Origin: an uncultured Candidatus Pelagibacter sp.
Lineage (GTDB): Bacteria > Pseudomonadota > Alphaproteobacteria > Pelagibacterales > Pelagibacteraceae
Length of the DNA: 46,633 nucleotides
Direction: 5' to 3'
Assembly: GCA_905618895.1 (NCBI GenBank)
Contig: CAJQTA010000038.1
Span: 1-46,633, forward strand
A model generated the notes under the pieces. It was not told the DNA's origin, searched no databases, and was given only the letters and a program-made list of their open reading frames with translations. The translations under genes were made by a program, and so were the position numbers. Below, in pieces: positions 1 to 46,633 of this stretch; position 1 is the first letter of the stretch; each line of letters opens with the position of its first letter.

Positions 1-260
1 AAGCTCTATTACTAAATGCAAATACTGAATTTGATGGAAAACCAGAACTTGAAATTTATGCTGATGATGTAAAGTGCTCACATGGAGCGACATCTGGAAA
101 TTTAGATGAAGACGCAATATTTTATTTGATGTCTCGTGGCTTAAGTCACCAACAATCTAAAGAATTATTAATTAACGGTTTTCTACTGGACGCAGTTGAA
201 AAAATTACAGACACAGAAATTAAAGATTTAATTAAAGATATGATAGGAATTACAGAATGA
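1..260 (+). CDS. sufD: SufD, Fe-S cluster assembly scaffold subunit (3' end only)
   Basis: This is the last ~85 codons of a gene that enters from the left edge, read in the frame starting at base 3. The translation contains KCSHGATSG followed by DEDAIFYLMSRGL, the conserved C-terminal signature of the SufB/SufD beta-helix family (Cys and His that take part in cluster assembly in the SufBC2D complex). It stops at TGA 258-260, overlapping the sufS ATG (257-259) as ATGA, so the two are probably translationally coupled. SufD rather than SufB is inferred from its place directly before sufS and the FLLDAVEKI tail. The N-terminal part cannot be seen. Confidence 0.85.
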   Translation, partial: ALLLNANTEFDGKPELEIYADDVKCSHGATSGNLDEDAIFYLMSRGLSHQQSKELLINGFLLDAVEKITDTEIKDLIKDMIGITE

Positions 261-1474
261 GTATATCAAATATTAAAAAAGAATTTCCCATATTTAACAA
301 TAAGATTCATAATAATGACCTTGTCTACCTTGATAGTGCTAACTCATCTCAAAAACCACAATCTGTAATTGATAGAGTAAATGAATTTTATACGAACGAA
401 TTTTCAAATACAGGCAGAAGTGTTCATTATTTAGCTGTAGCAGCAACTAATCTTTATGAAAATACACGCTCGTCAATTCAAAAATATATTAATGCTAAAG
501 ATAAAAATGAAATTGTATTTACTAAGGGTGCAACTGAAGCAATCAATCTTGTGGCTAATACTTTTGGACAAAAATATTTAGAACAAGGTGATGAAATTCT
601 TATAACAGAACTTGAACATCACTCAAATTATGTTCCATGGCACTTTTTAAGACAGTCAAAAGGCATTAAGATAGAATTTGCAGAAATCAATGATGATGGT
701 GAGATCACTCTTGAAAGTATTGAAAAAAAAATAACTTCAAAAACAAAATTAATTGCTATTACTCATTTATCTAATGTGACAGGAGCTGTTTTGCCAGTTA
801 AAGAAATAACAGAATTAGCTCATTCTAAAGGAATTGCAGTTTTAGTTGATGGTTGTCAGGGAGCGCCTCATTTAAAGCTGGATATGCAAGACATTGACTG
901 CGATTTTTATGCTATTTCATGTCACAAAATGTATGGACCCACTGGACTCGGAGTACTTTATGCAAAAAAAAAATGGTTAGAGCAATTACCTCCATACCAA
1001 GGTGGTGGTGGAATGATTAACGATGTTAAAAAAGACAGTATTACTTATGGTGACCTACCAAACAAATATGAAGCAGGAACAATGGCTACTGCACAAGTTA
1101 TAGCTTTTGATCAATCAATAAAATTCTTAGAAAAAATTGGAATTGAAAATATAGTTAAGCACGAACAAGAATTGATTGAATATGGTCAAGAAATACTCAG
1201 AAAAAATAACTCTGTAAAACTAATAGGTAGCCCAAAAAATAAAGGTGCAGTGTTATCCTTTACAATAAAAGGAGTCCACCCACATGACATTGCAACAATA
1301 CTAGATGAAGATGGTGTTGCAATAAGAGCAGGACATCATTGTTGTCAAATACTTCATGATAAATTGGGTATACCAGCTAGTGCTCGTGCTTCATTAGGAG
1401 TCTACAATACAAAAGAAGATTTAGATCAACTTAATTCATCAATCAACAATTGTAAAAAAATTTTTAATTTATAA
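257..1474 (+). CDS. sufS: SufS, cysteine desulfurase (group II)
   Basis: PLP-dependent enzyme that takes sulfur from L-cysteine as a persulfide for Fe-S cluster assembly in the cytoplasm. At 405 aa it has normal SufS length. The PLP lysine is K224 in SCHKMYGPTG; HHS at 121-123 and the VDGCQGAPH stretch near 197-205 line the PLP site; the persulfide cysteine is C362 in RAGHHCCQ, followed by the typical ARASLGVYNT segment. A second cysteine directly follows the catalytic one where many homologues have Ala. It overlaps sufD by 4 nt and sufU by 1 nt (TAATG), so this is a tight operon. Its partner as sulfur acceptor is probably SufU, encoded next. Confidence 0.95.
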   Translation: MSISNIKKEFPIFNNKIHNNDLVYLDSANSSQKPQSVIDRVNEFYTNEFSNTGRSVHYLAVAATNLYENTRSSIQKYINAKDKNEIVFTKGATEAINLVANTFGQKYLEQGDEILITELEHHSNYVPWHFLRQSKGIKIEFAEINDDGEITLESIEKKITSKTKLIAITHLSNVTGAVLPVKEITELAHSKGIAVLVDGCQGAPHLKLDMQDIDCDFYAISCHKMYGPTGLGVLYAKKKWLEQLPPYQGGGGMINDVKKDSITYGDLPNKYEAGTMATAQVIAFDQSIKFLEKIGIENIVKHEQELIEYGQEILRKNNSVKLIGSPKNKGAVLSFTIKGVHPHDIATILDEDGVAIRAGHHCCQILHDKLGIPASARASLGVYNTKEDLDQLNSSINNCKKIFNL

Positions 1475-1944
1475 TGAATATTAAAGAACTCTATCAGGAA
1501 ATTATTTTGGAACATGGAAAAAACCCAAGAAATCTTAGAAAGACAGATAATTTTAATAAAGATGCAAAAGGGAATAATCCTTTGTGTGGTGATAATGTTC
1601 ATATATATTTAAAGTTAGATGAAAAAAAGAAAGTTGAAGATATATCATTTGAAGGTAGTGGCTGTGCAATTTCAATGGCTTCAGCTTCAATTATGACAGA
1701 TTTAATAAAAGGAAAAGAAGAACCTGAAGTTAAAGAAATTGTAAATGATTTCTTAGGTATGATTAAAGAAAATCCAGAACTAAAATCAAAAAATTTAAAA
1801 GAAGATGAAAAAACTAAGCTTATGTGTTTATCAGGAGTAAAACAATATCCAATGAGAGTTAAATGTGCCACTTTATCTTGGCATACTTTAATTTCTGCGA
1901 TTGACAATACTCAAGAAGAAATTAATACTGAACAATTAGGTTAA
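1474..1944 (+). CDS. sufU: SufU-type scaffold / sulfur-transfer protein
   Basis: IscU-fold protein of 156 aa. The zinc/cluster ligands are visible: C38 and D40 in NPLCGDN, C64 in GSGCAIS, and C131 in MRVKCATLSW. The spacer between the second cysteine and the GVKQYPMRVKC segment is longer than in IscU, which is the SufU hallmark; an extra cysteine C118 lies in KLMCLSGV. In SufU systems the protein mainly accepts persulfide sulfur from SufS and passes it to the SufBCD scaffold. It sits between sufS and sufT with a 1-nt overlap upstream, so function and partner are well supported by context. Confidence 0.9.
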   Translation: MNIKELYQEIILEHGKNPRNLRKTDNFNKDAKGNNPLCGDNVHIYLKLDEKKKVEDISFEGSGCAISMASASIMTDLIKGKEEPEVKEIVNDFLGMIKENPELKSKNLKEDEKTKLMCLSGVKQYPMRVKCATLSWHTLISAIDNTQEEINTEQLG

Positions 1945-1946
1945 TT

Positions 1947-2246
1947 ATGGATTTAAAAAAAGAAATAATTGAAGAGATCAGAAAAATTTACGATCCTGAA
2001 ATACCAGTTAATATTTATGAACTAGGATTAATTTATGACGTTAAAATAGAAAATGAGAATACAGCCAAGATTATAATGACATTAACCTCACCCAATTGTC
2101 CAGTTGCAGAAAGTTTACCTCAAGAAGTAAAAGACAGTGCAATGCAAGTCGAAGGAGTTGAAAAAGTTGATCTTGATTTAGTTTTTGAACCACCGTGGAA
2201 TAAAGATATGATGTCAGAAGCTGCAAAATTGGAATTAAATTTATAA
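1947..2246 (+). CDS. sufT: SufT / MIP18-family (DUF59) Fe-S maturation protein
   Basis: Small 99-aa protein of the MIP18/PaaD (DUF59) family. The signature regions are DPEIPVNIYELGLIYDV (residues ~15-31) and MTLTSPNCPVAESLP (~43-57), including the family cysteine in PNCP. Members help mature or repair Fe-S proteins, and SufT genes lie in suf operons in many bacteria. Here it starts 3 nt after sufU and shares its last base with the sufA ATG. The exact biochemical step is not settled for the family; placement in Fe-S assembly is secure from context. Confidence 0.88.
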   Translation: MDLKKEIIEEIRKIYDPEIPVNIYELGLIYDVKIENENTAKIIMTLTSPNCPVAESLPQEVKDSAMQVEGVEKVDLDLVFEPPWNKDMMSEAAKLELNL

Positions 2247-2578
2247 TGAATCAGATTATTAGATTAAGCGATAATGCTGCTAATCGAATTAAAGAAATTA
2301 TGGCTGGGGTTGAAACCAATTCTCTAGGGGTAAGAGTAGCAGTTAAGTCTGGTGGATGTGCGGGCATGTCTTACGTTATGGAATACGCTAAAGAAGTTAA
2401 TCCAAATGACGAAATTATTGAAGACAAAGGCGTAAAGGTTTTTGTAGACGCGGCTGCTGTAATGTATTTACTTGGTACTGAAATGGACTATAAAAAAGAG
2501 GAATTTTCGTCCTCATTTGTATTCAATAACCCTAATGAATCTGAGCGTTGTGGCTGTGGAGAATCGTTCAAAGTATAA
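2246..2578 (+). CDS. sufA: SufA/IscA/ErpA-type Fe-S carrier
   Basis: A-type carrier of 110 aa with the three invariant cysteines: C38 in SGGCAGMSY and C102 and C104 in RCGCGESF near the C-terminus. A-type proteins receive clusters from the scaffold and hand them to target apoproteins. It is the last clear gene of the suf operon. SufA, ErpA and IscA cannot be separated by eye; sufA is chosen because of the operon. Start and length match the family. Confidence 0.9.
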   Translation: MNQIIRLSDNAANRIKEIMAGVETNSLGVRVAVKSGGCAGMSYVMEYAKEVNPNDEIIEDKGVKVFVDAAAVMYLLGTEMDYKKEEFSSSFVFNNPNESERCGCGESFKV

Positions 2579-2636
2579 TTTTTATTTTTAGCATACCAGC
2601 ATTGCATTATTTGCATATCTAGTGTAAAAATTAAAC

Positions 2637-2807
2637 ATGAATAAGTTTGAATTTAAAAATCTTGTTAAAAATTTAGAAAAGTCTTTGAAAGAAAGATCTT
2701 TTTTTAAAAACCTTCGTAAGGAAGTAAATACTGGTGCAAATGGCACTCAGGATTACGTTGTTAAAAAAGGAATTAACAAAGATACAGTTGCAACTACTAA
2801 ACAGTAA
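2637..2807 (+). CDS. Small hypothetical protein, 56 aa
   Basis: An ATG at 2637 opens a 56-codon frame ending in TAA at 2805-2807. The product begins MNKFEFKNLVKNLEKSLKER and is rich in Lys, Asn and Thr, without signal peptide, membrane segment or cysteine. It lies between sufA and the convergent glnA, 58 nt after sufA, with no clear SD. An amphipathic helix could form over residues 3-28. I do not recognise a family. It fills the only space between two real genes, which favours it being real, but codon use alone cannot settle this in such AT-rich DNA. Confidence 0.5.
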   Translation: MNKFEFKNLVKNLEKSLKERSFFKNLRKEVNTGANGTQDYVVKKGINKDTVATTKQ

Positions 2808-2813
2808 CTACTT

Positions 2814-4220
2814 CTAACTACTATAATACATTTCAAACTCTACAGGATGAGGGGCATGCTCGAATTTGTGTATCTCTTCAAATTTTAATGCAATATAGGC
2901 GTCAATCTGATCGTCAGTAAATACACCACCTTGAGTTAAAAACTCCCTATCTTTATCTAAACTTTCCATTGCTTCTCTTAAAGATCCACATACAGTAGGA
3001 ATATTTTTTACTGCCTCTGGTGGAAGATCATATAAATCTTCATCGAAAGATTTACCGGGGTTGATTTTATTTTTAATTCCATCAAGACCAGCCATCAGCA
3101 TCGCAGCAAAGGTTAAATAGGGGTTTCCAGCAGCATCTGGAAATCTTATTTCACATCTAGCACCATTCTTACTTAAAGTAATTGGAATCCTACATGAGGC
3201 AGACCTATTTCTTGCGGAGTAAGCAAGTAAAACTGGAGCTTCAAATCCAGGGATTAATCTTTTATAACTGTTAGTAGTAGAGTTGGCAAAAGCATTAATT
3301 GCTTTTGCGTGTTTTAAAATTCCACCTATATAATGTAAAGCAGTTTCAGATAATCCAGCATAAGCGTTACCAGAAAAAACTGGTGTTTTACCTCTCCAAA
3401 TGGATTGATGAATATGCATTCCAGATCCATTATCACCAGCAACTGGCTTAGGCATAAACGTTGCCGTTTTCCCAAACGAATGAGTCACCATTTGAACTAC
3501 ATATTTATACAATTGAACGTTATCAGCTTGATCTACCAAAGTTCCAAAATACATGCCAAGCTCATGTTGACTAGGAGCAACTTCATGATGATGTTTTTCA
3601 ACTTTAATTCCAACCTCTTTGAGACTCTTTAAATATTCACTTCTCATATCCTGCTCACTATCAACTGGGGGTACTGGAAAGTATCCACCTTTTACAGGAG
3701 GTCTATGACCCATGTTGCCGTTAGGATATTCTTTACCAGAGTTATATGGACCTTCTTTGCTATCAATCTTAAAACCAGTGTCATTCGGATCATTTTTAAT
3801 TCTCACATCATCAAAAACGAAAAATTCTGGTTCTGGACCAAAAAAGGCTTTATCGCCTACTCCAGATTTTATTAAATATGCCTCAGCTTTTTTTGCTATT
3901 CCTCTTGGGTCTCTTTCATAGGGAGTTCTTTTGACAGCATCTAAAATATCGCAAAAAAGAACTAGAGTATTATGAGATGTAAAAGGGTCCATAAACATTC
4001 TACTTGTATCTGGCTTTAATATCATGTCAGACTCGTTGATAGCTTTCCATCCAGCTATAGAAGAACCGTCAAAAAAAACACCATCGTTAATCATTTCTTC
4101 ATCAACAATAGCTACATCCATAGTTAGATGTTGCAGCTTCCCTTTTGGGTCTGTAAACCTTAGATCAACAAATTCTGCTTCTTTTTCTTTAATGAATTTT
4201 AAGACATTTTTAGCACTCAT
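2814..4220 (-). CDS. glnA: Glutamine synthetase type I (GlnA)
   Basis: Makes glutamine from glutamate, ammonium and ATP; central to nitrogen assimilation. At 468 aa it has the standard GSI length. The N-terminal beta-grasp region contains [12 protein letters not shown]; the catalytic domain shows [29 protein letters not shown], and the NRSASCRIP stretch. The adenylylation site DLYDLPPE places its tyrosine at residue 397, the same number as in E. coli, so covalent control by an adenylyltransferase is expected. An SD-like taggagag lies just before the ATG. It is divergent from ybaK with 145 bp between them. Confidence 0.95.
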
Positions 4221-4307
4221 TTACTCTCCTATATAAATTTTATTCACATTTATTATCAAAAAAATATTAAATAATATCGCTTTTTTAATAAATACCACCT
4301 ATGCATT

Positions 4308-4340
4308 TTTTACATGTGTATTAGACTGCTAATTGTAAAA
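4308..4340. promoter_or_regulatory. Inverted repeat in the glnA/ybaK divergent region
   Basis: TTTTACA (4308-4314) is mirrored by TGTAAAA (4334-4340), with a second inner pair TTAG/CTAA (4321-4324 and 4329-4332) nested inside. The element lies 88-120 bp upstream of the glnA start and just before ybaK, where a regulator could act on either gene. No sigma-54 element or known glutamine-aptamer motif was recognised here. Which protein binds, if any, is unknown, and short AT-rich inverted repeats also arise by chance. Confidence 0.35.
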
Positions 4341-4365
4341 TTATCAATCAATTGTTAGTTGTAAT

Positions 4366-4845
4366 ATGAGTTTATTAGACAAGGAAACAGTCAAAAGAGC
4401 AGAAAAAGCACTTAAAGATTTTGATCAATCATTAGCAGTTATTATTCTAGAAGAAACTGCTCGAACAGCAAAAGATGCAGCACTATCTTTAAAGTGCGAG
4501 GTAGGAGCAATAGTAAAAAGTTTATTATTCAAAACTGAAGACGGCTACATTTTATCATTAGTTGCGGGAGATAGAAGATGTTCATTAAATAAGTTAAAAA
4601 AAATAACAAACAAAAAAAATATATCAATGGCAAATCCAAAAGAAGTAAAAACCCAAACTGGTTACACAATTGGTGGAGTTTCACCAGTAGGGCATTTAAA
4701 CAAAGTAAAAATTTTAATAGACAATTCATTAAAAAGATTTAATTACCTCTATGCTGCTGCCGGACATCCAAATTGTGTTTTTATGATAAATTTTACAAAA
4801 CTTCAAAAGATTACAAATGGTGAAATTAAAGAATTAAGTGAATGA
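4366..4845 (+). CDS. YbaK/EbsC-family aminoacyl-tRNA deacylase
   Basis: 159-aa protein of the YbaK/ProX trans-editing family, which hydrolyses mischarged tRNA (for example Cys- or Ala-tRNA(Pro)). Family marks are the AARTAKDAALSLKCEVGAIVKSLLF core (residues ~28-52) with the conserved lysine in IVKSLLF, the VAGDRR segment, and MANPKEVKTQTGYTIGGVSPVGH (~85-107), which is the substrate loop. The substrate cannot be told by eye. Its last 4 nt overlap the EamA transporter start, so the two are probably co-transcribed, though no functional link is evident. Confidence 0.85.
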   Translation: MSLLDKETVKRAEKALKDFDQSLAVIILEETARTAKDAALSLKCEVGAIVKSLLFKTEDGYILSLVAGDRRCSLNKLKKITNKKNISMANPKEVKTQTGYTIGGVSPVGHLNKVKILIDNSLKRFNYLYAAAGHPNCVFMINFTKLQKITNGEIKELSE

Positions 4846-5723
4846 GACAACCAAAAATAATTGATTATATTTTATTAACTTTTTTAGCTTTAATTTGGGC
4901 TTCAGCTTTTTTTAATATCAAAATTGCAACTTATTCTTATGGTCCAGTAACAATTGCTTTTCTGAGAGTTTTCTTTGGAGCAATACCAGTATTGTTATTA
5001 TGTTTGTATAAAAACATTAAGATAGAAGCTTTTTCAAAAGATTGGCATTGGTTTGCGATAATAGGTTTTATTAATTTAGTAGCACCATTTTTTTTAATAG
5101 CTTATGGAGTGAAATCAGTTCAAAGTAATTTAGCAGCAATTTTAATGTCTACGACTCCTTTAAGCTCAACAATATTAGGTCATTTCTTTACTAAAAATGA
5201 AAAATTCAATTTTGTAAAAACTTTTGGAATTTTAATTGGTTTTTCAGGTATTGTTTATCTATTTTCAGACAACTTACTAATCAATGATAGTAATTTTATT
5301 TCTGCACTATTAATTTTATTGGGGTCGACTTGCTATGTAGTTGGTGGAGTCTTAACACTTAAGATTAGTAAGAAAAAAAATGAAAATGTAACAGGTTCAA
5401 TATTAATTTGGGCAATAATAATTTTAATACCTCTGGTATGTTTTTTTGAAAAACCTTGGACTTTAAACCCAAGTGCTGAGTCTACAATATCAGTAATTTA
5501 TTTAGGAGTTGTTTCTACAGGGTTAGCTTGGTTACTAAGATTTAGAATTTTAAAATATAATGGTTTAATATTTCAGTCTCAAGTTTCTTATTTAATTCCA
5601 ATATTTGGAATGATCTTAAGCTATATATTTTTAAAAGAAATGATTACTCCTAAAATTTTAGTATCATTAGCAGCAGTTGCGGTAGGACTTTACTTTGTTA
5701 GAAAAAGCAAGACATCTAAATAG
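4842..5723 (+). CDS. EamA/DMT-superfamily transporter
   Basis: Inner-membrane protein of 293 aa with about ten hydrophobic segments arranged as two EamA repeats. The first repeat starts LLTFLALIWASAFFNIKIA and has FLRVFFGAIPVLLL; the second starts near residue 145 and ends in the typical YLIPIFGMILSYIFLKEMITP segment. DMT carriers export amino acids, nucleosides or other metabolites; the substrate cannot be deduced. It overlaps ybaK by 4 nt and converges on the homocysteine methyltransferase gene with no gap. Confidence 0.88.
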   Translation: MRQPKIIDYILLTFLALIWASAFFNIKIATYSYGPVTIAFLRVFFGAIPVLLLCLYKNIKIEAFSKDWHWFAIIGFINLVAPFFLIAYGVKSVQSNLAAILMSTTPLSSTILGHFFTKNEKFNFVKTFGILIGFSGIVYLFSDNLLINDSNFISALLILLGSTCYVVGGVLTLKISKKKNENVTGSILIWAIIILIPLVCFFEKPWTLNPSAESTISVIYLGVVSTGLAWLLRFRILKYNGLIFQSQVSYLIPIFGMILSYIFLKEMITPKILVSLAAVAVGLYFVRKSKTSK

Positions 5724-6629
5724 CTACTTAAGTTTTGCAAACTCTTTAATATGATCCGGTCTTGTCTCACAACAGCCCCCAAAGATTGTTGCACCTGCAT
5801 CTTTAAATTTTTTAGCAAATACTGACATTTTCTCAGGCGTGAGGTCTTTTCTTTGTCCCAAAAATTCATTTGGGTTTCCATTACTTTTAGCATATTTGGC
5901 GATGTATCCATCTTTTGAAACTGTAGTTACAAATGCATTAAGCTTAAAACCAAATGGAATATCCAATCTTTTTAATTCAACTATATTTTTTTCATAATTT
6001 TCTGGTGAAACACATGAAAGTATTATTCCAAGCAAACTTTTATGTTTAATCTTGTTGATTATATCAGAGATAGTTTCATTGCTTGGTAATTTAGTTCCAT
6101 CAGAAATATGTGCTCCAATCAAATAAGGTTTGTTAAAATCTTTAATAGCTTCAATCCCTAGTTTAAATTCTTTGACACTACTCAATACGTCAAAATAAAA
6201 AAAATCGACAAATGGGTTCAAAGTTTTAGCTTGTTTAAAAAAATCTTCTTTAATTTCACTATCGTCTCTAGTGTCAGCCTCATATGTATTGTTTTGGGGA
6301 GGTAGACCCCCTGCTATTAAAACATTAGGATTTAATTCTTTAGCTTTCTTTGCTATTTCCCCAGCTTTTTTATTTAAATATTCGAACTGATCTTCAATGC
6401 CGTTATCACGCAATCTTTTTCTTCTTAAAGTAAAGGTGTTGGTTACTATAACTTCAGCTCCTGATTTTATAAAATCTAAGTGTATAGCCAATAAAAGTGG
6501 GTGATATTTTTTTTGTAACAAAGCATTTGCACTCCAAAGAGTTCCATTAGGCTCCATACCTCTTGCAAGCAATTCTTGCCCCGTTCCACCATCTAAAATT
6601 CGTATCTTTTTAAAAAAATTATTATTCAT
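5724..6629 (-). CDS. Homocysteine S-methyltransferase (betaine-homocysteine methyltransferase-like)
   Basis: Zinc enzyme (301 aa) that methylates homocysteine to methionine. The N-terminal ILDGGTGQEL motif and the three zinc cysteines are visible: C206 in LSCVSPE and C286-C287 in GGCCETR near the C-terminus. The methyl donor could be glycine betaine, dimethylsulfoniopropionate or S-methylmethionine; sequence alone does not decide. In SAR11 a SAM-riboswitch-controlled bhmT has been described, and the dimethylglycine dehydrogenase at 43236-45680 would handle the product if the donor is betaine. The leader (6630-6758) carries one or two SAM aptamers, so expression should fall when SAM is abundant. 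Confidence 0.85.
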   Translation of the reverse strand: MNNNFFKKIRILDGGTGQELLARGMEPNGTLWSANALLQKKYHPLLLAIHLDFIKSGAEVIVTNTFTLRRKRLRDNGIEDQFEYLNKKAGEIAKKAKELNPNVLIAGGLPPQNNTYEADTRDDSEIKEDFFKQAKTLNPFVDFFYFDVLSSVKEFKLGIEAIKDFNKPYLIGAHISDGTKLPSNETISDIINKIKHKSLLGIILSCVSPENYEKNIVELKRLDIPFGFKLNAFVTTVSKDGYIAKYAKSNGNPNEFLGQRKDLTPEKMSVFAKKFKDAGATIFGGCCETRPDHIKEFAKLK

Positions 6630-6631
6630 TT

Positions 6632-6691
6632 TTTGTTCCTACTTTTAAGCGCTTTAGCCTTAGACTAACTTCATAATTTAACTTTAGAACT
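6632..6691 (-). ncRNA. Probable SAM-V-like riboswitch aptamer, adjoining the start codon
   Basis: On the minus strand the 60 nt before the methyltransferase start contain the core TCTAAGGCTAAAGCGC and then TAGGAACAAAA directly before the ATG. The segment GTTCTA at its 5' end can pair with TAGGAAC, which holds the AGGA ribosome-binding site, so ligand binding would block translation. SAM-V aptamers, known from SAR11, share the binding core of SAM-II and sit over the RBS in this way, and tandem SAM-II/SAM-V leaders have been reported in this clade. The call is from memory of the consensus, not a covariance search, so the exact limits are approximate. Confidence 0.6.
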
Positions 6692-6708
6692 TTTGCTACT
6701 TTTTAATG

Positions 6709-6758
6709 ATTTCCATTTTAGCAGTTAATGCCTGCAATACGGATCAAATCAGCAACTT
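6709..6758 (-). ncRNA. SAM-II-type riboswitch aptamer
   Basis: The minus strand reads GCTGATTTGATCCGTATTGC, which closely matches the SAM-II core (UGAUUU...CCGUAUUGCA), followed by CTGCTAAAATGGA. The pseudoknot is visible: GCAG pairs with CTGC and TCC with GGA, as in the solved SAM-II structure. A promoter-like TTGCAA / TATAAA pair places the predicted transcription start at the 5' edge of the aptamer. About 80 nt follow before the start codon, leaving room for a second aptamer. No GC-rich hairpin with a T-run was seen after it, so the mechanism of this first aptamer is unclear. Confidence 0.82.
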
Positions 6759-6761
6759 AAT

Positions 6762-6789
6762 TTTATATATAAATAAATATATTTTGCAA
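6762..6789 (-). promoter_or_regulatory. Putative sigma-70 promoter for the riboswitch-methyltransferase unit
   Basis: TTGCAA (6789-6784) and TATAAA (6767-6762) are separated by 16 nt on the minus strand. A start about 7 nt downstream falls near 6755, exactly where the SAM-II aptamer begins. The -35 box lies just past the stop codon of the TSUP gene, so the methyltransferase probably has its own promoter instead of depending on read-through. AT-rich DNA makes such boxes common, but the fit to the aptamer edge adds weight. Confidence 0.5.
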
Positions 6790-6791
6790 GT

Positions 6792-7538
6792 CTATAAAAA
6801 TAACTTTACACCCAATCTAATAGAAACAAATATAACAAGGCTAGCAGTTATTAAAGCTAATAATTTAGAGGATAAAATTTTTAAATTTAAAAAATTTCCT
6901 ATTTGACCTCCAATTAAAACTATTATTATAAGAAACCAGTAATCTAAAATTTCATTTAAGATAGTATCTTTTGTTAGCTGCCCTAAAATTCCCAACAAAG
7001 AGTTTATAAAAATAAATACTGATGCTGCGGTAACGATATGTTTTGGTTTAGCTGCTTTAAGTAGAAAAAGTAAAGGACTTAAAAAAATTCCACCACCAAT
7101 TCCTACAACTCCTGAAATAAATCCTAAAATACATCCTATGAGAATTGAAAATATTATAGGAACTTTTCTATATACATCTATACTATCGTCATACGATTTG
7201 GAGTTAATTAATAGTAATACACCAGCTGCAGATAAGACAAAAAATAAAAATATTTCAAAAAAATTTTTATCTATAGAAAGGGAACCACCAATAAAAGCTA
7301 AAGGAATAGACCCAATTAGATAAGGCATCAAGATTTTTAAATTAAGATTTCCGTCTCTGATGTAATTAAAACAATTACCTGAGACAACAGCCAAATTGCA
7401 AAAAAGAGCCATTATAGGAAAAATATAATAAGGAATCTCCCAAATTAAAAATAGAGCTAAGTATGTAGAGCCGCCCCCAAAACCAACGCTTGAATATAAT
7501 ATTGCTGTTATAAAAAATAAAATTGATAATATAATCAT
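6792..7538 (-). CDS. TSUP-family (TauE/SafE) anion exporter
   Basis: Inner-membrane protein of 248 aa with seven to eight hydrophobic segments. The family's two related halves are visible: SSVGFGGGSTYLAL (residues ~16-29) and GFISGVVGIGGGIFLSPLLF (~138-157), the glycine-rich GVGGG-type motif of TauE/SafE. Members export sulfite, sulfoacetate or similar anions. Given the taurine genes in the same window, sulfite export is an attractive but unproven role. It is divergent from moaB with only 18 bp between the starts and lies upstream of the SAM-controlled methyltransferase. Confidence 0.85.
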   Translation of the reverse strand: MIILSILFFITAILYSSVGFGGGSTYLALFLIWEIPYYIFPIMALFCNLAVVSGNCFNYIRDGNLNLKILMPYLIGSIPLAFIGGSLSIDKNFFEIFLFFVLSAAGVLLLINSKSYDDSIDVYRKVPIIFSILIGCILGFISGVVGIGGGIFLSPLLFLLKAAKPKHIVTAASVFIFINSLLGILGQLTKDTILNEILDYWFLIIIVLIGGQIGNFLNLKILSSKLLALITASLVIFVSIRLGVKLFL

Positions 7539-7556
7539 TATAATTAATTTAAATTT

Positions 7557-8057
7557 ATGATTGTAAATATAGCACTTTTAACAGTTACAGACACCAGAAC
7601 TTTAGAAAATGATAAGTCAGGATCTATTTTAGTTAATAAAATCGAAGAAGCCAAACATAAATTGATAGATAGAAAAATTTGCAAAGATAATGAAGAGGAT
7701 ATTATTATTATTTTAAAAGAATGGATAAATAAAAAAAATATAGATGTTATTATTACAACTGGTGGAACTGGTTTAACTGGAAGAGATATCACTCCTGAAG
7801 CAGTAAATAAAATAGCAGATAAGCATATACCAGGGTTTGGTGAAATATTTAGAACAATTAGTCTTAAAACAGTTGGTACATCTGCGATACAATCTAGAGC
7901 ATGTGCGGTACTAGCTAATGGTAAATATATTTTTGTATTACCCGGATCATCAGGTGGTGTTACTGATGCGTGGGATGGAATTTTAAAGCATCAACTTGAT
8001 ATTAATCATAAGCCATGTAATTTTATTGAGCTATTTCCTAGATTAAAAGAAAGATAA
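7557..8057 (+). CDS. moaB: MoaB/MogA-family molybdenum cofactor protein
   Basis: 166-aa protein of the MoaB/MogA fold, which adenylylates molybdopterin before metal insertion. Visible marks are VTDTRTLENDKSG near the N-terminus, the loop ITTGGTGLTGRDITPEA (~65-81) that binds the pterin, and FVLPGSSGGVTDAWDG towards the end. MoaB and MogA cannot be separated with certainty; the length fits MoaB. It is the first of the Mo-cofactor genes that surround the coxSLM hydroxylase, which supports the assignment. Confidence 0.88.
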   Translation: MIVNIALLTVTDTRTLENDKSGSILVNKIEEAKHKLIDRKICKDNEEDIIIILKEWINKKNIDVIITTGGTGLTGRDITPEAVNKIADKHIPGFGEIFRTISLKTVGTSAIQSRACAVLANGKYIFVLPGSSGGVTDAWDGILKHQLDINHKPCNFIELFPRLKER

Positions 8058-8303
8058 TTATTTTTGGTATTTCTTTTTCCACTCTAAATAAGACATTCCA
8101 TAAACATGCTTTCGAGCTTCATCATCTGTGATTGTAATACTTTTTTTTTCTGCCTCTTCTCTGTACCATCTAGATAAGCAGTTTCTACAAAAACCAGCAA
8201 GATTCATTATATCAATATTCTGCACATCTTTTCTTTCATCTAAATGATTTAGTAGTCTTTCAAAAGTTGCAGATTGTAATTCTTTTTTTGTATTATTATC
8301 CAT
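8058..8303 (-). CDS. DUF1244 family protein
   Basis: 81-aa protein that matches DUF1244 almost end to end: FERLLNHLDERKDVQNIDIMNLAGFCRNCLSRWYREEA followed by DDEARKHVYGMSYLEWKKKYQ. Two cysteines in FCRNC are conserved in the family. It is soluble and alpha-helical in appearance, and its biochemical role is unknown. It converges on moaB with no gap and its start lies 24 bp from the divergent coxG start, so the two promoters must overlap coding sequence or each other. Confidence 0.88.
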   Translation of the reverse strand: MDNNTKKELQSATFERLLNHLDERKDVQNIDIMNLAGFCRNCLSRWYREEAEKKSITITDDEARKHVYGMSYLEWKKKYQK

Positions 8304-8327
8304 ATTTAATTAGTATAAAAATTATTA

Positions 8328-8906
8328 ATGAAACTTAGTGGATCATATCAAATTAATCTAGAAAAACAAAAAGTATGGGAAAGTTTAAATGATCCTGAGA
8401 TATTAAAAAAAGCAATACCAGGTTGTGAAGAGTTTAAAAAAAATTCTGATACAGAGTTTACAGCAACAGCAACCAATAAAATTGGACCATTTAATGCAAG
8501 CTTTACCGGAGAAGTTGAGTTGAAAGATCTTAATCCTCCTAATAGCTACAAGATAAAAGGCTCAGGCAATTCACCAGTTGGATTTGCCACGGGAGAGGCT
8601 ACAGTTAAACTTGAAGACTGTGAAGGTGGAACAAAACTTATTTATAATGTTGAGGCAAATGTAGGTGGTAAAATTGCACAAGTAGGCTCACGATTAATTG
8701 ATATGACGGCAAAAAAAATGGCAGATATATTTTTTGGAAAATTTTCAGAATTAATTGCCCCCGAATTAAAAGTATTTAAACCAGATGATGGAACTCAAAT
8801 TCAAGTTTCAATGAATAAAAGTCTTGAAAATTTATTCAATAAAAAATTAGTTTATTCATTAATCTTAATTTTTTTAACATTTGCTGGGTATTATTTTCTA
8901 GCATAA
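8328..8906 (+). CDS. coxG: CoxG, SRPBCC-domain protein with C-terminal membrane anchor
   Basis: 192-aa protein. Residues ~1-145 form the CoxG/SRPBCC domain (MKLSGSYQINLEKQKVWESLNDPEILKKAIPGCEEF-type opening, GPFNASFTGEVEL, and GKIAQVGSRLIDMTAKKMADIFFGKF near its end), followed by a linker and a hydrophobic anchor (~173-191). In carboxydotrophs CoxG is thought to tether CO dehydrogenase to the inner face of the membrane. Here it directly precedes coxSLM by 89 bp, so it probably serves the same enzyme. The substrate of the enzyme itself is uncertain. Confidence 0.85.
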   Translation: MKLSGSYQINLEKQKVWESLNDPEILKKAIPGCEEFKKNSDTEFTATATNKIGPFNASFTGEVELKDLNPPNSYKIKGSGNSPVGFATGEATVKLEDCEGGTKLIYNVEANVGGKIAQVGSRLIDMTAKKMADIFFGKFSELIAPELKVFKPDDGTQIQVSMNKSLENLFNKKLVYSLILIFLTFAGYYFLA

Positions 8907-8930
8907 GTAGAAAGTTTATACCTTTTAATC

Positions 8931-8959
8931 TTGAGTAAGCTTCTTCGTTATGATGTAAT
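8931..8959 (+). promoter_or_regulatory. Putative promoter for coxSLM
   Basis: TTGAGT (8931-8936) and TGTAAT (8954-8959) are separated by exactly 17 nt in the 89-bp gap between coxG and coxS. This would allow coxSLM to be expressed separately from coxG. The boxes match the consensus at four and five of six positions. No hairpin or operator was recognised beside them. Confidence 0.4.
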
Positions 8960-8995
8960 TTGACATTACTAATTAATCGAGAAGGAGAGAGCTTG

Positions 8996-9457
8996 ATGAC
9001 AAAAGTAAATTTAGAAGTTAACGGTAAAAAAGTAAGTAAAGACGTACCAGATCATACAATCTTATCAATTTTTTTAAGAGATAATTTAAATTTAAATGGT
9101 ACTCACGTAGGATGTGATACCAGCCAATGTGGAGCATGCGTGGTTCATGTTAATGGCAAATCAATCAAAAGTTGCTCAACTTTAGCTGCAGACATTAATG
9201 GCTCAAAAGTTACTACAATAGAAGGCTTGGTTAGTGATGGAAAAATGCATCCAATGCAAGAAGCATTTAAAAAGATGCATGGACTTCAATGCGGTTTTTG
9301 TACACCAGGAATGGTCATGAGTGCAATCGATCTATTAAAAAATAAAAAAGATCCAAGCGACACAGAAATTAGAGAGTGGCTAGAAGGAAATATCTGTAGA
9401 TGCACAGGTTATCAAAATATTGTCGCTGCGGTTAAAGAAGCAGCTTCAAAAATGTAA
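8996..9457 (+). CDS. coxS: CoxS-type small subunit, 2x[2Fe-2S] of a Mo hydroxylase
   Basis: 153-aa iron-sulfur subunit of a xanthine-oxidase-family enzyme. Plant-type cluster cysteines are C40, C45, C48 and C60 ([10 protein letters not shown]...SC); the second cluster uses C99 and C102 (QCGFC) and C134 and C136 (ICRC). It carries electrons from the Mo centre to FAD in the M subunit. The start at 8996 is chosen over an upstream in-frame ATG at 8960 because a strong SD (gaaggagag, 8981-8989) lies at the right distance and family members begin here. Followed by coxL after 16 nt. Confidence 0.93.
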
Positions 9458-9473
9458 TTAAAGGAGGATTTAT

Positions 9474-11855
9474 ATGGCTAGTTTAGTAGGTTCAAGAGTA
9501 GAAAGAAAAGAAGACAAAAGATTATTAACAGGTAAAGGAAGATACACTGCTGATATCAATATTTCGAACCAAACATATGCTGTATTTGTAAGATCTCCCC
9601 ATGCAAGAGCAAAAATTAAAAAAATAGATATATCTAAGGCTTTAAAAGCCATGGGTGTTGTAGAAATTTTAACAGGAGCAGAAATTGCTACTGACAAGAT
9701 TGGCGGTTTAATTGCTGGATGGGCAATTAGAAGTGAAGATGGATCTGAGATGAAAGTTCCAGCAAATCCTCCTTTGGCAAAAGATAGTGTAAACTTCGTA
9801 GGAGAACCCATAGCTGTAGTATTTGCAGAATCTTTAGACGAAGCTAAAGCCGCTGCAGATTTAGTTAATGTTGATTATAAAGTTTTAAAAGGTGTAATCA
9901 ATACAGCTGAAGCTATGAAAGGAGAAACTATTCATGACGGAATAGAAAAAAATCTTTGTTATGATTGGTTATTGGGTGACAGAAAAGCTGTTGAAGAAGC
10001 TTTTGCAAAAGCTGATAAAATTATAAAGGTAGACTTAATTAATAACAGATGTATTCCCAATGCAATGGAACCTAGAGCTTGTGTTGTGGATTACAATACA
10101 GCATCAGAAGAAATAACCTTATATACAACTAGCCAAAACCCACATCTTTCTAGGTTGATAATGTCTGCATTTGGTGGGGTAGCACCTGAAAATAAATTAA
10201 GAGTAGTTGCACCAGATGTTGGAGGTGGCTTTGGATCAAAAATTAATGTTTATAATGAAGAAATAGTTTGTAGTTGGGCTTCCAAAAAAATTGAAAGACC
10301 AATAAAGTGGGTTGCTGAAAGAACAGAATCTTTTTTGACAGATACTCATGGTAGAGACCACGTTACCCATGCAGAACTTGCTGTAACAAATGAAGGAAAA
10401 TTTTTAGCTTTTAAAAATGAAACAATTGCAAATCTTGGAGCGTATGCAAGAGTATTTGGAACTGTTACACCAACTTATTTATTTGGACCGTGTGCGACTG
10501 GTGTATATATAATTCCGGCAGCCTATACAAATGTTAAAGCAGTGTATACAAACACTGCGCCAGTAGACGCTTATAGAGGAGCAGGAAGACCAGAAGCAAC
10601 TTACACAATTGAAAGATTAGTTGAAAAAGCTGCAATGGAACTTGGTATTGATAGAACAGAAATAAGAATGAAAAATTTTCCGACTGAATTTCCATTTAAA
10701 CAAACATTGGTTCACACAGTTGACTCTGGTGATTATGTTGCTGGACTACAAAAAGCTAAACAAATGTCTGATTATGCAGGTTTTGATGCAAGAAGAAAAA
10801 AGTCAGAGGCTAATGGGAAATTAAGAGGCATTGGAGTTTCATCTTATTTTGAAGCTTGTGGAATAGCACCTTCTGCAGTTGTTATGTCGCTAGGTTGTGG
10901 AGTAGGATTATGGGAGTCATCAGAAGTAAGATTTAATCCAACTGGACAAGTTTCAGTATTTACAGGAGCACATAGTCATGGGCAAGGACACGATACTACA
11001 TTTGCTCAAATTGCAGCAGATGAACTTGGTGTAGGACTTGAGGCAGTTGATGTAGTCCATGGAGATACAGATAAAGGAACATTTGGAATGGGAACTTATG
11101 GTTCTAGATCATTAGCAGTTGGAGGAATAGCAATTGTAAACGCATGTAGAAAAATAGTAGCCAAAGGAAAAAGAGTTGCTGCAAAAATGCTTGAGGTCAG
11201 TGAAGATGAGATAGACTTTAAAGATGGAGAATTTATTGTGTCTAAATCAAATAAAAAGAAAACAATTGGTGAGGTTGCTTTTGCTTGTTATTTACCAGGC
11301 AGTAGAGACTCTGACTTTAAATCACCATTACCTGAAGGTGAAGAGCCAGGATTAATTGAATCATCTTTTTTTGACCCAGCTAATTTTTCTTTTCCAGCAG
11401 GATCTCATATTGCAGAAGTAGAAATAGATCCAGAAACTGGTGAAGTAAAAGTTGAAAAATATACAGCTGTTGATGACTTTGGTAGAATTGTAAATCCTTT
11501 AGTTGTTGAAGGTCAAGTTCATGGTGGAATTGCTCAAGGAATTGGTCAGGCACTCCATGAAAACACAGTGTATGATGAAACAGGCCAGTTAATCACTGCT
11601 TCTTATATGGACTATACAATGCCAAGAGCAGATAATTTTCCAGATTTTAACCTAGGTTTTACTTGCACACACGCAACATCTAACCCACTTGGAGTTAAAG
11701 GTTGTGGTGAAGCTGGAGCAATCGCGTCACCACCAACAATAATGAATGCTGTAATTGATGCATTAGGTGGACAAGAGATAACAATGCCTGCAACAGCAGA
11801 AAAAGTGTGGAAGGCTTGCAAAGTATTAAAAAAAAAAAACGCTAAAGCAGCTTAA
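9474..11855 (+). CDS. CoxL-type (form II) molybdopterin large subunit
   Basis: 793-aa catalytic subunit of the xanthine oxidase/CO dehydrogenase family. The opening VGSRVERKEDKRLLTGKGRYTADI is typical. The active-site loop reads AYRGAGR at residues 366-372, which defines form II (BMS-type) CoxL; true form I CO dehydrogenase has AYxCSFR with a cysteine that binds copper. The glycine-rich segment GVKGCGEAGAIASPP near residue 741 includes the catalytic Glu. Form II enzymes are widespread in marine bacteria but a CO-oxidising role is doubtful. A strong SD (aaaggagg) precedes the ATG. Cytoplasmic; no signal peptide. Confidence 0.9.
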   Translation: MASLVGSRVERKEDKRLLTGKGRYTADINISNQTYAVFVRSPHARAKIKKIDISKALKAMGVVEILTGAEIATDKIGGLIAGWAIRSEDGSEMKVPANPPLAKDSVNFVGEPIAVVFAESLDEAKAAADLVNVDYKVLKGVINTAEAMKGETIHDGIEKNLCYDWLLGDRKAVEEAFAKADKIIKVDLINNRCIPNAMEPRACVVDYNTASEEITLYTTSQNPHLSRLIMSAFGGVAPENKLRVVAPDVGGGFGSKINVYNEEIVCSWASKKIERPIKWVAERTESFLTDTHGRDHVTHAELAVTNEGKFLAFKNETIANLGAYARVFGTVTPTYLFGPCATGVYIIPAAYTNVKAVYTNTAPVDAYRGAGRPEATYTIERLVEKAAMELGIDRTEIRMKNFPTEFPFKQTLVHTVDSGDYVAGLQKAKQMSDYAGFDARRKKSEANGKLRGIGVSSYFEACGIAPSAVVMSLGCGVGLWESSEVRFNPTGQVSVFTGAHSHGQGHDTTFAQIAADELGVGLEAVDVVHGDTDKGTFGMGTYGSRSLAVGGIAIVNACRKIVAKGKRVAAKMLEVSEDEIDFKDGEFIVSKSNKKKTIGEVAFACYLPGSRDSDFKSPLPEGEEPGLIESSFFDPANFSFPAGSHIAEVEIDPETGEVKVEKYTAVDDFGRIVNPLVVEGQVHGGIAQGIGQALHENTVYDETGQLITASYMDYTMPRADNFPDFNLGFTCTHATSNPLGVKGCGEAGAIASPPTIMNAVIDALGGQEITMPATAEKVWKACKVLKKKNAKAA

Positions 11856-11864
11856 GGAGAAATT

Positions 11865-12650
11865 ATGAAAACATTTAATTACCATGCACCAAAAGATATC
11901 AAGAAAGCATCAAAGTTAGCTTCGACTAGTTCAGCTTTTTTAGCAGGTGGAATGACAAGTATTCCATCAATGAAATTAGGCTTAGCAACGTATAAAGATA
12001 TAATTGATATAAAACATATCAAAAAGCTATCTGGAATTAAAGTAAGTGGAAAATCAGTTACAATTGGTTCGACAACCAAACATGCTGAGGTAGCAAGTTC
12101 AAAAGATGTTCAAAAAGTAATTCCATCTTTAGCAAAATTAGCAGGAGGAATAGGCGACGCACAAGTTCGAAACAGAGGCACAGTTGGGGGGTCTATTGCA
12201 AACAATGATCCTTCCGCATGTTATCCATCAGCTTGTATGGCTCTTAATGCAATAATACATACTAACAACAGAAAAATAGAAGCATCTAAATTTTTTAAAG
12301 GAATGTTTGAAACTGCATTAAAAAAAGGTGAGTTAATTGAAGCTGTTGAATTTAAAATTCCAGAAAAATCAAATTATCAAAAACATCCAAATCCTGCATC
12401 AAGATATGCAATTGTTGGAGTTTATATTGCAAAGTATAAGAAAGAAGTAAACGTAGCAGTCACAGGTGCAAAATCTTCAGTTTATATTGATAAAGATTTA
12501 TCGAAGGCTCTATCAAATAGCTTTTCATCTAAGGCTATAGAAGGAATGGAGTTAAATAGTTCAGAAATGAACACAGATATCCATGCTTCTGGAGATTTTA
12601 GAGCTAGCCTGGTAGTTACATATACTAAAAAAGCTGTTGAAGCTTGTTAG
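11865..12650 (+). CDS. coxM: CoxM-type FAD-binding medium subunit
   Basis: 261-aa FAD subunit of the same Mo hydroxylase. The first FAD motif is SSAFLAGGMTSIPSMKLG (residues ~22-39) and the second is AGGIGDAQVRNRGTVGGSIANNDPS (~93-117), both standard for the CoxM/XdhA-FAD family; a CO-dehydrogenase flavoprotein C-terminal domain follows. The family receives electrons from the 2Fe-2S clusters and passes them to quinone or another acceptor. An SD (taaggaga) lies 5 nt before the ATG. The order S-L-M is unusual compared with the M-S-L order of carboxydotroph cox operons and is often seen with form II genes. Confidence 0.92.
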   Translation: MKTFNYHAPKDIKKASKLASTSSAFLAGGMTSIPSMKLGLATYKDIIDIKHIKKLSGIKVSGKSVTIGSTTKHAEVASSKDVQKVIPSLAKLAGGIGDAQVRNRGTVGGSIANNDPSACYPSACMALNAIIHTNNRKIEASKFFKGMFETALKKGELIEAVEFKIPEKSNYQKHPNPASRYAIVGVYIAKYKKEVNVAVTGAKSSVYIDKDLSKALSNSFSSKAIEGMELNSSEMNTDIHASGDFRASLVVTYTKKAVEAC

Positions 12651-12671
12651 TTAAGATCTATATTTTTCCAA

Positions 12672-13001
12672 ATGGAAAATTCATTTGATGAAAAAATTTT
12701 AGAAGAAGCTCATGACTGGGTAAAAGCAAATCAAAAAGTAGTACTTGCAACTGTAATTCAAACCTGGGGATCCTCTCCTAGACCCACTGGTAGTAGAATG
12801 ATTGTAAATGAAAATGGAGATTTTTCAGGATCGGTTTCTGGTGGATGTGTAGAGTCTACTGTTGTTAGGGAATGTATTGGAATTATAAAAGACAATAAAC
12901 CTTTTAAAAAAATAGAATTTAAAGTTTCAAATGAAAGTGCATGGGAAGTTGGACTTGCTTGTGGTGGCGAAATAGCAGTTTATATAGAGCAAGTAATTTG
13001 A
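12672..13001 (+). CDS. XdhC/CoxI family, N-terminal-domain protein
   Basis: 109-aa protein corresponding to the N-terminal XdhC/CoxI domain: WVKANQKVVLATVIQTWGSSPRPTGSRMIVNENGDFSGSVSGGCVES is diagnostic, including the conserved cysteine in GGCVES and a second in LACGGE. XdhC-type proteins insert the sulfurated molybdenum cofactor into Mo hydroxylases. The NAD-like Rossmann half is encoded separately at 13141-13821. The split into two proteins is known from alphaproteobacteria; what is less usual is the small membrane ORF between the halves. Confidence 0.88.
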   Translation: MENSFDEKILEEAHDWVKANQKVVLATVIQTWGSSPRPTGSRMIVNENGDFSGSVSGGCVESTVVRECIGIIKDNKPFKKIEFKVSNESAWEVGLACGGEIAVYIEQVI

Positions 13002-13006
13002 ATCTT

Positions 13007-13141
13007 ATGATTAAAGCACATAAAAAATATATAAATTGGTGGAAAAATTTTTTAAGAATTACTGACTATAGCTTACTTTGGGTAGCTTTTATAAAAGGAT
13101 TAATTGTAGGACTATTAATTTATCATTTATTTATTATCTAA
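13007..13141 (+). CDS. Small single-span membrane protein, 44 aa, between the two XdhC genes
   Basis: ATG at 13007 gives 44 aa: a basic, aromatic N-terminus (residues 1-24, with KKYINWWKNFLR) and one hydrophobic helix (~25-44, ending in LLIYHLFII). Its TAA overlaps the next ATG as TAATG, and the upstream gene ends 6 nt before it, so it fits an operon gene perfectly. A longer in-frame start upstream at 12941 would run through the xdhC gene and is unlikely. No family is recognised. It might anchor cofactor-insertion factors at the membrane, as CoxG anchors the enzyme, but this is only inference. Confidence 0.6.
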   Translation: MIKAHKKYINWWKNFLRITDYSLLWVAFIKGLIVGLLIYHLFII

Positions 13142-13821
13142 TGAAAAAAAAACTTTTAGAACAAATTATAAAAAAAAAAAATAACAAATCTGAATTTGCA
13201 ATAATTACTAATCTCAAAACAGGAGATAGTGAAATTTTTGAAGTAGGTAAACCAATTAATAAAGATTTTAAAAAATATACAGATCAAATAAATTCTTTTT
13301 ATAAGAATAAAAAAAATGGTGTTATTGAAGATACAAATATATTTATAGAAACTTATATTAGACCGATTAAAGTTATCATTGTTGGAGCTGTTCATATAGC
13401 TCAATATCTCATTAATTATGCAAAAAGTTTAAATTTTGAAATAATTGTTATTGATCCAAGAGGATACTTCGCAACAGAACAAAGATTTCCTGGTATGAAA
13501 ATTATAAATAAGTGGCCAGATGAAGCTTTTAAAGAAATGGAAACAAATTCAAATACAGCTTTAATTGCACTAACTCATGACCCAAAGATTGATGATCCAG
13601 CATTACAACATGCGCTAAATAAAAAATTTTACTATATTGGTGCTTTAGGGAGTAAAAAAACTCATGCAAACAGAATTGAAAGATTAAAAGAATCAGGGTT
13701 TAATGAACATGAAATTAATTCAATCCATGGACCGATAGGAATTAAGCTAGGTGGAAAATCAGCTCCAGAAATAGCTTTATCTATAATTGCACAATTAGTA
13801 TCGGAGACTTACAAGGAATGA
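13141..13821 (+). CDS. XdhC/CoxI family, C-terminal Rossmann-domain protein
   Basis: 226-aa protein carrying the XdhC Rossmann domain: IKVIIVGAVHIAQYLINYAKSLNFEIIVIDPR (residues ~76-107) is the nucleotide-binding fold, followed by ALIALTHDPKIDDPAL and YIGALGSKKTHANRIERL, both diagnostic. The C-terminal GPIGIKLGGKSAPEIALSI closes the family signature. The usual GAGHI is GAVHI here. The start at 13141 is preferred to 13078 because it matches the family and overlaps the previous stop. With the 109-aa partner it should deliver Mo cofactor to CoxL. Confidence 0.88.
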   Translation: MKKKLLEQIIKKKNNKSEFAIITNLKTGDSEIFEVGKPINKDFKKYTDQINSFYKNKKNGVIEDTNIFIETYIRPIKVIIVGAVHIAQYLINYAKSLNFEIIVIDPRGYFATEQRFPGMKIINKWPDEAFKEMETNSNTALIALTHDPKIDDPALQHALNKKFYYIGALGSKKTHANRIERLKESGFNEHEINSIHGPIGIKLGGKSAPEIALSIIAQLVSETYKE

Positions 13822-14204
13822 AAAAAACATTTGGCTTTATGATGGTTGGAACAAACAATCTAACTGATTCAGAAATATTTTATAACGCAATATTTGCACC
13901 ATTAGGTCTTAGTAAAGTTTTAACTACTGAGAGATATATTGGTTACGCTCAAAAAGATAATCTGCAGGAAATAAAATTCTATATTACCAAACCTTTTAAT
14001 AAAAAACCTGCTACTTATGGCAATGGTACACAAATCTCATTTTTAGTAGACGCAAAAAAAACAGTCGAAGAATTTCATGCTATTGGATTAAAAAATGGTG
14101 GTAACAATGAAGGCTCACCAGGAATAAGATCAGGTGATTATTATGCCTATATACGTGATTTAGATGGAAATAAAATTTGTGCTTATTGTATATTAGATAA
14201 ATAA
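13818..14204 (+). CDS. VOC-family (glyoxalase/dioxygenase fold) protein
   Basis: 128-aa protein of the vicinal-oxygen-chelate fold. It opens GFMMVGTNNLTDSEIFYNAIFAPLGLSK and ends YYAYIRDLDGNKICAYC, the standard beta-alpha-beta-beta-beta end with the metal-ligand position region DLDGNK. Activity cannot be predicted. It overlaps xdhC by 4 nt and shares one base with the mocA-like gene, so it belongs to the cox accessory operon; its role there is unknown. Confidence 0.8.
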   Translation: MKKTFGFMMVGTNNLTDSEIFYNAIFAPLGLSKVLTTERYIGYAQKDNLQEIKFYITKPFNKKPATYGNGTQISFLVDAKKTVEEFHAIGLKNGGNNEGSPGIRSGDYYAYIRDLDGNKICAYCILDK

Positions 14205-14776
14205 TGATTACTGCAATTTTACTTGCCGCTGGAAAATCAAGGAGAATTCCATCAGAAAATAAATTGATTAAAATTTTTAAAGGCAAGCCTTTAATTAATC
14301 ATATTTTAAAATCTTTAATTAAAAGTAAAGTTAATAAAATTGTTATAGTGCTTGGTTATGATCATATTAAGATTAAAAAACTTCTTTTAAAAAGTAAAAA
14401 AATAACTTTAACAATAAACAAAAATTATAAAAATGGGATATCATCATCAATTAAGTCTGGTCTTAAGAAAATTACTAGAAAAAATAGAGGTTTTATGATT
14501 ACCCATTCAGATATGCCTTTTATAAAATTATCTCATATTAATAAAATTTATGTTTCATTATTAAAAAAAAATAACTTGGTACATGCAATGAAATACAAAA
14601 ACATAATAGGAAATCCAATAGGTTTTAATATTTCAGTTTTAGATAGATTTAAGAAGATAAAAGGAGATATAGGAGCAAAATACATGGTTAAAAGATTAAA
14701 AAAAGATACAAATTTTATAAATGTTACTTCTAATAAAATTTTTAAAGATTTTGATTTAAAAAAAGATTTTAATTAG
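14204..14776 (+). CDS. MobA/MocA-like molybdenum cofactor nucleotidyltransferase
   Basis: 190-aa nucleotidyltransferase. The N-terminal LLAAGKSRRIPSENKLIKIFKGKPLINHIL contains the AAGxSxR nucleotide loop and the NKL motif of MocA/MobA; THSDMPF (~100-106) supplies the metal-binding aspartate. MocA adds CMP to molybdopterin, the form (MCD) used by CoxL-type hydroxylases, so its place at the end of the cox accessory operon favours MocA over MobA. It converges on moaE with an 8-nt overlap. The protein is unusually rich in lysine and isoleucine. Confidence 0.8.
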   Translation: MITAILLAAGKSRRIPSENKLIKIFKGKPLINHILKSLIKSKVNKIVIVLGYDHIKIKKLLLKSKKITLTINKNYKNGISSSIKSGLKKITRKNRGFMITHSDMPFIKLSHINKIYVSLLKKNNLVHAMKYKNIIGNPIGFNISVLDRFKKIKGDIGAKYMVKRLKKDTNFINVTSNKIFKDFDLKKDFN

Positions 14777-15215
14777 CTTTGATAGGATTGCCTTTAAGCC
14801 ACTCACTATCTTCATTTTCGTAATGTTCTTTTTTCCAAATAGGAGATCTTTTTTTGATCTCTTCTATTATATGTCTAGATAAGACATAAGCTTGGTCTCT
14901 ATGTTTGCAAGCAACAGCGATGATAATACTTATTTCACCTAATTCTACGTAGCCTTTGATATGTTCAATAAATACAGATTTATCTTTTATATTAAGTTTT
15001 TCATCTATTTCTTTATATATTTCTTCAAAACTTTTTATAACTAACCCATCATGACTATCGTAAGTCATGCCAATAACTTTTTTATTTTCATTAATATTTC
15101 TGACAGTTCCTGTAAAAAAAATTGAAGCACCAAATTTTGATGACGCAATAAAAGTTTCTGCTGTTGAAATCTTTATTTTTTCTTTTTTAATATCAATAAT
15201 TTTAGTATGAAGCAT
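14769..15215 (-). CDS. moaE: MoaE, molybdopterin synthase catalytic subunit
   Basis: 148-aa large subunit of molybdopterin synthase, which puts two sulfurs from MoaD onto cyclic pyranopterin monophosphate. Visible marks are GASIFFTGTVRNINENKKVIGMTYDSHDGLV near residues 29-59, CKHRDQAYVLSRHIIEEIKKRSPIWKKEHY with the conserved His-Arg and lysines, and EWLKGNP at the end. It shares one base with the moaD stop, and its SD is made by the last glycine codons of moaD. Confidence 0.92.
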   Translation of the reverse strand: MLHTKIIDIKKEKIKISTAETFIASSKFGASIFFTGTVRNINENKKVIGMTYDSHDGLVIKSFEEIYKEIDEKLNIKDKSVFIEHIKGYVELGEISIIIAVACKHRDQAYVLSRHIIEEIKKRSPIWKKEHYENEDSEWLKGNPIKAN

Positions 15216-15484
15216 TAACCACCTCCTATAGGTGGAATGATACCAATTTTTTGATCTTTATTAATTTTATAATTATCATTAATTATATTATTATCTTCAG
15301 AACAAAATACTGATGTTTCTATAATTTGCTTAAAATTTTCATTACCTTTAAAATTTTGATCTAAATAATTGATTATTTCTTTTCTAAAATCTTTAATTGT
15401 TATTTTATTTTTTAGATTAAATTCTAGATGATCTTTACTACTAAATTCTCTACTTGCACCAAATAGCTCAAGTTTTATTTTCAT
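15215..15484 (-). CDS. moaD: MoaD, molybdopterin synthase sulfur-carrier subunit
   Basis: 89-aa ubiquitin-fold protein ending in PPIGGG; the C-terminal Gly-Gly forms the thiocarboxylate that donates sulfur in molybdopterin synthase. MKIKLELFGASREF is a typical opening. It follows moaC and precedes moaE in the minus-strand operon. The last glycine codons contain GGAGGTGG, which doubles as the SD of moaE (see the hairpin entry). Confidence 0.9.
   Translation of the reverse strand: MKIKLELFGASREFSSKDHLEFNLKNKITIKDFRKEIINYLDQNFKGNENFKQIIETSVFCSEDNNIINDNYKINKDQKIGIIPPIGGG
15219..15235 (-). promoter_or_regulatory. Hairpin that can mask the moaE ribosome-binding site
   Basis: On the minus strand CCACCT (15235-15230) can pair with AGGTGG (15224-15219) across a five-base loop. 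The 3' arm contains part of AGGAGGTGG, the SD of moaE. Ribosomes finishing moaD would melt the stem, which predicts tight translational coupling and a fixed MoaD:MoaE ratio. The stem is seen directly; the coupling is inferred. Confidence 0.5.
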
Positions 15485-15487
15485 AAT

Positions 15488-16034
15488 TTAAAAAATATTT
15501 TCTAAAAACTTGGGTAGTCCATCTGGATTAGTCCATAATCCACTTTTACCACCTTCTTTGATTAATAATCTAACATTATCAATTCTAAGATGTGGGTTTA
15601 CTATCTTACTAAGATCGTAGATTGTAATTAATGCAGTGTTAACTCCCATAATTGCTTCCATCTCAACACCTGTTTTAGCAACTGCAGAAACAACACAAAA
15701 AAACTTCTAATGAACTACCATCTTCATGCATAATAATTTTAGTTGCAGTGTGATCAATTGGTAGCGGGTGACACAAAGGAATTAATTCACTTGTTTTTTT
15801 AACACCCAGGACAGCAGACACTTCTGCTAAAGTAATAGGGTCGCCTTTAGGCATTTTTTTATTTTTAATTAAATCAAAAACCTCTTTTCCAACATAAATC
15901 TTACCTGACGCCAATGCTCTTCTAAACGTTTCTTTCTTTGAAGAAACATCAATCATATTAAAAGAATTTTTCTTAAATATTTCTTTAGCCCAATCTTTTA
16001 GTTTTTCATTATTTATTACTTTTAAATTTTTCAT
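15488..16034 (-). pseudogene. moaC: moaC with a +1 frameshift in a homopolymer
   Basis: Cyclic pyranopterin monophosphate synthase. The first 112 codons match MoaC (MIDVSSKKETFRRA, GDPITLAEVSAVLGVKKTSELIPLCHPLPIDH), but the reading frame then passes a run of seven T on the minus strand (15703-15697) and stops at a TAA a few codons on, giving 119 aa with a nonsense tail. Removing one T restores [20 protein letters not shown] and [11 protein letters not shown], the intact C-terminal half, ending at 15488 for 181 aa in total. Everything downstream is otherwise well conserved. It may be a sequencing or assembly error, a recent mutation, or slippage at the run. Neighbours moaA, moaD and moaE are intact. 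Confidence 0.85.
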
Positions 16035-17027
16035 TTATCCTCCTGTGCTTGATAAGTTTGTAGTGATACCTGTGTCTCCTAGCTCTAAATAATGAGACTC
16101 TTTTTTAAGATGAAGTTGTTTTATGATAAGATCTACAAGCTCTTCTTTTTGATTATCATTTTGCAAAAGATGTCGGATACTAATTCCCGTATTTCCAAAT
16201 AAACACAATCTCAAGTCACCCCTAGATGTAATTCTCAATCTATTACAAGTTTTACAAAAATCCTTAGAGTAAGGGGCAATTAATCCAAATTTACCCTTAT
16301 ATTTAGGATGAACAAAGTTTAATGCAGGACCCGCATCCTTTCCATAAGTTTGATGAACCCATTTATTTTTCTCTAAATAATCTTTAAATATCTTTGAAGT
16401 AATGTGATTTTTTTTAAAATAATCTAAATTATCACCAGTTTGCATTAACTCTATAAACCTAAAATCAATATTATTTTCTCTTATAAAGTTTCCAAACAGT
16501 TCAAAATCTTCATTAGTATCATTGATACCTTTAAGTAAAACAGCATTAACTTTTATACTTTTAAAATTTAATTTTTGTAAAATTTTTATACCCTCTAAAA
16601 TTTCTAGAAGCCTGTCATGCCCCGTTAGTTTTTTAAAGATTTCTCTATTTAAACTATCTATACTAATGTTAATTCCGTCTAAACCTGCTTCATGCAATTG
16701 TTCAGCAATTTTATCTAATTGATAACCATTAGTAGTCATTGTTACTTTAGGGATATTTGAATTCAGCTTGATATCTTTAAGAATATCAAAAAAGTCTTTT
16801 CTAACTGTTGGCTCTCCACCAGTTAGTCTTATTTTACAAACACCTAGTTCAGATAAAGCTTTTGACAGCCTTGATATCTCTTCAGCAGACATAAAACTTC
16901 TCGTATCTCCAGGATTTTTTTTGTATCCTTGAGGTAAGCAGTAAGTACACTTGTAATTACAAACATCCGTAATAGATAATCTTATATATGGAAATTTTCT
17001 TCCAAATGTATCAGTAAGTGTTTTCAT
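16035..17027 (-). CDS. moaA: MoaA, GTP 3',8-cyclase (radical SAM)
   Basis: 330-aa enzyme of the first Mo-cofactor step. The radical SAM cluster ligands are C23, C27 and C30 (CNYKCTYC); the second cluster uses C258, C261 and C275 (FCKTCNRLRITSRGDLRLC). LTGGEPTVRKD (~68-78) is the SAM-binding region. It ends in the conserved C-terminal Gly-Gly needed for activity. The gly codons and stop (ggaggataa) also form the SD for moaC, whose ATG follows at once. First gene of the minus-strand moa operon; a very AT-rich 34-bp gap separates it from the divergent phyH gene. Confidence 0.95.
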   Translation of the reverse strand: MKTLTDTFGRKFPYIRLSITDVCNYKCTYCLPQGYKKNPGDTRSFMSAEEISRLSKALSELGVCKIRLTGGEPTVRKDFFDILKDIKLNSNIPKVTMTTNGYQLDKIAEQLHEAGLDGINISIDSLNREIFKKLTGHDRLLEILEGIKILQKLNFKSIKVNAVLLKGINDTNEDFELFGNFIRENNIDFRFIELMQTGDNLDYFKKNHITSKIFKDYLEKNKWVHQTYGKDAGPALNFVHPKYKGKFGLIAPYSKDFCKTCNRLRITSRGDLRLCLFGNTGISIRHLLQNDNQKEELVDLIIKQLHLKKESHYLELGDTGITTNLSSTGG

Positions 17028-17061
17028 CTAATTCTTATTATATTATATTATATTTAAATAT

Positions 17062-17895
17062 ATGAGTAAAATTATTACCAATACAGAAGTAGAGCAATTT
17101 AAAAAAGATGGTGCAGTCTTAATTAAAGGTAAATTTGATAACGCATGGATTGAAAAGCTTAAAAAAGGAATAAAAAAAGCCAAAGAAAGGCCTAGTCCAA
17201 GATTTGTAAATCATACCAAAGATAAAAAATTACCTGGATATTATGAGGATTTTTGGACTTGGGACTTACATGAAGAATTTAAAGATTTTGTTTTTAATTC
17301 ACCAACATCTAAAATTGCAGCAGAACTTTTAGATGCTAAAAAAGTTAATTTAGTAATGGATAACTGGTTTTTTAGGGAAGCAGGTTCTAAGTCATCACCA
17401 CCTTTCCATCATGATATATCGTATTTTGATTTTGAAGGATCAATGTGCGTATTATGGATACCACTTGAATCTGTTAAAAAAGAAGATGGTATTGCATGGG
17501 TTAAAGGATCTCATTTATGGAATAGATTATTCTTAAGAACAAGATTTAATGATGGTCATGAAGTAGATGGGGAAGCTGGAATTGTTAATGGAAAAAAATA
17601 TGAATTAACCCCAAACATATTAGATAACAAAGATAACTATGAATTTCTCCAATGGGACCTGGAAGTTGGTGATTGTATTTATTTTGATATTAGAACACTG
17701 CATGGAGGATTAAATACTATTACACCTAAAAAAAATGTTCATAGATATACATTGAGAATGGCAAAAGAAAATTCTCAAATAATTTATAGAGGAGATTGGA
17801 CCAGAGAAGAAAGGACCATTATGGAAGCTAATGGTTATAAAAATGGTGATAATATAGAGGGTAAAATGTTTCCAAAACTTTGGTCTTTAGGTTAA
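17062..17895 (+). CDS. Phytanoyl-CoA dioxygenase (PhyH) family oxygenase
   Basis: 277-aa Fe(II)/2-oxoglutarate-type oxygenase. The metal triad is visible: H116-x-D118 (within PPFHHDISYF) and distal H214 in RTLHGGLN; an arginine in VHRYTLR (228 or 232) would bind 2-oxoglutarate. The family hydroxylates diverse small molecules, so the substrate is unknown. It is followed after 26 bp by an aldehyde dehydrogenase and then a FAH-family hydrolase, which suggests an oxidative catabolic operon whose first step releases an aldehyde. Confidence 0.82.
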   Translation: MSKIITNTEVEQFKKDGAVLIKGKFDNAWIEKLKKGIKKAKERPSPRFVNHTKDKKLPGYYEDFWTWDLHEEFKDFVFNSPTSKIAAELLDAKKVNLVMDNWFFREAGSKSSPPFHHDISYFDFEGSMCVLWIPLESVKKEDGIAWVKGSHLWNRLFLRTRFNDGHEVDGEAGIVNGKKYELTPNILDNKDNYEFLQWDLEVGDCIYFDIRTLHGGLNTITPKKNVHRYTLRMAKENSQIIYRGDWTREERTIMEANGYKNGDNIEGKMFPKLWSLG

Positions 17896-17921
17896 AAGTA
17901 TTTAAAAAATTATTATAAATT

Positions 17922-19364
17922 ATGTACAGTAAATTTGGACAATTCATTGATGGTAAATGGTCACCTTCTTCTAACAAAGAAACTTATGAGGTTATCAATC
18001 CCGCAACAGAAGAAGTTTTAGGCCATGCATCTAAAGCTACATCTGCTGATGTTGATAGTGCACTTAAGTCTGCTGAAAAAGGATTAAAAGTTTGGAAAAA
18101 AATAACACCGTGGGACAGATCTTACATTTTGAGACGTATAGCAGATAAAATACGAGAAAAAAAAAATGTATTAGCTAAATGGATGACTTTAGAAAATGGA
18201 AAGCCCTTAGTCGAAGGTATTGGTGAAACAAATGGAGCAGCTGACATTTTTGAATGGAATGCTGAAGAGACAAAAAGAATTTTTGGTCAAACTATCGAAA
18301 GTAGATTTGAAGACACAAGAGTGCATGTTTATTATCAGCCAGTTGGAGTAGTAGCTGCGCTATCACCTTGGAATTTTCCACTTATTTTAGCAGCTAGAAA
18401 AATATCAACTGCACTAGCAGCTGGTTGTTCAGTGATCATTAAACCAGATACTATTACACCAGGTGTAGTAATGGAATTAGTTGATATTTGTAGAGAGTGC
18501 GGTGTTCCACCTGGAGCGGTCAATCTTTTATCAGGTGATCCGCCAAGTATAGCTTCTCAATTAATTCAATCAGATATAATTAAAAAAATTTCAATTACTG
18601 GATCTGTAAGAGTTGGAAAATTGATATTAAAACAAGCTGCAGATAAAGTTCAAAGAGTAACAATGGAATTAAGTGGGCATTCTCCTTTTATAGTTTTTGA
18701 TGATGCAGATATTAAAAAAGCAACTGATATGGCTATTGCTGCAAAATTCAGAAATAATGGACAAGTATGCATATCTCCTAATAGATTTTATATTCAAGAA
18801 TCTAAAAAAGATGAATTTGTAAATTTATTTATCGAGAAAACTAAAAAGTTAAAAATCGGAAATGGAATGGATCCAGACACTCAATTAGGTCCATTAACAA
18901 CTCAAAAAAGATTAGAAGAGATTGAGGAGTTAGTTGAAAAAACTAAACAAGAAGGAGCTAAAGTTTTATTGGGGGGAAAAAGACCAGCTGGATTTAATAA
19001 AGGTTTTTATTATGAACCAACAGTTTTTGATGATGTAAAAGATGACTTCACAATCATGAAACAAGAACCATTTGGGCCATTAGTTCCAATGCTATCTTTT
19101 AAATCATTTGATGAAGTTATTGAAAGAGCCAATGATCATGACCTTGGCTTATGTAGTTATGTTTGTACTAATTCAATGGAAACAGCTCATTTAGCATCAG
19201 AACAGTTAGAAACAGGATCTGTAGCAGTTAATACTGGAGCGGTTGCAATTGCCGAAGCACCATTTGGAGGAATTAAACAAAGTGGATATGGCAGAGAAGG
19301 TGGATCAATGGCTATCAAAGATTATCTAAATGTTAAATATACTCACATGGGTATTAAAGGTTAA
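17922..19364 (+). CDS. NAD(P)-dependent aldehyde dehydrogenase (GabD/DhaS-like)
   Basis: 480-aa enzyme of the ALDH superfamily. The catalytic cysteine lies in NNGQVCISPNR and the general-base glutamate in VTMELSGHSPF; SPWNFPLIL and TGSVRVGK are cofactor-binding segments. It resembles succinate-semialdehyde/glutarate-semialdehyde dehydrogenases but the substrate cannot be fixed by eye. It sits between phyH and a FAH-family gene with short gaps, so it probably oxidises the aldehyde made by the preceding oxygenase. Confidence 0.88.
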   Translation: MYSKFGQFIDGKWSPSSNKETYEVINPATEEVLGHASKATSADVDSALKSAEKGLKVWKKITPWDRSYILRRIADKIREKKNVLAKWMTLENGKPLVEGIGETNGAADIFEWNAEETKRIFGQTIESRFEDTRVHVYYQPVGVVAALSPWNFPLILAARKISTALAAGCSVIIKPDTITPGVVMELVDICRECGVPPGAVNLLSGDPPSIASQLIQSDIIKKISITGSVRVGKLILKQAADKVQRVTMELSGHSPFIVFDDADIKKATDMAIAAKFRNNGQVCISPNRFYIQESKKDEFVNLFIEKTKKLKIGNGMDPDTQLGPLTTQKRLEEIEELVEKTKQEGAKVLLGGKRPAGFNKGFYYEPTVFDDVKDDFTIMKQEPFGPLVPMLSFKSFDEVIERANDHDLGLCSYVCTNSMETAHLASEQLETGSVAVNTGAVAIAEAPFGGIKQSGYGREGGSMAIKDYLNVKYTHMGIKG

Positions 19365-19368
19365 TTAA

Positions 19369-20211
19369 GTGAAATTATTAAGATTGGGAAATGTTGGTCA
19401 GGAAATTCCAGCAGCTATAGATAAAAATGGAAAATATAGAAATCTTTCCTCACATCTAAAAGATTTGAATCCCGAGACAATTAACTTTGAAAACCTTGAA
19501 AAGTTAAAAGGAATTAATTTAGAAAGTTTAGAAGAAATAGATCAAAGTAGTAGAATTGGATCCTGTATCACAAAACCAGGAAATTTTTTTGCAATAGGAT
19601 TAAATTATACAGAGCATGCAAAAGAAACAGGGGCAGAACCACCAAAAAACCCAGTTCTATTTAATAAATCAGTACACTGCATTGTGGGGCCCAATGATAA
19701 CGTAGTCATACCAAAAAGTTCAAAAAAACTAGATCACGAGGTAGAGATAGCATTTGTTATTGGAAAAAAAGCAAAAAGAGTTTTAGAAAAAGATGCTCAG
19801 GATTATATTTTTGGATATTGCATTTGTAATGACGTCAGTGAGCGTGAGTGGCAAAAAGAAAAAGGTGGCCAATGGGTAAAGGGGAAATCAGGAGATACGT
19901 TTGGGCCTTTAGGGCCTTATCTAGTTACAAAAGATGAGATTAAAGATATTGGAAGTATGAATTTATCTTTAGATGTTAATGGTAATAGACATCAAACAGG
20001 AAATACAAATCAAATGATTTTTGATTTTAGCTTTCTTGTTGCACACATAAGTAGTTTTATAACATTAATGCCAGGCGATATTGTCACAACCGGTACTCCT
20101 CCAGGAGTAGGTCTTGGAATGAATCCTCCTGTATTCCTTAAAGATGGTGATAAAATGAAACTATCTGTTGATAATTTAGGAATACAAAATATCAAAGTAA
20201 TAAATGAGTAA
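19369..20211 (+). CDS. Fumarylacetoacetate hydrolase (FAH) family protein
   Basis: 280-aa enzyme of the FAH superfamily. The core NFFAIGLNYTEHAKETG, then LDHEVEIAFVIGK and DVSEREWQKEKGGQWVKGKSGDTFGPLGPYLV carries the metal-binding acidic residues; VTTGTPPGVGLGMNPPVFLKDGD is the typical C-terminal signature. Members cleave or decarboxylate beta-diketo and related acids. The start codon is GTG at 19369, 2 nt after the preceding stop, and no better ATG exists. Same operon as phyH and the aldehyde dehydrogenase. Confidence 0.88.
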   Translation: MKLLRLGNVGQEIPAAIDKNGKYRNLSSHLKDLNPETINFENLEKLKGINLESLEEIDQSSRIGSCITKPGNFFAIGLNYTEHAKETGAEPPKNPVLFNKSVHCIVGPNDNVVIPKSSKKLDHEVEIAFVIGKKAKRVLEKDAQDYIFGYCICNDVSEREWQKEKGGQWVKGKSGDTFGPLGPYLVTKDEIKDIGSMNLSLDVNGNRHQTGNTNQMIFDFSFLVAHISSFITLMPGDIVTTGTPPGVGLGMNPPVFLKDGDKMKLSVDNLGIQNIKVINE

Positions 20212-20217
20212 AATTTT

Positions 20218-20925
20218 ATGATTGAATTATTTATAGCGTTTGGTGCAGGTTTAATTAGTTTTTTATCACCCTGCGTTTTACCACTAATACCAGGTTATAT
20301 TTCTTTTATTTCAGGAGCTTCATTAAATGAACTACTTGCAAAGAAAAAAATAGACTTACTTCCTTTGATATTATTTTCATTAGGTTTTTCTTTTGTTTTT
20401 ATTATTTTTGGAGCAGCAGCCTCTTACTTAGGTCAAATTCTTTTACAAAATTCACAAACATTAAGGATATTTGCAGGTTTAATTATAATAATATTTTCAT
20501 TACAATTACTTGGAATTCTAAATATTAGTTTTTTAAATTTTGAAAAAAAAATTTACACAAAGAAAAATAATAATATTTGGTTTTCTTTTGTGGTTGGAAT
20601 GGCATTTGGATTTGGATGGACTCCATGTATAGGGCCAATCTTAGGGTCAATACTTGCATTAGCATCTACAGAAGAGACTATATTTAGGGCTATAGTTTTA
20701 TTAAGCTTTTATTCGCTAGGTTTAGCAATACCGTTCGTTTTGTCTGGTTATTTGATGCAAAGATTTTTAATGTTTTCTAAGAATTTTAAGAAAAATATAA
20801 ATTTTGTCTCTAAAATTGGTGGATTTATATTACTTGTAACTGGAATTTTAATTTTAACTAACCAGTTACAAATACTTGGTTACTACATTTTAAATGTCTT
20901 TCCATTTTTGCAAAATTTCGGATAA
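20218..20925 (+). CDS. ccdA: CcdA/DsbD-type thiol electron transporter
   Basis: 235-aa inner-membrane protein with six hydrophobic segments. Both redox cysteines are in the expected motifs: FLSPCVLPLIPGYISFISG near residue 20 and FGWTPCIGPILGSIL near residue 140. CcdA passes reducing power from cytoplasmic thioredoxin to periplasmic thiol proteins, mainly for cytochrome c maturation. It starts 6 nt after the FAH gene and is followed by azoR, so it may be co-transcribed without sharing a pathway. Confidence 0.9.
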   Translation: MIELFIAFGAGLISFLSPCVLPLIPGYISFISGASLNELLAKKKIDLLPLILFSLGFSFVFIIFGAAASYLGQILLQNSQTLRIFAGLIIIIFSLQLLGILNISFLNFEKKIYTKKNNNIWFSFVVGMAFGFGWTPCIGPILGSILALASTEETIFRAIVLLSFYSLGLAIPFVLSGYLMQRFLMFSKNFKKNINFVSKIGGFILLVTGILILTNQLQILGYYILNVFPFLQNFG

Positions 20926-20938
20926 TAATTAAATATTT

Positions 20939-21520
20939 ATGAAAATTTATCAAATTGACTCCAGTGCTAGAAAAAAAGGTTCAACCTCAAGGGCATTAGC
21001 AAAAAAATTGTTAAATAAGATCAAAAAGCCTGAAGACACAGTAGTTTATAGAGATCTTGATGATGAAATGCTTTTTGTATCAGGTTTAACTGAATCTGGC
21101 ATGAAAATTCCTAAAAACGAACAAACTGAACAACATAAAAAAATGTTTGAGCTATCAGATAAGCTTGTTTTAGAGTTAAAAGAAAGTGATGTAATAATTA
21201 TTTCAGTTCCAATTTATAACTTCGGTCCACCGGCAACATTAAAAGCATGGTCTGACCTTGCCGCAAGAGTAAAGGAAACATTCAAGTATAATGAAGATGG
21301 AAGTAGAGTTGGCTTACTTCAAGATAAGCAAGTATATCTTGTGATTACTTCTGGTGGTACAAAAATTAATAGCAAAGAAGATTTTCTAACACCATGGTTA
21401 ATCCATGTTTTAAACTTTTTTGGAATTAAGAAAATAGATATCATTGCAGCTGATCAAATGGCATTAGATTATGAAAAATCTATTAAAAATGCAGAAGAAC
21501 AAATTAAAAAAATATCTTAA
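20939..21520 (+). CDS. FMN-dependent NADH:quinone oxidoreductase / azoreductase (AzoR-like)
   Basis: 193-aa flavodoxin-fold protein. The N-terminal IDSSARKKGSTSRALAKKLL holds the FMN-phosphate loop; SVPIYNFGPPATLKAWSDLAARVKETFKYN (~91-120) is a hallmark of the AzoR family, with the Gly-rich VITSGGTK segment behind it. Members reduce quinones or azo compounds and may guard against quinone stress. It overlaps the convergent dioxygenase gene by 4 nt. Confidence 0.85.
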   Translation: MKIYQIDSSARKKGSTSRALAKKLLNKIKKPEDTVVYRDLDDEMLFVSGLTESGMKIPKNEQTEQHKKMFELSDKLVLELKESDVIIISVPIYNFGPPATLKAWSDLAARVKETFKYNEDGSRVGLLQDKQVYLVITSGGTKINSKEDFLTPWLIHVLNFFGIKKIDIIAADQMALDYEKSIKNAEEQIKKIS

Positions 21521-22617
21521 AGGTCAAACTTTCTTTTTAAATGTCTAAGTTTTCCTTCACTACTGTCATGATCGATATAACATCCTTGTAAAAATCTTTT
21601 ACCTTCATTTGCATCATAGACTGTTCTGCCGTGCAGTAAACGATGATTATCCATCATTATTATATCACCTGGTGTCAACTTAAATTTAATTCTAAATCTT
21701 TCTGAATTATAAAGGTCAGATATTTTTTTTCTTGCTTTGTAATAGACATCTAACTGATCTTTTTCTAATGGGGGCACATAATCTAACCGTGTGTTAAATC
21801 TTATTTGTTTAAAATTATTTTTTTCATCTAACTCAATTAATTCACCTTTATTTTCCAAAACAACATCTTTATCTGAAAATTTAAACTTCACTTTTATTTT
21901 TGTTAAAATTTCAAAATATTCTGGGTTATTTTTTTTTAAGTGTGTTGCAACTTTAAAACCATCAACCAAAGTTGATAACCCTCCACTAACTTCATTTTCA
22001 AGACAATGAAGCAATTGAATACAAGGCACCGGTTTACGATAGGGATTATCTGTATGAGGAGGAAGAGCAAGTGACGTATAAGCTAAATCATTAGGGCTAG
22101 GTACCGATCTTACATTAAAAAATTCTCCAAAATTTGTATGCCTAATACTTCCAATGGAATTTGCAAAATCAACAATATAATTATTTTTAGTAGGCACATT
22201 TTTTAATATTACAAAACCATATTCATAAAATGATTTAAGCAAATTGAACATCTCTCTACTTTCAGAAAAATTTTTATTGAATTTATAAGTTGGATTATTT
22301 TTAAGAGAGGAGTCCCAAAACTTTTGTTTAACAGTATTTGAAAGGTTTTCTGAATCTAAAAATTCAGATGTTAGTTTGCTGATTTCAAACTTAGAAGTAA
22401 CACCATCATTAAAAGTTAATTTAAGGAAGTTATTATCAATTTGGGCATTTTCAATATTAATATCATTTAAAAGTGAAGGATCAAAAAGCCTCTGATCATT
22501 ATTTTTATCTAGGTATTTTTCATCACGAACTCTCTCTCTTAACCAAATAGGATGAATTTCTGTTTTATTATACTTGTTATTAAAAATAATTTTTTTATTA
22601 TCTAACTCGATCTTCAT
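21517..22617 (-). CDS. TauD/gamma-butyrobetaine dioxygenase-like 2OG oxygenase
   Basis: 366-aa protein with two parts: an N-terminal DUF971-like domain (~1-95, HPIWLRERVRDE) and a C-terminal TauD-type catalytic domain. The iron ligands are H188 and D190 (PPHTDNPY) and H329 (NHRLLHGR), and R331-type arginine follows for 2-oxoglutarate. This architecture is that of gamma-butyrobetaine and trimethyllysine hydroxylases of carnitine metabolism. The cysteines that bind zinc in the N-terminal domain of many homologues are absent here. Substrate is uncertain; quaternary amines are the best guess. Confidence 0.83.
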   Translation of the reverse strand: MKIELDNKKIIFNNKYNKTEIHPIWLRERVRDEKYLDKNNDQRLFDPSLLNDINIENAQIDNNFLKLTFNDGVTSKFEISKLTSEFLDSENLSNTVKQKFWDSSLKNNPTYKFNKNFSESREMFNLLKSFYEYGFVILKNVPTKNNYIVDFANSIGSIRHTNFGEFFNVRSVPSPNDLAYTSLALPPHTDNPYRKPVPCIQLLHCLENEVSGGLSTLVDGFKVATHLKKNNPEYFEILTKIKVKFKFSDKDVVLENKGELIELDEKNNFKQIRFNTRLDYVPPLEKDQLDVYYKARKKISDLYNSERFRIKFKLTPGDIIMMDNHRLLHGRTVYDANEGKRFLQGCYIDHDSSEGKLRHLKRKFDL

Positions 22618-22686
22618 AAATATTTGCCAAGAATTATTTAAAAATTAACTTTAATCAAGATAAATAAGGTAGTATTAATTCTGTAA

Positions 22687-23493
22687 ATGAACTCATTTAA
22701 CTCAAAAAAATATAAGGTTTATGTAGTTTTTTTGAATAATTTAGCTAAAGAACTCACTAAGTTTTATTATTTAAAGTTAAATAAAAATTTTAAAGTATCT
22801 AATAAACTGAAAGGCAAAGGGTATGACCCCGTTACCACTTCAGACAAAGCATTTGAAAAATTTATAAGATCAAAAATTAATAAAAAATTTCCTAAACACC
22901 AAGTTATTGGAGAAGAATTTGGACACAAAAAATCATCTAGTGATTATACTTGGGTGATAGACCCAATTGATGGAACTAGATCATTTGTAATTGGAAACCC
23001 AACCTGGAGTAATCTAATATCTTTAAATTTTAAAGGAAAGCCAGTTTTAGGAATGGCTAATTTTCCTATTCTAAAAAAATACTATATAAATTTTTCTAAT
23101 AAAATAGCTTATATGGTTAATAATGGAAAAAAAAAGAAAATCACCGTTAATAAAAAAGTATCCTTTTCAAATATTAAAGTATCAGCAGCTTTTCATGGTT
23201 GGCTATCATTAGATAAGCAAAAAAAAATTCCTAAAATACTAAAATTGATGCAATTCCCTTGTAGTGACGCTCTAAGTTACGCACATCTTGCCGAAGGAAA
23301 AGTGGATGCGGTAATACAATGTTCAAATAAAATATGGGACATACATCCTGTGATGCCGATCATTGAGGCTGCAGGAGGAGTTATTAGCACTTGGGATAAT
23401 AAAGATGCTGTTCTAGCGGGTAATATTCTAGTTTCTGCTAATCAATCAATTCACAATAAACTATTACAATTATTAAAACCTGTATTAAAATAA
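22687..23493 (+). CDS. hisN: Histidinol-phosphatase, inositol-monophosphatase type (HisN)
   Basis: 268-aa Mg-dependent phosphatase. The metal-binding motifs are VIGEEFG (~75-81), WVIDPIDGTRSFVIG (~90-104) and WDIHPVMPIIEAAGG (~218-232). The DGTRSFVIGNPTWSNLISL segment resembles the HisN branch, which performs the histidinol-phosphate step of histidine synthesis in alphaproteobacteria, more than SuhB. Inositol or other sugar phosphates remain possible. It abuts the amidotransferase gene by 1 nt. Confidence 0.83.
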   Translation: MNSFNSKKYKVYVVFLNNLAKELTKFYYLKLNKNFKVSNKLKGKGYDPVTTSDKAFEKFIRSKINKKFPKHQVIGEEFGHKKSSSDYTWVIDPIDGTRSFVIGNPTWSNLISLNFKGKPVLGMANFPILKKYYINFSNKIAYMVNNGKKKKITVNKKVSFSNIKVSAAFHGWLSLDKQKKIPKILKLMQFPCSDALSYAHLAEGKVDAVIQCSNKIWDIHPVMPIIEAAGGVISTWDNKDAVLAGNILVSANQSIHNKLLQLLKPVLK

Positions 23494-24215
23494 TGGAAGT
23501 TATAGTTCTACAGCATATAAAAATTGAAGATCCTGGATACATAAAAGATTTAATGTTGGCAGACAATATTAAGCTTACTACGATAGAGCTTGATGAAGGT
23601 GAAAAAATACCAGACGATCTATCAAAGTTTGACGCAATGCTTTGTATGGGTGGTCCCATGGATACTTTTATGGAAAAGGAATATCCATGGCTAATAGAAG
23701 AAAAAAAAATGATTAAAGAATTTGTTGTTGATTTAAAAAAACCCTATTTAGGTTTTTGCTTAGGCTGTCAGTTATTAGGTGAAGTTGTGGGAGGTAAAGT
23801 TGTTAAGTCACAACCTGCGGAAATTGGAATAATGGATGTTAATTTTTCAAAAGAGAAAAGTAATGATATTTTATTTTCTTCTTTTCCAGAAAATATCAAA
23901 AGCTTGCAATGGCATTCATATGAAGTAGACGGTCTTGATAACAATAAAGATATAACAGTTTTGGCATCCTCACCAATCACAAAGTATCAAATTTTTAAAT
24001 ATCAGAACCATGCTTATGGTGTTCAGTTTCATATAGAGATTAAAAATACGACAGTTAACGAATGGGGCTGCGTCCCAGAATATAAACAAGCTTTAGAAGA
24101 TCAGTTAGGAGAAGGAGCTCTTGCTAAATTTGATCAAGCAGCTAAGGACAATATGACGGATATGAATAATTATTCAAAAATTTTATATTCGAAATTTAAA
24201 AAAATCATTAAATAA
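23493..24215 (+). CDS. Class I glutamine amidotransferase-like protein
   Basis: 240-aa stand-alone GATase1 domain. The triad is C89 in GFCLGCQLLG, H180 and E182 in VQFHIEI, all in place, so glutaminase or peptidase-like activity is likely. MCMGGPMDTFMEKEYPWL is typical of GMP-synthase-like GATases that act on gamma-glutamyl compounds (for example gamma-glutamyl-GABA). No synthase partner domain is present. It shares its first base with the hisN stop and precedes DUF924. Confidence 0.85.
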   Translation: MEVIVLQHIKIEDPGYIKDLMLADNIKLTTIELDEGEKIPDDLSKFDAMLCMGGPMDTFMEKEYPWLIEEKKMIKEFVVDLKKPYLGFCLGCQLLGEVVGGKVVKSQPAEIGIMDVNFSKEKSNDILFSSFPENIKSLQWHSYEVDGLDNNKDITVLASSPITKYQIFKYQNHAYGVQFHIEIKNTTVNEWGCVPEYKQALEDQLGEGALAKFDQAAKDNMTDMNNYSKILYSKFKKIIK

Positions 24216-24218
24216 AAA

Positions 24219-24779
24219 ATGCAAAAAAAAGCTCAAGAGATATTAGATTTTTGGTTTAAAGAAACTCCCCCTAAAAAAAGATTTCAAAAGCATGAAGGTT
24301 TTGACCAAGAAATTAGAGATAAATTTTTAAAAGATCATGAGCTAGCAAGTACAAATGAATATGATGATTGGCAAGATAGTCCACTTGGCTGTTTAGCTTT
24401 AGTCATTCTTTTTGACCAGTTTTCAAGAAACATGTTTAGAGATGACAGGAAAGCTTTTGAACAGGATCACAAAACTAGATTAATTGTTAATGACGCAGTC
24501 TATGCTGGTTTCCTTGAGAAAATGGATGAAAGTCAAAGATTTTTTATGCTTTTACCACTAATTCATAGTGAAGAAATAACAGATCATGAGATGGCCTACC
24601 ATTTATTAGAGAGATATCTAAAAGATCATTCTGGCCTTGTTGATATAAAGAAATTTTGGAAAGATCATACTAAGGTAATAAAAAAATTTTATAGGTATCC
24701 CCATAGAAACATTGTATTAGGCAGACAGTCAACTCCAGAAGAAATAGAATTTTTAAAAGAAAAAAATTCATCTTGGTGA
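24219..24779 (+). CDS. DUF924 family protein
   Basis: 186-aa soluble protein matching DUF924: ILDFWFKETPPKKRFQKHEGFDQEIRDKF at the start, LGCLALVILFDQFSRNMFRDDRKAFEQD in the middle, FFMLLPLIHSEEI and FYRYPHRNIVLGRQSTPEE near the end. The family is helical (TPR-like) and has no established function. It follows the amidotransferase after 3 nt. Downstream, 24780-24969 holds no gene but several hairpins. Confidence 0.87.
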   Translation: MQKKAQEILDFWFKETPPKKRFQKHEGFDQEIRDKFLKDHELASTNEYDDWQDSPLGCLALVILFDQFSRNMFRDDRKAFEQDHKTRLIVNDAVYAGFLEKMDESQRFFMLLPLIHSEEITDHEMAYHLLERYLKDHSGLVDIKKFWKDHTKVIKKFYRYPHRNIVLGRQSTPEEIEFLKEKNSSW

Positions 24780-24867
24780 AATATTCTAAATAAGAGTATT
24801 AGAGGTGACAAAATGTCATTTCACTAAACACAAATCTAGTTTTATAAGTCTCTGATAAAATTCAAAA

Positions 24868-24942
24868 ATTAACAATATCTTCTCTCCTGTTAGATAGTTA
24901 ATATTAACTTCCCTCTTAAGAGGGAAGTTTCTTATTGTTAAT
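24868..24942. repeat. Perfect 24-bp palindrome nested in a wider inverted repeat
   Basis: At 24906-24929 the sequence is a perfect palindrome whose left half is AACTTCCCTCTT. An outer inverted repeat, ATTAACAAT (24868-24876) and ATTGTTAAT (24934-24942), encloses it. The right outer arm overlaps the -35 box of the DUF952 promoter. It is GC-richer than its surroundings. It could be an operator or cruciform site; a terminator is less likely because no T-run follows on either strand. Confidence 0.6.
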
Positions 24943-24963
24943 ATCTCTTGTGGATACTATAAA
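24935..24963 (+). promoter_or_regulatory. Promoter of the DUF952 gene, probably giving a leaderless mRNA
   Basis: TTGTTA (24935-24940) and TATAAA (24958-24963) are separated by 17 nt, a near-ideal sigma-70 pair. The ATG of the next gene begins at 24970, only 6 bases after the -10 box, so transcription should start at or within a base or two of the start codon. No SD is present, as expected for a leaderless message. The palindrome ends 6 bp upstream of the -35 box. Confidence 0.6.
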
Positions 24964-24969
24964 TTTTGA

Positions 24970-25314
24970 ATGAATTTTAAGTTTATTTATAAAATCTGCA
25001 CAAAGTCTGAATTGTTGGAGATTAAAAAAAAAAAAGAATATAGTGGTTCAAAAAAAGATCTAGAAGATGGGTATATTCATTTTTCAGGAGAAGATCAAAT
25101 TAATGGTACGCTTAAAAAATTTTATTCGAATCAAAAAGATTTAATTCTATTAAAAATAGATACTTTAAAACTCGATCATTTGTTATGGGAGCAGGCATCT
25201 GATGGAAATATGTTTCCACATTTATATTCTACACTTGATATATCTAATATTGTTGATGAATTTGAAATTGATTTAAGAGATGATGGTTCTCACATAGTAC
25301 CGACAAGCTTTTAA
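24970..25314 (+). CDS. DUF952 family protein
   Basis: 114-aa protein of the DUF952 family: IYKICTKSELLEIKKKKEYSGSKKDLEDGYIHFSGEDQINGTLKKFY, then LILLKIDTLKLDHLLWEQASDGNMFPHLYSTLDISNIV. The family is small, found in many proteobacteria and some eukaryotes, and has an ADP-ribosyltransferase-like fold in related groups, but the function is unknown. It is a single-gene unit with its own promoter and terminator. Confidence 0.85.
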   Translation: MNFKFIYKICTKSELLEIKKKKEYSGSKKDLEDGYIHFSGEDQINGTLKKFYSNQKDLILLKIDTLKLDHLLWEQASDGNMFPHLYSTLDISNIVDEFEIDLRDDGSHIVPTSF

Positions 25315-25373
25315 GGGGGACACCCTTTTAGAAAACTCCAAAAGAGTTCCCCTATAATTTAGCGATTTACGCG

Positions 25374-25401
25374 AAATCCATATTAATGGATTTTATTTTT
25401 A
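25374..25401 (+). terminator. Rho-independent terminator after DUF952
   Basis: AAATCCAT (25374-25381) and ATGGATTT (25386-25393) form a perfect 8-bp stem with a four-base loop, followed on the plus strand by tatttttatattt. On the minus strand the stem is followed by CGCG, so it acts on plus-strand transcription. It lies 60 bp after the DUF952 stop. Confidence 0.7.
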
Positions 25402-25438
25402 TATTTCTTTTAGATCTTTGATTATTAAATCACACCAG

Positions 25439-25465
25439 CTAAGTGTCAGGTGGTGATAAATTCAT
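25439..25465 (-). CDS. Possible eight-residue leader-type peptide (MNLSPPDT)
   Basis: On the minus strand AAAGGAGGTG (25480-25471), a ten-base perfect complement of the 16S anti-SD, lies 5 nt before an ATG at 25465. The frame encodes MNLSPPDT and stops at TAG (25441-25439). The Pro-Pro codons lie in the 5' arm of a hairpin (25457-25449 with 25436-25429) and the stop in its loop, like an attenuator. Pro-Pro-Asp is a known ribosome-stalling sequence. No gene follows on this strand for over 2.8 kb, so the target is unclear; it lies about 170 bp after the SMR gene on the same strand. Confidence 0.35.
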   Translation of the reverse strand: MNLSPPDT

Positions 25466-25631
25466 AATCGCACCTCCTTTATTGATTTTTAAATATTACT
25501 TCTTTATAAAATTTCATACAAAGTATTTATTTTATATTAAGAGAAATATATTTCTTGAATACAACTTGTCAGAACAATAGACTCTCTTCAATTTAAAAAT
25601 TATTCTTACAGTATTTTTTTACGTAAATAAT

Positions 25632-25964
25632 TTATCTACTGCCAAGTAAGTTTACCATTAACACACCAGCAACGATTAAAGTTAAACCAATCACTGAATA
25701 AAAGTTTGGTATTTGGTTAAATCTAACAACACCAACAGCAACAGTTGCCAATATAGTTAGTCCAGCAAAAGAAGCATAAGTAATTCCCATTGGGATATTT
25801 TTCATAACTATTGATAAAGCATACATACATAAAATAATTGTTATTGCTGTAATAACACTTGGAATTAGAAGGGTAAAACCTTCAGCACTTTTTGCAAAAC
25901 TATTTGAGGTAACACCTAAAAAAACTGCTAAAACTAAAAATAAATATGAAGTTGTCATGTTCAT
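25632..25964 (-). CDS. SMR (small multidrug resistance)-family membrane protein lacking the key glutamate
   Basis: 110-aa protein with four hydrophobic helices and clear SMR features: AEGFT (27-31), IPMGITYASFAGL (loop to helix 3) and LIVAGVLMVNLLGSR at the end. Aligned with EmrE from the shared EGF motif, the membrane-embedded Glu14, which binds both substrate and protons, is replaced by Gly17 here; EmrE Trp63 corresponds to Phe, while Tyr60 is kept. It may be a heterodimer partner, a structural relative or a transporter with another mechanism. The ABM gene lies 30 bp upstream on the same strand. Confidence 0.8.
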   Translation of the reverse strand: MNMTTSYLFLVLAVFLGVTSNSFAKSAEGFTLLIPSVITAITIILCMYALSIVMKNIPMGITYASFAGLTILATVAVGVVRFNQIPNFYSVIGLTLIVAGVLMVNLLGSR

Positions 25965-25994
25965 TAAATCATCTTAAATGAAATTTTTTTAAAA

Positions 25995-26324
25995 TTATAT
26001 AACTACTTTAAAACCTTCAAAATCAGGTAATCCTATATATCCATCAAAATCTGGTGGTCCGAGATATAAATTACTTTGTGAGTTAGGTTCTTTATGGGCT
26101 AATTGAAAAGAATCTGATTTTGTCCAATTAATAAAGTCAGTCTCAGAATTCCATTCACTATGAAAAATATAAAGAGTGAATTCTTTATTTATATTACCTT
26201 TGATTAGATTAAAATCTTTAAAACCCTTCACACCATTAATATTTTTTTGACGTTTTTTCCAAGCTTTTTCAAACTCGACTTCTTTACCACATACAACTTT
26301 AAGTCTACTCATCGCTAAATACAT
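25995..26324 (-). CDS. ABM-domain (antibiotic biosynthesis / heme-degrading type) monooxygenase family protein
   Basis: 109-aa ferredoxin-like fold protein. MYLAMSRLKVVCGKEVEFEKAWKKRQ is the typical opening of the HmoA/IsdG-like ABM family, and YIFHSEWNSETDFINWTKSDSFQLAHK is the core helix-strand region. A role in heme breakdown or in quinone-type oxidation is possible; the heme-ligand histidine cannot be assigned with certainty. It is followed by the SMR gene after 30 bp. Upstream lie a strong hairpin and two direct repeats. Confidence 0.78.
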   Translation of the reverse strand: MYLAMSRLKVVCGKEVEFEKAWKKRQKNINGVKGFKDFNLIKGNINKEFTLYIFHSEWNSETDFINWTKSDSFQLAHKEPNSQSNLYLGPPDFDGYIGLPDFEGFKVVI

Positions 26325-26345
26325 AAAATTTTTTCAAAAATTACT

Positions 26346-26379
26346 TAGAGTTGGGAAACTTAAGCTAATCCCAACTCTA
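26346..26379 (-). terminator. 11-bp hairpin between the secreted-protein gene and the ABM gene
   Basis: TAGAGTTGGGA (26346-26356) and TCCCAACTCTA (26369-26379) are perfect inverted repeats with a 12-base loop. On the minus strand the stem is followed after a few bases by taatttttgaaaaaatttt, a loose T-rich tail. It could end the transcript of the 68-aa secreted protein or lie in the leader of the ABM gene, whose ATG is 22 bp further on. Confidence 0.55.
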
Positions 26380-26380
26380 T

Positions 26381-26427
26381 TAATTAAGGGTACCTTATTT
26401 AACGATTTTTATAATTAAGGTATACCT
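26381..26427. repeat. Two operator-like direct repeats with palindromic cores
   Basis: TAATTAAGGGTACCTT (26381-26396) and TAATTAAGGTATACCT (26412-26427) are near-identical and 31 bp apart, about three helical turns. The second contains the perfect palindrome AGGTATACCT and the first GGTACC. They lie 57-103 bp upstream of the ABM gene. This spacing is what two dimers on one face of DNA would need. No known regulator site was matched. Confidence 0.4.
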
Positions 26428-26465
26428 GAGTTATTACCGTGACAAGTTTGTATTTTGGTATTTTA

Positions 26466-26672
26466 TTAGCCTTTAAAAAGCTCCATAGCTTTACCCAATA
26501 GTTCTTCAGATTTAGCATGGTCACCAGCATCGTGAGCTGCCTTACCTTGATCTCTTAGTGTTTGCGCTTCTGCAATTTTATCATCTAGGCTTTTAACCAT
26601 CATTGGGCAAGAACCCGCATAAACTGAACTTGTGAAAAGTACTAAGAATAACGATATTACTATTTTTTTCAT
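26466..26672 (-). CDS. Small secreted (periplasmic) protein, 68 aa
   Basis: The N-terminus MKKIVISLFLVLFTSSVYAG is a standard signal peptide with cleavage expected after VYA (residue ~19). The mature part is ~49 aa: two cysteine-free helices rich in Asp, Glu, Lys and Ala (LDDKIAEAQTLRDQGKAAHDAGDHAKSEELLGKAMELF), reminiscent of a single TPR-like helical hairpin; one cysteine (SCPM) lies just after cleavage. SD-like aaagga precedes the ATG. Function unknown. It is divergent from the membrane-protein gene at 26834. Confidence 0.78.
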   Translation of the reverse strand: MKKIVISLFLVLFTSSVYAGSCPMMVKSLDDKIAEAQTLRDQGKAAHDAGDHAKSEELLGKAMELFKG

Positions 26673-26704
26673 ATTTTTCCTTTGTTGTTAATTAATGTTA
26701 ATTA

Positions 26705-26747
26705 GACAATAAGAATTTTAAACACTTATGACATAACCATTATTGTC
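26705..26747. promoter_or_regulatory. Inverted repeat in the divergent region 26673-26833
   Basis: GACAATAA (26705-26712) is mirrored by TTATTGTC (26740-26747), and TTATGACATAA, itself nearly palindromic, lies between them (26726-26736). The element stands between two divergent starts (26672 minus, 26834 plus) and could control either. No regulator family was matched. Confidence 0.3.
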
Positions 26748-26833
26748 ACTTTACATGTGCAAAATGCCTCAACTAAAATTGACGCGTTAACTATTAATTG
26801 ATAAAGTTTATTAATAAATGGATACGTGCTCCT

Positions 26834-27253
26834 ATGATTGAAAAGTTTAATGGTATCTTTTACCTAACTATTTTTGTAGTTCACTTTGTGATTTATGCAT
26901 TTTATGCTTATCGTTGTCTGTTTGATACAAGGGCATTTATGGCACAATATGGCATGGATGATACTGCCGCTATAATGACAAGATTCTTTGGATCAATGTT
27001 TTCTGGTTCTTTTTTAATGGCAGCCTATATAACATTTGTTAGACCTAACGGATTAGAGGCAAGTTGGGCATTTTTCAACTTAGTTTTTATACAAAACTTA
27101 CTTTCATTTATTTTTGCTATTTGGTCACATCAAAAAAAACACTTAGGGGTTAATGAAAAAACTTCTTTTGTAGAAGGAATTGTTGTCCCAGGGATACTGA
27201 CGGTATTAAGTGCTATTCTTTGTTATGGCTTAGCTGATAAGATTTATATTTAA
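26834..27253 (+). CDS. Four-helix membrane protein of unknown function
   Basis: 139-aa protein with four hydrophobic stretches (about residues 8-28, 52-70, 78-99 and 117-134) and short polar loops, one holding TRAFMAQYGMDDTAA. No family is recognised. ATG 26834 (MIEKFNGIFYL) is chosen; a TTG at 26798 would add 12 residues (starting MIKFINKWIRAP) but neither has an SD. The gene overlaps cysK by 4 nt at its convergent end. Confidence 0.65.
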   Translation: MIEKFNGIFYLTIFVVHFVIYAFYAYRCLFDTRAFMAQYGMDDTAAIMTRFFGSMFSGSFLMAAYITFVRPNGLEASWAFFNLVFIQNLLSFIFAIWSHQKKHLGVNEKTSFVEGIVVPGILTVLSAILCYGLADKIYI

Positions 27254-28251
27254 AGCCAACCAGGTAAAGGCAAACCTTTTTCTTTTAGAAATTCTTTATT
27301 AAACATTTTAGTTGAATATTTGTCACTTCTATCACAAAGGATTGTAACAATAGTTTTGCCAGGTCCAAGCTCCTTACCCATTCTAATAGCTCCAGCAATA
27401 TTAATTCCACAACTAGTTCCCAAACTTAAGCCTTCATTTTCAATTAAGTCATAAAGTATAGGAAGAGCTTCATGATCATCAATAGAGTAGGCGTCATCAA
27501 TTTTAGCATCTTTAAAGTTTTTTGTAATTCGACTTGAACCTATTCCTTCTGTAATTGAGCCACCTTCAGATTTTAACTCACCATTCTTTATATAGTTATA
27601 AAGAGCAGAACCTTTAGGGTCTGATAAAAAAATTTTAACATTTTTATTCTTTTCTTTAAGAGCATTACTTACACCTGAAATTGTACCACCCGTACCTGAT
27701 GAACAGACAAAGCCATCAACTTTACCTTCAGTTTGCTCCCAAATTTCTTGTCCTGTACCTTCATAATGACCTTTAGCATTTGCAATATTGTCAAACTGAT
27801 TGGCCCAAACAACTCCATGATTATTTGAAGGACCTAATTCTTTAGCAAGTTTTGCAGCAACTTTTACAAAATTAGCATCATCCTTATATGGCTTTGCTGG
27901 AACTAGACGCAAGTCGGCACCCATGTTTTTAAGTAGATCTTTCTTTTCTTGAGTTTGATTATCATTCATTACAATTATTGTTTTATAACCAAGTGAATTA
28001 CCAAGTAGACATAAACCAATACCGGTATTACCAGCGGTACCTTCAACAATGGTACCACCTTTTGAAATTAATTTTTTACTTTCAGCATCTTTAATTAGAG
28101 CAAGTGCAGCCCTATCCTTAACAGAGCCACCTGGATTCATAAATTCAGCTTTACCATAAATATTACAACCAGTAATTTCTGACGCAGCTCTTAATTTAAT
28201 GAGTGGTGTATTTCCAATGCTTGAAATAAAATTGTCATGAAAATTTTTCAT
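27250..28251 (-). CDS. cysK: Cysteine synthase (PLP-dependent beta-replacement enzyme)
   Basis: 333-aa enzyme that makes cysteine from O-acetylserine and sulfide. The PLP lysine is K45 in NPGGSVKDRAA; the substrate loop reads EGTAGNTGIGL where classic CysK has TSGNTG; SSGTGGTISGVSNAL binds the PLP phosphate. The length and the loop match the longer cysteine-synthase subgroup related to fungal Cys11-like enzymes. It shares one base with cysE upstream, so the two steps of cysteine synthesis are coupled. Confidence 0.88.
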   Translation of the reverse strand: MKNFHDNFISSIGNTPLIKLRAASEITGCNIYGKAEFMNPGGSVKDRAALALIKDAESKKLISKGGTIVEGTAGNTGIGLCLLGNSLGYKTIIVMNDNQTQEKKDLLKNMGADLRLVPAKPYKDDANFVKVAAKLAKELGPSNNHGVVWANQFDNIANAKGHYEGTGQEIWEQTEGKVDGFVCSSGTGGTISGVSNALKEKNKNVKIFLSDPKGSALYNYIKNGELKSEGGSITEGIGSSRITKNFKDAKIDDAYSIDDHEALPILYDLIENEGLSLGTSCGINIAGAIRMGKELGPGKTIVTILCDRSDKYSTKMFNKEFLKEKGLPLPGWL

Positions 28252-28829
28252 TAATTAGAAGTATCTTTATCTGTTTTTTCAACAGCATAAGGTTTAAATT
28301 CTTTTGTAGCAGTTCCAACATTTTTTGCAGGTATCCCAACCATTACTGCATTCTCTGGTACATCTTTAGTAACAACGGCATTAGCTCCAACTTTAGCATT
28401 AGCTCCAATTACTACTGGTCCTAAAATTTGAGCACCAGATCCAACTACAACACAATCATTTAATGTGGGATGTCTTTTAACCATTCTTTGTTGGTTTGAA
28501 TTAATACTTGGAGCTATTCCACCTAGTGTTGCCATATGATAAATAGTTACATTATCTCCAATTTCAGAAGTTTCACCAATTACAACTCCCATACCATGAT
28601 CAATAAATAAATTTTTACCAATTTTTGCACCTGGATGAATTTCTATGCCTGTTAAAAACCTTGATAGCTGAGAAATAAATCTTGCAATAAGATCGAACTT
28701 TGCGAGGTAAAAAAAATTAGCAATCCTATGAAAAAAAACAGCCTTAACACCAGGATAAGTTAATATTAAACTTAATTTAGATTTAGCAGCAGGGTCTCTG
28801 TCAATTATAGATTGTAAAAAATCACTCAT
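28251..28829 (-). CDS. cysE: Serine O-acetyltransferase (CysE)
   Basis: 192-aa short-form CysE with left-handed beta-helix repeats: [44 protein letters not shown] (~72-115) is diagnostic and includes the catalytic His. It acetylates serine for cysteine synthesis. The N-terminal helical domain is short compared with E. coli CysE (273 aa), as is usual for the EpsC-like bacterial short form. First gene of a cysE-cysK unit. Divergent from the VOC gene (83 bp). Confidence 0.92.
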
Positions 28830-28912
28830 AGTACCCTTAGGTTGACCTATTGATTAATAATTAGTTATGATTTATATAATGATTAAATGTGTAATTTAAA
28901 GAGAAAAAACTA

Positions 28913-29323
28913 ATGTACAAAAATACTAATTGTTTTCATTTAGCAATACCGTGTGGTGATTTAGAAAAAGCTAAGCATTTTTATAATGAGATTTTAGGCT
29001 GCAGATTAGATAATTCAGCTCAAGAATGGGCGGATGTAGATTTTTGGGGAAATGAACTAACTCTTCACGCAAGTGAGCATAAGCTTGAAAATGAGAGACA
29101 TGATGTGGATATGGGCAATGTTTCTGTGCCTCATTTTGGTGTTCATTTATCAAGAAAAAATTTTGATGATCTTAAAAATAGACTTAAAGAAAAAAATGTT
29201 AAGTATCATGATGAACCTTATTTAAGATTTAAAGGTACTGAATATGAGCAAGAGACAATGTTTGTTCAGGATCCAAATAATAACGTTCTAGAAATCAAAA
29301 CACTTACAGCGAATCCAGATTAG
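28913..29323 (+). CDS. VOC-family protein (glyoxalase-like)
   Basis: 136-aa VOC-fold protein: FHLAIPCGDLEKAKHFYNEILGC at the N-terminus and TMFVQDPNNNVLEIKTL at the C-terminus are the two ends of the paired beta-alpha-beta modules. Metal-ligand candidates are H9 in FHLAIP, the His in VPHFGVHLS and the Glu in LEIK. Substrate unknown. A 45-bp gap leads to the aldehyde dehydrogenase on the same strand. Confidence 0.82.
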   Translation: MYKNTNCFHLAIPCGDLEKAKHFYNEILGCRLDNSAQEWADVDFWGNELTLHASEHKLENERHDVDMGNVSVPHFGVHLSRKNFDDLKNRLKEKNVKYHDEPYLRFKGTEYEQETMFVQDPNNNVLEIKTLTANPD

Positions 29324-29368
29324 CAACTTTACTATAAAGAGTTTTTAGAATAGTTTTTCATTTATAAA

Positions 29369-30850
29369 ATGAGTTCAGATTACAAATCAATTGCAGCTAA
29401 ATTAAAGTTTGAAGGTAGAGCTTTTATTGATGGCAAGTATGTAGACGCTATTGATGGTAAAAAATTTGAAAATATAAATCCTGCAACTGGTGAAACTCTT
29501 TGTTCAGTTGCAAAATGCAATCATAAAGATGTTGACCTAGCAGTAAAGGTTTCAAGAAAAGCATTTAATAGCGGTGTTTGGTCAAGGACATCTCCAGAAT
29601 TTAGAAAAGATATATTACTTAAATTTGCAGAATTATTAAGAAAAACTGGTGATGAAAATTCAGTTCTTGAATGTGTGGATACAGGAAAATTAATTGGTGA
29701 TTGCATCAATGAAGTTGCAAATGATGCCCCAATGCATTTTCAATGGTATGGAGAATTAATAGATAAAGTATTTGGTAAAGTTGGACCAACTGAACCATCA
29801 TTAACAAGTTTAATAGTTAAAGAACCAATTGGTGTTGTTGCGGGTGTTGTTCCATGGAACTTTCCTTTAATGATGGCTGTATGGAAAATGGCCCCAGCAC
29901 TTGCCGCAGGCTGTTCTGTAATAATTAAACCAGCAGAAGATACACCCTTAACTGCAATTAGAGTTGCTCAAATTGCTAAAGAAGCAGGAATACCAGATGG
30001 TGTTTTAAACATAGTTCCAGGCTTTGGTGATGTAGGGGAAGCTTTAGGTAGACACAATGATGTCGATGCAATTTCATTTACTGGTTCAACCGAAGTTGGT
30101 GGTTTATTTATGAAATATTCAGGTGAAAGTAATTTAAAAACAATTGGATTAGAAATGGGAGGAAAAAGCCCATTCATAGTTTTAGAAGATGCAAAAATTA
30201 CAGATGATTTAATTGATAATGCAATTAACTCTGCTTTTTGGAATGGTGGGCAAAACTGTTCTGCAAATATGAGACAGATAATTCACAGCAAAGTTAAAGA
30301 TGAATTTTTAGACAAAGTTTCAAAAAAAGTTAAAGCTCTTAAGGCTGGAGATCCATTAGATCCAGAGAGCAATATGGGTTCAATGATTTCTAAAAAACAT
30401 TTAGCAACAGTGGATGGTTATATTCAAAAAGGAATTGATGAAGGAGCCAAACTTTTATTTGGTGGTGTCTCAAGTGGAGAACAAAAAGGATTTTATGCAA
30501 AACCAACGTTATTTGATGGTTTAAAAGAAAATATGACAATTGCCCAAGAAGAAATTTTTGGTCCAGTATTAGGAGTTCTAACAATCAACAGTGATGAAGA
30601 AGCATTAAAAATAGCAAGTAATTCCAAGTACGGTCTTCATGCAAGTGTGTTTACTCAGGATATAGACAGGGCATTTCATATGGCAAAAAGTCTTTCTTGT
30701 GGAACTGTTTCAGTTAATACTTTTTCAGAAGGTGATATTAAAACACCTTTTGGTGGCTATCGACAATCCGGTTCGCTAAGTAGAGATCAAGGTACTGAGG
30801 CTCTAGATCAATACCTTCAAACCAAAACTATTTGGATTAGTCATTCATAA
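29369..30850 (+). CDS. Aldehyde dehydrogenase (PuuC/BetB-like)
   Basis: 493-aa ALDH-superfamily enzyme. The catalytic cysteine is in GGQNCSANMRQ, the glutamate in GLEMGGKSPF, and VPWNFPLMMA and FTGSTEVG are the cofactor segments. The sequence most resembles gamma-glutamyl-gamma-aminobutyraldehyde dehydrogenases and betaine-aldehyde dehydrogenases, so an amino- or quaternary-amine aldehyde is a fair guess. An amino-acid exporter gene follows after 13 bp. It differs clearly from the ALDH at 17922. Confidence 0.87.
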   Translation: MSSDYKSIAAKLKFEGRAFIDGKYVDAIDGKKFENINPATGETLCSVAKCNHKDVDLAVKVSRKAFNSGVWSRTSPEFRKDILLKFAELLRKTGDENSVLECVDTGKLIGDCINEVANDAPMHFQWYGELIDKVFGKVGPTEPSLTSLIVKEPIGVVAGVVPWNFPLMMAVWKMAPALAAGCSVIIKPAEDTPLTAIRVAQIAKEAGIPDGVLNIVPGFGDVGEALGRHNDVDAISFTGSTEVGGLFMKYSGESNLKTIGLEMGGKSPFIVLEDAKITDDLIDNAINSAFWNGGQNCSANMRQIIHSKVKDEFLDKVSKKVKALKAGDPLDPESNMGSMISKKHLATVDGYIQKGIDEGAKLLFGGVSSGEQKGFYAKPTLFDGLKENMTIAQEEIFGPVLGVLTINSDEEALKIASNSKYGLHASVFTQDIDRAFHMAKSLSCGTVSVNTFSEGDIKTPFGGYRQSGSLSRDQGTEALDQYLQTKTIWISHS

Positions 30851-30863
30851 TTATAAATAACTA

Positions 30864-31478
30864 ATGAATTTTTTAATTCTAGGGTTTTTTACAGGACTTA
30901 GTTTAATTTTAGCAATAGGTGCACAAAATATTTTTGTAATAGAGCAGGGATTAAAAAAACAATATGTGTTTCTAGTTTGTCTAATTTGCTCAATATCTGA
31001 TTTAATATTAATCTTTTTAGGTATTTTTTTATTTCAATATTTCGGTGATTTATTTAGTATTACAATAGAGCTTATTTTAAATATTCTTTTATTCATATTT
31101 TTAGGGCATTTTATCTATGGAAAGTTATCCATTCAAAAAAATAAGATTATTTTAAATAAAAAAATAAAAAGTACCTCACTAACAGGCATAGTAATTAAAA
31201 CGCTAGCTTTTACCTATCTCAATCCACATGTTTACTCTGATACTGTATTTTTCTTAGGAAATTTTTCTAAAAATTTATTAATGATAGATAAATATTATTT
31301 TGGAATTGGAGCTTCGATAGCATCTTTTTTATTCTTTTTTGCAATAGGCTATCTTTCAAAATTATTATCTAAATATCTCCAAAGTGCGCTGATTTGGAAA
31401 AGAATTAATTTGTTTATAATCATATTTATGAGCATAATTACGTTTTATGTATTAATTGAAATTATTAAGTTTTTTTAA
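30864..31478 (+). CDS. LysE/ArgO-family amino acid exporter
   Basis: 204-aa membrane protein with about six hydrophobic helices. GFFTGLSLILAIGAQNIFVIEQGLKKQYVFLVCLICSISDLILIFLGI (~7-54) contains the GAQN-F motif of the ArgO/LysE group, and TLAFTYLNPHVYSDTVFFLG holds the NPH motif (~112-131). Likely exports a basic amino acid such as arginine. Co-directional with the aldehyde dehydrogenase (13 bp) and msrB (14 bp). Confidence 0.87.
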   Translation: MNFLILGFFTGLSLILAIGAQNIFVIEQGLKKQYVFLVCLICSISDLILIFLGIFLFQYFGDLFSITIELILNILLFIFLGHFIYGKLSIQKNKIILNKKIKSTSLTGIVIKTLAFTYLNPHVYSDTVFFLGNFSKNLLMIDKYYFGIGASIASFLFFFAIGYLSKLLSKYLQSALIWKRINLFIIIFMSIITFYVLIEIIKFF

Positions 31479-31492
31479 TATTTGTTAGATCT

Positions 31493-31951
31493 ATGAAATA
31501 CTTGAGAAGAAATTTTTTTAAATTAATAGGAGTGTCACTCTTATCGACATTTTTATTACCCTATAGATTATTATATTCAGCAACAAAAAAAATTATTAAT
31601 CCAGACCTCTCAGACGAACAAAAAAATATAATGCTTAATGAGGCTACTGAAAGACCATACTCAAGCCCCTTAAATCATGAAAAAAGAAATGGTTTTTTTC
31701 ATTGTGCTAATTGTGGAGCTAAACTTTTTTCATCAGACGCAAAATTTGATAGTGGAACAGGCTGGCCATCTTTTACGGAGTCATTACCTGGCGCATTTAA
31801 AACTAAAATTGATTATTCATTAGGGATGAAAAGAATAGAGTATCATTGTGCAAAATGTGGTGTTCACCATGGACATGTTTTTGCAGACGGTTTACAAAAG
31901 AAAAGATTTTGTAGTAATGGTTTATGCTTAATTTTTATACCTGAAGACTAA
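31493..31951 (+). CDS. msrB: Methionine-R-sulfoxide reductase MsrB with a twin-arginine signal
   Basis: 152-aa protein. Residues 5-10, RRNFFK, followed by a hydrophobic stretch (11-23), form a twin-arginine signal, so export of a folded enzyme is likely. The MsrB domain follows: C71/C74 (CANC) and C119/C122 (CAKC) bind zinc, GTGWPSF (88-94) lines the active site, and the catalytic cysteine is C140 in KRFCSNGL. It reduces methionine sulfoxide in oxidised periplasmic proteins. Its stop meets the convergent HisD-like gene with no gap. Confidence 0.9.
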   Translation: MKYLRRNFFKLIGVSLLSTFLLPYRLLYSATKKIINPDLSDEQKNIMLNEATERPYSSPLNHEKRNGFFHCANCGAKLFSSDAKFDSGTGWPSFTESLPGAFKTKIDYSLGMKRIEYHCAKCGVHHGHVFADGLQKKRFCSNGLCLIFIPED

Positions 31952-33238
31952 TTAATTAGAAAATCCATATTTTCTTAATCTTACATCGGCAGTTCGGGCA
32001 TGAGCTTCCATACCTTCATACCTAGAAATTCTAGCACAAGCAGCACCTACAGTTTTTGTAGATTCTTTGGTCATTCTTTGGAAGCTTAAAGTTTTAATAA
32101 ATTTACCAACAAATAAACCTCCTGTATATCGACCAGCACCTTTAGTTGGTAATATATGGTTCGTGCCTGAACATTTATCTCCATAGGCAACAGTCGTTTC
32201 TTCACCAATAAATAGAGATCCATAGTTTTTTAACCTTTTATGGAACCATTCCAAATTTTCTGTTTGAATTTCTAAATGTTCTGGGGCGTAATCATCACTG
32301 ATTGTTGCCATTTCCTCATCGGTATCACAAAGTATAACCTCACCATAATCTCTCCAAGCAGCCTCTGCACTTGTTCTTGGAACTTCTGGTAAATCTGAAA
32401 TTAATTCTGGAACTCTTTTAATTACTTCGTCAGCAACTCTTTTACTTGTTGTATATAACCACGCAGGAGAATTATACCCATGTTCTGCTTGGCCAACTAG
32501 ATCAACAGCAACCATTTCTGCATCAGCTTTGTCATCTGCAATAACAGCAATCTCTGTTGGACCGGCGAACAAATCAATTCCTACTTTACCAAATAAAATT
32601 CTTTTAGCTTCAGCAACAAATTGGTTTCCTGGACCAACTATTATATCAGCTGGAGGGTTATTAAATAATCCATTAGTCATTGAAGCAATACCAGGCACTC
32701 CACCTAAGTTTAAAATAACATCAGCACCGCAAAGGTCAGCTGTATAAACTATTGTTGGATGAGCACCTACATCTTCTTTTGGAGGGCTGCATGCAATTAC
32801 ATTTTTTACACCTGCAACTTTTGCGGTAGTTACACTCATAACAGCGGAAGCTATGTGAGCATATCTGCCACCAGGTATGTAACATCCTGCGGTATTAACG
32901 GGAATTAGTTTTTGACCTGCAAATAAACCTGGTGAAAGCTCTACTTCAAAATCTTGTCCATAATTTTTTAATTGAGCTTCAGCAAACGTTCTAACTCTAT
33001 CATAAGAAAACTGAATATCATCTTTTGTTTTTTGATCTAAAGTTTTTTTAATTTCCTCGATTTTTTCTTTAGAGACAACAATATCACCATCATACTTATC
33101 AAATTTTTTTGTAAGATCTATACAAGCTTGTTCTTTATTTTTTTCAATATCTTTTAATAAACCTTTAACAATTTCTGTAGTTTTTGTGTCATCAGTTGAT
33201 GAAGTTTTAGGTGATTTTTTTAAGTAAGTTATAGCCAT
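31952..33238 (-). CDS. Histidinol dehydrogenase-family enzyme, possibly sulfopropanediol dehydrogenase (HpsN-like)
   Basis: 428-aa HisD-fold NAD enzyme. Conserved points are AGCYIPGGRYAH, IIVGPGNQFVAEAKR, FAGPTEIAV, GQAEHG (zinc ligands), YAPEHLE (catalytic Glu-His), GTNHILPTKGAGRYTGGLFVGKFIKT and EAHARTADVR. The GAGRYTGGL segment differs from biosynthetic HisD and resembles the HpsN branch, which oxidises dihydroxypropanesulfonate to sulfolactate. The location near a phosphate acyltransferase, an Ldh-family enzyme and taurine genes fits sulfonate use. A true HisD role is less likely because no other his genes of that step adjoin it. Confidence 0.75.
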   Translation of the reverse strand: MAITYLKKSPKTSSTDDTKTTEIVKGLLKDIEKNKEQACIDLTKKFDKYDGDIVVSKEKIEEIKKTLDQKTKDDIQFSYDRVRTFAEAQLKNYGQDFEVELSPGLFAGQKLIPVNTAGCYIPGGRYAHIASAVMSVTTAKVAGVKNVIACSPPKEDVGAHPTIVYTADLCGADVILNLGGVPGIASMTNGLFNNPPADIIVGPGNQFVAEAKRILFGKVGIDLFAGPTEIAVIADDKADAEMVAVDLVGQAEHGYNSPAWLYTTSKRVADEVIKRVPELISDLPEVPRTSAEAAWRDYGEVILCDTDEEMATISDDYAPEHLEIQTENLEWFHKRLKNYGSLFIGEETTVAYGDKCSGTNHILPTKGAGRYTGGLFVGKFIKTLSFQRMTKESTKTVGAACARISRYEGMEAHARTADVRLRKYGFSN

Positions 33239-33300
33239 TATTTTATTTTCTTTAATTTTAATAATTTTATTTAAAGCATAACAGCCTTTAATTCAATTAA

Positions 33301-33390
33301 TTAAAAGTATAATCTGTAACCAATATTTACACTAGTCACACAAAGAACAATGACTAGTAAATATAAACTTATATAATCAATAGGTTTCAT
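33301..33390 (-). CDS. Possible 29-residue membrane peptide
   Basis: ATG 33390 to TAA 33301 encodes MKPIDYISLYLLVIVLCVTS followed by VNIGYRLYF: a short polar start and one hydrophobic helix. It lies between the phosphate acyltransferase and HisD-like genes on the same strand. There is no SD, and chance is a real alternative for a frame this short, but the single-span pattern with a basic C-terminal end is typical of small membrane proteins. Confidence 0.3.
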   Translation of the reverse strand: MKPIDYISLYLLVIVLCVTSVNIGYRLYF

Positions 33391-33410
33391 AAATTTAAAA
33401 TTATTTATAT

Positions 33411-34322
33411 TCAATCCAAAGCTACAACAGCTGCAGCAATTGAAGCTAGTCTTGCTTGTGCTTCATCAGATCTACTAGTTATTACAATTGGAACCTTACC
33501 ACCCACAACTACACCGGCCGCACAAGCACCCATAAAATATATCATCATCTTAACTAAACTGTTTCCAGTTTCAACACTTGGAACCAATAATACATCAGCT
33601 TCACCCGCAACAATATTTTTAACACCTTTAATTACTGCAGATTTTTTCGAAATACTGTTATCAAACGCCAAAGGACCAAAAACATCAGCATTTAAGTTAT
33701 CTCCTTTTGCAAGTTTTGTAATTTCATTTGCATCAATAGAGCTTGGCACGCTATCTAAAACTTCCTCTGTTGCCGAAAGCACCGCAACTTTAGGTCTTTC
33801 TATTCCTATACGGTTTGAAAAATCAATTACATTTCTTAAAATATGCATTTTTGTTTTTATATTTGGCAAGACATTTAAAGCACCATCTGTAATTATTAGT
33901 GGCTTATCATCTTTAGTAGTCGTCATATGCCAAATATGGCTTAGCCTAGTTTTTCCAAGTAAATTATATTCTCTTTTTAAAACTTCTTTCATTAGAATAT
34001 CTGTATGAATATGACCTTTAACAATAATCTTCACTTTATCTTCACTTGCTAGTTTTGCTGCTATTGCAGCTGTATTATTTTCTACAGGTTCATCAATTAT
34101 TTCATAAGATGAAATGTCCCACTTTAATTGTTCTGCACACTTTAAAATCTCTTGTTTATTACCAATAAATATAGGTGTTATTAAATTTTCATCAACAGCA
34201 TCTTGGACAGAAAGCATCGGCAAAGGTAGTCCCGCATTAACAATGGCAGCTTTGACACCTTTCTTTTTATGAGCCACATCTAATAGATTATTCGGGCAAA
34301 CAATTTCTTTATTTGAAAGCAT
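33411..34322 (-). CDS. Phosphate acetyl/butyryltransferase family enzyme
   Basis: 303-aa enzyme of the Pta/Ptb family: LGKTRLSHIWHM, PLIITDGALNVLPNIKTKMHI, VAVLSATEEV and LLVPSVETGNSLVKMMIYFMGACAAGVVVGGKVPIVITSRSDEAQARLASIA are diagnostic. It interconverts acyl-CoA and acyl-phosphate. In sulfonate degradation Xsc releases acetyl phosphate from sulfoacetaldehyde and a phosphate acetyltransferase makes acetyl-CoA; the setting suggests this role, but Xsc is outside the window. Divergent from the epoxide hydrolase (49 bp). Confidence 0.87.
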   Translation of the reverse strand: MLSNKEIVCPNNLLDVAHKKKGVKAAIVNAGLPLPMLSVQDAVDENLITPIFIGNKQEILKCAEQLKWDISSYEIIDEPVENNTAAIAAKLASEDKVKIIVKGHIHTDILMKEVLKREYNLLGKTRLSHIWHMTTTKDDKPLIITDGALNVLPNIKTKMHILRNVIDFSNRIGIERPKVAVLSATEEVLDSVPSSIDANEITKLAKGDNLNADVFGPLAFDNSISKKSAVIKGVKNIVAGEADVLLVPSVETGNSLVKMMIYFMGACAAGVVVGGKVPIVITSRSDEAQARLASIAAAVVALD

Positions 34323-34371
34323 AAGATATATTTAAATTGAATTTATAATAAGTATATACTGTAAATCAATA

Positions 34372-35514
34372 ATGATTAAGCCTTTTAAAATAGACATACC
34401 CGATATAGAGCTTCAAGAAATTTATAATAAGGTGAAAAATTACCCATGGCATGAAATGCCTGATGATGGTGGTTGGGGCTATGGAACCAATCTTGAATAC
34501 ATGAAAGAAATATCAAGCTATTGGGTAAAAGATTTTGATTGGCGTAAACATGAAGCAGAAATAAATAAATTTTCAAATTTTAAAACAAATGTGGACAATA
34601 TTGATATTCATTTTATTCATGAAAAAGGAAGCGGATCTAATCCCACACCATTATTATTGATGCATGGATGGCCAGGATCGATAGTTGAATTTTTACATAT
34701 TATAGAAAAACTTGCACATCCTGAAAAATTTGGGGGCAAAGAAGAAGATGGGTTTGATGTAATTGCTCCATCATTACCAGGTTTTGGTTTTTCTGGAAAA
34801 CCTTCAAGGCCAATAGGTCCTAGAAAAATTGCTAATATTTTTAATAAGTTAATGGTAGATAGTCTTAATTATAAAAATTATTTAGCACAAGGTGGAGATT
34901 GGGGAGCAACAATTGCTAACTGGATAGGCTATGATCATTCAAAAAACTGTAACGCAATACACATCAACTGTTTAACAATGCGACACCCTGATGGGCCGCA
35001 ATCTAAAGAAGAAGAGGAATGGCAAAATAAATTTGATAAAGATCAAATAATGCAAGATGGATATAGAACTCAACAAGCAACTAAGCCTCAGACATTAAGT
35101 TATGCTATGATGGATAGCCCAGTTGGAATTGCTGCTTGGATAATTGAAAAAATGTACTCTTGGTCAGATTTAAAAGATAACAATATTGAAAGTGTTTATT
35201 CCAAAGATACCTTGTTGGCAAATATTATGGTTTATGTAGTTACAAAAACTTTTAATACCGCTTCATGGATTTACTATGGAAGAAGGGAAGAGGGTGGTCG
35301 TTTTTTTCCTAAAGATTTTAAAAAAATTAAAATACCAACAGGTATTGCGGTATTTCCAAAGGAAATGTCTGCTTGGCCGCCAAGGTCTTATGTAGAGAGA
35401 ATTTTTAATGTCAAACAATGGACAGAAATGCAAAGTGGAGGTCATTTTGCTGCAATGGAACAACCAGACTTATTAGTTAATGACATTTTTCAGTTTGCTA
35501 GAATTATTCGTTAA
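34372..35514 (+). CDS. Epoxide hydrolase, alpha/beta fold with EHN domain
   Basis: 380-aa protein: N-terminal EHN domain (~1-110, KPFKIDIPDIELQEIYNKVKNYPW) followed by an alpha/beta-hydrolase core. The nucleophile is D176 in QGGDWGATIA, the oxyanion-hole motif is HGWPGS (98-103), and the catalytic His is in SGGHFAAMEQPDLL near the C-terminus. It opens epoxides to diols, resembling microsomal-type epoxide hydrolases. The natural substrate in a marine bacterium is unknown. Single gene on its strand, between two minus-strand units. Confidence 0.88.
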   Translation: MIKPFKIDIPDIELQEIYNKVKNYPWHEMPDDGGWGYGTNLEYMKEISSYWVKDFDWRKHEAEINKFSNFKTNVDNIDIHFIHEKGSGSNPTPLLLMHGWPGSIVEFLHIIEKLAHPEKFGGKEEDGFDVIAPSLPGFGFSGKPSRPIGPRKIANIFNKLMVDSLNYKNYLAQGGDWGATIANWIGYDHSKNCNAIHINCLTMRHPDGPQSKEEEEWQNKFDKDQIMQDGYRTQQATKPQTLSYAMMDSPVGIAAWIIEKMYSWSDLKDNNIESVYSKDTLLANIMVYVVTKTFNTASWIYYGRREEGGRFFPKDFKKIKIPTGIAVFPKEMSAWPPRSYVERIFNVKQWTEMQSGGHFAAMEQPDLLVNDIFQFARIIR

Positions 35515-35760
35515 TTAAAAATTTTTTCTTGGGTCTTTTAAAGTTTTGATTTTATCAAGCATACCTGTTAATTTTGCAGTAATAAAAACGACATATACAA
35601 AAACAAATCCTAACGCCATTGAGGATAGAATAGTATATATTGCTGTCAGAATTTCTGCTTCGAACCAATTTTCAATATCTGTATTTGAGTAATAAAGAAT
35701 ATTCCAAAACACAAAAAATGTTACCTCGTATATTATGATAATTTTAAAAACAGGACGCAT
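35515..35760 (-). CDS. Small two-span membrane protein, 81 aa
   Basis: 81-aa protein with two hydrophobic segments (about 5-23 and 38-63) and a basic C-terminal tail (KIKTLKDPRKNF). No family is recognised. It follows the Ldh-family gene after 24 bp and may be the last gene of the tauABC-ldh unit. Stop codons adjoin those of the convergent epoxide hydrolase gene. Confidence 0.6.
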   Translation of the reverse strand: MRPVFKIIIIYEVTFFVFWNILYYSNTDIENWFEAEILTAIYTILSSMALGFVFVYVVFITAKLTGMLDKIKTLKDPRKNF

Positions 35761-35784
35761 AGTTAAAGAGTTATTATAGTGATT

Positions 35785-36807
35785 TTATTTTATTAAACTA
35801 TTCAAATCTTTTAGTATATTTTTTGTAATTTTAATCTCTTTTTTTACGTTATTCTTGTATCTATTGAATTTACTTTGCCCAGGATAAAGAATTTCCTTTA
35901 CACCTTTTATCTTGGGTAATTTTTTGATTGTTTTGATATTATCTTTAATTCTTTTATTAAAATCATTTCCTACAAACAGGTTGGGCTTTATTACAAAAAA
36001 TAAATGACCTATATTTTGGGGTCCACTAAAGTCAGTAAAGGGATCCTTAACACGACCCGCATGATTACCTCCTGTAAAAACACCACTTAAAATATCAACC
36101 ATCCAAGCTAAACCAGATCCTCTAAAACCTGCTATTGGTAATTGAACACCTTCTAAAGCTTTTTTAGGATCTGTTGTTGGTTTTCCATACTTATCTAAAG
36201 CTACTCCTTCAGGAATTTTTCCCCCCTCTCTTGCAGCAACCCTAATCTTACCTCTGTTAATCATTGAAATTGAGGTATCTAATATAAATGGAACTTTTGA
36301 TCCTGTTGGAGTTCCAAAACAAATAGGGTTTGTACCAAACAAACTTTTCCTTGCTCCATGTGGTGCTACGGCTGGAGGAGCGCTAGTAAAAACCATCACC
36401 ATTAAATTTTGTTTAACAGCTTGTTCAGCATAATATCCTGACAAACCATAGTGACCACTATTTTTAACTGCAACTAAACCTAGGCCAGTTTTTTTTGCAT
36501 TATTGATGGCAGTTTTAACTGCAATATCTGCTGCCACAAAACCAATGCTATTATTAGCATCGACATGTGAAATAGATTGTGAAATCTTTTTAATTTTTAT
36601 TTTAGGTTTTGCGTTTATGACTTTTTTTTTTATCCGGTCACAGTACATTTTTAATCTAGATAACCCATGAGAAGGAGCACCAACTAGTTCTGCGTTAATT
36701 AATGCTTCAGCACAAATTAAAGCATGATTATTACTTAATTTATGTTTTTTAAATATATTAATGATTGCTTTTTTTAAAAGATCTTTCTTCACCTCAACCT
36801 TTTCCAT
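35785..36807 (-). CDS. Ldh-family (malate/sulfolactate-type) NAD(P) dehydrogenase
   Basis: 340-aa enzyme of the YlbC/ComC-like malate/L-lactate dehydrogenase family, unrelated to Rossmann LDH. Conserved stretches are GAPSHGLSRL, GLGLVAVKNSGHYGLSGYYAEQAV, LFGTNPICFGTP, FILDTSISMINRGKI and GFRGSGLAWMVDILSGV. Known members act on malate, ureidoglycolate, sulfolactate or pyrroline carboxylate. Beside tauABC and an HpsN-like gene, sulfolactate (to sulfopyruvate) is an interesting candidate, but not proven. It overlaps tauC by 14 nt. Confidence 0.82.
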   Translation of the reverse strand: MEKVEVKKDLLKKAIINIFKKHKLSNNHALICAEALINAELVGAPSHGLSRLKMYCDRIKKKVINAKPKIKIKKISQSISHVDANNSIGFVAADIAVKTAINNAKKTGLGLVAVKNSGHYGLSGYYAEQAVKQNLMVMVFTSAPPAVAPHGARKSLFGTNPICFGTPTGSKVPFILDTSISMINRGKIRVAAREGGKIPEGVALDKYGKPTTDPKKALEGVQLPIAGFRGSGLAWMVDILSGVFTGGNHAGRVKDPFTDFSGPQNIGHLFFVIKPNLFVGNDFNKRIKDNIKTIKKLPKIKGVKEILYPGQSKFNRYKNNVKKEIKITKNILKDLNSLIK

Positions 36808-38707
36808 GCCATGGAATGGTTTTGGTAATTATTTTTCTTAAAGCAATATCAAATAAAAGACCAAGCATCCCCATTACAAAAATAGTTATCCAAATAACCT
36901 CATATTGAAAATATTTTTTAGCAACATTTTCAACAAACCCAATACCTGTTGTTCCAGCCAAAAATTCTGCTGCAACCAAAGTTCCCCAACACATTCCAAC
37001 AGCAACCCTAACACCTGTTAAAATTTCAGGTAGTGAGTTTGGAAAAATTACGTGTCTTAATATTTGCCACTTTGAAGCCCCAAGAGAATGTGAGGCATGA
37101 ATTTTAGATAATTGAGTCCCAGAAGCACCAGCTCTAGCAGAAATGATCATTATTGAAAAAGAAACCATAAACAATAAGAATACTTTTCCAACGTTATCAA
37201 TTCCAAATACAGTAATCACTAGTGGAGCCCAAGCAAGTGGAGGGACGGGTCTATAAAGTTCAATTAATGGATCAAAAAATCCTTTAGCAAATCTATTTAA
37301 ACCCATCAACAAACCAAGTGGTACACCGAAAATTATTCCAAGCACTAATCCTAAGAGAACTCTTAGGAAAGAATCCCAAATATGACCCATAGGTACTGGT
37401 ATTTTAAATAATTTAAATTCACCAGTAACAACATTATAAACTTTACTTTTAAAGTTTGGTTTTACAGTTCCCTCATTGCTATGAACGGGGTATTTCCCTG
37501 GAATAATATCTGCAATCCAATCTGGCAAAATAAAGCCAACAATTTTACTAACATCCATCATTTCATACCAAATCATTGGGATATTCTTAAATCCAACACT
37601 TGGTTTTATTAAAAGTGTAAATTTTTTTAAAGTGTCTGACGGTTTGGGTAGCCATCTGCCAGAACCTTGCTCTGAACAATTAGGACCACTTGAAATTATT
37701 GTTCCAGTAGGAAATAAAAATATATCAATTAATCTCAGACTTCCTTGCTCTTTTTTTTGAATAACATCAAATTCTATAATTGCTTGTTGCATAGCATCAA
37801 GAGTTTTTGGAGGAAATATACTTGCGTATTCAATTCTCCTTGCAATTTTAAGTACATCTTTTGCCAATATTGATGCTACTTTATGTGTTTCATCTAATTC
37901 CGATCTATATTTTTTAATTCCATCTTTGATCTCTTTTATTAAAGCTTTGTATTGAGTATTATGATTTCTTAATTTGAAAAAATCATCACTAATAATTATT
38001 AATTCTTTTGCAGCGGCATCAAATTTTAATCCTTTTTTAGTTTCAGGAATGGTTGGAATTTCTATTGTATTTGTTACAGCGGTTCCTGATGAGCCCCATC
38101 CACCTTGTGTTTTTAAACTCTCAATTCTTTTATTTTCTTCTTCAATACTTTTTATTGGTGGATAGCTTATTTTTTGAAAATCTTCTGTTAACCAAATAAT
38201 TCTATTAGTTAGTTCGTTAAGTTTAATTTTTGTTTTATTCTCAAGAAGCACTTCATTTGTTAGTAGTGGAATCGTTCTTTTAGTTTTTTTAATAAATCCT
38301 AAAAGTTTATCCTTATCTTGATTTCTTATTGCTGATGAATTTCTAATTTCATTAGCTAATTTTTTAATATTTCTATTCTCAGCTTTAATAATTGAAGTAC
38401 TTTTAAATTCCCTTTCATTTATTGGAAACAAATACTTTAATGAAAGCATCGAATCGTTAACTTTTGCTACTTGGCAAAGTTCATTAGCAGACTGAGGATA
38501 AAAAGACTTTGCTAAATCCCATGAATAATAAAGCCATGCTATTAATAAAAAACTACTTCCAACAATAATCCAGTGAGCTCCACCCTTAGCTCTTTCAGGG
38601 TTTCCAAAAACAGCATCTATTTTTTCAGTTTTAGCTAGTTTTATTCCATAAAGAATAGAACCAATAACAGCAAAGATAATTAAAAATGTTATAATACCTG
38701 TAATCAT
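36794..38707 (-). CDS. tauC: TauC-type ABC permease with a large inserted domain
   Basis: 637 aa, more than twice the usual ~275 aa of TauC/SsuC. The permease core is normal: WDSFLRVLLGLVLGIIFGVPLGLLMG, PVPPLAWAPLVI, and the EAA loop SLGASKWQILRHVIFPNSLPEI at ~541-561. Two helices open the protein (~2-22 and ~46-64). Between the second and the RWLPKPSDTL segment, where typical TauC has its LPSP motif, about 270 residues are inserted, mostly charged helices, probably periplasmic and coiled-coil; a second insertion of ~60 residues precedes the core. It overlaps ldh by 14 nt and lies 1 nt after tauB. Confidence 0.85.
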   Translation of the reverse strand: MITGIITFLIIFAVIGSILYGIKLAKTEKIDAVFGNPERAKGGAHWIIVGSSFLLIAWLYYSWDLAKSFYPQSANELCQVAKVNDSMLSLKYLFPINEREFKSTSIIKAENRNIKKLANEIRNSSAIRNQDKDKLLGFIKKTKRTIPLLTNEVLLENKTKIKLNELTNRIIWLTEDFQKISYPPIKSIEEENKRIESLKTQGGWGSSGTAVTNTIEIPTIPETKKGLKFDAAAKELIIISDDFFKLRNHNTQYKALIKEIKDGIKKYRSELDETHKVASILAKDVLKIARRIEYASIFPPKTLDAMQQAIIEFDVIQKKEQGSLRLIDIFLFPTGTIISSGPNCSEQGSGRWLPKPSDTLKKFTLLIKPSVGFKNIPMIWYEMMDVSKIVGFILPDWIADIIPGKYPVHSNEGTVKPNFKSKVYNVVTGEFKLFKIPVPMGHIWDSFLRVLLGLVLGIIFGVPLGLLMGLNRFAKGFFDPLIELYRPVPPLAWAPLVITVFGIDNVGKVFLLFMVSFSIMIISARAGASGTQLSKIHASHSLGASKWQILRHVIFPNSLPEILTGVRVAVGMCWGTLVAAEFLAGTTGIGFVENVAKKYFQYEVIWITIFVMGMLGLLFDIALRKIITKTIPWHGKG

Positions 38708-38708
38708 A

Positions 38709-39506
38709 TTAAATGTCTTTACCCATTATTTCTTCTTCCATGTCCCAAATCATGGTTAGAATTTCTTCTCTTTTACTCCCAAAATCTTTAGTCTTTTTAA
38801 TTTCTCTTAAATCACCATCTATCCCCATTGAAGCAAAAGGTAATTTATACTCTTTATGTATTCGGCCTGGTCTTGGTGCCATTACATATAATCTTTCACC
38901 AAGTAACAAAGCTTCCTCAACTGAGTGGGTAATTAAAATAATTGTTTTTCCTGTTTCTTTCCAAATTTTTAAAACTAATGACTGCATTTTTTCTCTTGTA
39001 AGTGCATCTAGCGCTCCTAGAGGTTCATCCATTAAAATTAAATCTGGATCATTAATTAAACATCGTGCAAGAGCAACTCTTTGCTGCATACCACCAGACA
39101 ATTGATAGGTTGGTGTATCCCCAAAACCTTGCAAGCCAACTATATCTAACCATTCATCAACTTTTTTTGCTGTTTTAATTGGATCTTCTTTTTTCATTCT
39201 TAAACCAAAGTCCACATTCTCAGAAACTGTTAACCATTCAAATAAAGCACCCTGTTGAAAAACCATTCCTCTTTCAACGCCAGGGCCATTAATTTCATTG
39301 CCGTTAAGAGTAATTACTCCTGAAGTTGGTCTAAGAAAGCCAGCTGTAATATTTAGTAAAGTTGTTTTTCCACATCCAGAAGGACCAAGAACAGTCAAAA
39401 GTTCTCCTTTTTTAAGTGTGAAATTTACATCCTTTAACGCATGAACAGTTTCTCCCTTTGGAGTTTTAAAGATCATGTTTAAATTTTGAGAAATTAAATC
39501 ACTCAT
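38709..39506 (-). CDS. tauB: TauB-type ABC transporter ATPase
   Basis: 265-aa ATPase. Walker A GPSGCGKTT at 41-49, signature LSGGMQQ at 136-142, Walker B LILMDE at 156-161, and ITHSVEEALLLGERLYVMAPRPGRI, which is typical of the nitrate/sulfonate/taurine subfamily. It powers import through TauC. It lies after a terminator-like hairpin that separates it from tauA, so it may be expressed at a lower level than the binding protein. Confidence 0.92.
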   Translation of the reverse strand: MSDLISQNLNMIFKTPKGETVHALKDVNFTLKKGELLTVLGPSGCGKTTLLNITAGFLRPTSGVITLNGNEINGPGVERGMVFQQGALFEWLTVSENVDFGLRMKKEDPIKTAKKVDEWLDIVGLQGFGDTPTYQLSGGMQQRVALARCLINDPDLILMDEPLGALDALTREKMQSLVLKIWKETGKTIILITHSVEEALLLGERLYVMAPRPGRIHKEYKLPFASMGIDGDLREIKKTKDFGSKREEILTMIWDMEEEIMGKDI

Positions 39507-39535
39507 AGAAAATAGCTTTATATTAAATCTCTTTT

Positions 39536-39572
39536 AAAAAAATAGGCACCAATTTAATAAATTGGCGCCTAT
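39536..39572 (-). terminator. Strong stem-loop between tauA and tauB, probable partial terminator
   Basis: On the minus strand ATAGGCGCCAATTT (39572-39559) pairs with AAATTGGTGCCTAT (39555-39542) with one G-U pair, a 14-bp stem with a short loop, followed by TTTTTTT (39542-39536). This is a standard intrinsic terminator. Placed between tauA and tauBC it probably stops most transcripts and raises the amount of binding protein relative to the membrane parts. On the plus strand the G-U becomes A-C and no T-run follows. Confidence 0.82.
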
Positions 39573-39595
39573 CTAATTCTATCTTACTCTCTAAA

Positions 39596-40540
39596 TTATA
39601 GAGGTAAAAAACTTGTATCGACTGCTCCTCTAGGAGTGCCCATTCCTTTTAAGAAACCATCAAGATTTCCACCTGATTCCATAGATTTTTTAGTGTCTGC
39701 AGCGTTCAAAAATACAAATCCACCTAAAGTTTCTTTCATATCTCCAAGCGCCATCTCAGCATCTTTTGCAATTACATTCATGTCACTTTTACCTGCTGCA
39801 TATCTAGCATTAGCTTCATGAGTTACTTCTATGAAAGTTCTTAACATTTCTGGATTTTCTTTCATAAATTTATCAGTAACAGATGTAATATCGATACCTT
39901 TGATACCTGCATCACGAGCTGCTTGAACCGTTAATAATCTTGTACCAACAGTTAAAGCTGCTTTAATAGAGTTACCACCAAATAAACAAGCCATTACAAC
40001 GTCACCAGAAACTAGTGCAGCAGCACCTTCTTCAGGATCCATTTGAATAACTGTCATTTTGCTTTTATTAGCACCAACAACTTTCATACTTTCATCAAAA
40101 ACATACTCAGCCATAGTTCCAAGAGGAACTGCAACTTTTTTGCCTTCTAACTCAGATCCGTTAGCTGATGTAATACCAGAAGCTTTAGATGTAACACAAG
40201 TTGTTCCACCCATTCCGTATTCCATAGCAACGTCTACAAGTTTCAAAGGTGCTTTAGATTTAACAGCATTAATAAATGGCACTAAACCTTGTGAGTAAGA
40301 TATATCAATATCTCCTGCTAACATAGCGTCAGTCATTGCACCACCATTTGAAAAGTTAGTCCATACAACTGGAACACCTATAGCTTTATCAAACATTTTT
40401 TTAACTTTGTCTTCTTGGTTTGGAGTAGGCCATTCTAAAAAGAATGCAACTCTAACTGACTTAGCAGCTGCATTTGCAACTGATACAGATAAGTTAAGAG
40501 CAACTACAGTACCAAGAATAAAACTAATTATTTTTTTCAT
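39596..40540 (-). CDS. tauA: TauA-type periplasmic substrate-binding protein
   Basis: 314-aa binding protein with a signal peptide (MKKIISFILGTVVALNLSVS, cleavage near VANA at ~24). The mature part KSVRVAFFLEWPTPNQE... and the SxSQGLVPFINA stretch follow the NMT1/TauA family, and SNGGAMTDAMLAGDIDISYSQG binds the ligand. The MEYGMGGTTCVT segment has a cysteine near the ligand pocket. Taurine is the likely ligand by context. An SD (gagaagga) precedes the ATG and a promoter is visible upstream. Confidence 0.88.
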   Translation of the reverse strand: MKKIISFILGTVVALNLSVSVANAAAKSVRVAFFLEWPTPNQEDKVKKMFDKAIGVPVVWTNFSNGGAMTDAMLAGDIDISYSQGLVPFINAVKSKAPLKLVDVAMEYGMGGTTCVTSKASGITSANGSELEGKKVAVPLGTMAEYVFDESMKVVGANKSKMTVIQMDPEEGAAALVSGDVVMACLFGGNSIKAALTVGTRLLTVQAARDAGIKGIDITSVTDKFMKENPEMLRTFIEVTHEANARYAAGKSDMNVIAKDAEMALGDMKETLGGFVFLNAADTKKSMESGGNLDGFLKGMGTPRGAVDTSFLPL

Positions 40541-40577
40541 TATTATTCCTTCTCGTTAATTTAATTAAATTATCGAC

Positions 40578-40606
40578 ATTAAAATTCAATTTAAGAGAGA
40601 TGTAAA
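40578..40606 (-). promoter_or_regulatory. Putative tauA promoter
   Basis: On the minus strand TTTACA (40606-40601) and TTTAAT (40583-40578) are 17 nt apart, 38 bp upstream of the tauA ATG. Five and five of six bases match the sigma-70 consensus. The remaining divergent region up to the aminotransferase start (40607-40727) has a poly-A stretch and no clear operator. Confidence 0.4.
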
Positions 40607-40727
40607 ACAAAAAAAAATACACACTCTTAGGTTGTAGGGCTTAAAGTTGATCTATACAGCAAAAATAACTCTAGCAAAGATATTAATTTAGTCTAAGAAT
40701 TTAAAAACAATTAAAATTAAAAATATT

Positions 40728-42074
40728 ATGAGCTCAGAAAATAGAACTTTAGTACCTAATTCATTGAATGAACATTGGATGCCTTTTACATCTAATAAAG
40801 ATTTTAAAGCAAACCCTAGATTAATTACAGAAGCAAAAGGTGTATATTTAAAAACTCACCATGGAAAAACACAAATAGACGCGAGCTCAGGTTTATTTTG
40901 TAATCCACTAGGTCATGGAAGAAGAGAAATTACAGAAGCAGTTACAAAGCAATTAGAAACATTAGATTATGCTCAACCGTTTCAGCAAGGTTTTGGTGGA
41001 TCTTTTGAACTTGCTACAAGAATTTCAAAACATACGCCAGGTGATTTAAATAAAATGTTTTTTACAATTTGTGGTTCTACAGCTGTAGAAACTGCAATTA
41101 AAATTGCTATTGCTTATCATAGAGCAAAAGGTCATGGAGAAAGATTTAGATTTGTTGGACGTGAACGTGGATATCATGGAATGAATATTGGCTGTATTTC
41201 AGTCGGTGGAATGGTTAATAATATTAAAACATTTGCAAGTGTTTTGATGCCAGGTGTTCAACACATTAGACATACTCATTTACCAGAGCATAAATTTGTT
41301 AGTGGTCAACCAGAAACAGGAGATTATTTAGCAAACGATCTAGAGACTATTTGTGCAAACTTTGGTGGCGAAAATATTGCAGCTTGTATAGTTGAACCAA
41401 TTGCAGGATCAACTGGAACTCTAGTTCCACCAAAAGGTTATTTAGAAAAACTTAGAGCTATTTGTGATAAACATGGAATACTTTTAATTTTTGATGAAGT
41501 AATAACGGGCTGGGGAAGAACTGGTTCTAAATTCGGAGCAGATGAATTTGGAGTTACTCCAGATATTATGACAATGGCAAAAGCTACAACTAATGGAGTT
41601 GTGCCAATGGGTGTTGTCGCTTGTAATGATTATATTTATGATGCGGTGATGGATGCCTCACCAACAGGAGCTGTTGAATTATTTCATGGTTATACTTATT
41701 CTGGAATTCCAGTGGCTGTAGCTGCTGCTTTAGCTGTACAAGATATTTTTGAGAAAGATGACATTTTTAATAGAGCAAAAAATTTAGCTCCTTATTTCCA
41801 AAAAGGATTATTTTCACTTAAAGACCTTGATGCTGTAGATAATATCAGGGGATACGGAATGATGGGTGGAATTGATATGAAATTAAATACAAAACCGGGT
41901 AAAGCTGGGCTTGAATGTTTTAAAGCATGCTATGAAGCTGGTGTTAACTTTAAGGCGACAGGAGACTGTTTAATTATTGCACCACAATTTATCTGTGAAG
42001 AAAAACATATCGATGAGATTATTGATAAGTTAAGAACAGGTATTACCAACTATCAAAAAAATCAAAAAAACTAG
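40728..42074 (+). CDS. Class III omega-aminotransferase, probable taurine/beta-alanine:pyruvate aminotransferase
   Basis: 448-aa PLP enzyme. The PLP lysine is K285 in MAKATTNG and D256 (LIFDEVITGWGRTG) binds the ring nitrogen. The opening NEHWMPFTSNKDFKANPRL and the CNPLGHGRREI segment resemble omega-amino acid (beta-alanine):pyruvate transaminases. Divergent from tauABC and upstream of alanine dehydrogenase, taurine is the likely amino donor with pyruvate as acceptor, giving sulfoacetaldehyde and alanine. Beta-alanine or GABA are alternatives. Confidence 0.85.
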   Translation: MSSENRTLVPNSLNEHWMPFTSNKDFKANPRLITEAKGVYLKTHHGKTQIDASSGLFCNPLGHGRREITEAVTKQLETLDYAQPFQQGFGGSFELATRISKHTPGDLNKMFFTICGSTAVETAIKIAIAYHRAKGHGERFRFVGRERGYHGMNIGCISVGGMVNNIKTFASVLMPGVQHIRHTHLPEHKFVSGQPETGDYLANDLETICANFGGENIAACIVEPIAGSTGTLVPPKGYLEKLRAICDKHGILLIFDEVITGWGRTGSKFGADEFGVTPDIMTMAKATTNGVVPMGVVACNDYIYDAVMDASPTGAVELFHGYTYSGIPVAVAAALAVQDIFEKDDIFNRAKNLAPYFQKGLFSLKDLDAVDNIRGYGMMGGIDMKLNTKPGKAGLECFKACYEAGVNFKATGDCLIIAPQFICEEKHIDEIIDKLRTGITNYQKNQKN

Positions 42075-42110
42075 TTAAAAACTAATTAACTCAAGAGAGT
42101 AAAATAAATT

Positions 42111-43229
42111 ATGAAAATAGGTGTACCTAAGGAAATCAAACCACAAGAACATCGTATTGGACTAACTCCTGATAGTGTAAAAACTTTAATTTTAGAAGGA
42201 CATGAGGTTTTAATTCAAAATAATGGTGGATTTGAAGCTGGCTTTGAAAATGATCAATATAAAAGTGTTGGAGCAAGTATAATTGATAAAGCTGAAGATA
42301 TTTTTAATGATGCTGATATTATTGTTAAGGTAAAAGAACCACAAACTGGTGAAGTTAAAATGATAAGAGAAAATCAAATTGTTTATACTTATCTTCATTT
42401 AGCTGCAGCAAAAGAATTAACAGAGGGATTAATTAAATCAAAAGGTATTTGCATTGCCTATGAAACAGTTACTGATGACAATGGTAGACTACCACTTCTT
42501 GCACCAATGAGTGCCGTTGCAGGTCGCATGTCAGTTCAAGCTGGTGCACATTGTTTAGAAAAAAATCAAAAAGGCAGAGGACTTTTATTGGGTGGAGCAC
42601 CTGGAGTTGAAGGTGGTACAGTTGTTATTTTAGGTGGCGGCGTAGTTGGAGAAAATGCTGCAATTATTGCTACTGGTATGAGGGCAAAAGTTCATGTTGT
42701 TGATAAATCTGAAGCAAGATTAAAACAACTTGTTGAGATGTTTGGTGATAAAATTATTCCAGAACAAAGTGATAAAATAGATTTAAATAAACTAATAGCA
42801 GAAGCCGATTTACTTATAGGTGGAGTTTTAATACCAGGTGCAGAAGCCCCAAAACTAATTACTAGAAATATGTTAAAATTAATGAAAAGAGGATCAGTGA
42901 TTGTTGATGTTGCAATTGATCAAGGTGGATGTGTTGAAACTAGTAAACCAACGACTCATGGCGATCCAACATATATTGTTGAAGATGTTATTCATTACTG
43001 TGTAGCAAATATGCCAGGAGGAGTTCCCAGAACTTCAACAATTGCATTAAATAAAGCAACACTTCCTTACTTGGTTAAACTAGCTAACAAAGGTTATAAA
43101 GAAGCTTTAGGTAAAGATAAAAACTTTTTAGCTGGATTAAATGTTCATAAGGGAATGGTAACTTACAAAGCTGTTGCCGATGTTTTTGGACATGAATTTG
43201 TTTCACCTGAAAAGGCAATAACAAGCTAA
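42111..43229 (+). CDS. ald: Alanine dehydrogenase (Ald)
   Basis: 372-aa NAD enzyme. MKIGVPKEIKPQEHRIGLTPDSV is the family opening, YETVTDDNGRLPLLAPMSAVAGRMSVQAGA the catalytic region, and TVVILGGGVVGENAAIIATGM the NAD-binding fold; VDVAIDQGGCVETSKPTTHGDPTY and NMPGGVPRTSTIALN complete it. It oxidises alanine to pyruvate and ammonium. Here it would recycle the alanine made by the adjoining aminotransferase and release taurine nitrogen for GlnA. Confidence 0.95.
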   Translation: MKIGVPKEIKPQEHRIGLTPDSVKTLILEGHEVLIQNNGGFEAGFENDQYKSVGASIIDKAEDIFNDADIIVKVKEPQTGEVKMIRENQIVYTYLHLAAAKELTEGLIKSKGICIAYETVTDDNGRLPLLAPMSAVAGRMSVQAGAHCLEKNQKGRGLLLGGAPGVEGGTVVILGGGVVGENAAIIATGMRAKVHVVDKSEARLKQLVEMFGDKIIPEQSDKIDLNKLIAEADLLIGGVLIPGAEAPKLITRNMLKLMKRGSVIVDVAIDQGGCVETSKPTTHGDPTYIVEDVIHYCVANMPGGVPRTSTIALNKATLPYLVKLANKGYKEALGKDKNFLAGLNVHKGMVTYKAVADVFGHEFVSPEKAITS

Positions 43230-43235
43230 TTAAAA

Positions 43236-45680
43236 ATGGAAAAAAAACTTCCTACCAGCACAAAAGTTGTTGTGATTGGGGGAGGAGTTGCGGGCTGCTC
43301 AGTGGCTTATCATTTAGCAAAATTTGGATGGAAAGACACAGTATTGCTTGAAAGAGATCAACTAACATCGGGCACTACTTGGCATGCAGCTGGTTTAGTT
43401 GGTCAATTAGGAGCCTCATCAACTATCACAAGGCTTAGAAAATACTCTCTAAACTTATATAAAGAATTAGAGAAAAAAACTGGCTTATCGACAGGACTAA
43501 AACAAAATGGTGCAATAACAATTGCAAGTTCTAAAGAAAGATTACAAGAATTATTAAGACAAGCAACAGCAGCACAATTGTTTGATGTTAACGTTGAAGT
43601 TTTAAATAAAAAAGAAACCAAAGATCTTTATCCTGTAATTCATGATGAAGATATTTTAGGTAGCGTATACATGCCAGAAGATGGTCAAGCTGACCCAGTA
43701 GGTGTTACAAATGTTTTAGCAAAAGCTGCAAAAATGGAAGGGGCACAAATATTTGAAAAATCTCCTGTTAACAAAATATTAGTAAAAAATAAAAAAATAG
43801 TCGGTGTTGAAACAGAATCTGGAAAAATAGATTGTGAATACGTTGTTCTTGCAACTGGAATGTGGTCAAGACAAATTGGTGAAGATATAGGTGTAAGTAT
43901 TCCACTCTATCCGAATGAACACTTTTATATAATAACTGAACCGATGAAAAATTTACCCAAAAATCTTCCTGTTTTAAGGGATTATAATGCTTGTCTTTAT
44001 TTAAAGGAGGATGCGGGAAAGATGTTAGTAGGAATTTTTGAACCTAATGCAAAACCAGCTTTTAAAGACAAAGGAATAGTGCCCAATGATTTTTCTTATG
44101 GAGAGTTCCCAGATGATTTTGATCATTTTGAACCTTACTTAGAAAAATCTTTTCATAGATTGCCCATGTTAGAAAATGCTGGAATTAGAAAATTTTTTTC
44201 AGGCCCAGAATCATTTACACCAGACACTCAATATCTTTTAGGTGAAACTGCAGAAGTAAAAAATCTTTATACCTGTTGTGGATTTAATAGCATAGGTATA
44301 GCAAGTTCAGGAGGTGCTGGAAGAGTAACTGCCGAATGGATGATTAATGGACACATGAATGAAGATCTATTTTCTTTAGATATAAAAAGATTTCAAAAGT
44401 TTCATTCTTCGAAAAAATTTATCATGGAAAGAGTTACAGAAACCTTAGGTGATCTATATGGAATGCATTGGCCTTACAAACAACACAACACTTCTAGAAA
44501 TCAAAAACTATTACCGTATCATGATGAATTAAAAAAAGAAGGTTCATGCTTTGGTGTTTCAGGTGAATATGAAAGACCCATGTGGTTTGCGCTAAATGGA
44601 GAAAAACCAGAATACAAATATAGTTTTGAAAGTCAAAATTGGTACCCGTCAGTTGAATTTGAAACAAAAAATACAATAACAAATGTTGGTCTTTATGAAT
44701 TATCTCCATTTTCAAAATATGAGCTAAAAGGTAAATTAGCCCACATGGAGTTACAGAGATTGTGTACAGCCAATATTAAAAATGAAATAGGTAAATCAAC
44801 TTATACACAAATGTTAAATGAAATAGGTGGAATTGAAACTGATTTAACAGTTATCTGTATTGACAAGAATCATTTTAGAATAATAAGTTCTGCAGCAGTT
44901 AGAACTCATGATAAAAATCATATTTTAAAACACCTTTCAAAAAAAGTAGATTTTAAAGACATAACAGACGATCTTATTTGCTTAGGTTTGTTTGGCCCCA
45001 AGAGTAGACAGTTGATGTCTTATATTTGTAAAGAAAATTTTTCTAACGAAAACTTTAAATTTGGAAATGGTAAATTTATAAAAATAAATTCTAAATGTGT
45101 TTGGGCTCAAAGACTATCTTATGTGGGAGAGCTTGGTTATGAACTTTATATATACCCGGATGATGCAAAAGAAATTTATAACTTAATAGTAGAAAGTGGT
45201 AAAAATTTTAATTTATCACATTGTGGAATGCACGCTCTAGATACAATGAGAATGGAAAGTGGTTTTTTACACTGGGGCCATGATACTTCACCAGAAGAAA
45301 ATCAGTATCAAGCAAATTTAAGTTTTGCGATTAGTTATAAAAAGAAAGTAAATTTTATTGGCAAACAAGCCCTAGAAAAAATAAAAAATGAAAAAATAAC
45401 AAAAAAGTTTGTAATGCTTTCGTTAAAAGATAGTAAACCTGGGCATCCATTACTTCTTCATGAAGAACCAATTTATTTAGATGATGAAATAATTGGAAGA
45501 ACTACTTCTGGCAATTACTCATTTAACTATAAAAAAAATCTATCTTTTGGCTATATTAATGGCAATTATTCAAATGAAGTATTAGAAAAAAGTAACCTAT
45601 TTATTGAAGTAGCAAAAGAAAAACATCCAGTCAATCTTGAGATTAAACCATTAAAAAACAATAAATCTAGAACTTCATAA
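43236..45680 (+). CDS. Dimethylglycine/sarcosine dehydrogenase-like flavoprotein with GcvT domain
   Basis: 814-aa two-domain enzyme. N-terminal FAD domain (~1-400): VVVIGGGVAGCSVAYHLAKFG nucleotide fold and TSGTTWHAAGL, in which H50 is the covalent FAD site in the family. The C-terminal half (~430-800) is a GcvT-type aminomethyltransferase domain that binds tetrahydrofolate, with VGELGYELYIYPD and GMHALDTMRMESGFLHWGHDTSPEE. It demethylates dimethylglycine or sarcosine. It starts 6 nt after ald and would follow betaine-homocysteine methyltransferase in betaine breakdown. Confidence 0.9.
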   Translation: MEKKLPTSTKVVVIGGGVAGCSVAYHLAKFGWKDTVLLERDQLTSGTTWHAAGLVGQLGASSTITRLRKYSLNLYKELEKKTGLSTGLKQNGAITIASSKERLQELLRQATAAQLFDVNVEVLNKKETKDLYPVIHDEDILGSVYMPEDGQADPVGVTNVLAKAAKMEGAQIFEKSPVNKILVKNKKIVGVETESGKIDCEYVVLATGMWSRQIGEDIGVSIPLYPNEHFYIITEPMKNLPKNLPVLRDYNACLYLKEDAGKMLVGIFEPNAKPAFKDKGIVPNDFSYGEFPDDFDHFEPYLEKSFHRLPMLENAGIRKFFSGPESFTPDTQYLLGETAEVKNLYTCCGFNSIGIASSGGAGRVTAEWMINGHMNEDLFSLDIKRFQKFHSSKKFIMERVTETLGDLYGMHWPYKQHNTSRNQKLLPYHDELKKEGSCFGVSGEYERPMWFALNGEKPEYKYSFESQNWYPSVEFETKNTITNVGLYELSPFSKYELKGKLAHMELQRLCTANIKNEIGKSTYTQMLNEIGGIETDLTVICIDKNHFRIISSAAVRTHDKNHILKHLSKKVDFKDITDDLICLGLFGPKSRQLMSYICKENFSNENFKFGNGKFIKINSKCVWAQRLSYVGELGYELYIYPDDAKEIYNLIVESGKNFNLSHCGMHALDTMRMESGFLHWGHDTSPEENQYQANLSFAISYKKKVNFIGKQALEKIKNEKITKKFVMLSLKDSKPGHPLLLHEEPIYLDDEIIGRTTSGNYSFNYKKNLSFGYINGNYSNEVLEKSNLFIEVAKEKHPVNLEIKPLKNNKSRTS

Positions 45681-45730
45681 ATATATTTTTTAGCATTGTT
45701 TATTATAAAAATTGATGGTTAAATCAGATT

Positions 45731-45970
45731 ATGCAAAATGATTATCTGACCAATAAAAAAAAATATGATTCAGTTGTTCAAAAAAAATATAATCTAAAAA
45801 ATAAATCTATTACAAATTTTATAAACTCTAAAAAACCTAATAATGTTGATATTAATAAATTACTTAATAAAGTAAAAATTAATGAAAAAAACCAAAAAAA
45901 AGAGAAATTAATTTTACTTAGCATAGCATCATTAGTCGTAGGTGTTGCTGGAATTATTTCGATCATCTAA
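45731..45970 (+). CDS. Small tail-anchored-like membrane protein, 79 aa
   Basis: 79-aa protein. Residues 1-55 are polar and rich in Lys and Asn (KKYDSVVQKKYNLKNKS); residues ~59-78 form one hydrophobic helix (LILLSIASLVVGVAGIISII) at the very C-terminus. No family recognised. It follows the dehydrogenase after 50 bp, with no SD. Its topology would leave the charged part in the cytoplasm. Confidence 0.55.
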   Translation: MQNDYLTNKKKYDSVVQKKYNLKNKSITNFINSKKPNNVDINKLLNKVKINEKNQKKEKLILLSIASLVVGVAGIISII

Positions 45971-45976
45971 ACTTAC

Positions 45977-46183
45977 CAACAAATCTTGACACACTCTTGA
46001 CTCAGTCAGCAAGGAAAACAGGCAAATACTTGATTGGACAGAAAATAAAATCTATTATAAAACAACGATAATTAAGTGGCGGGGTAACTCAGTCGGTTAG
46101 AGCGCAGGACTCATAAGCCTGAGGTCTTGGGTTATAATCCTTGTTCCTTGCACCTTACCACATCTCAACATTTCTTGACACAC
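45977..46183. repeat. 18-bp near-identical direct repeats flanking the tRNA-like sequence
   Basis: CAACAAATCTTGACACAC (45977-45994) and CAACATTTCTTGACACAC (46166-46183) agree at 16 of 18 positions, 189 bp apart, in the same direction. The tRNA-like sequence lies wholly between them. A further TCTTGACTCAG follows the first copy. Such repeats can mark a small inserted or duplicated unit. Confidence 0.6.
46078..46150 (+). pseudogene. Degenerate tRNA-Met (CAT)-like sequence
   Basis: The first 5' half is tRNA-like: GGCGGGGTAACTCAG, the GG of the D loop (GTCGGTTAGAGC), and the loop CTCATAA with anticodon CAT. The 3' half fails: the T loop is TTATAAT instead of TTCGANT, the T stem pairs poorly, the acceptor arms (GGCGGGG with TTCCTTG) clash at several positions, and the last anticodon-stem pair is A-G. 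It is probably a decayed or recombined copy. A functional isoacceptor with an odd T arm is less likely. Charging cannot be judged by eye. Confidence 0.6.
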
Positions 46184-46210
46184 ACACGGCACAGTGAGAA
46201 TGTCTTTCTT

Positions 46211-46633
46211 ATGAGAAGAAGTTTATTTTTTTTTGTAATCTTTATTTTTCTTAATTTTCCTCAATCATTGAGTGCTGGAACCAATTTTGATGGCTTTATA
46301 AATACGCTTAATGAGTCAAGAAAATTAAAATTAACAATAGATTTTGAGAATACTGCTAAGCAATTTGGGTATAAAAATTTTAAAGAATTTGTTGATGAGT
46401 ACAAAACTAAATTTGATTTAGAAGATCTAACAGTTGATGAGGCTAAAGAATTCTTAACAGGTACTGATAAAACAGTAGAATTAATAGAGTCTGAAGAAAA
46501 TATAAAGATACTCCATAAATTGATATTAAAAGACAAGTTGCTAAAAAAATATTTAAGACAAAAAAAAGAACATGCCAAAATTCTTGCAATATATTTTGAT
46601 TACGAAAAAGAAATGGCAAAAATTTCCAAAAAC
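46211..46633 (+). CDS. Secreted protein of unknown function (5' part, cut by window end)
   Basis: ATG 46211 opens a frame to the right edge, 141 codons so far. The N-terminus MRRSLFFFVIFIFLNFPQSL with cleavage expected near LSAG is a signal peptide. The visible mature part is helical and charged: NTLNESRKLKLTIDFENTAKQFGYKNFKEF, then ILHKLILKDKLLKKYLRQKKEHAK, consistent with a coiled-coil region, without cysteines. No family recognised. A likely SD was not found. The start is preferred because the signal peptide is complete. Confidence 0.7.
   Translation, partial: MRRSLFFFVIFIFLNFPQSLSAGTNFDGFINTLNESRKLKLTIDFENTAKQFGYKNFKEFVDEYKTKFDLEDLTVDEAKEFLTGTDKTVELIESEENIKILHKLILKDKLLKKYLRQKKEHAKILAIYFDYEKEMAKISKN

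Follow-up and report, generated by a model that had tools for sequence, protein, structure and literature searches.

A frame break in moaC and its surroundings

We analysed a stretch of 46,633 nucleotides (hereafter the window), which is contig C38 of a Pelagibacter (SAR11) draft genome that totals 909,685 bases over 63 contigs and is 64.56% complete. The window carries a cluster of molybdenum cofactor (Moco) genes together with the subunit genes of a molybdenum hydroxylase (Table 1). Judged by moaC, and among the best 80 of 296, its nearest relatives are SAR11 records (Candidatus Pelagibacter and Pelagibacteraceae). The moaC gene starts at 16034 on the minus strand and its reading frame is broken in a run of T. 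Read directly, the minus-strand letters at the break are ...TTAGAAG-TTTTTTT-GTGTTGTTTCTGCAG..., in which the seven T's extend from 15703 down to 15697. In the ORF opened by the start codon, the final seven residues, which follow the run, are no longer MoaC-like, and the frame entered after the run carries MoaC on to its normal stop at 15490-15488. The Pfam family PF01967 matched moaC in two overlapping pieces (profile positions 1-86 and 81-136) in two minus-strand frames, which together span the full profile and scored 86.4 and 53.9 bits against a curated cut-off of 27. Alignment of the window's moaC with 27 relatives from the genus located one surplus base at the T run, while two further runs of seven in the same gene were both intact. 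The sequence, the two-frame Pfam match and the alignment confirm that a one-base frame break in moaC is present in the assembly, and they agree exactly, in coordinates and description, with the first-pass annotation, which had reported a seven-base run with one extra base there.

Table 1. Features of the molybdenum cofactor and hydroxylase region in the window
Feature	Position	Strand	Basis
Molybdenum hydroxylase subunits (2Fe-2S, Mo-binding, FAD), intact	8960..12650	+	PF01799, PF02738/PF20256, PF00941
xdhC as two ORFs (XdhC_CoxI, XdhC_C)	12672..13821	+	PF02625, PF13478
mobA-like nucleotidyltransferase, intact	14204..14776	+	PF12804
moaE, intact	14769..15215	-	PF02391
Probable moaD, 89 aa, ends PPIGGG, without Pfam hit	15215..15484	-	Position and C-terminus
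moaC (cyclic pyranopterin monophosphate synthase), split by one extra base	15488..16034	-	PF01967 in two pieces; 27-relative alignment
Downstream MoaC part, +1 frame, 69 codons then stop	15488..15697	-	Profile match, frame reading
Upstream-frame ORF, 119 aa, true MoaC to codon 112	15675..16034	-	ORF, alignment
T7 run with extra base (relatives: T6 or fewer)	15697..15703	-	Sequence, alignment, run typing
moaA, intact, 330 aa, upstream of moaC, same direction	16035..17027	-	PF04055, PF06463

The ORF following moaC is what we take to be moaD, a name given by its position and C-terminus. The two ORFs of xdhC were considered as a possible second frameshift and rejected as such, since the pair was unflagged in the break scan described below and the second part is a separate 226-aa ORF in the relatives shown. 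Runs of A12 were found at 11828-11839, 13170-13181 and 25024-25035, of which the first two lie in the open coxL-like and xdhC_C ORFs and would be likelier slip sites than the T7 of moaC.

Conservation of moaC in the genus

Of the 143 genus genomes that yielded moaC, with a single match in each, 142 had an intact gene, and the window held the only broken one. These 142 (29/29, 70/70 and 43/43) include 29 MoaC-holding genus members other than the window's own genome among the first 150 genomes searched, with one match starting at profile position 5, and 113 further genomes picked for having moaA, where moaC was intact in 113/113. A second moaC was found in none of the 142 relatives, and the complete genomes G012, G082 and G443 had one copy each. 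A profile search of the window's own draft, from which about 35% of the genome is missing, likewise returned no second copy, so that the intact duplicate which the first-pass annotation had named as a way to make the question moot is absent from the complete relatives and from the assembled part of this genome.

The relatives' moaC loci numbered 107, 98 of them distinct, and 181 codons were open in all 98 distinct loci. At the site of the break, the longest T run could be typed by a short motif in 95 of the 98 and was six in 51, four or fewer in 44 and seven in none. The comparison of run length with other strains, which had been proposed beforehand, therefore gave T6 as the commonest state and no T7. 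The exact T7 site was also found in no viral contig and, among 218 loci, only in L001 and L002, both belonging to the window. The T7 is unique to the window's genome among those searched.

We then compared nonsynonymous and synonymous differences (pN and pS) on the two sides of the break. Between the window's moaC and 107 relatives, mean pN and pS were 0.058 and 0.554 before the break and 0.050 and 0.578 after it; for random pairs of relatives, the values before and after the break were 0.058 and 0.042 for pN and 0.554 and 0.539 for pS. The downstream MoaC part is thus under roughly the same constraint as in genes without a break, and the earlier description of two well-conserved parts meeting at the T7 holds, with the frames joining at the run. 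Given normal purifying selection on both sides, the break is of very recent date or else absent from the organism.

One- and two-base breaks in other genes and genomes

To place the moaC break against a background, reference ORFs from relatives were compared with sister loci, seeking one protein carried on in another frame. The comparison covered 1.11 Mb in 80 loci and the window and yielded 18 clusters, namely the window's moaC, seven false clusters and 10 convincing breaks. The seven (L073, L074, L080:437, L091:441, L095, L099 and L103) were dropped because only three reference ORFs, extending upstream of the aligned start, supported them; L073 and L074 were checked by alignment and the other five were judged from the same references. 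By alignment, all 10 breaks were gains of one base (two in L081), eight of which lay in A/T runs; L079 has its gain in a run flanked by substitutions and L094 in a G run, these two being the less clean alignments. The affected genes were moaA (three), mobA, xdhC, an FAD subunit gene, a molybdopterin oxidoreductase, an EamA transporter, a GFO/IDH oxidoreductase and an enolase-family gene. The share of Moco or Moco-enzyme genes (7/10) is not evidence of enrichment, since the loci were fetched around moaC. All nine genomes carrying the 10 breaks have AG- names, which are presumably single-cell plate names, as do 64 of the 80 loci by our own count. In AG-390-N22, mobA and xdhC each have a one-base gain, the two being separated by about 365 bases (L091:11130 and L091:11495), and the gain at L094:2981 falls in a G7 run of a mandelate-racemase-like gene in a very AT-rich genome.

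The moaA gene, counted from the listing of matches, was present in 143 of 399 genus genomes, draft or complete, and was frame-split inside a contig in four (G084, G209, G243 and G269), all by gains. This count leaves out two 35%-identical matches (G304 and G274), a paralog and weak hits; five of the 143 genes end at contig ends, the alignments of G243 and G084 are less clean, and G269 is the genome of L081. In all, six other Pelagibacter genomes have a moaA split through the gain of one or two bases, for the most part within an A/T run (L080:7287, L081:7555, L050:355, L193, L194 and L195).

Similar breaks were found in essential genes. The mraY gene, which is needed for the cell wall, was split inside a contig in two of 132 genomes (G012 and G187), both by gains in A/T runs; G025 and G051 were partial at one end and were not inspected, and G042, G081 and G210 were partial at, or split between, contig ends. 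The frequencies for moaA (4/143) and mraY (2/132) were indistinguishable (p = 0.69), as were those for moaA and the pool of mraY and groEL (p = 0.24). The alaS gene was split in at least one of about 303 genomes (G270, where an A run has lost one base). This is a lower bound, breaks having been sought only in the 20 genomes with a partial best match and thoroughly only well inside the gene; matches were found in 352 of 399 genomes, of which 49 were judged weak by eye (E 1e-11 or worse), leaving about 303 strong ones, and an odd fragment in G396 is outside the break count. As far as was seen, no homopolymer break occurred in groEL, which contains few runs, among the 145 genomes having it (of 181 searched, 14 with partial or double matches being searched again). 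The groEL gene of G198 has a frame-changing 14-base deletion (L220, G198:C45:2660-2880), which is another sign of assembly faults, and that of G029 has a larger internal deletion (G029:C8:41360-42729, seen without alignment). Such damage to essential genes would hardly be compatible with a living lineage and suggests that the assemblies are at fault. Outside groEL, breaks were present at a background frequency whatever the importance of the gene. Draft genomes gave 16 breaks of one or two bases in all: that of the window, the 10 above, three more in moaA, mraY of G187 and alaS of G270. Of these, 15 are gains and the alaS case is the one loss, a bias that fits either source, error or real slip.

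Within the window's own genome, the window and 20 other sampled contigs (200.2 kb) were scanned, of which 79.9 kb was comparable, half of it the window and the remainder on nine of the 20 contigs. The moaC break was the only one, a frequency about the same as in the relatives' loci, and the idea of a genome riddled with errors was rejected on this ground.

The complete genomes G082 and G443 showed no one- or two-base break in the 597 kb covered, after L214 and L042 had been dropped as lying upstream of the true start, which was checked. In the draft loci with the window left out and references taken only from G012 and G082, five breaks were found in about 745 kb (the window's share having been subtracted from 781 kb by estimate), a contrast that is suggestive only (p = 0.07). 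The complete single-contig genome G012 had four breaks, two gains and two losses, in mraY, KDO-transferase, SMP-30-like and ferric-reductase-like genes (L198 = G012:C1:185200-186600, L158:4741, L169:4857 and L113:7621), L168:109 and L169:697 having been left out as ambiguous; these four are possibly uncorrected sequencing errors.

Origin of the extra base and comparison with known systems

The extra T probably comes from amplification or assembly error. One base would have been gained in a six-T run during genome amplification, sequencing or assembly and would be absent from the living lineage, in which moaC would really be intact and the molybdenum cofactor pathway would work. We favour this origin because of the background of breaks in sister assemblies, the breaks in essential genes, their absence from the 597 kb of complete sequence and the published error rate of a marine single-cell workflow. 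It also agrees with the restriction of the break to one of 143 genomes and with the unaltered pN and pS on both sides. In the benchmark passages of PMC6122165 and PMC9771814, cultures processed by a marine single-cell workflow gave 3.0 indels per 100 kb, which over 1.11 Mb corresponds to 33 expected indels, where 11 in genes were seen including the window's; such a rate would be more than enough for the breaks seen. According to the same passages, both papers retain only contigs of >2,000 bases, and the shortest of the 20 own-genome contigs sampled, at 2,019 bases, fits this cut-off, a fit that is no proof of the workflow. We infer that a single cell, processed by a workflow of the benchmarked type, was the source of the draft and that the base was gained in vitro. 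Against an error stand the missing MutS and MutL (see below), which make real slips in runs expected, the bias to gains, which such slips would also produce, the weak contrast between complete genomes and draft loci, the lack of a homopolymer break in groEL, and the four breaks of G012, which is complete and no fragmented draft.

The other readings differ in how far they place the break in the organism. A real, very recent T6-to-T7 replication slip in the lineage of the cell, a private mutation, is a possibility that we take seriously while holding it only tentatively; the slip would have gone unrepaired without MutS and MutL, and, with similar tentativeness, the cell would lack MoaC and have a dead molybdenum hydroxylase, and the mutant would not have spread. 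Neither MutS_V nor MutL_C was found in any of 101 genus genomes, the named controls being positive in 11/14 for each, and the part of PMC12374537 that deals with deep-sea SAR11 single-cell genomes reports mutS and mutL as absent from them. In a genus without these proteins, real slips in runs are to be expected and a change from T6 to T7 is plausible, all the more as T6 is the commonest state of the site. The lack of further decay is what a recent event predicts, and Moco genes are accessory in the genus, to judge by the distribution of moaA. However, other genomes carry one-base changes in A/T runs within mraY and alaS, and a living lineage would not be expected to tolerate these; the 597 kb of the two complete genomes contained none; and the T7 itself is found in one genome only. 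An old pseudogene in a lineage where the pathway is decaying would agree with the one inactivating indel, yet this has practically no likelihood: neither relaxed selection nor further lesions appear, with pN and pS little changed on either side and close to relative-to-relative values, and the adjoining moaA, moaE, mobA and hydroxylase genes are intact. The decay that the first-pass annotation had contemplated thus shows no sign beyond the single base.

A rescue by slippage, in which RNA polymerase would slip on the T7 or the ribosome would shift by +1 and restore MoaC in some products, in the manner reported from long homopolymer tracts of Blochmannia and Buchnera, might be suggested by the AT-rich genome, by the homopolymer at the exact break and by the selection on the rest of the gene. 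We regard it as very unlikely. No searched relative has the T7 or needs rescue, the relatives being in frame unshifted in 98/98 distinct loci where a programmed ribosomal frameshift would call for a conserved frame change; the rescue would need a +1 shift, or one base less in the RNA, and not the commoner -1; and the site has no stop codon. Intact genes also contain runs of seven in plenty (1,992 in 1.0 Mb of coding sequence), with no sign of avoidance, so that much slippage on them would harm such genes. In 300 sampled genes of relatives, A/T runs of seven occurred at 1.09 times the expectation from synonymous shuffling, no selection was detected against A/T runs of lengths 5 to 9 (observed/expected 0.98 to 1.19), and the ratio for runs of 10 or more was 0.71, on 22 runs. 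Equally unlikely is the wider proposal that the changes are real in living SAR11: lacking mismatch repair, these streamlined populations would constantly carry some ten private homopolymer frameshifts, mostly +1, in each Mb of genes, essential ones such as mraY and alaS included, and would tolerate them because slippage of RNA polymerase or the ribosome on short A/T runs yields product enough. Of the three readings offered by the first-pass annotation, error and a recent private mutation therefore survive, with error favoured; slippage is unsupported and wider decay is unseen.

The observation itself is correct, the event is ordinary for such assemblies and nothing points to a new mechanism. 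The moaC break should not be read, on the assembly alone, as loss of the molybdenum cofactor or as evidence of recoding. In the SAR11 draft loci surveyed, frameshifts of one or two bases number about nine per Mb covered and fall mostly in A/T runs, which makes a single broken gene a poor sign that a pathway has been lost. Were these changes real, they would show directly how mutation proceeds when mismatch repair is missing, and would do so in bacteria that are among the most abundant in the ocean.

Among known systems, the tracts of Blochmannia and Buchnera, as far as described in the relevant part of PMC3017870, resemble the window in an AT-rich reduced genome with one indel in an A/T run and no other decay. 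They differ in that the tracts of that paper are long (nine or more bases, and 11 in visC) and some frameshifts are common to species, whereas here the run is a T7, the other seven-base runs of moaC and the A12 runs of the coxL-like and xdhC_C genes stay in open frames, and the frameshift is shared by 0/142 other genus genomes with moaC. Mycobacterium smegmatis, in the portion of PMC4938668 concerned with lines lacking mismatch repair, is alike in having no MutS or MutL, in small indels that fall mostly in simple repeats and in an excess of insertions over deletions (141 of 207 small indels were insertions); those were real mutations in propagated lines, whereas here there is one draft assembly. 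The indels of single-cell short-read assemblies are set apart in that the method behind the window is not stated and that the benchmark passages give neither indel positions nor the likeness of the cultures to SAR11; they share with the moaC break a private indel in a gene otherwise intact, a frequency within the benchmark and an occurrence that extends to essential genes.
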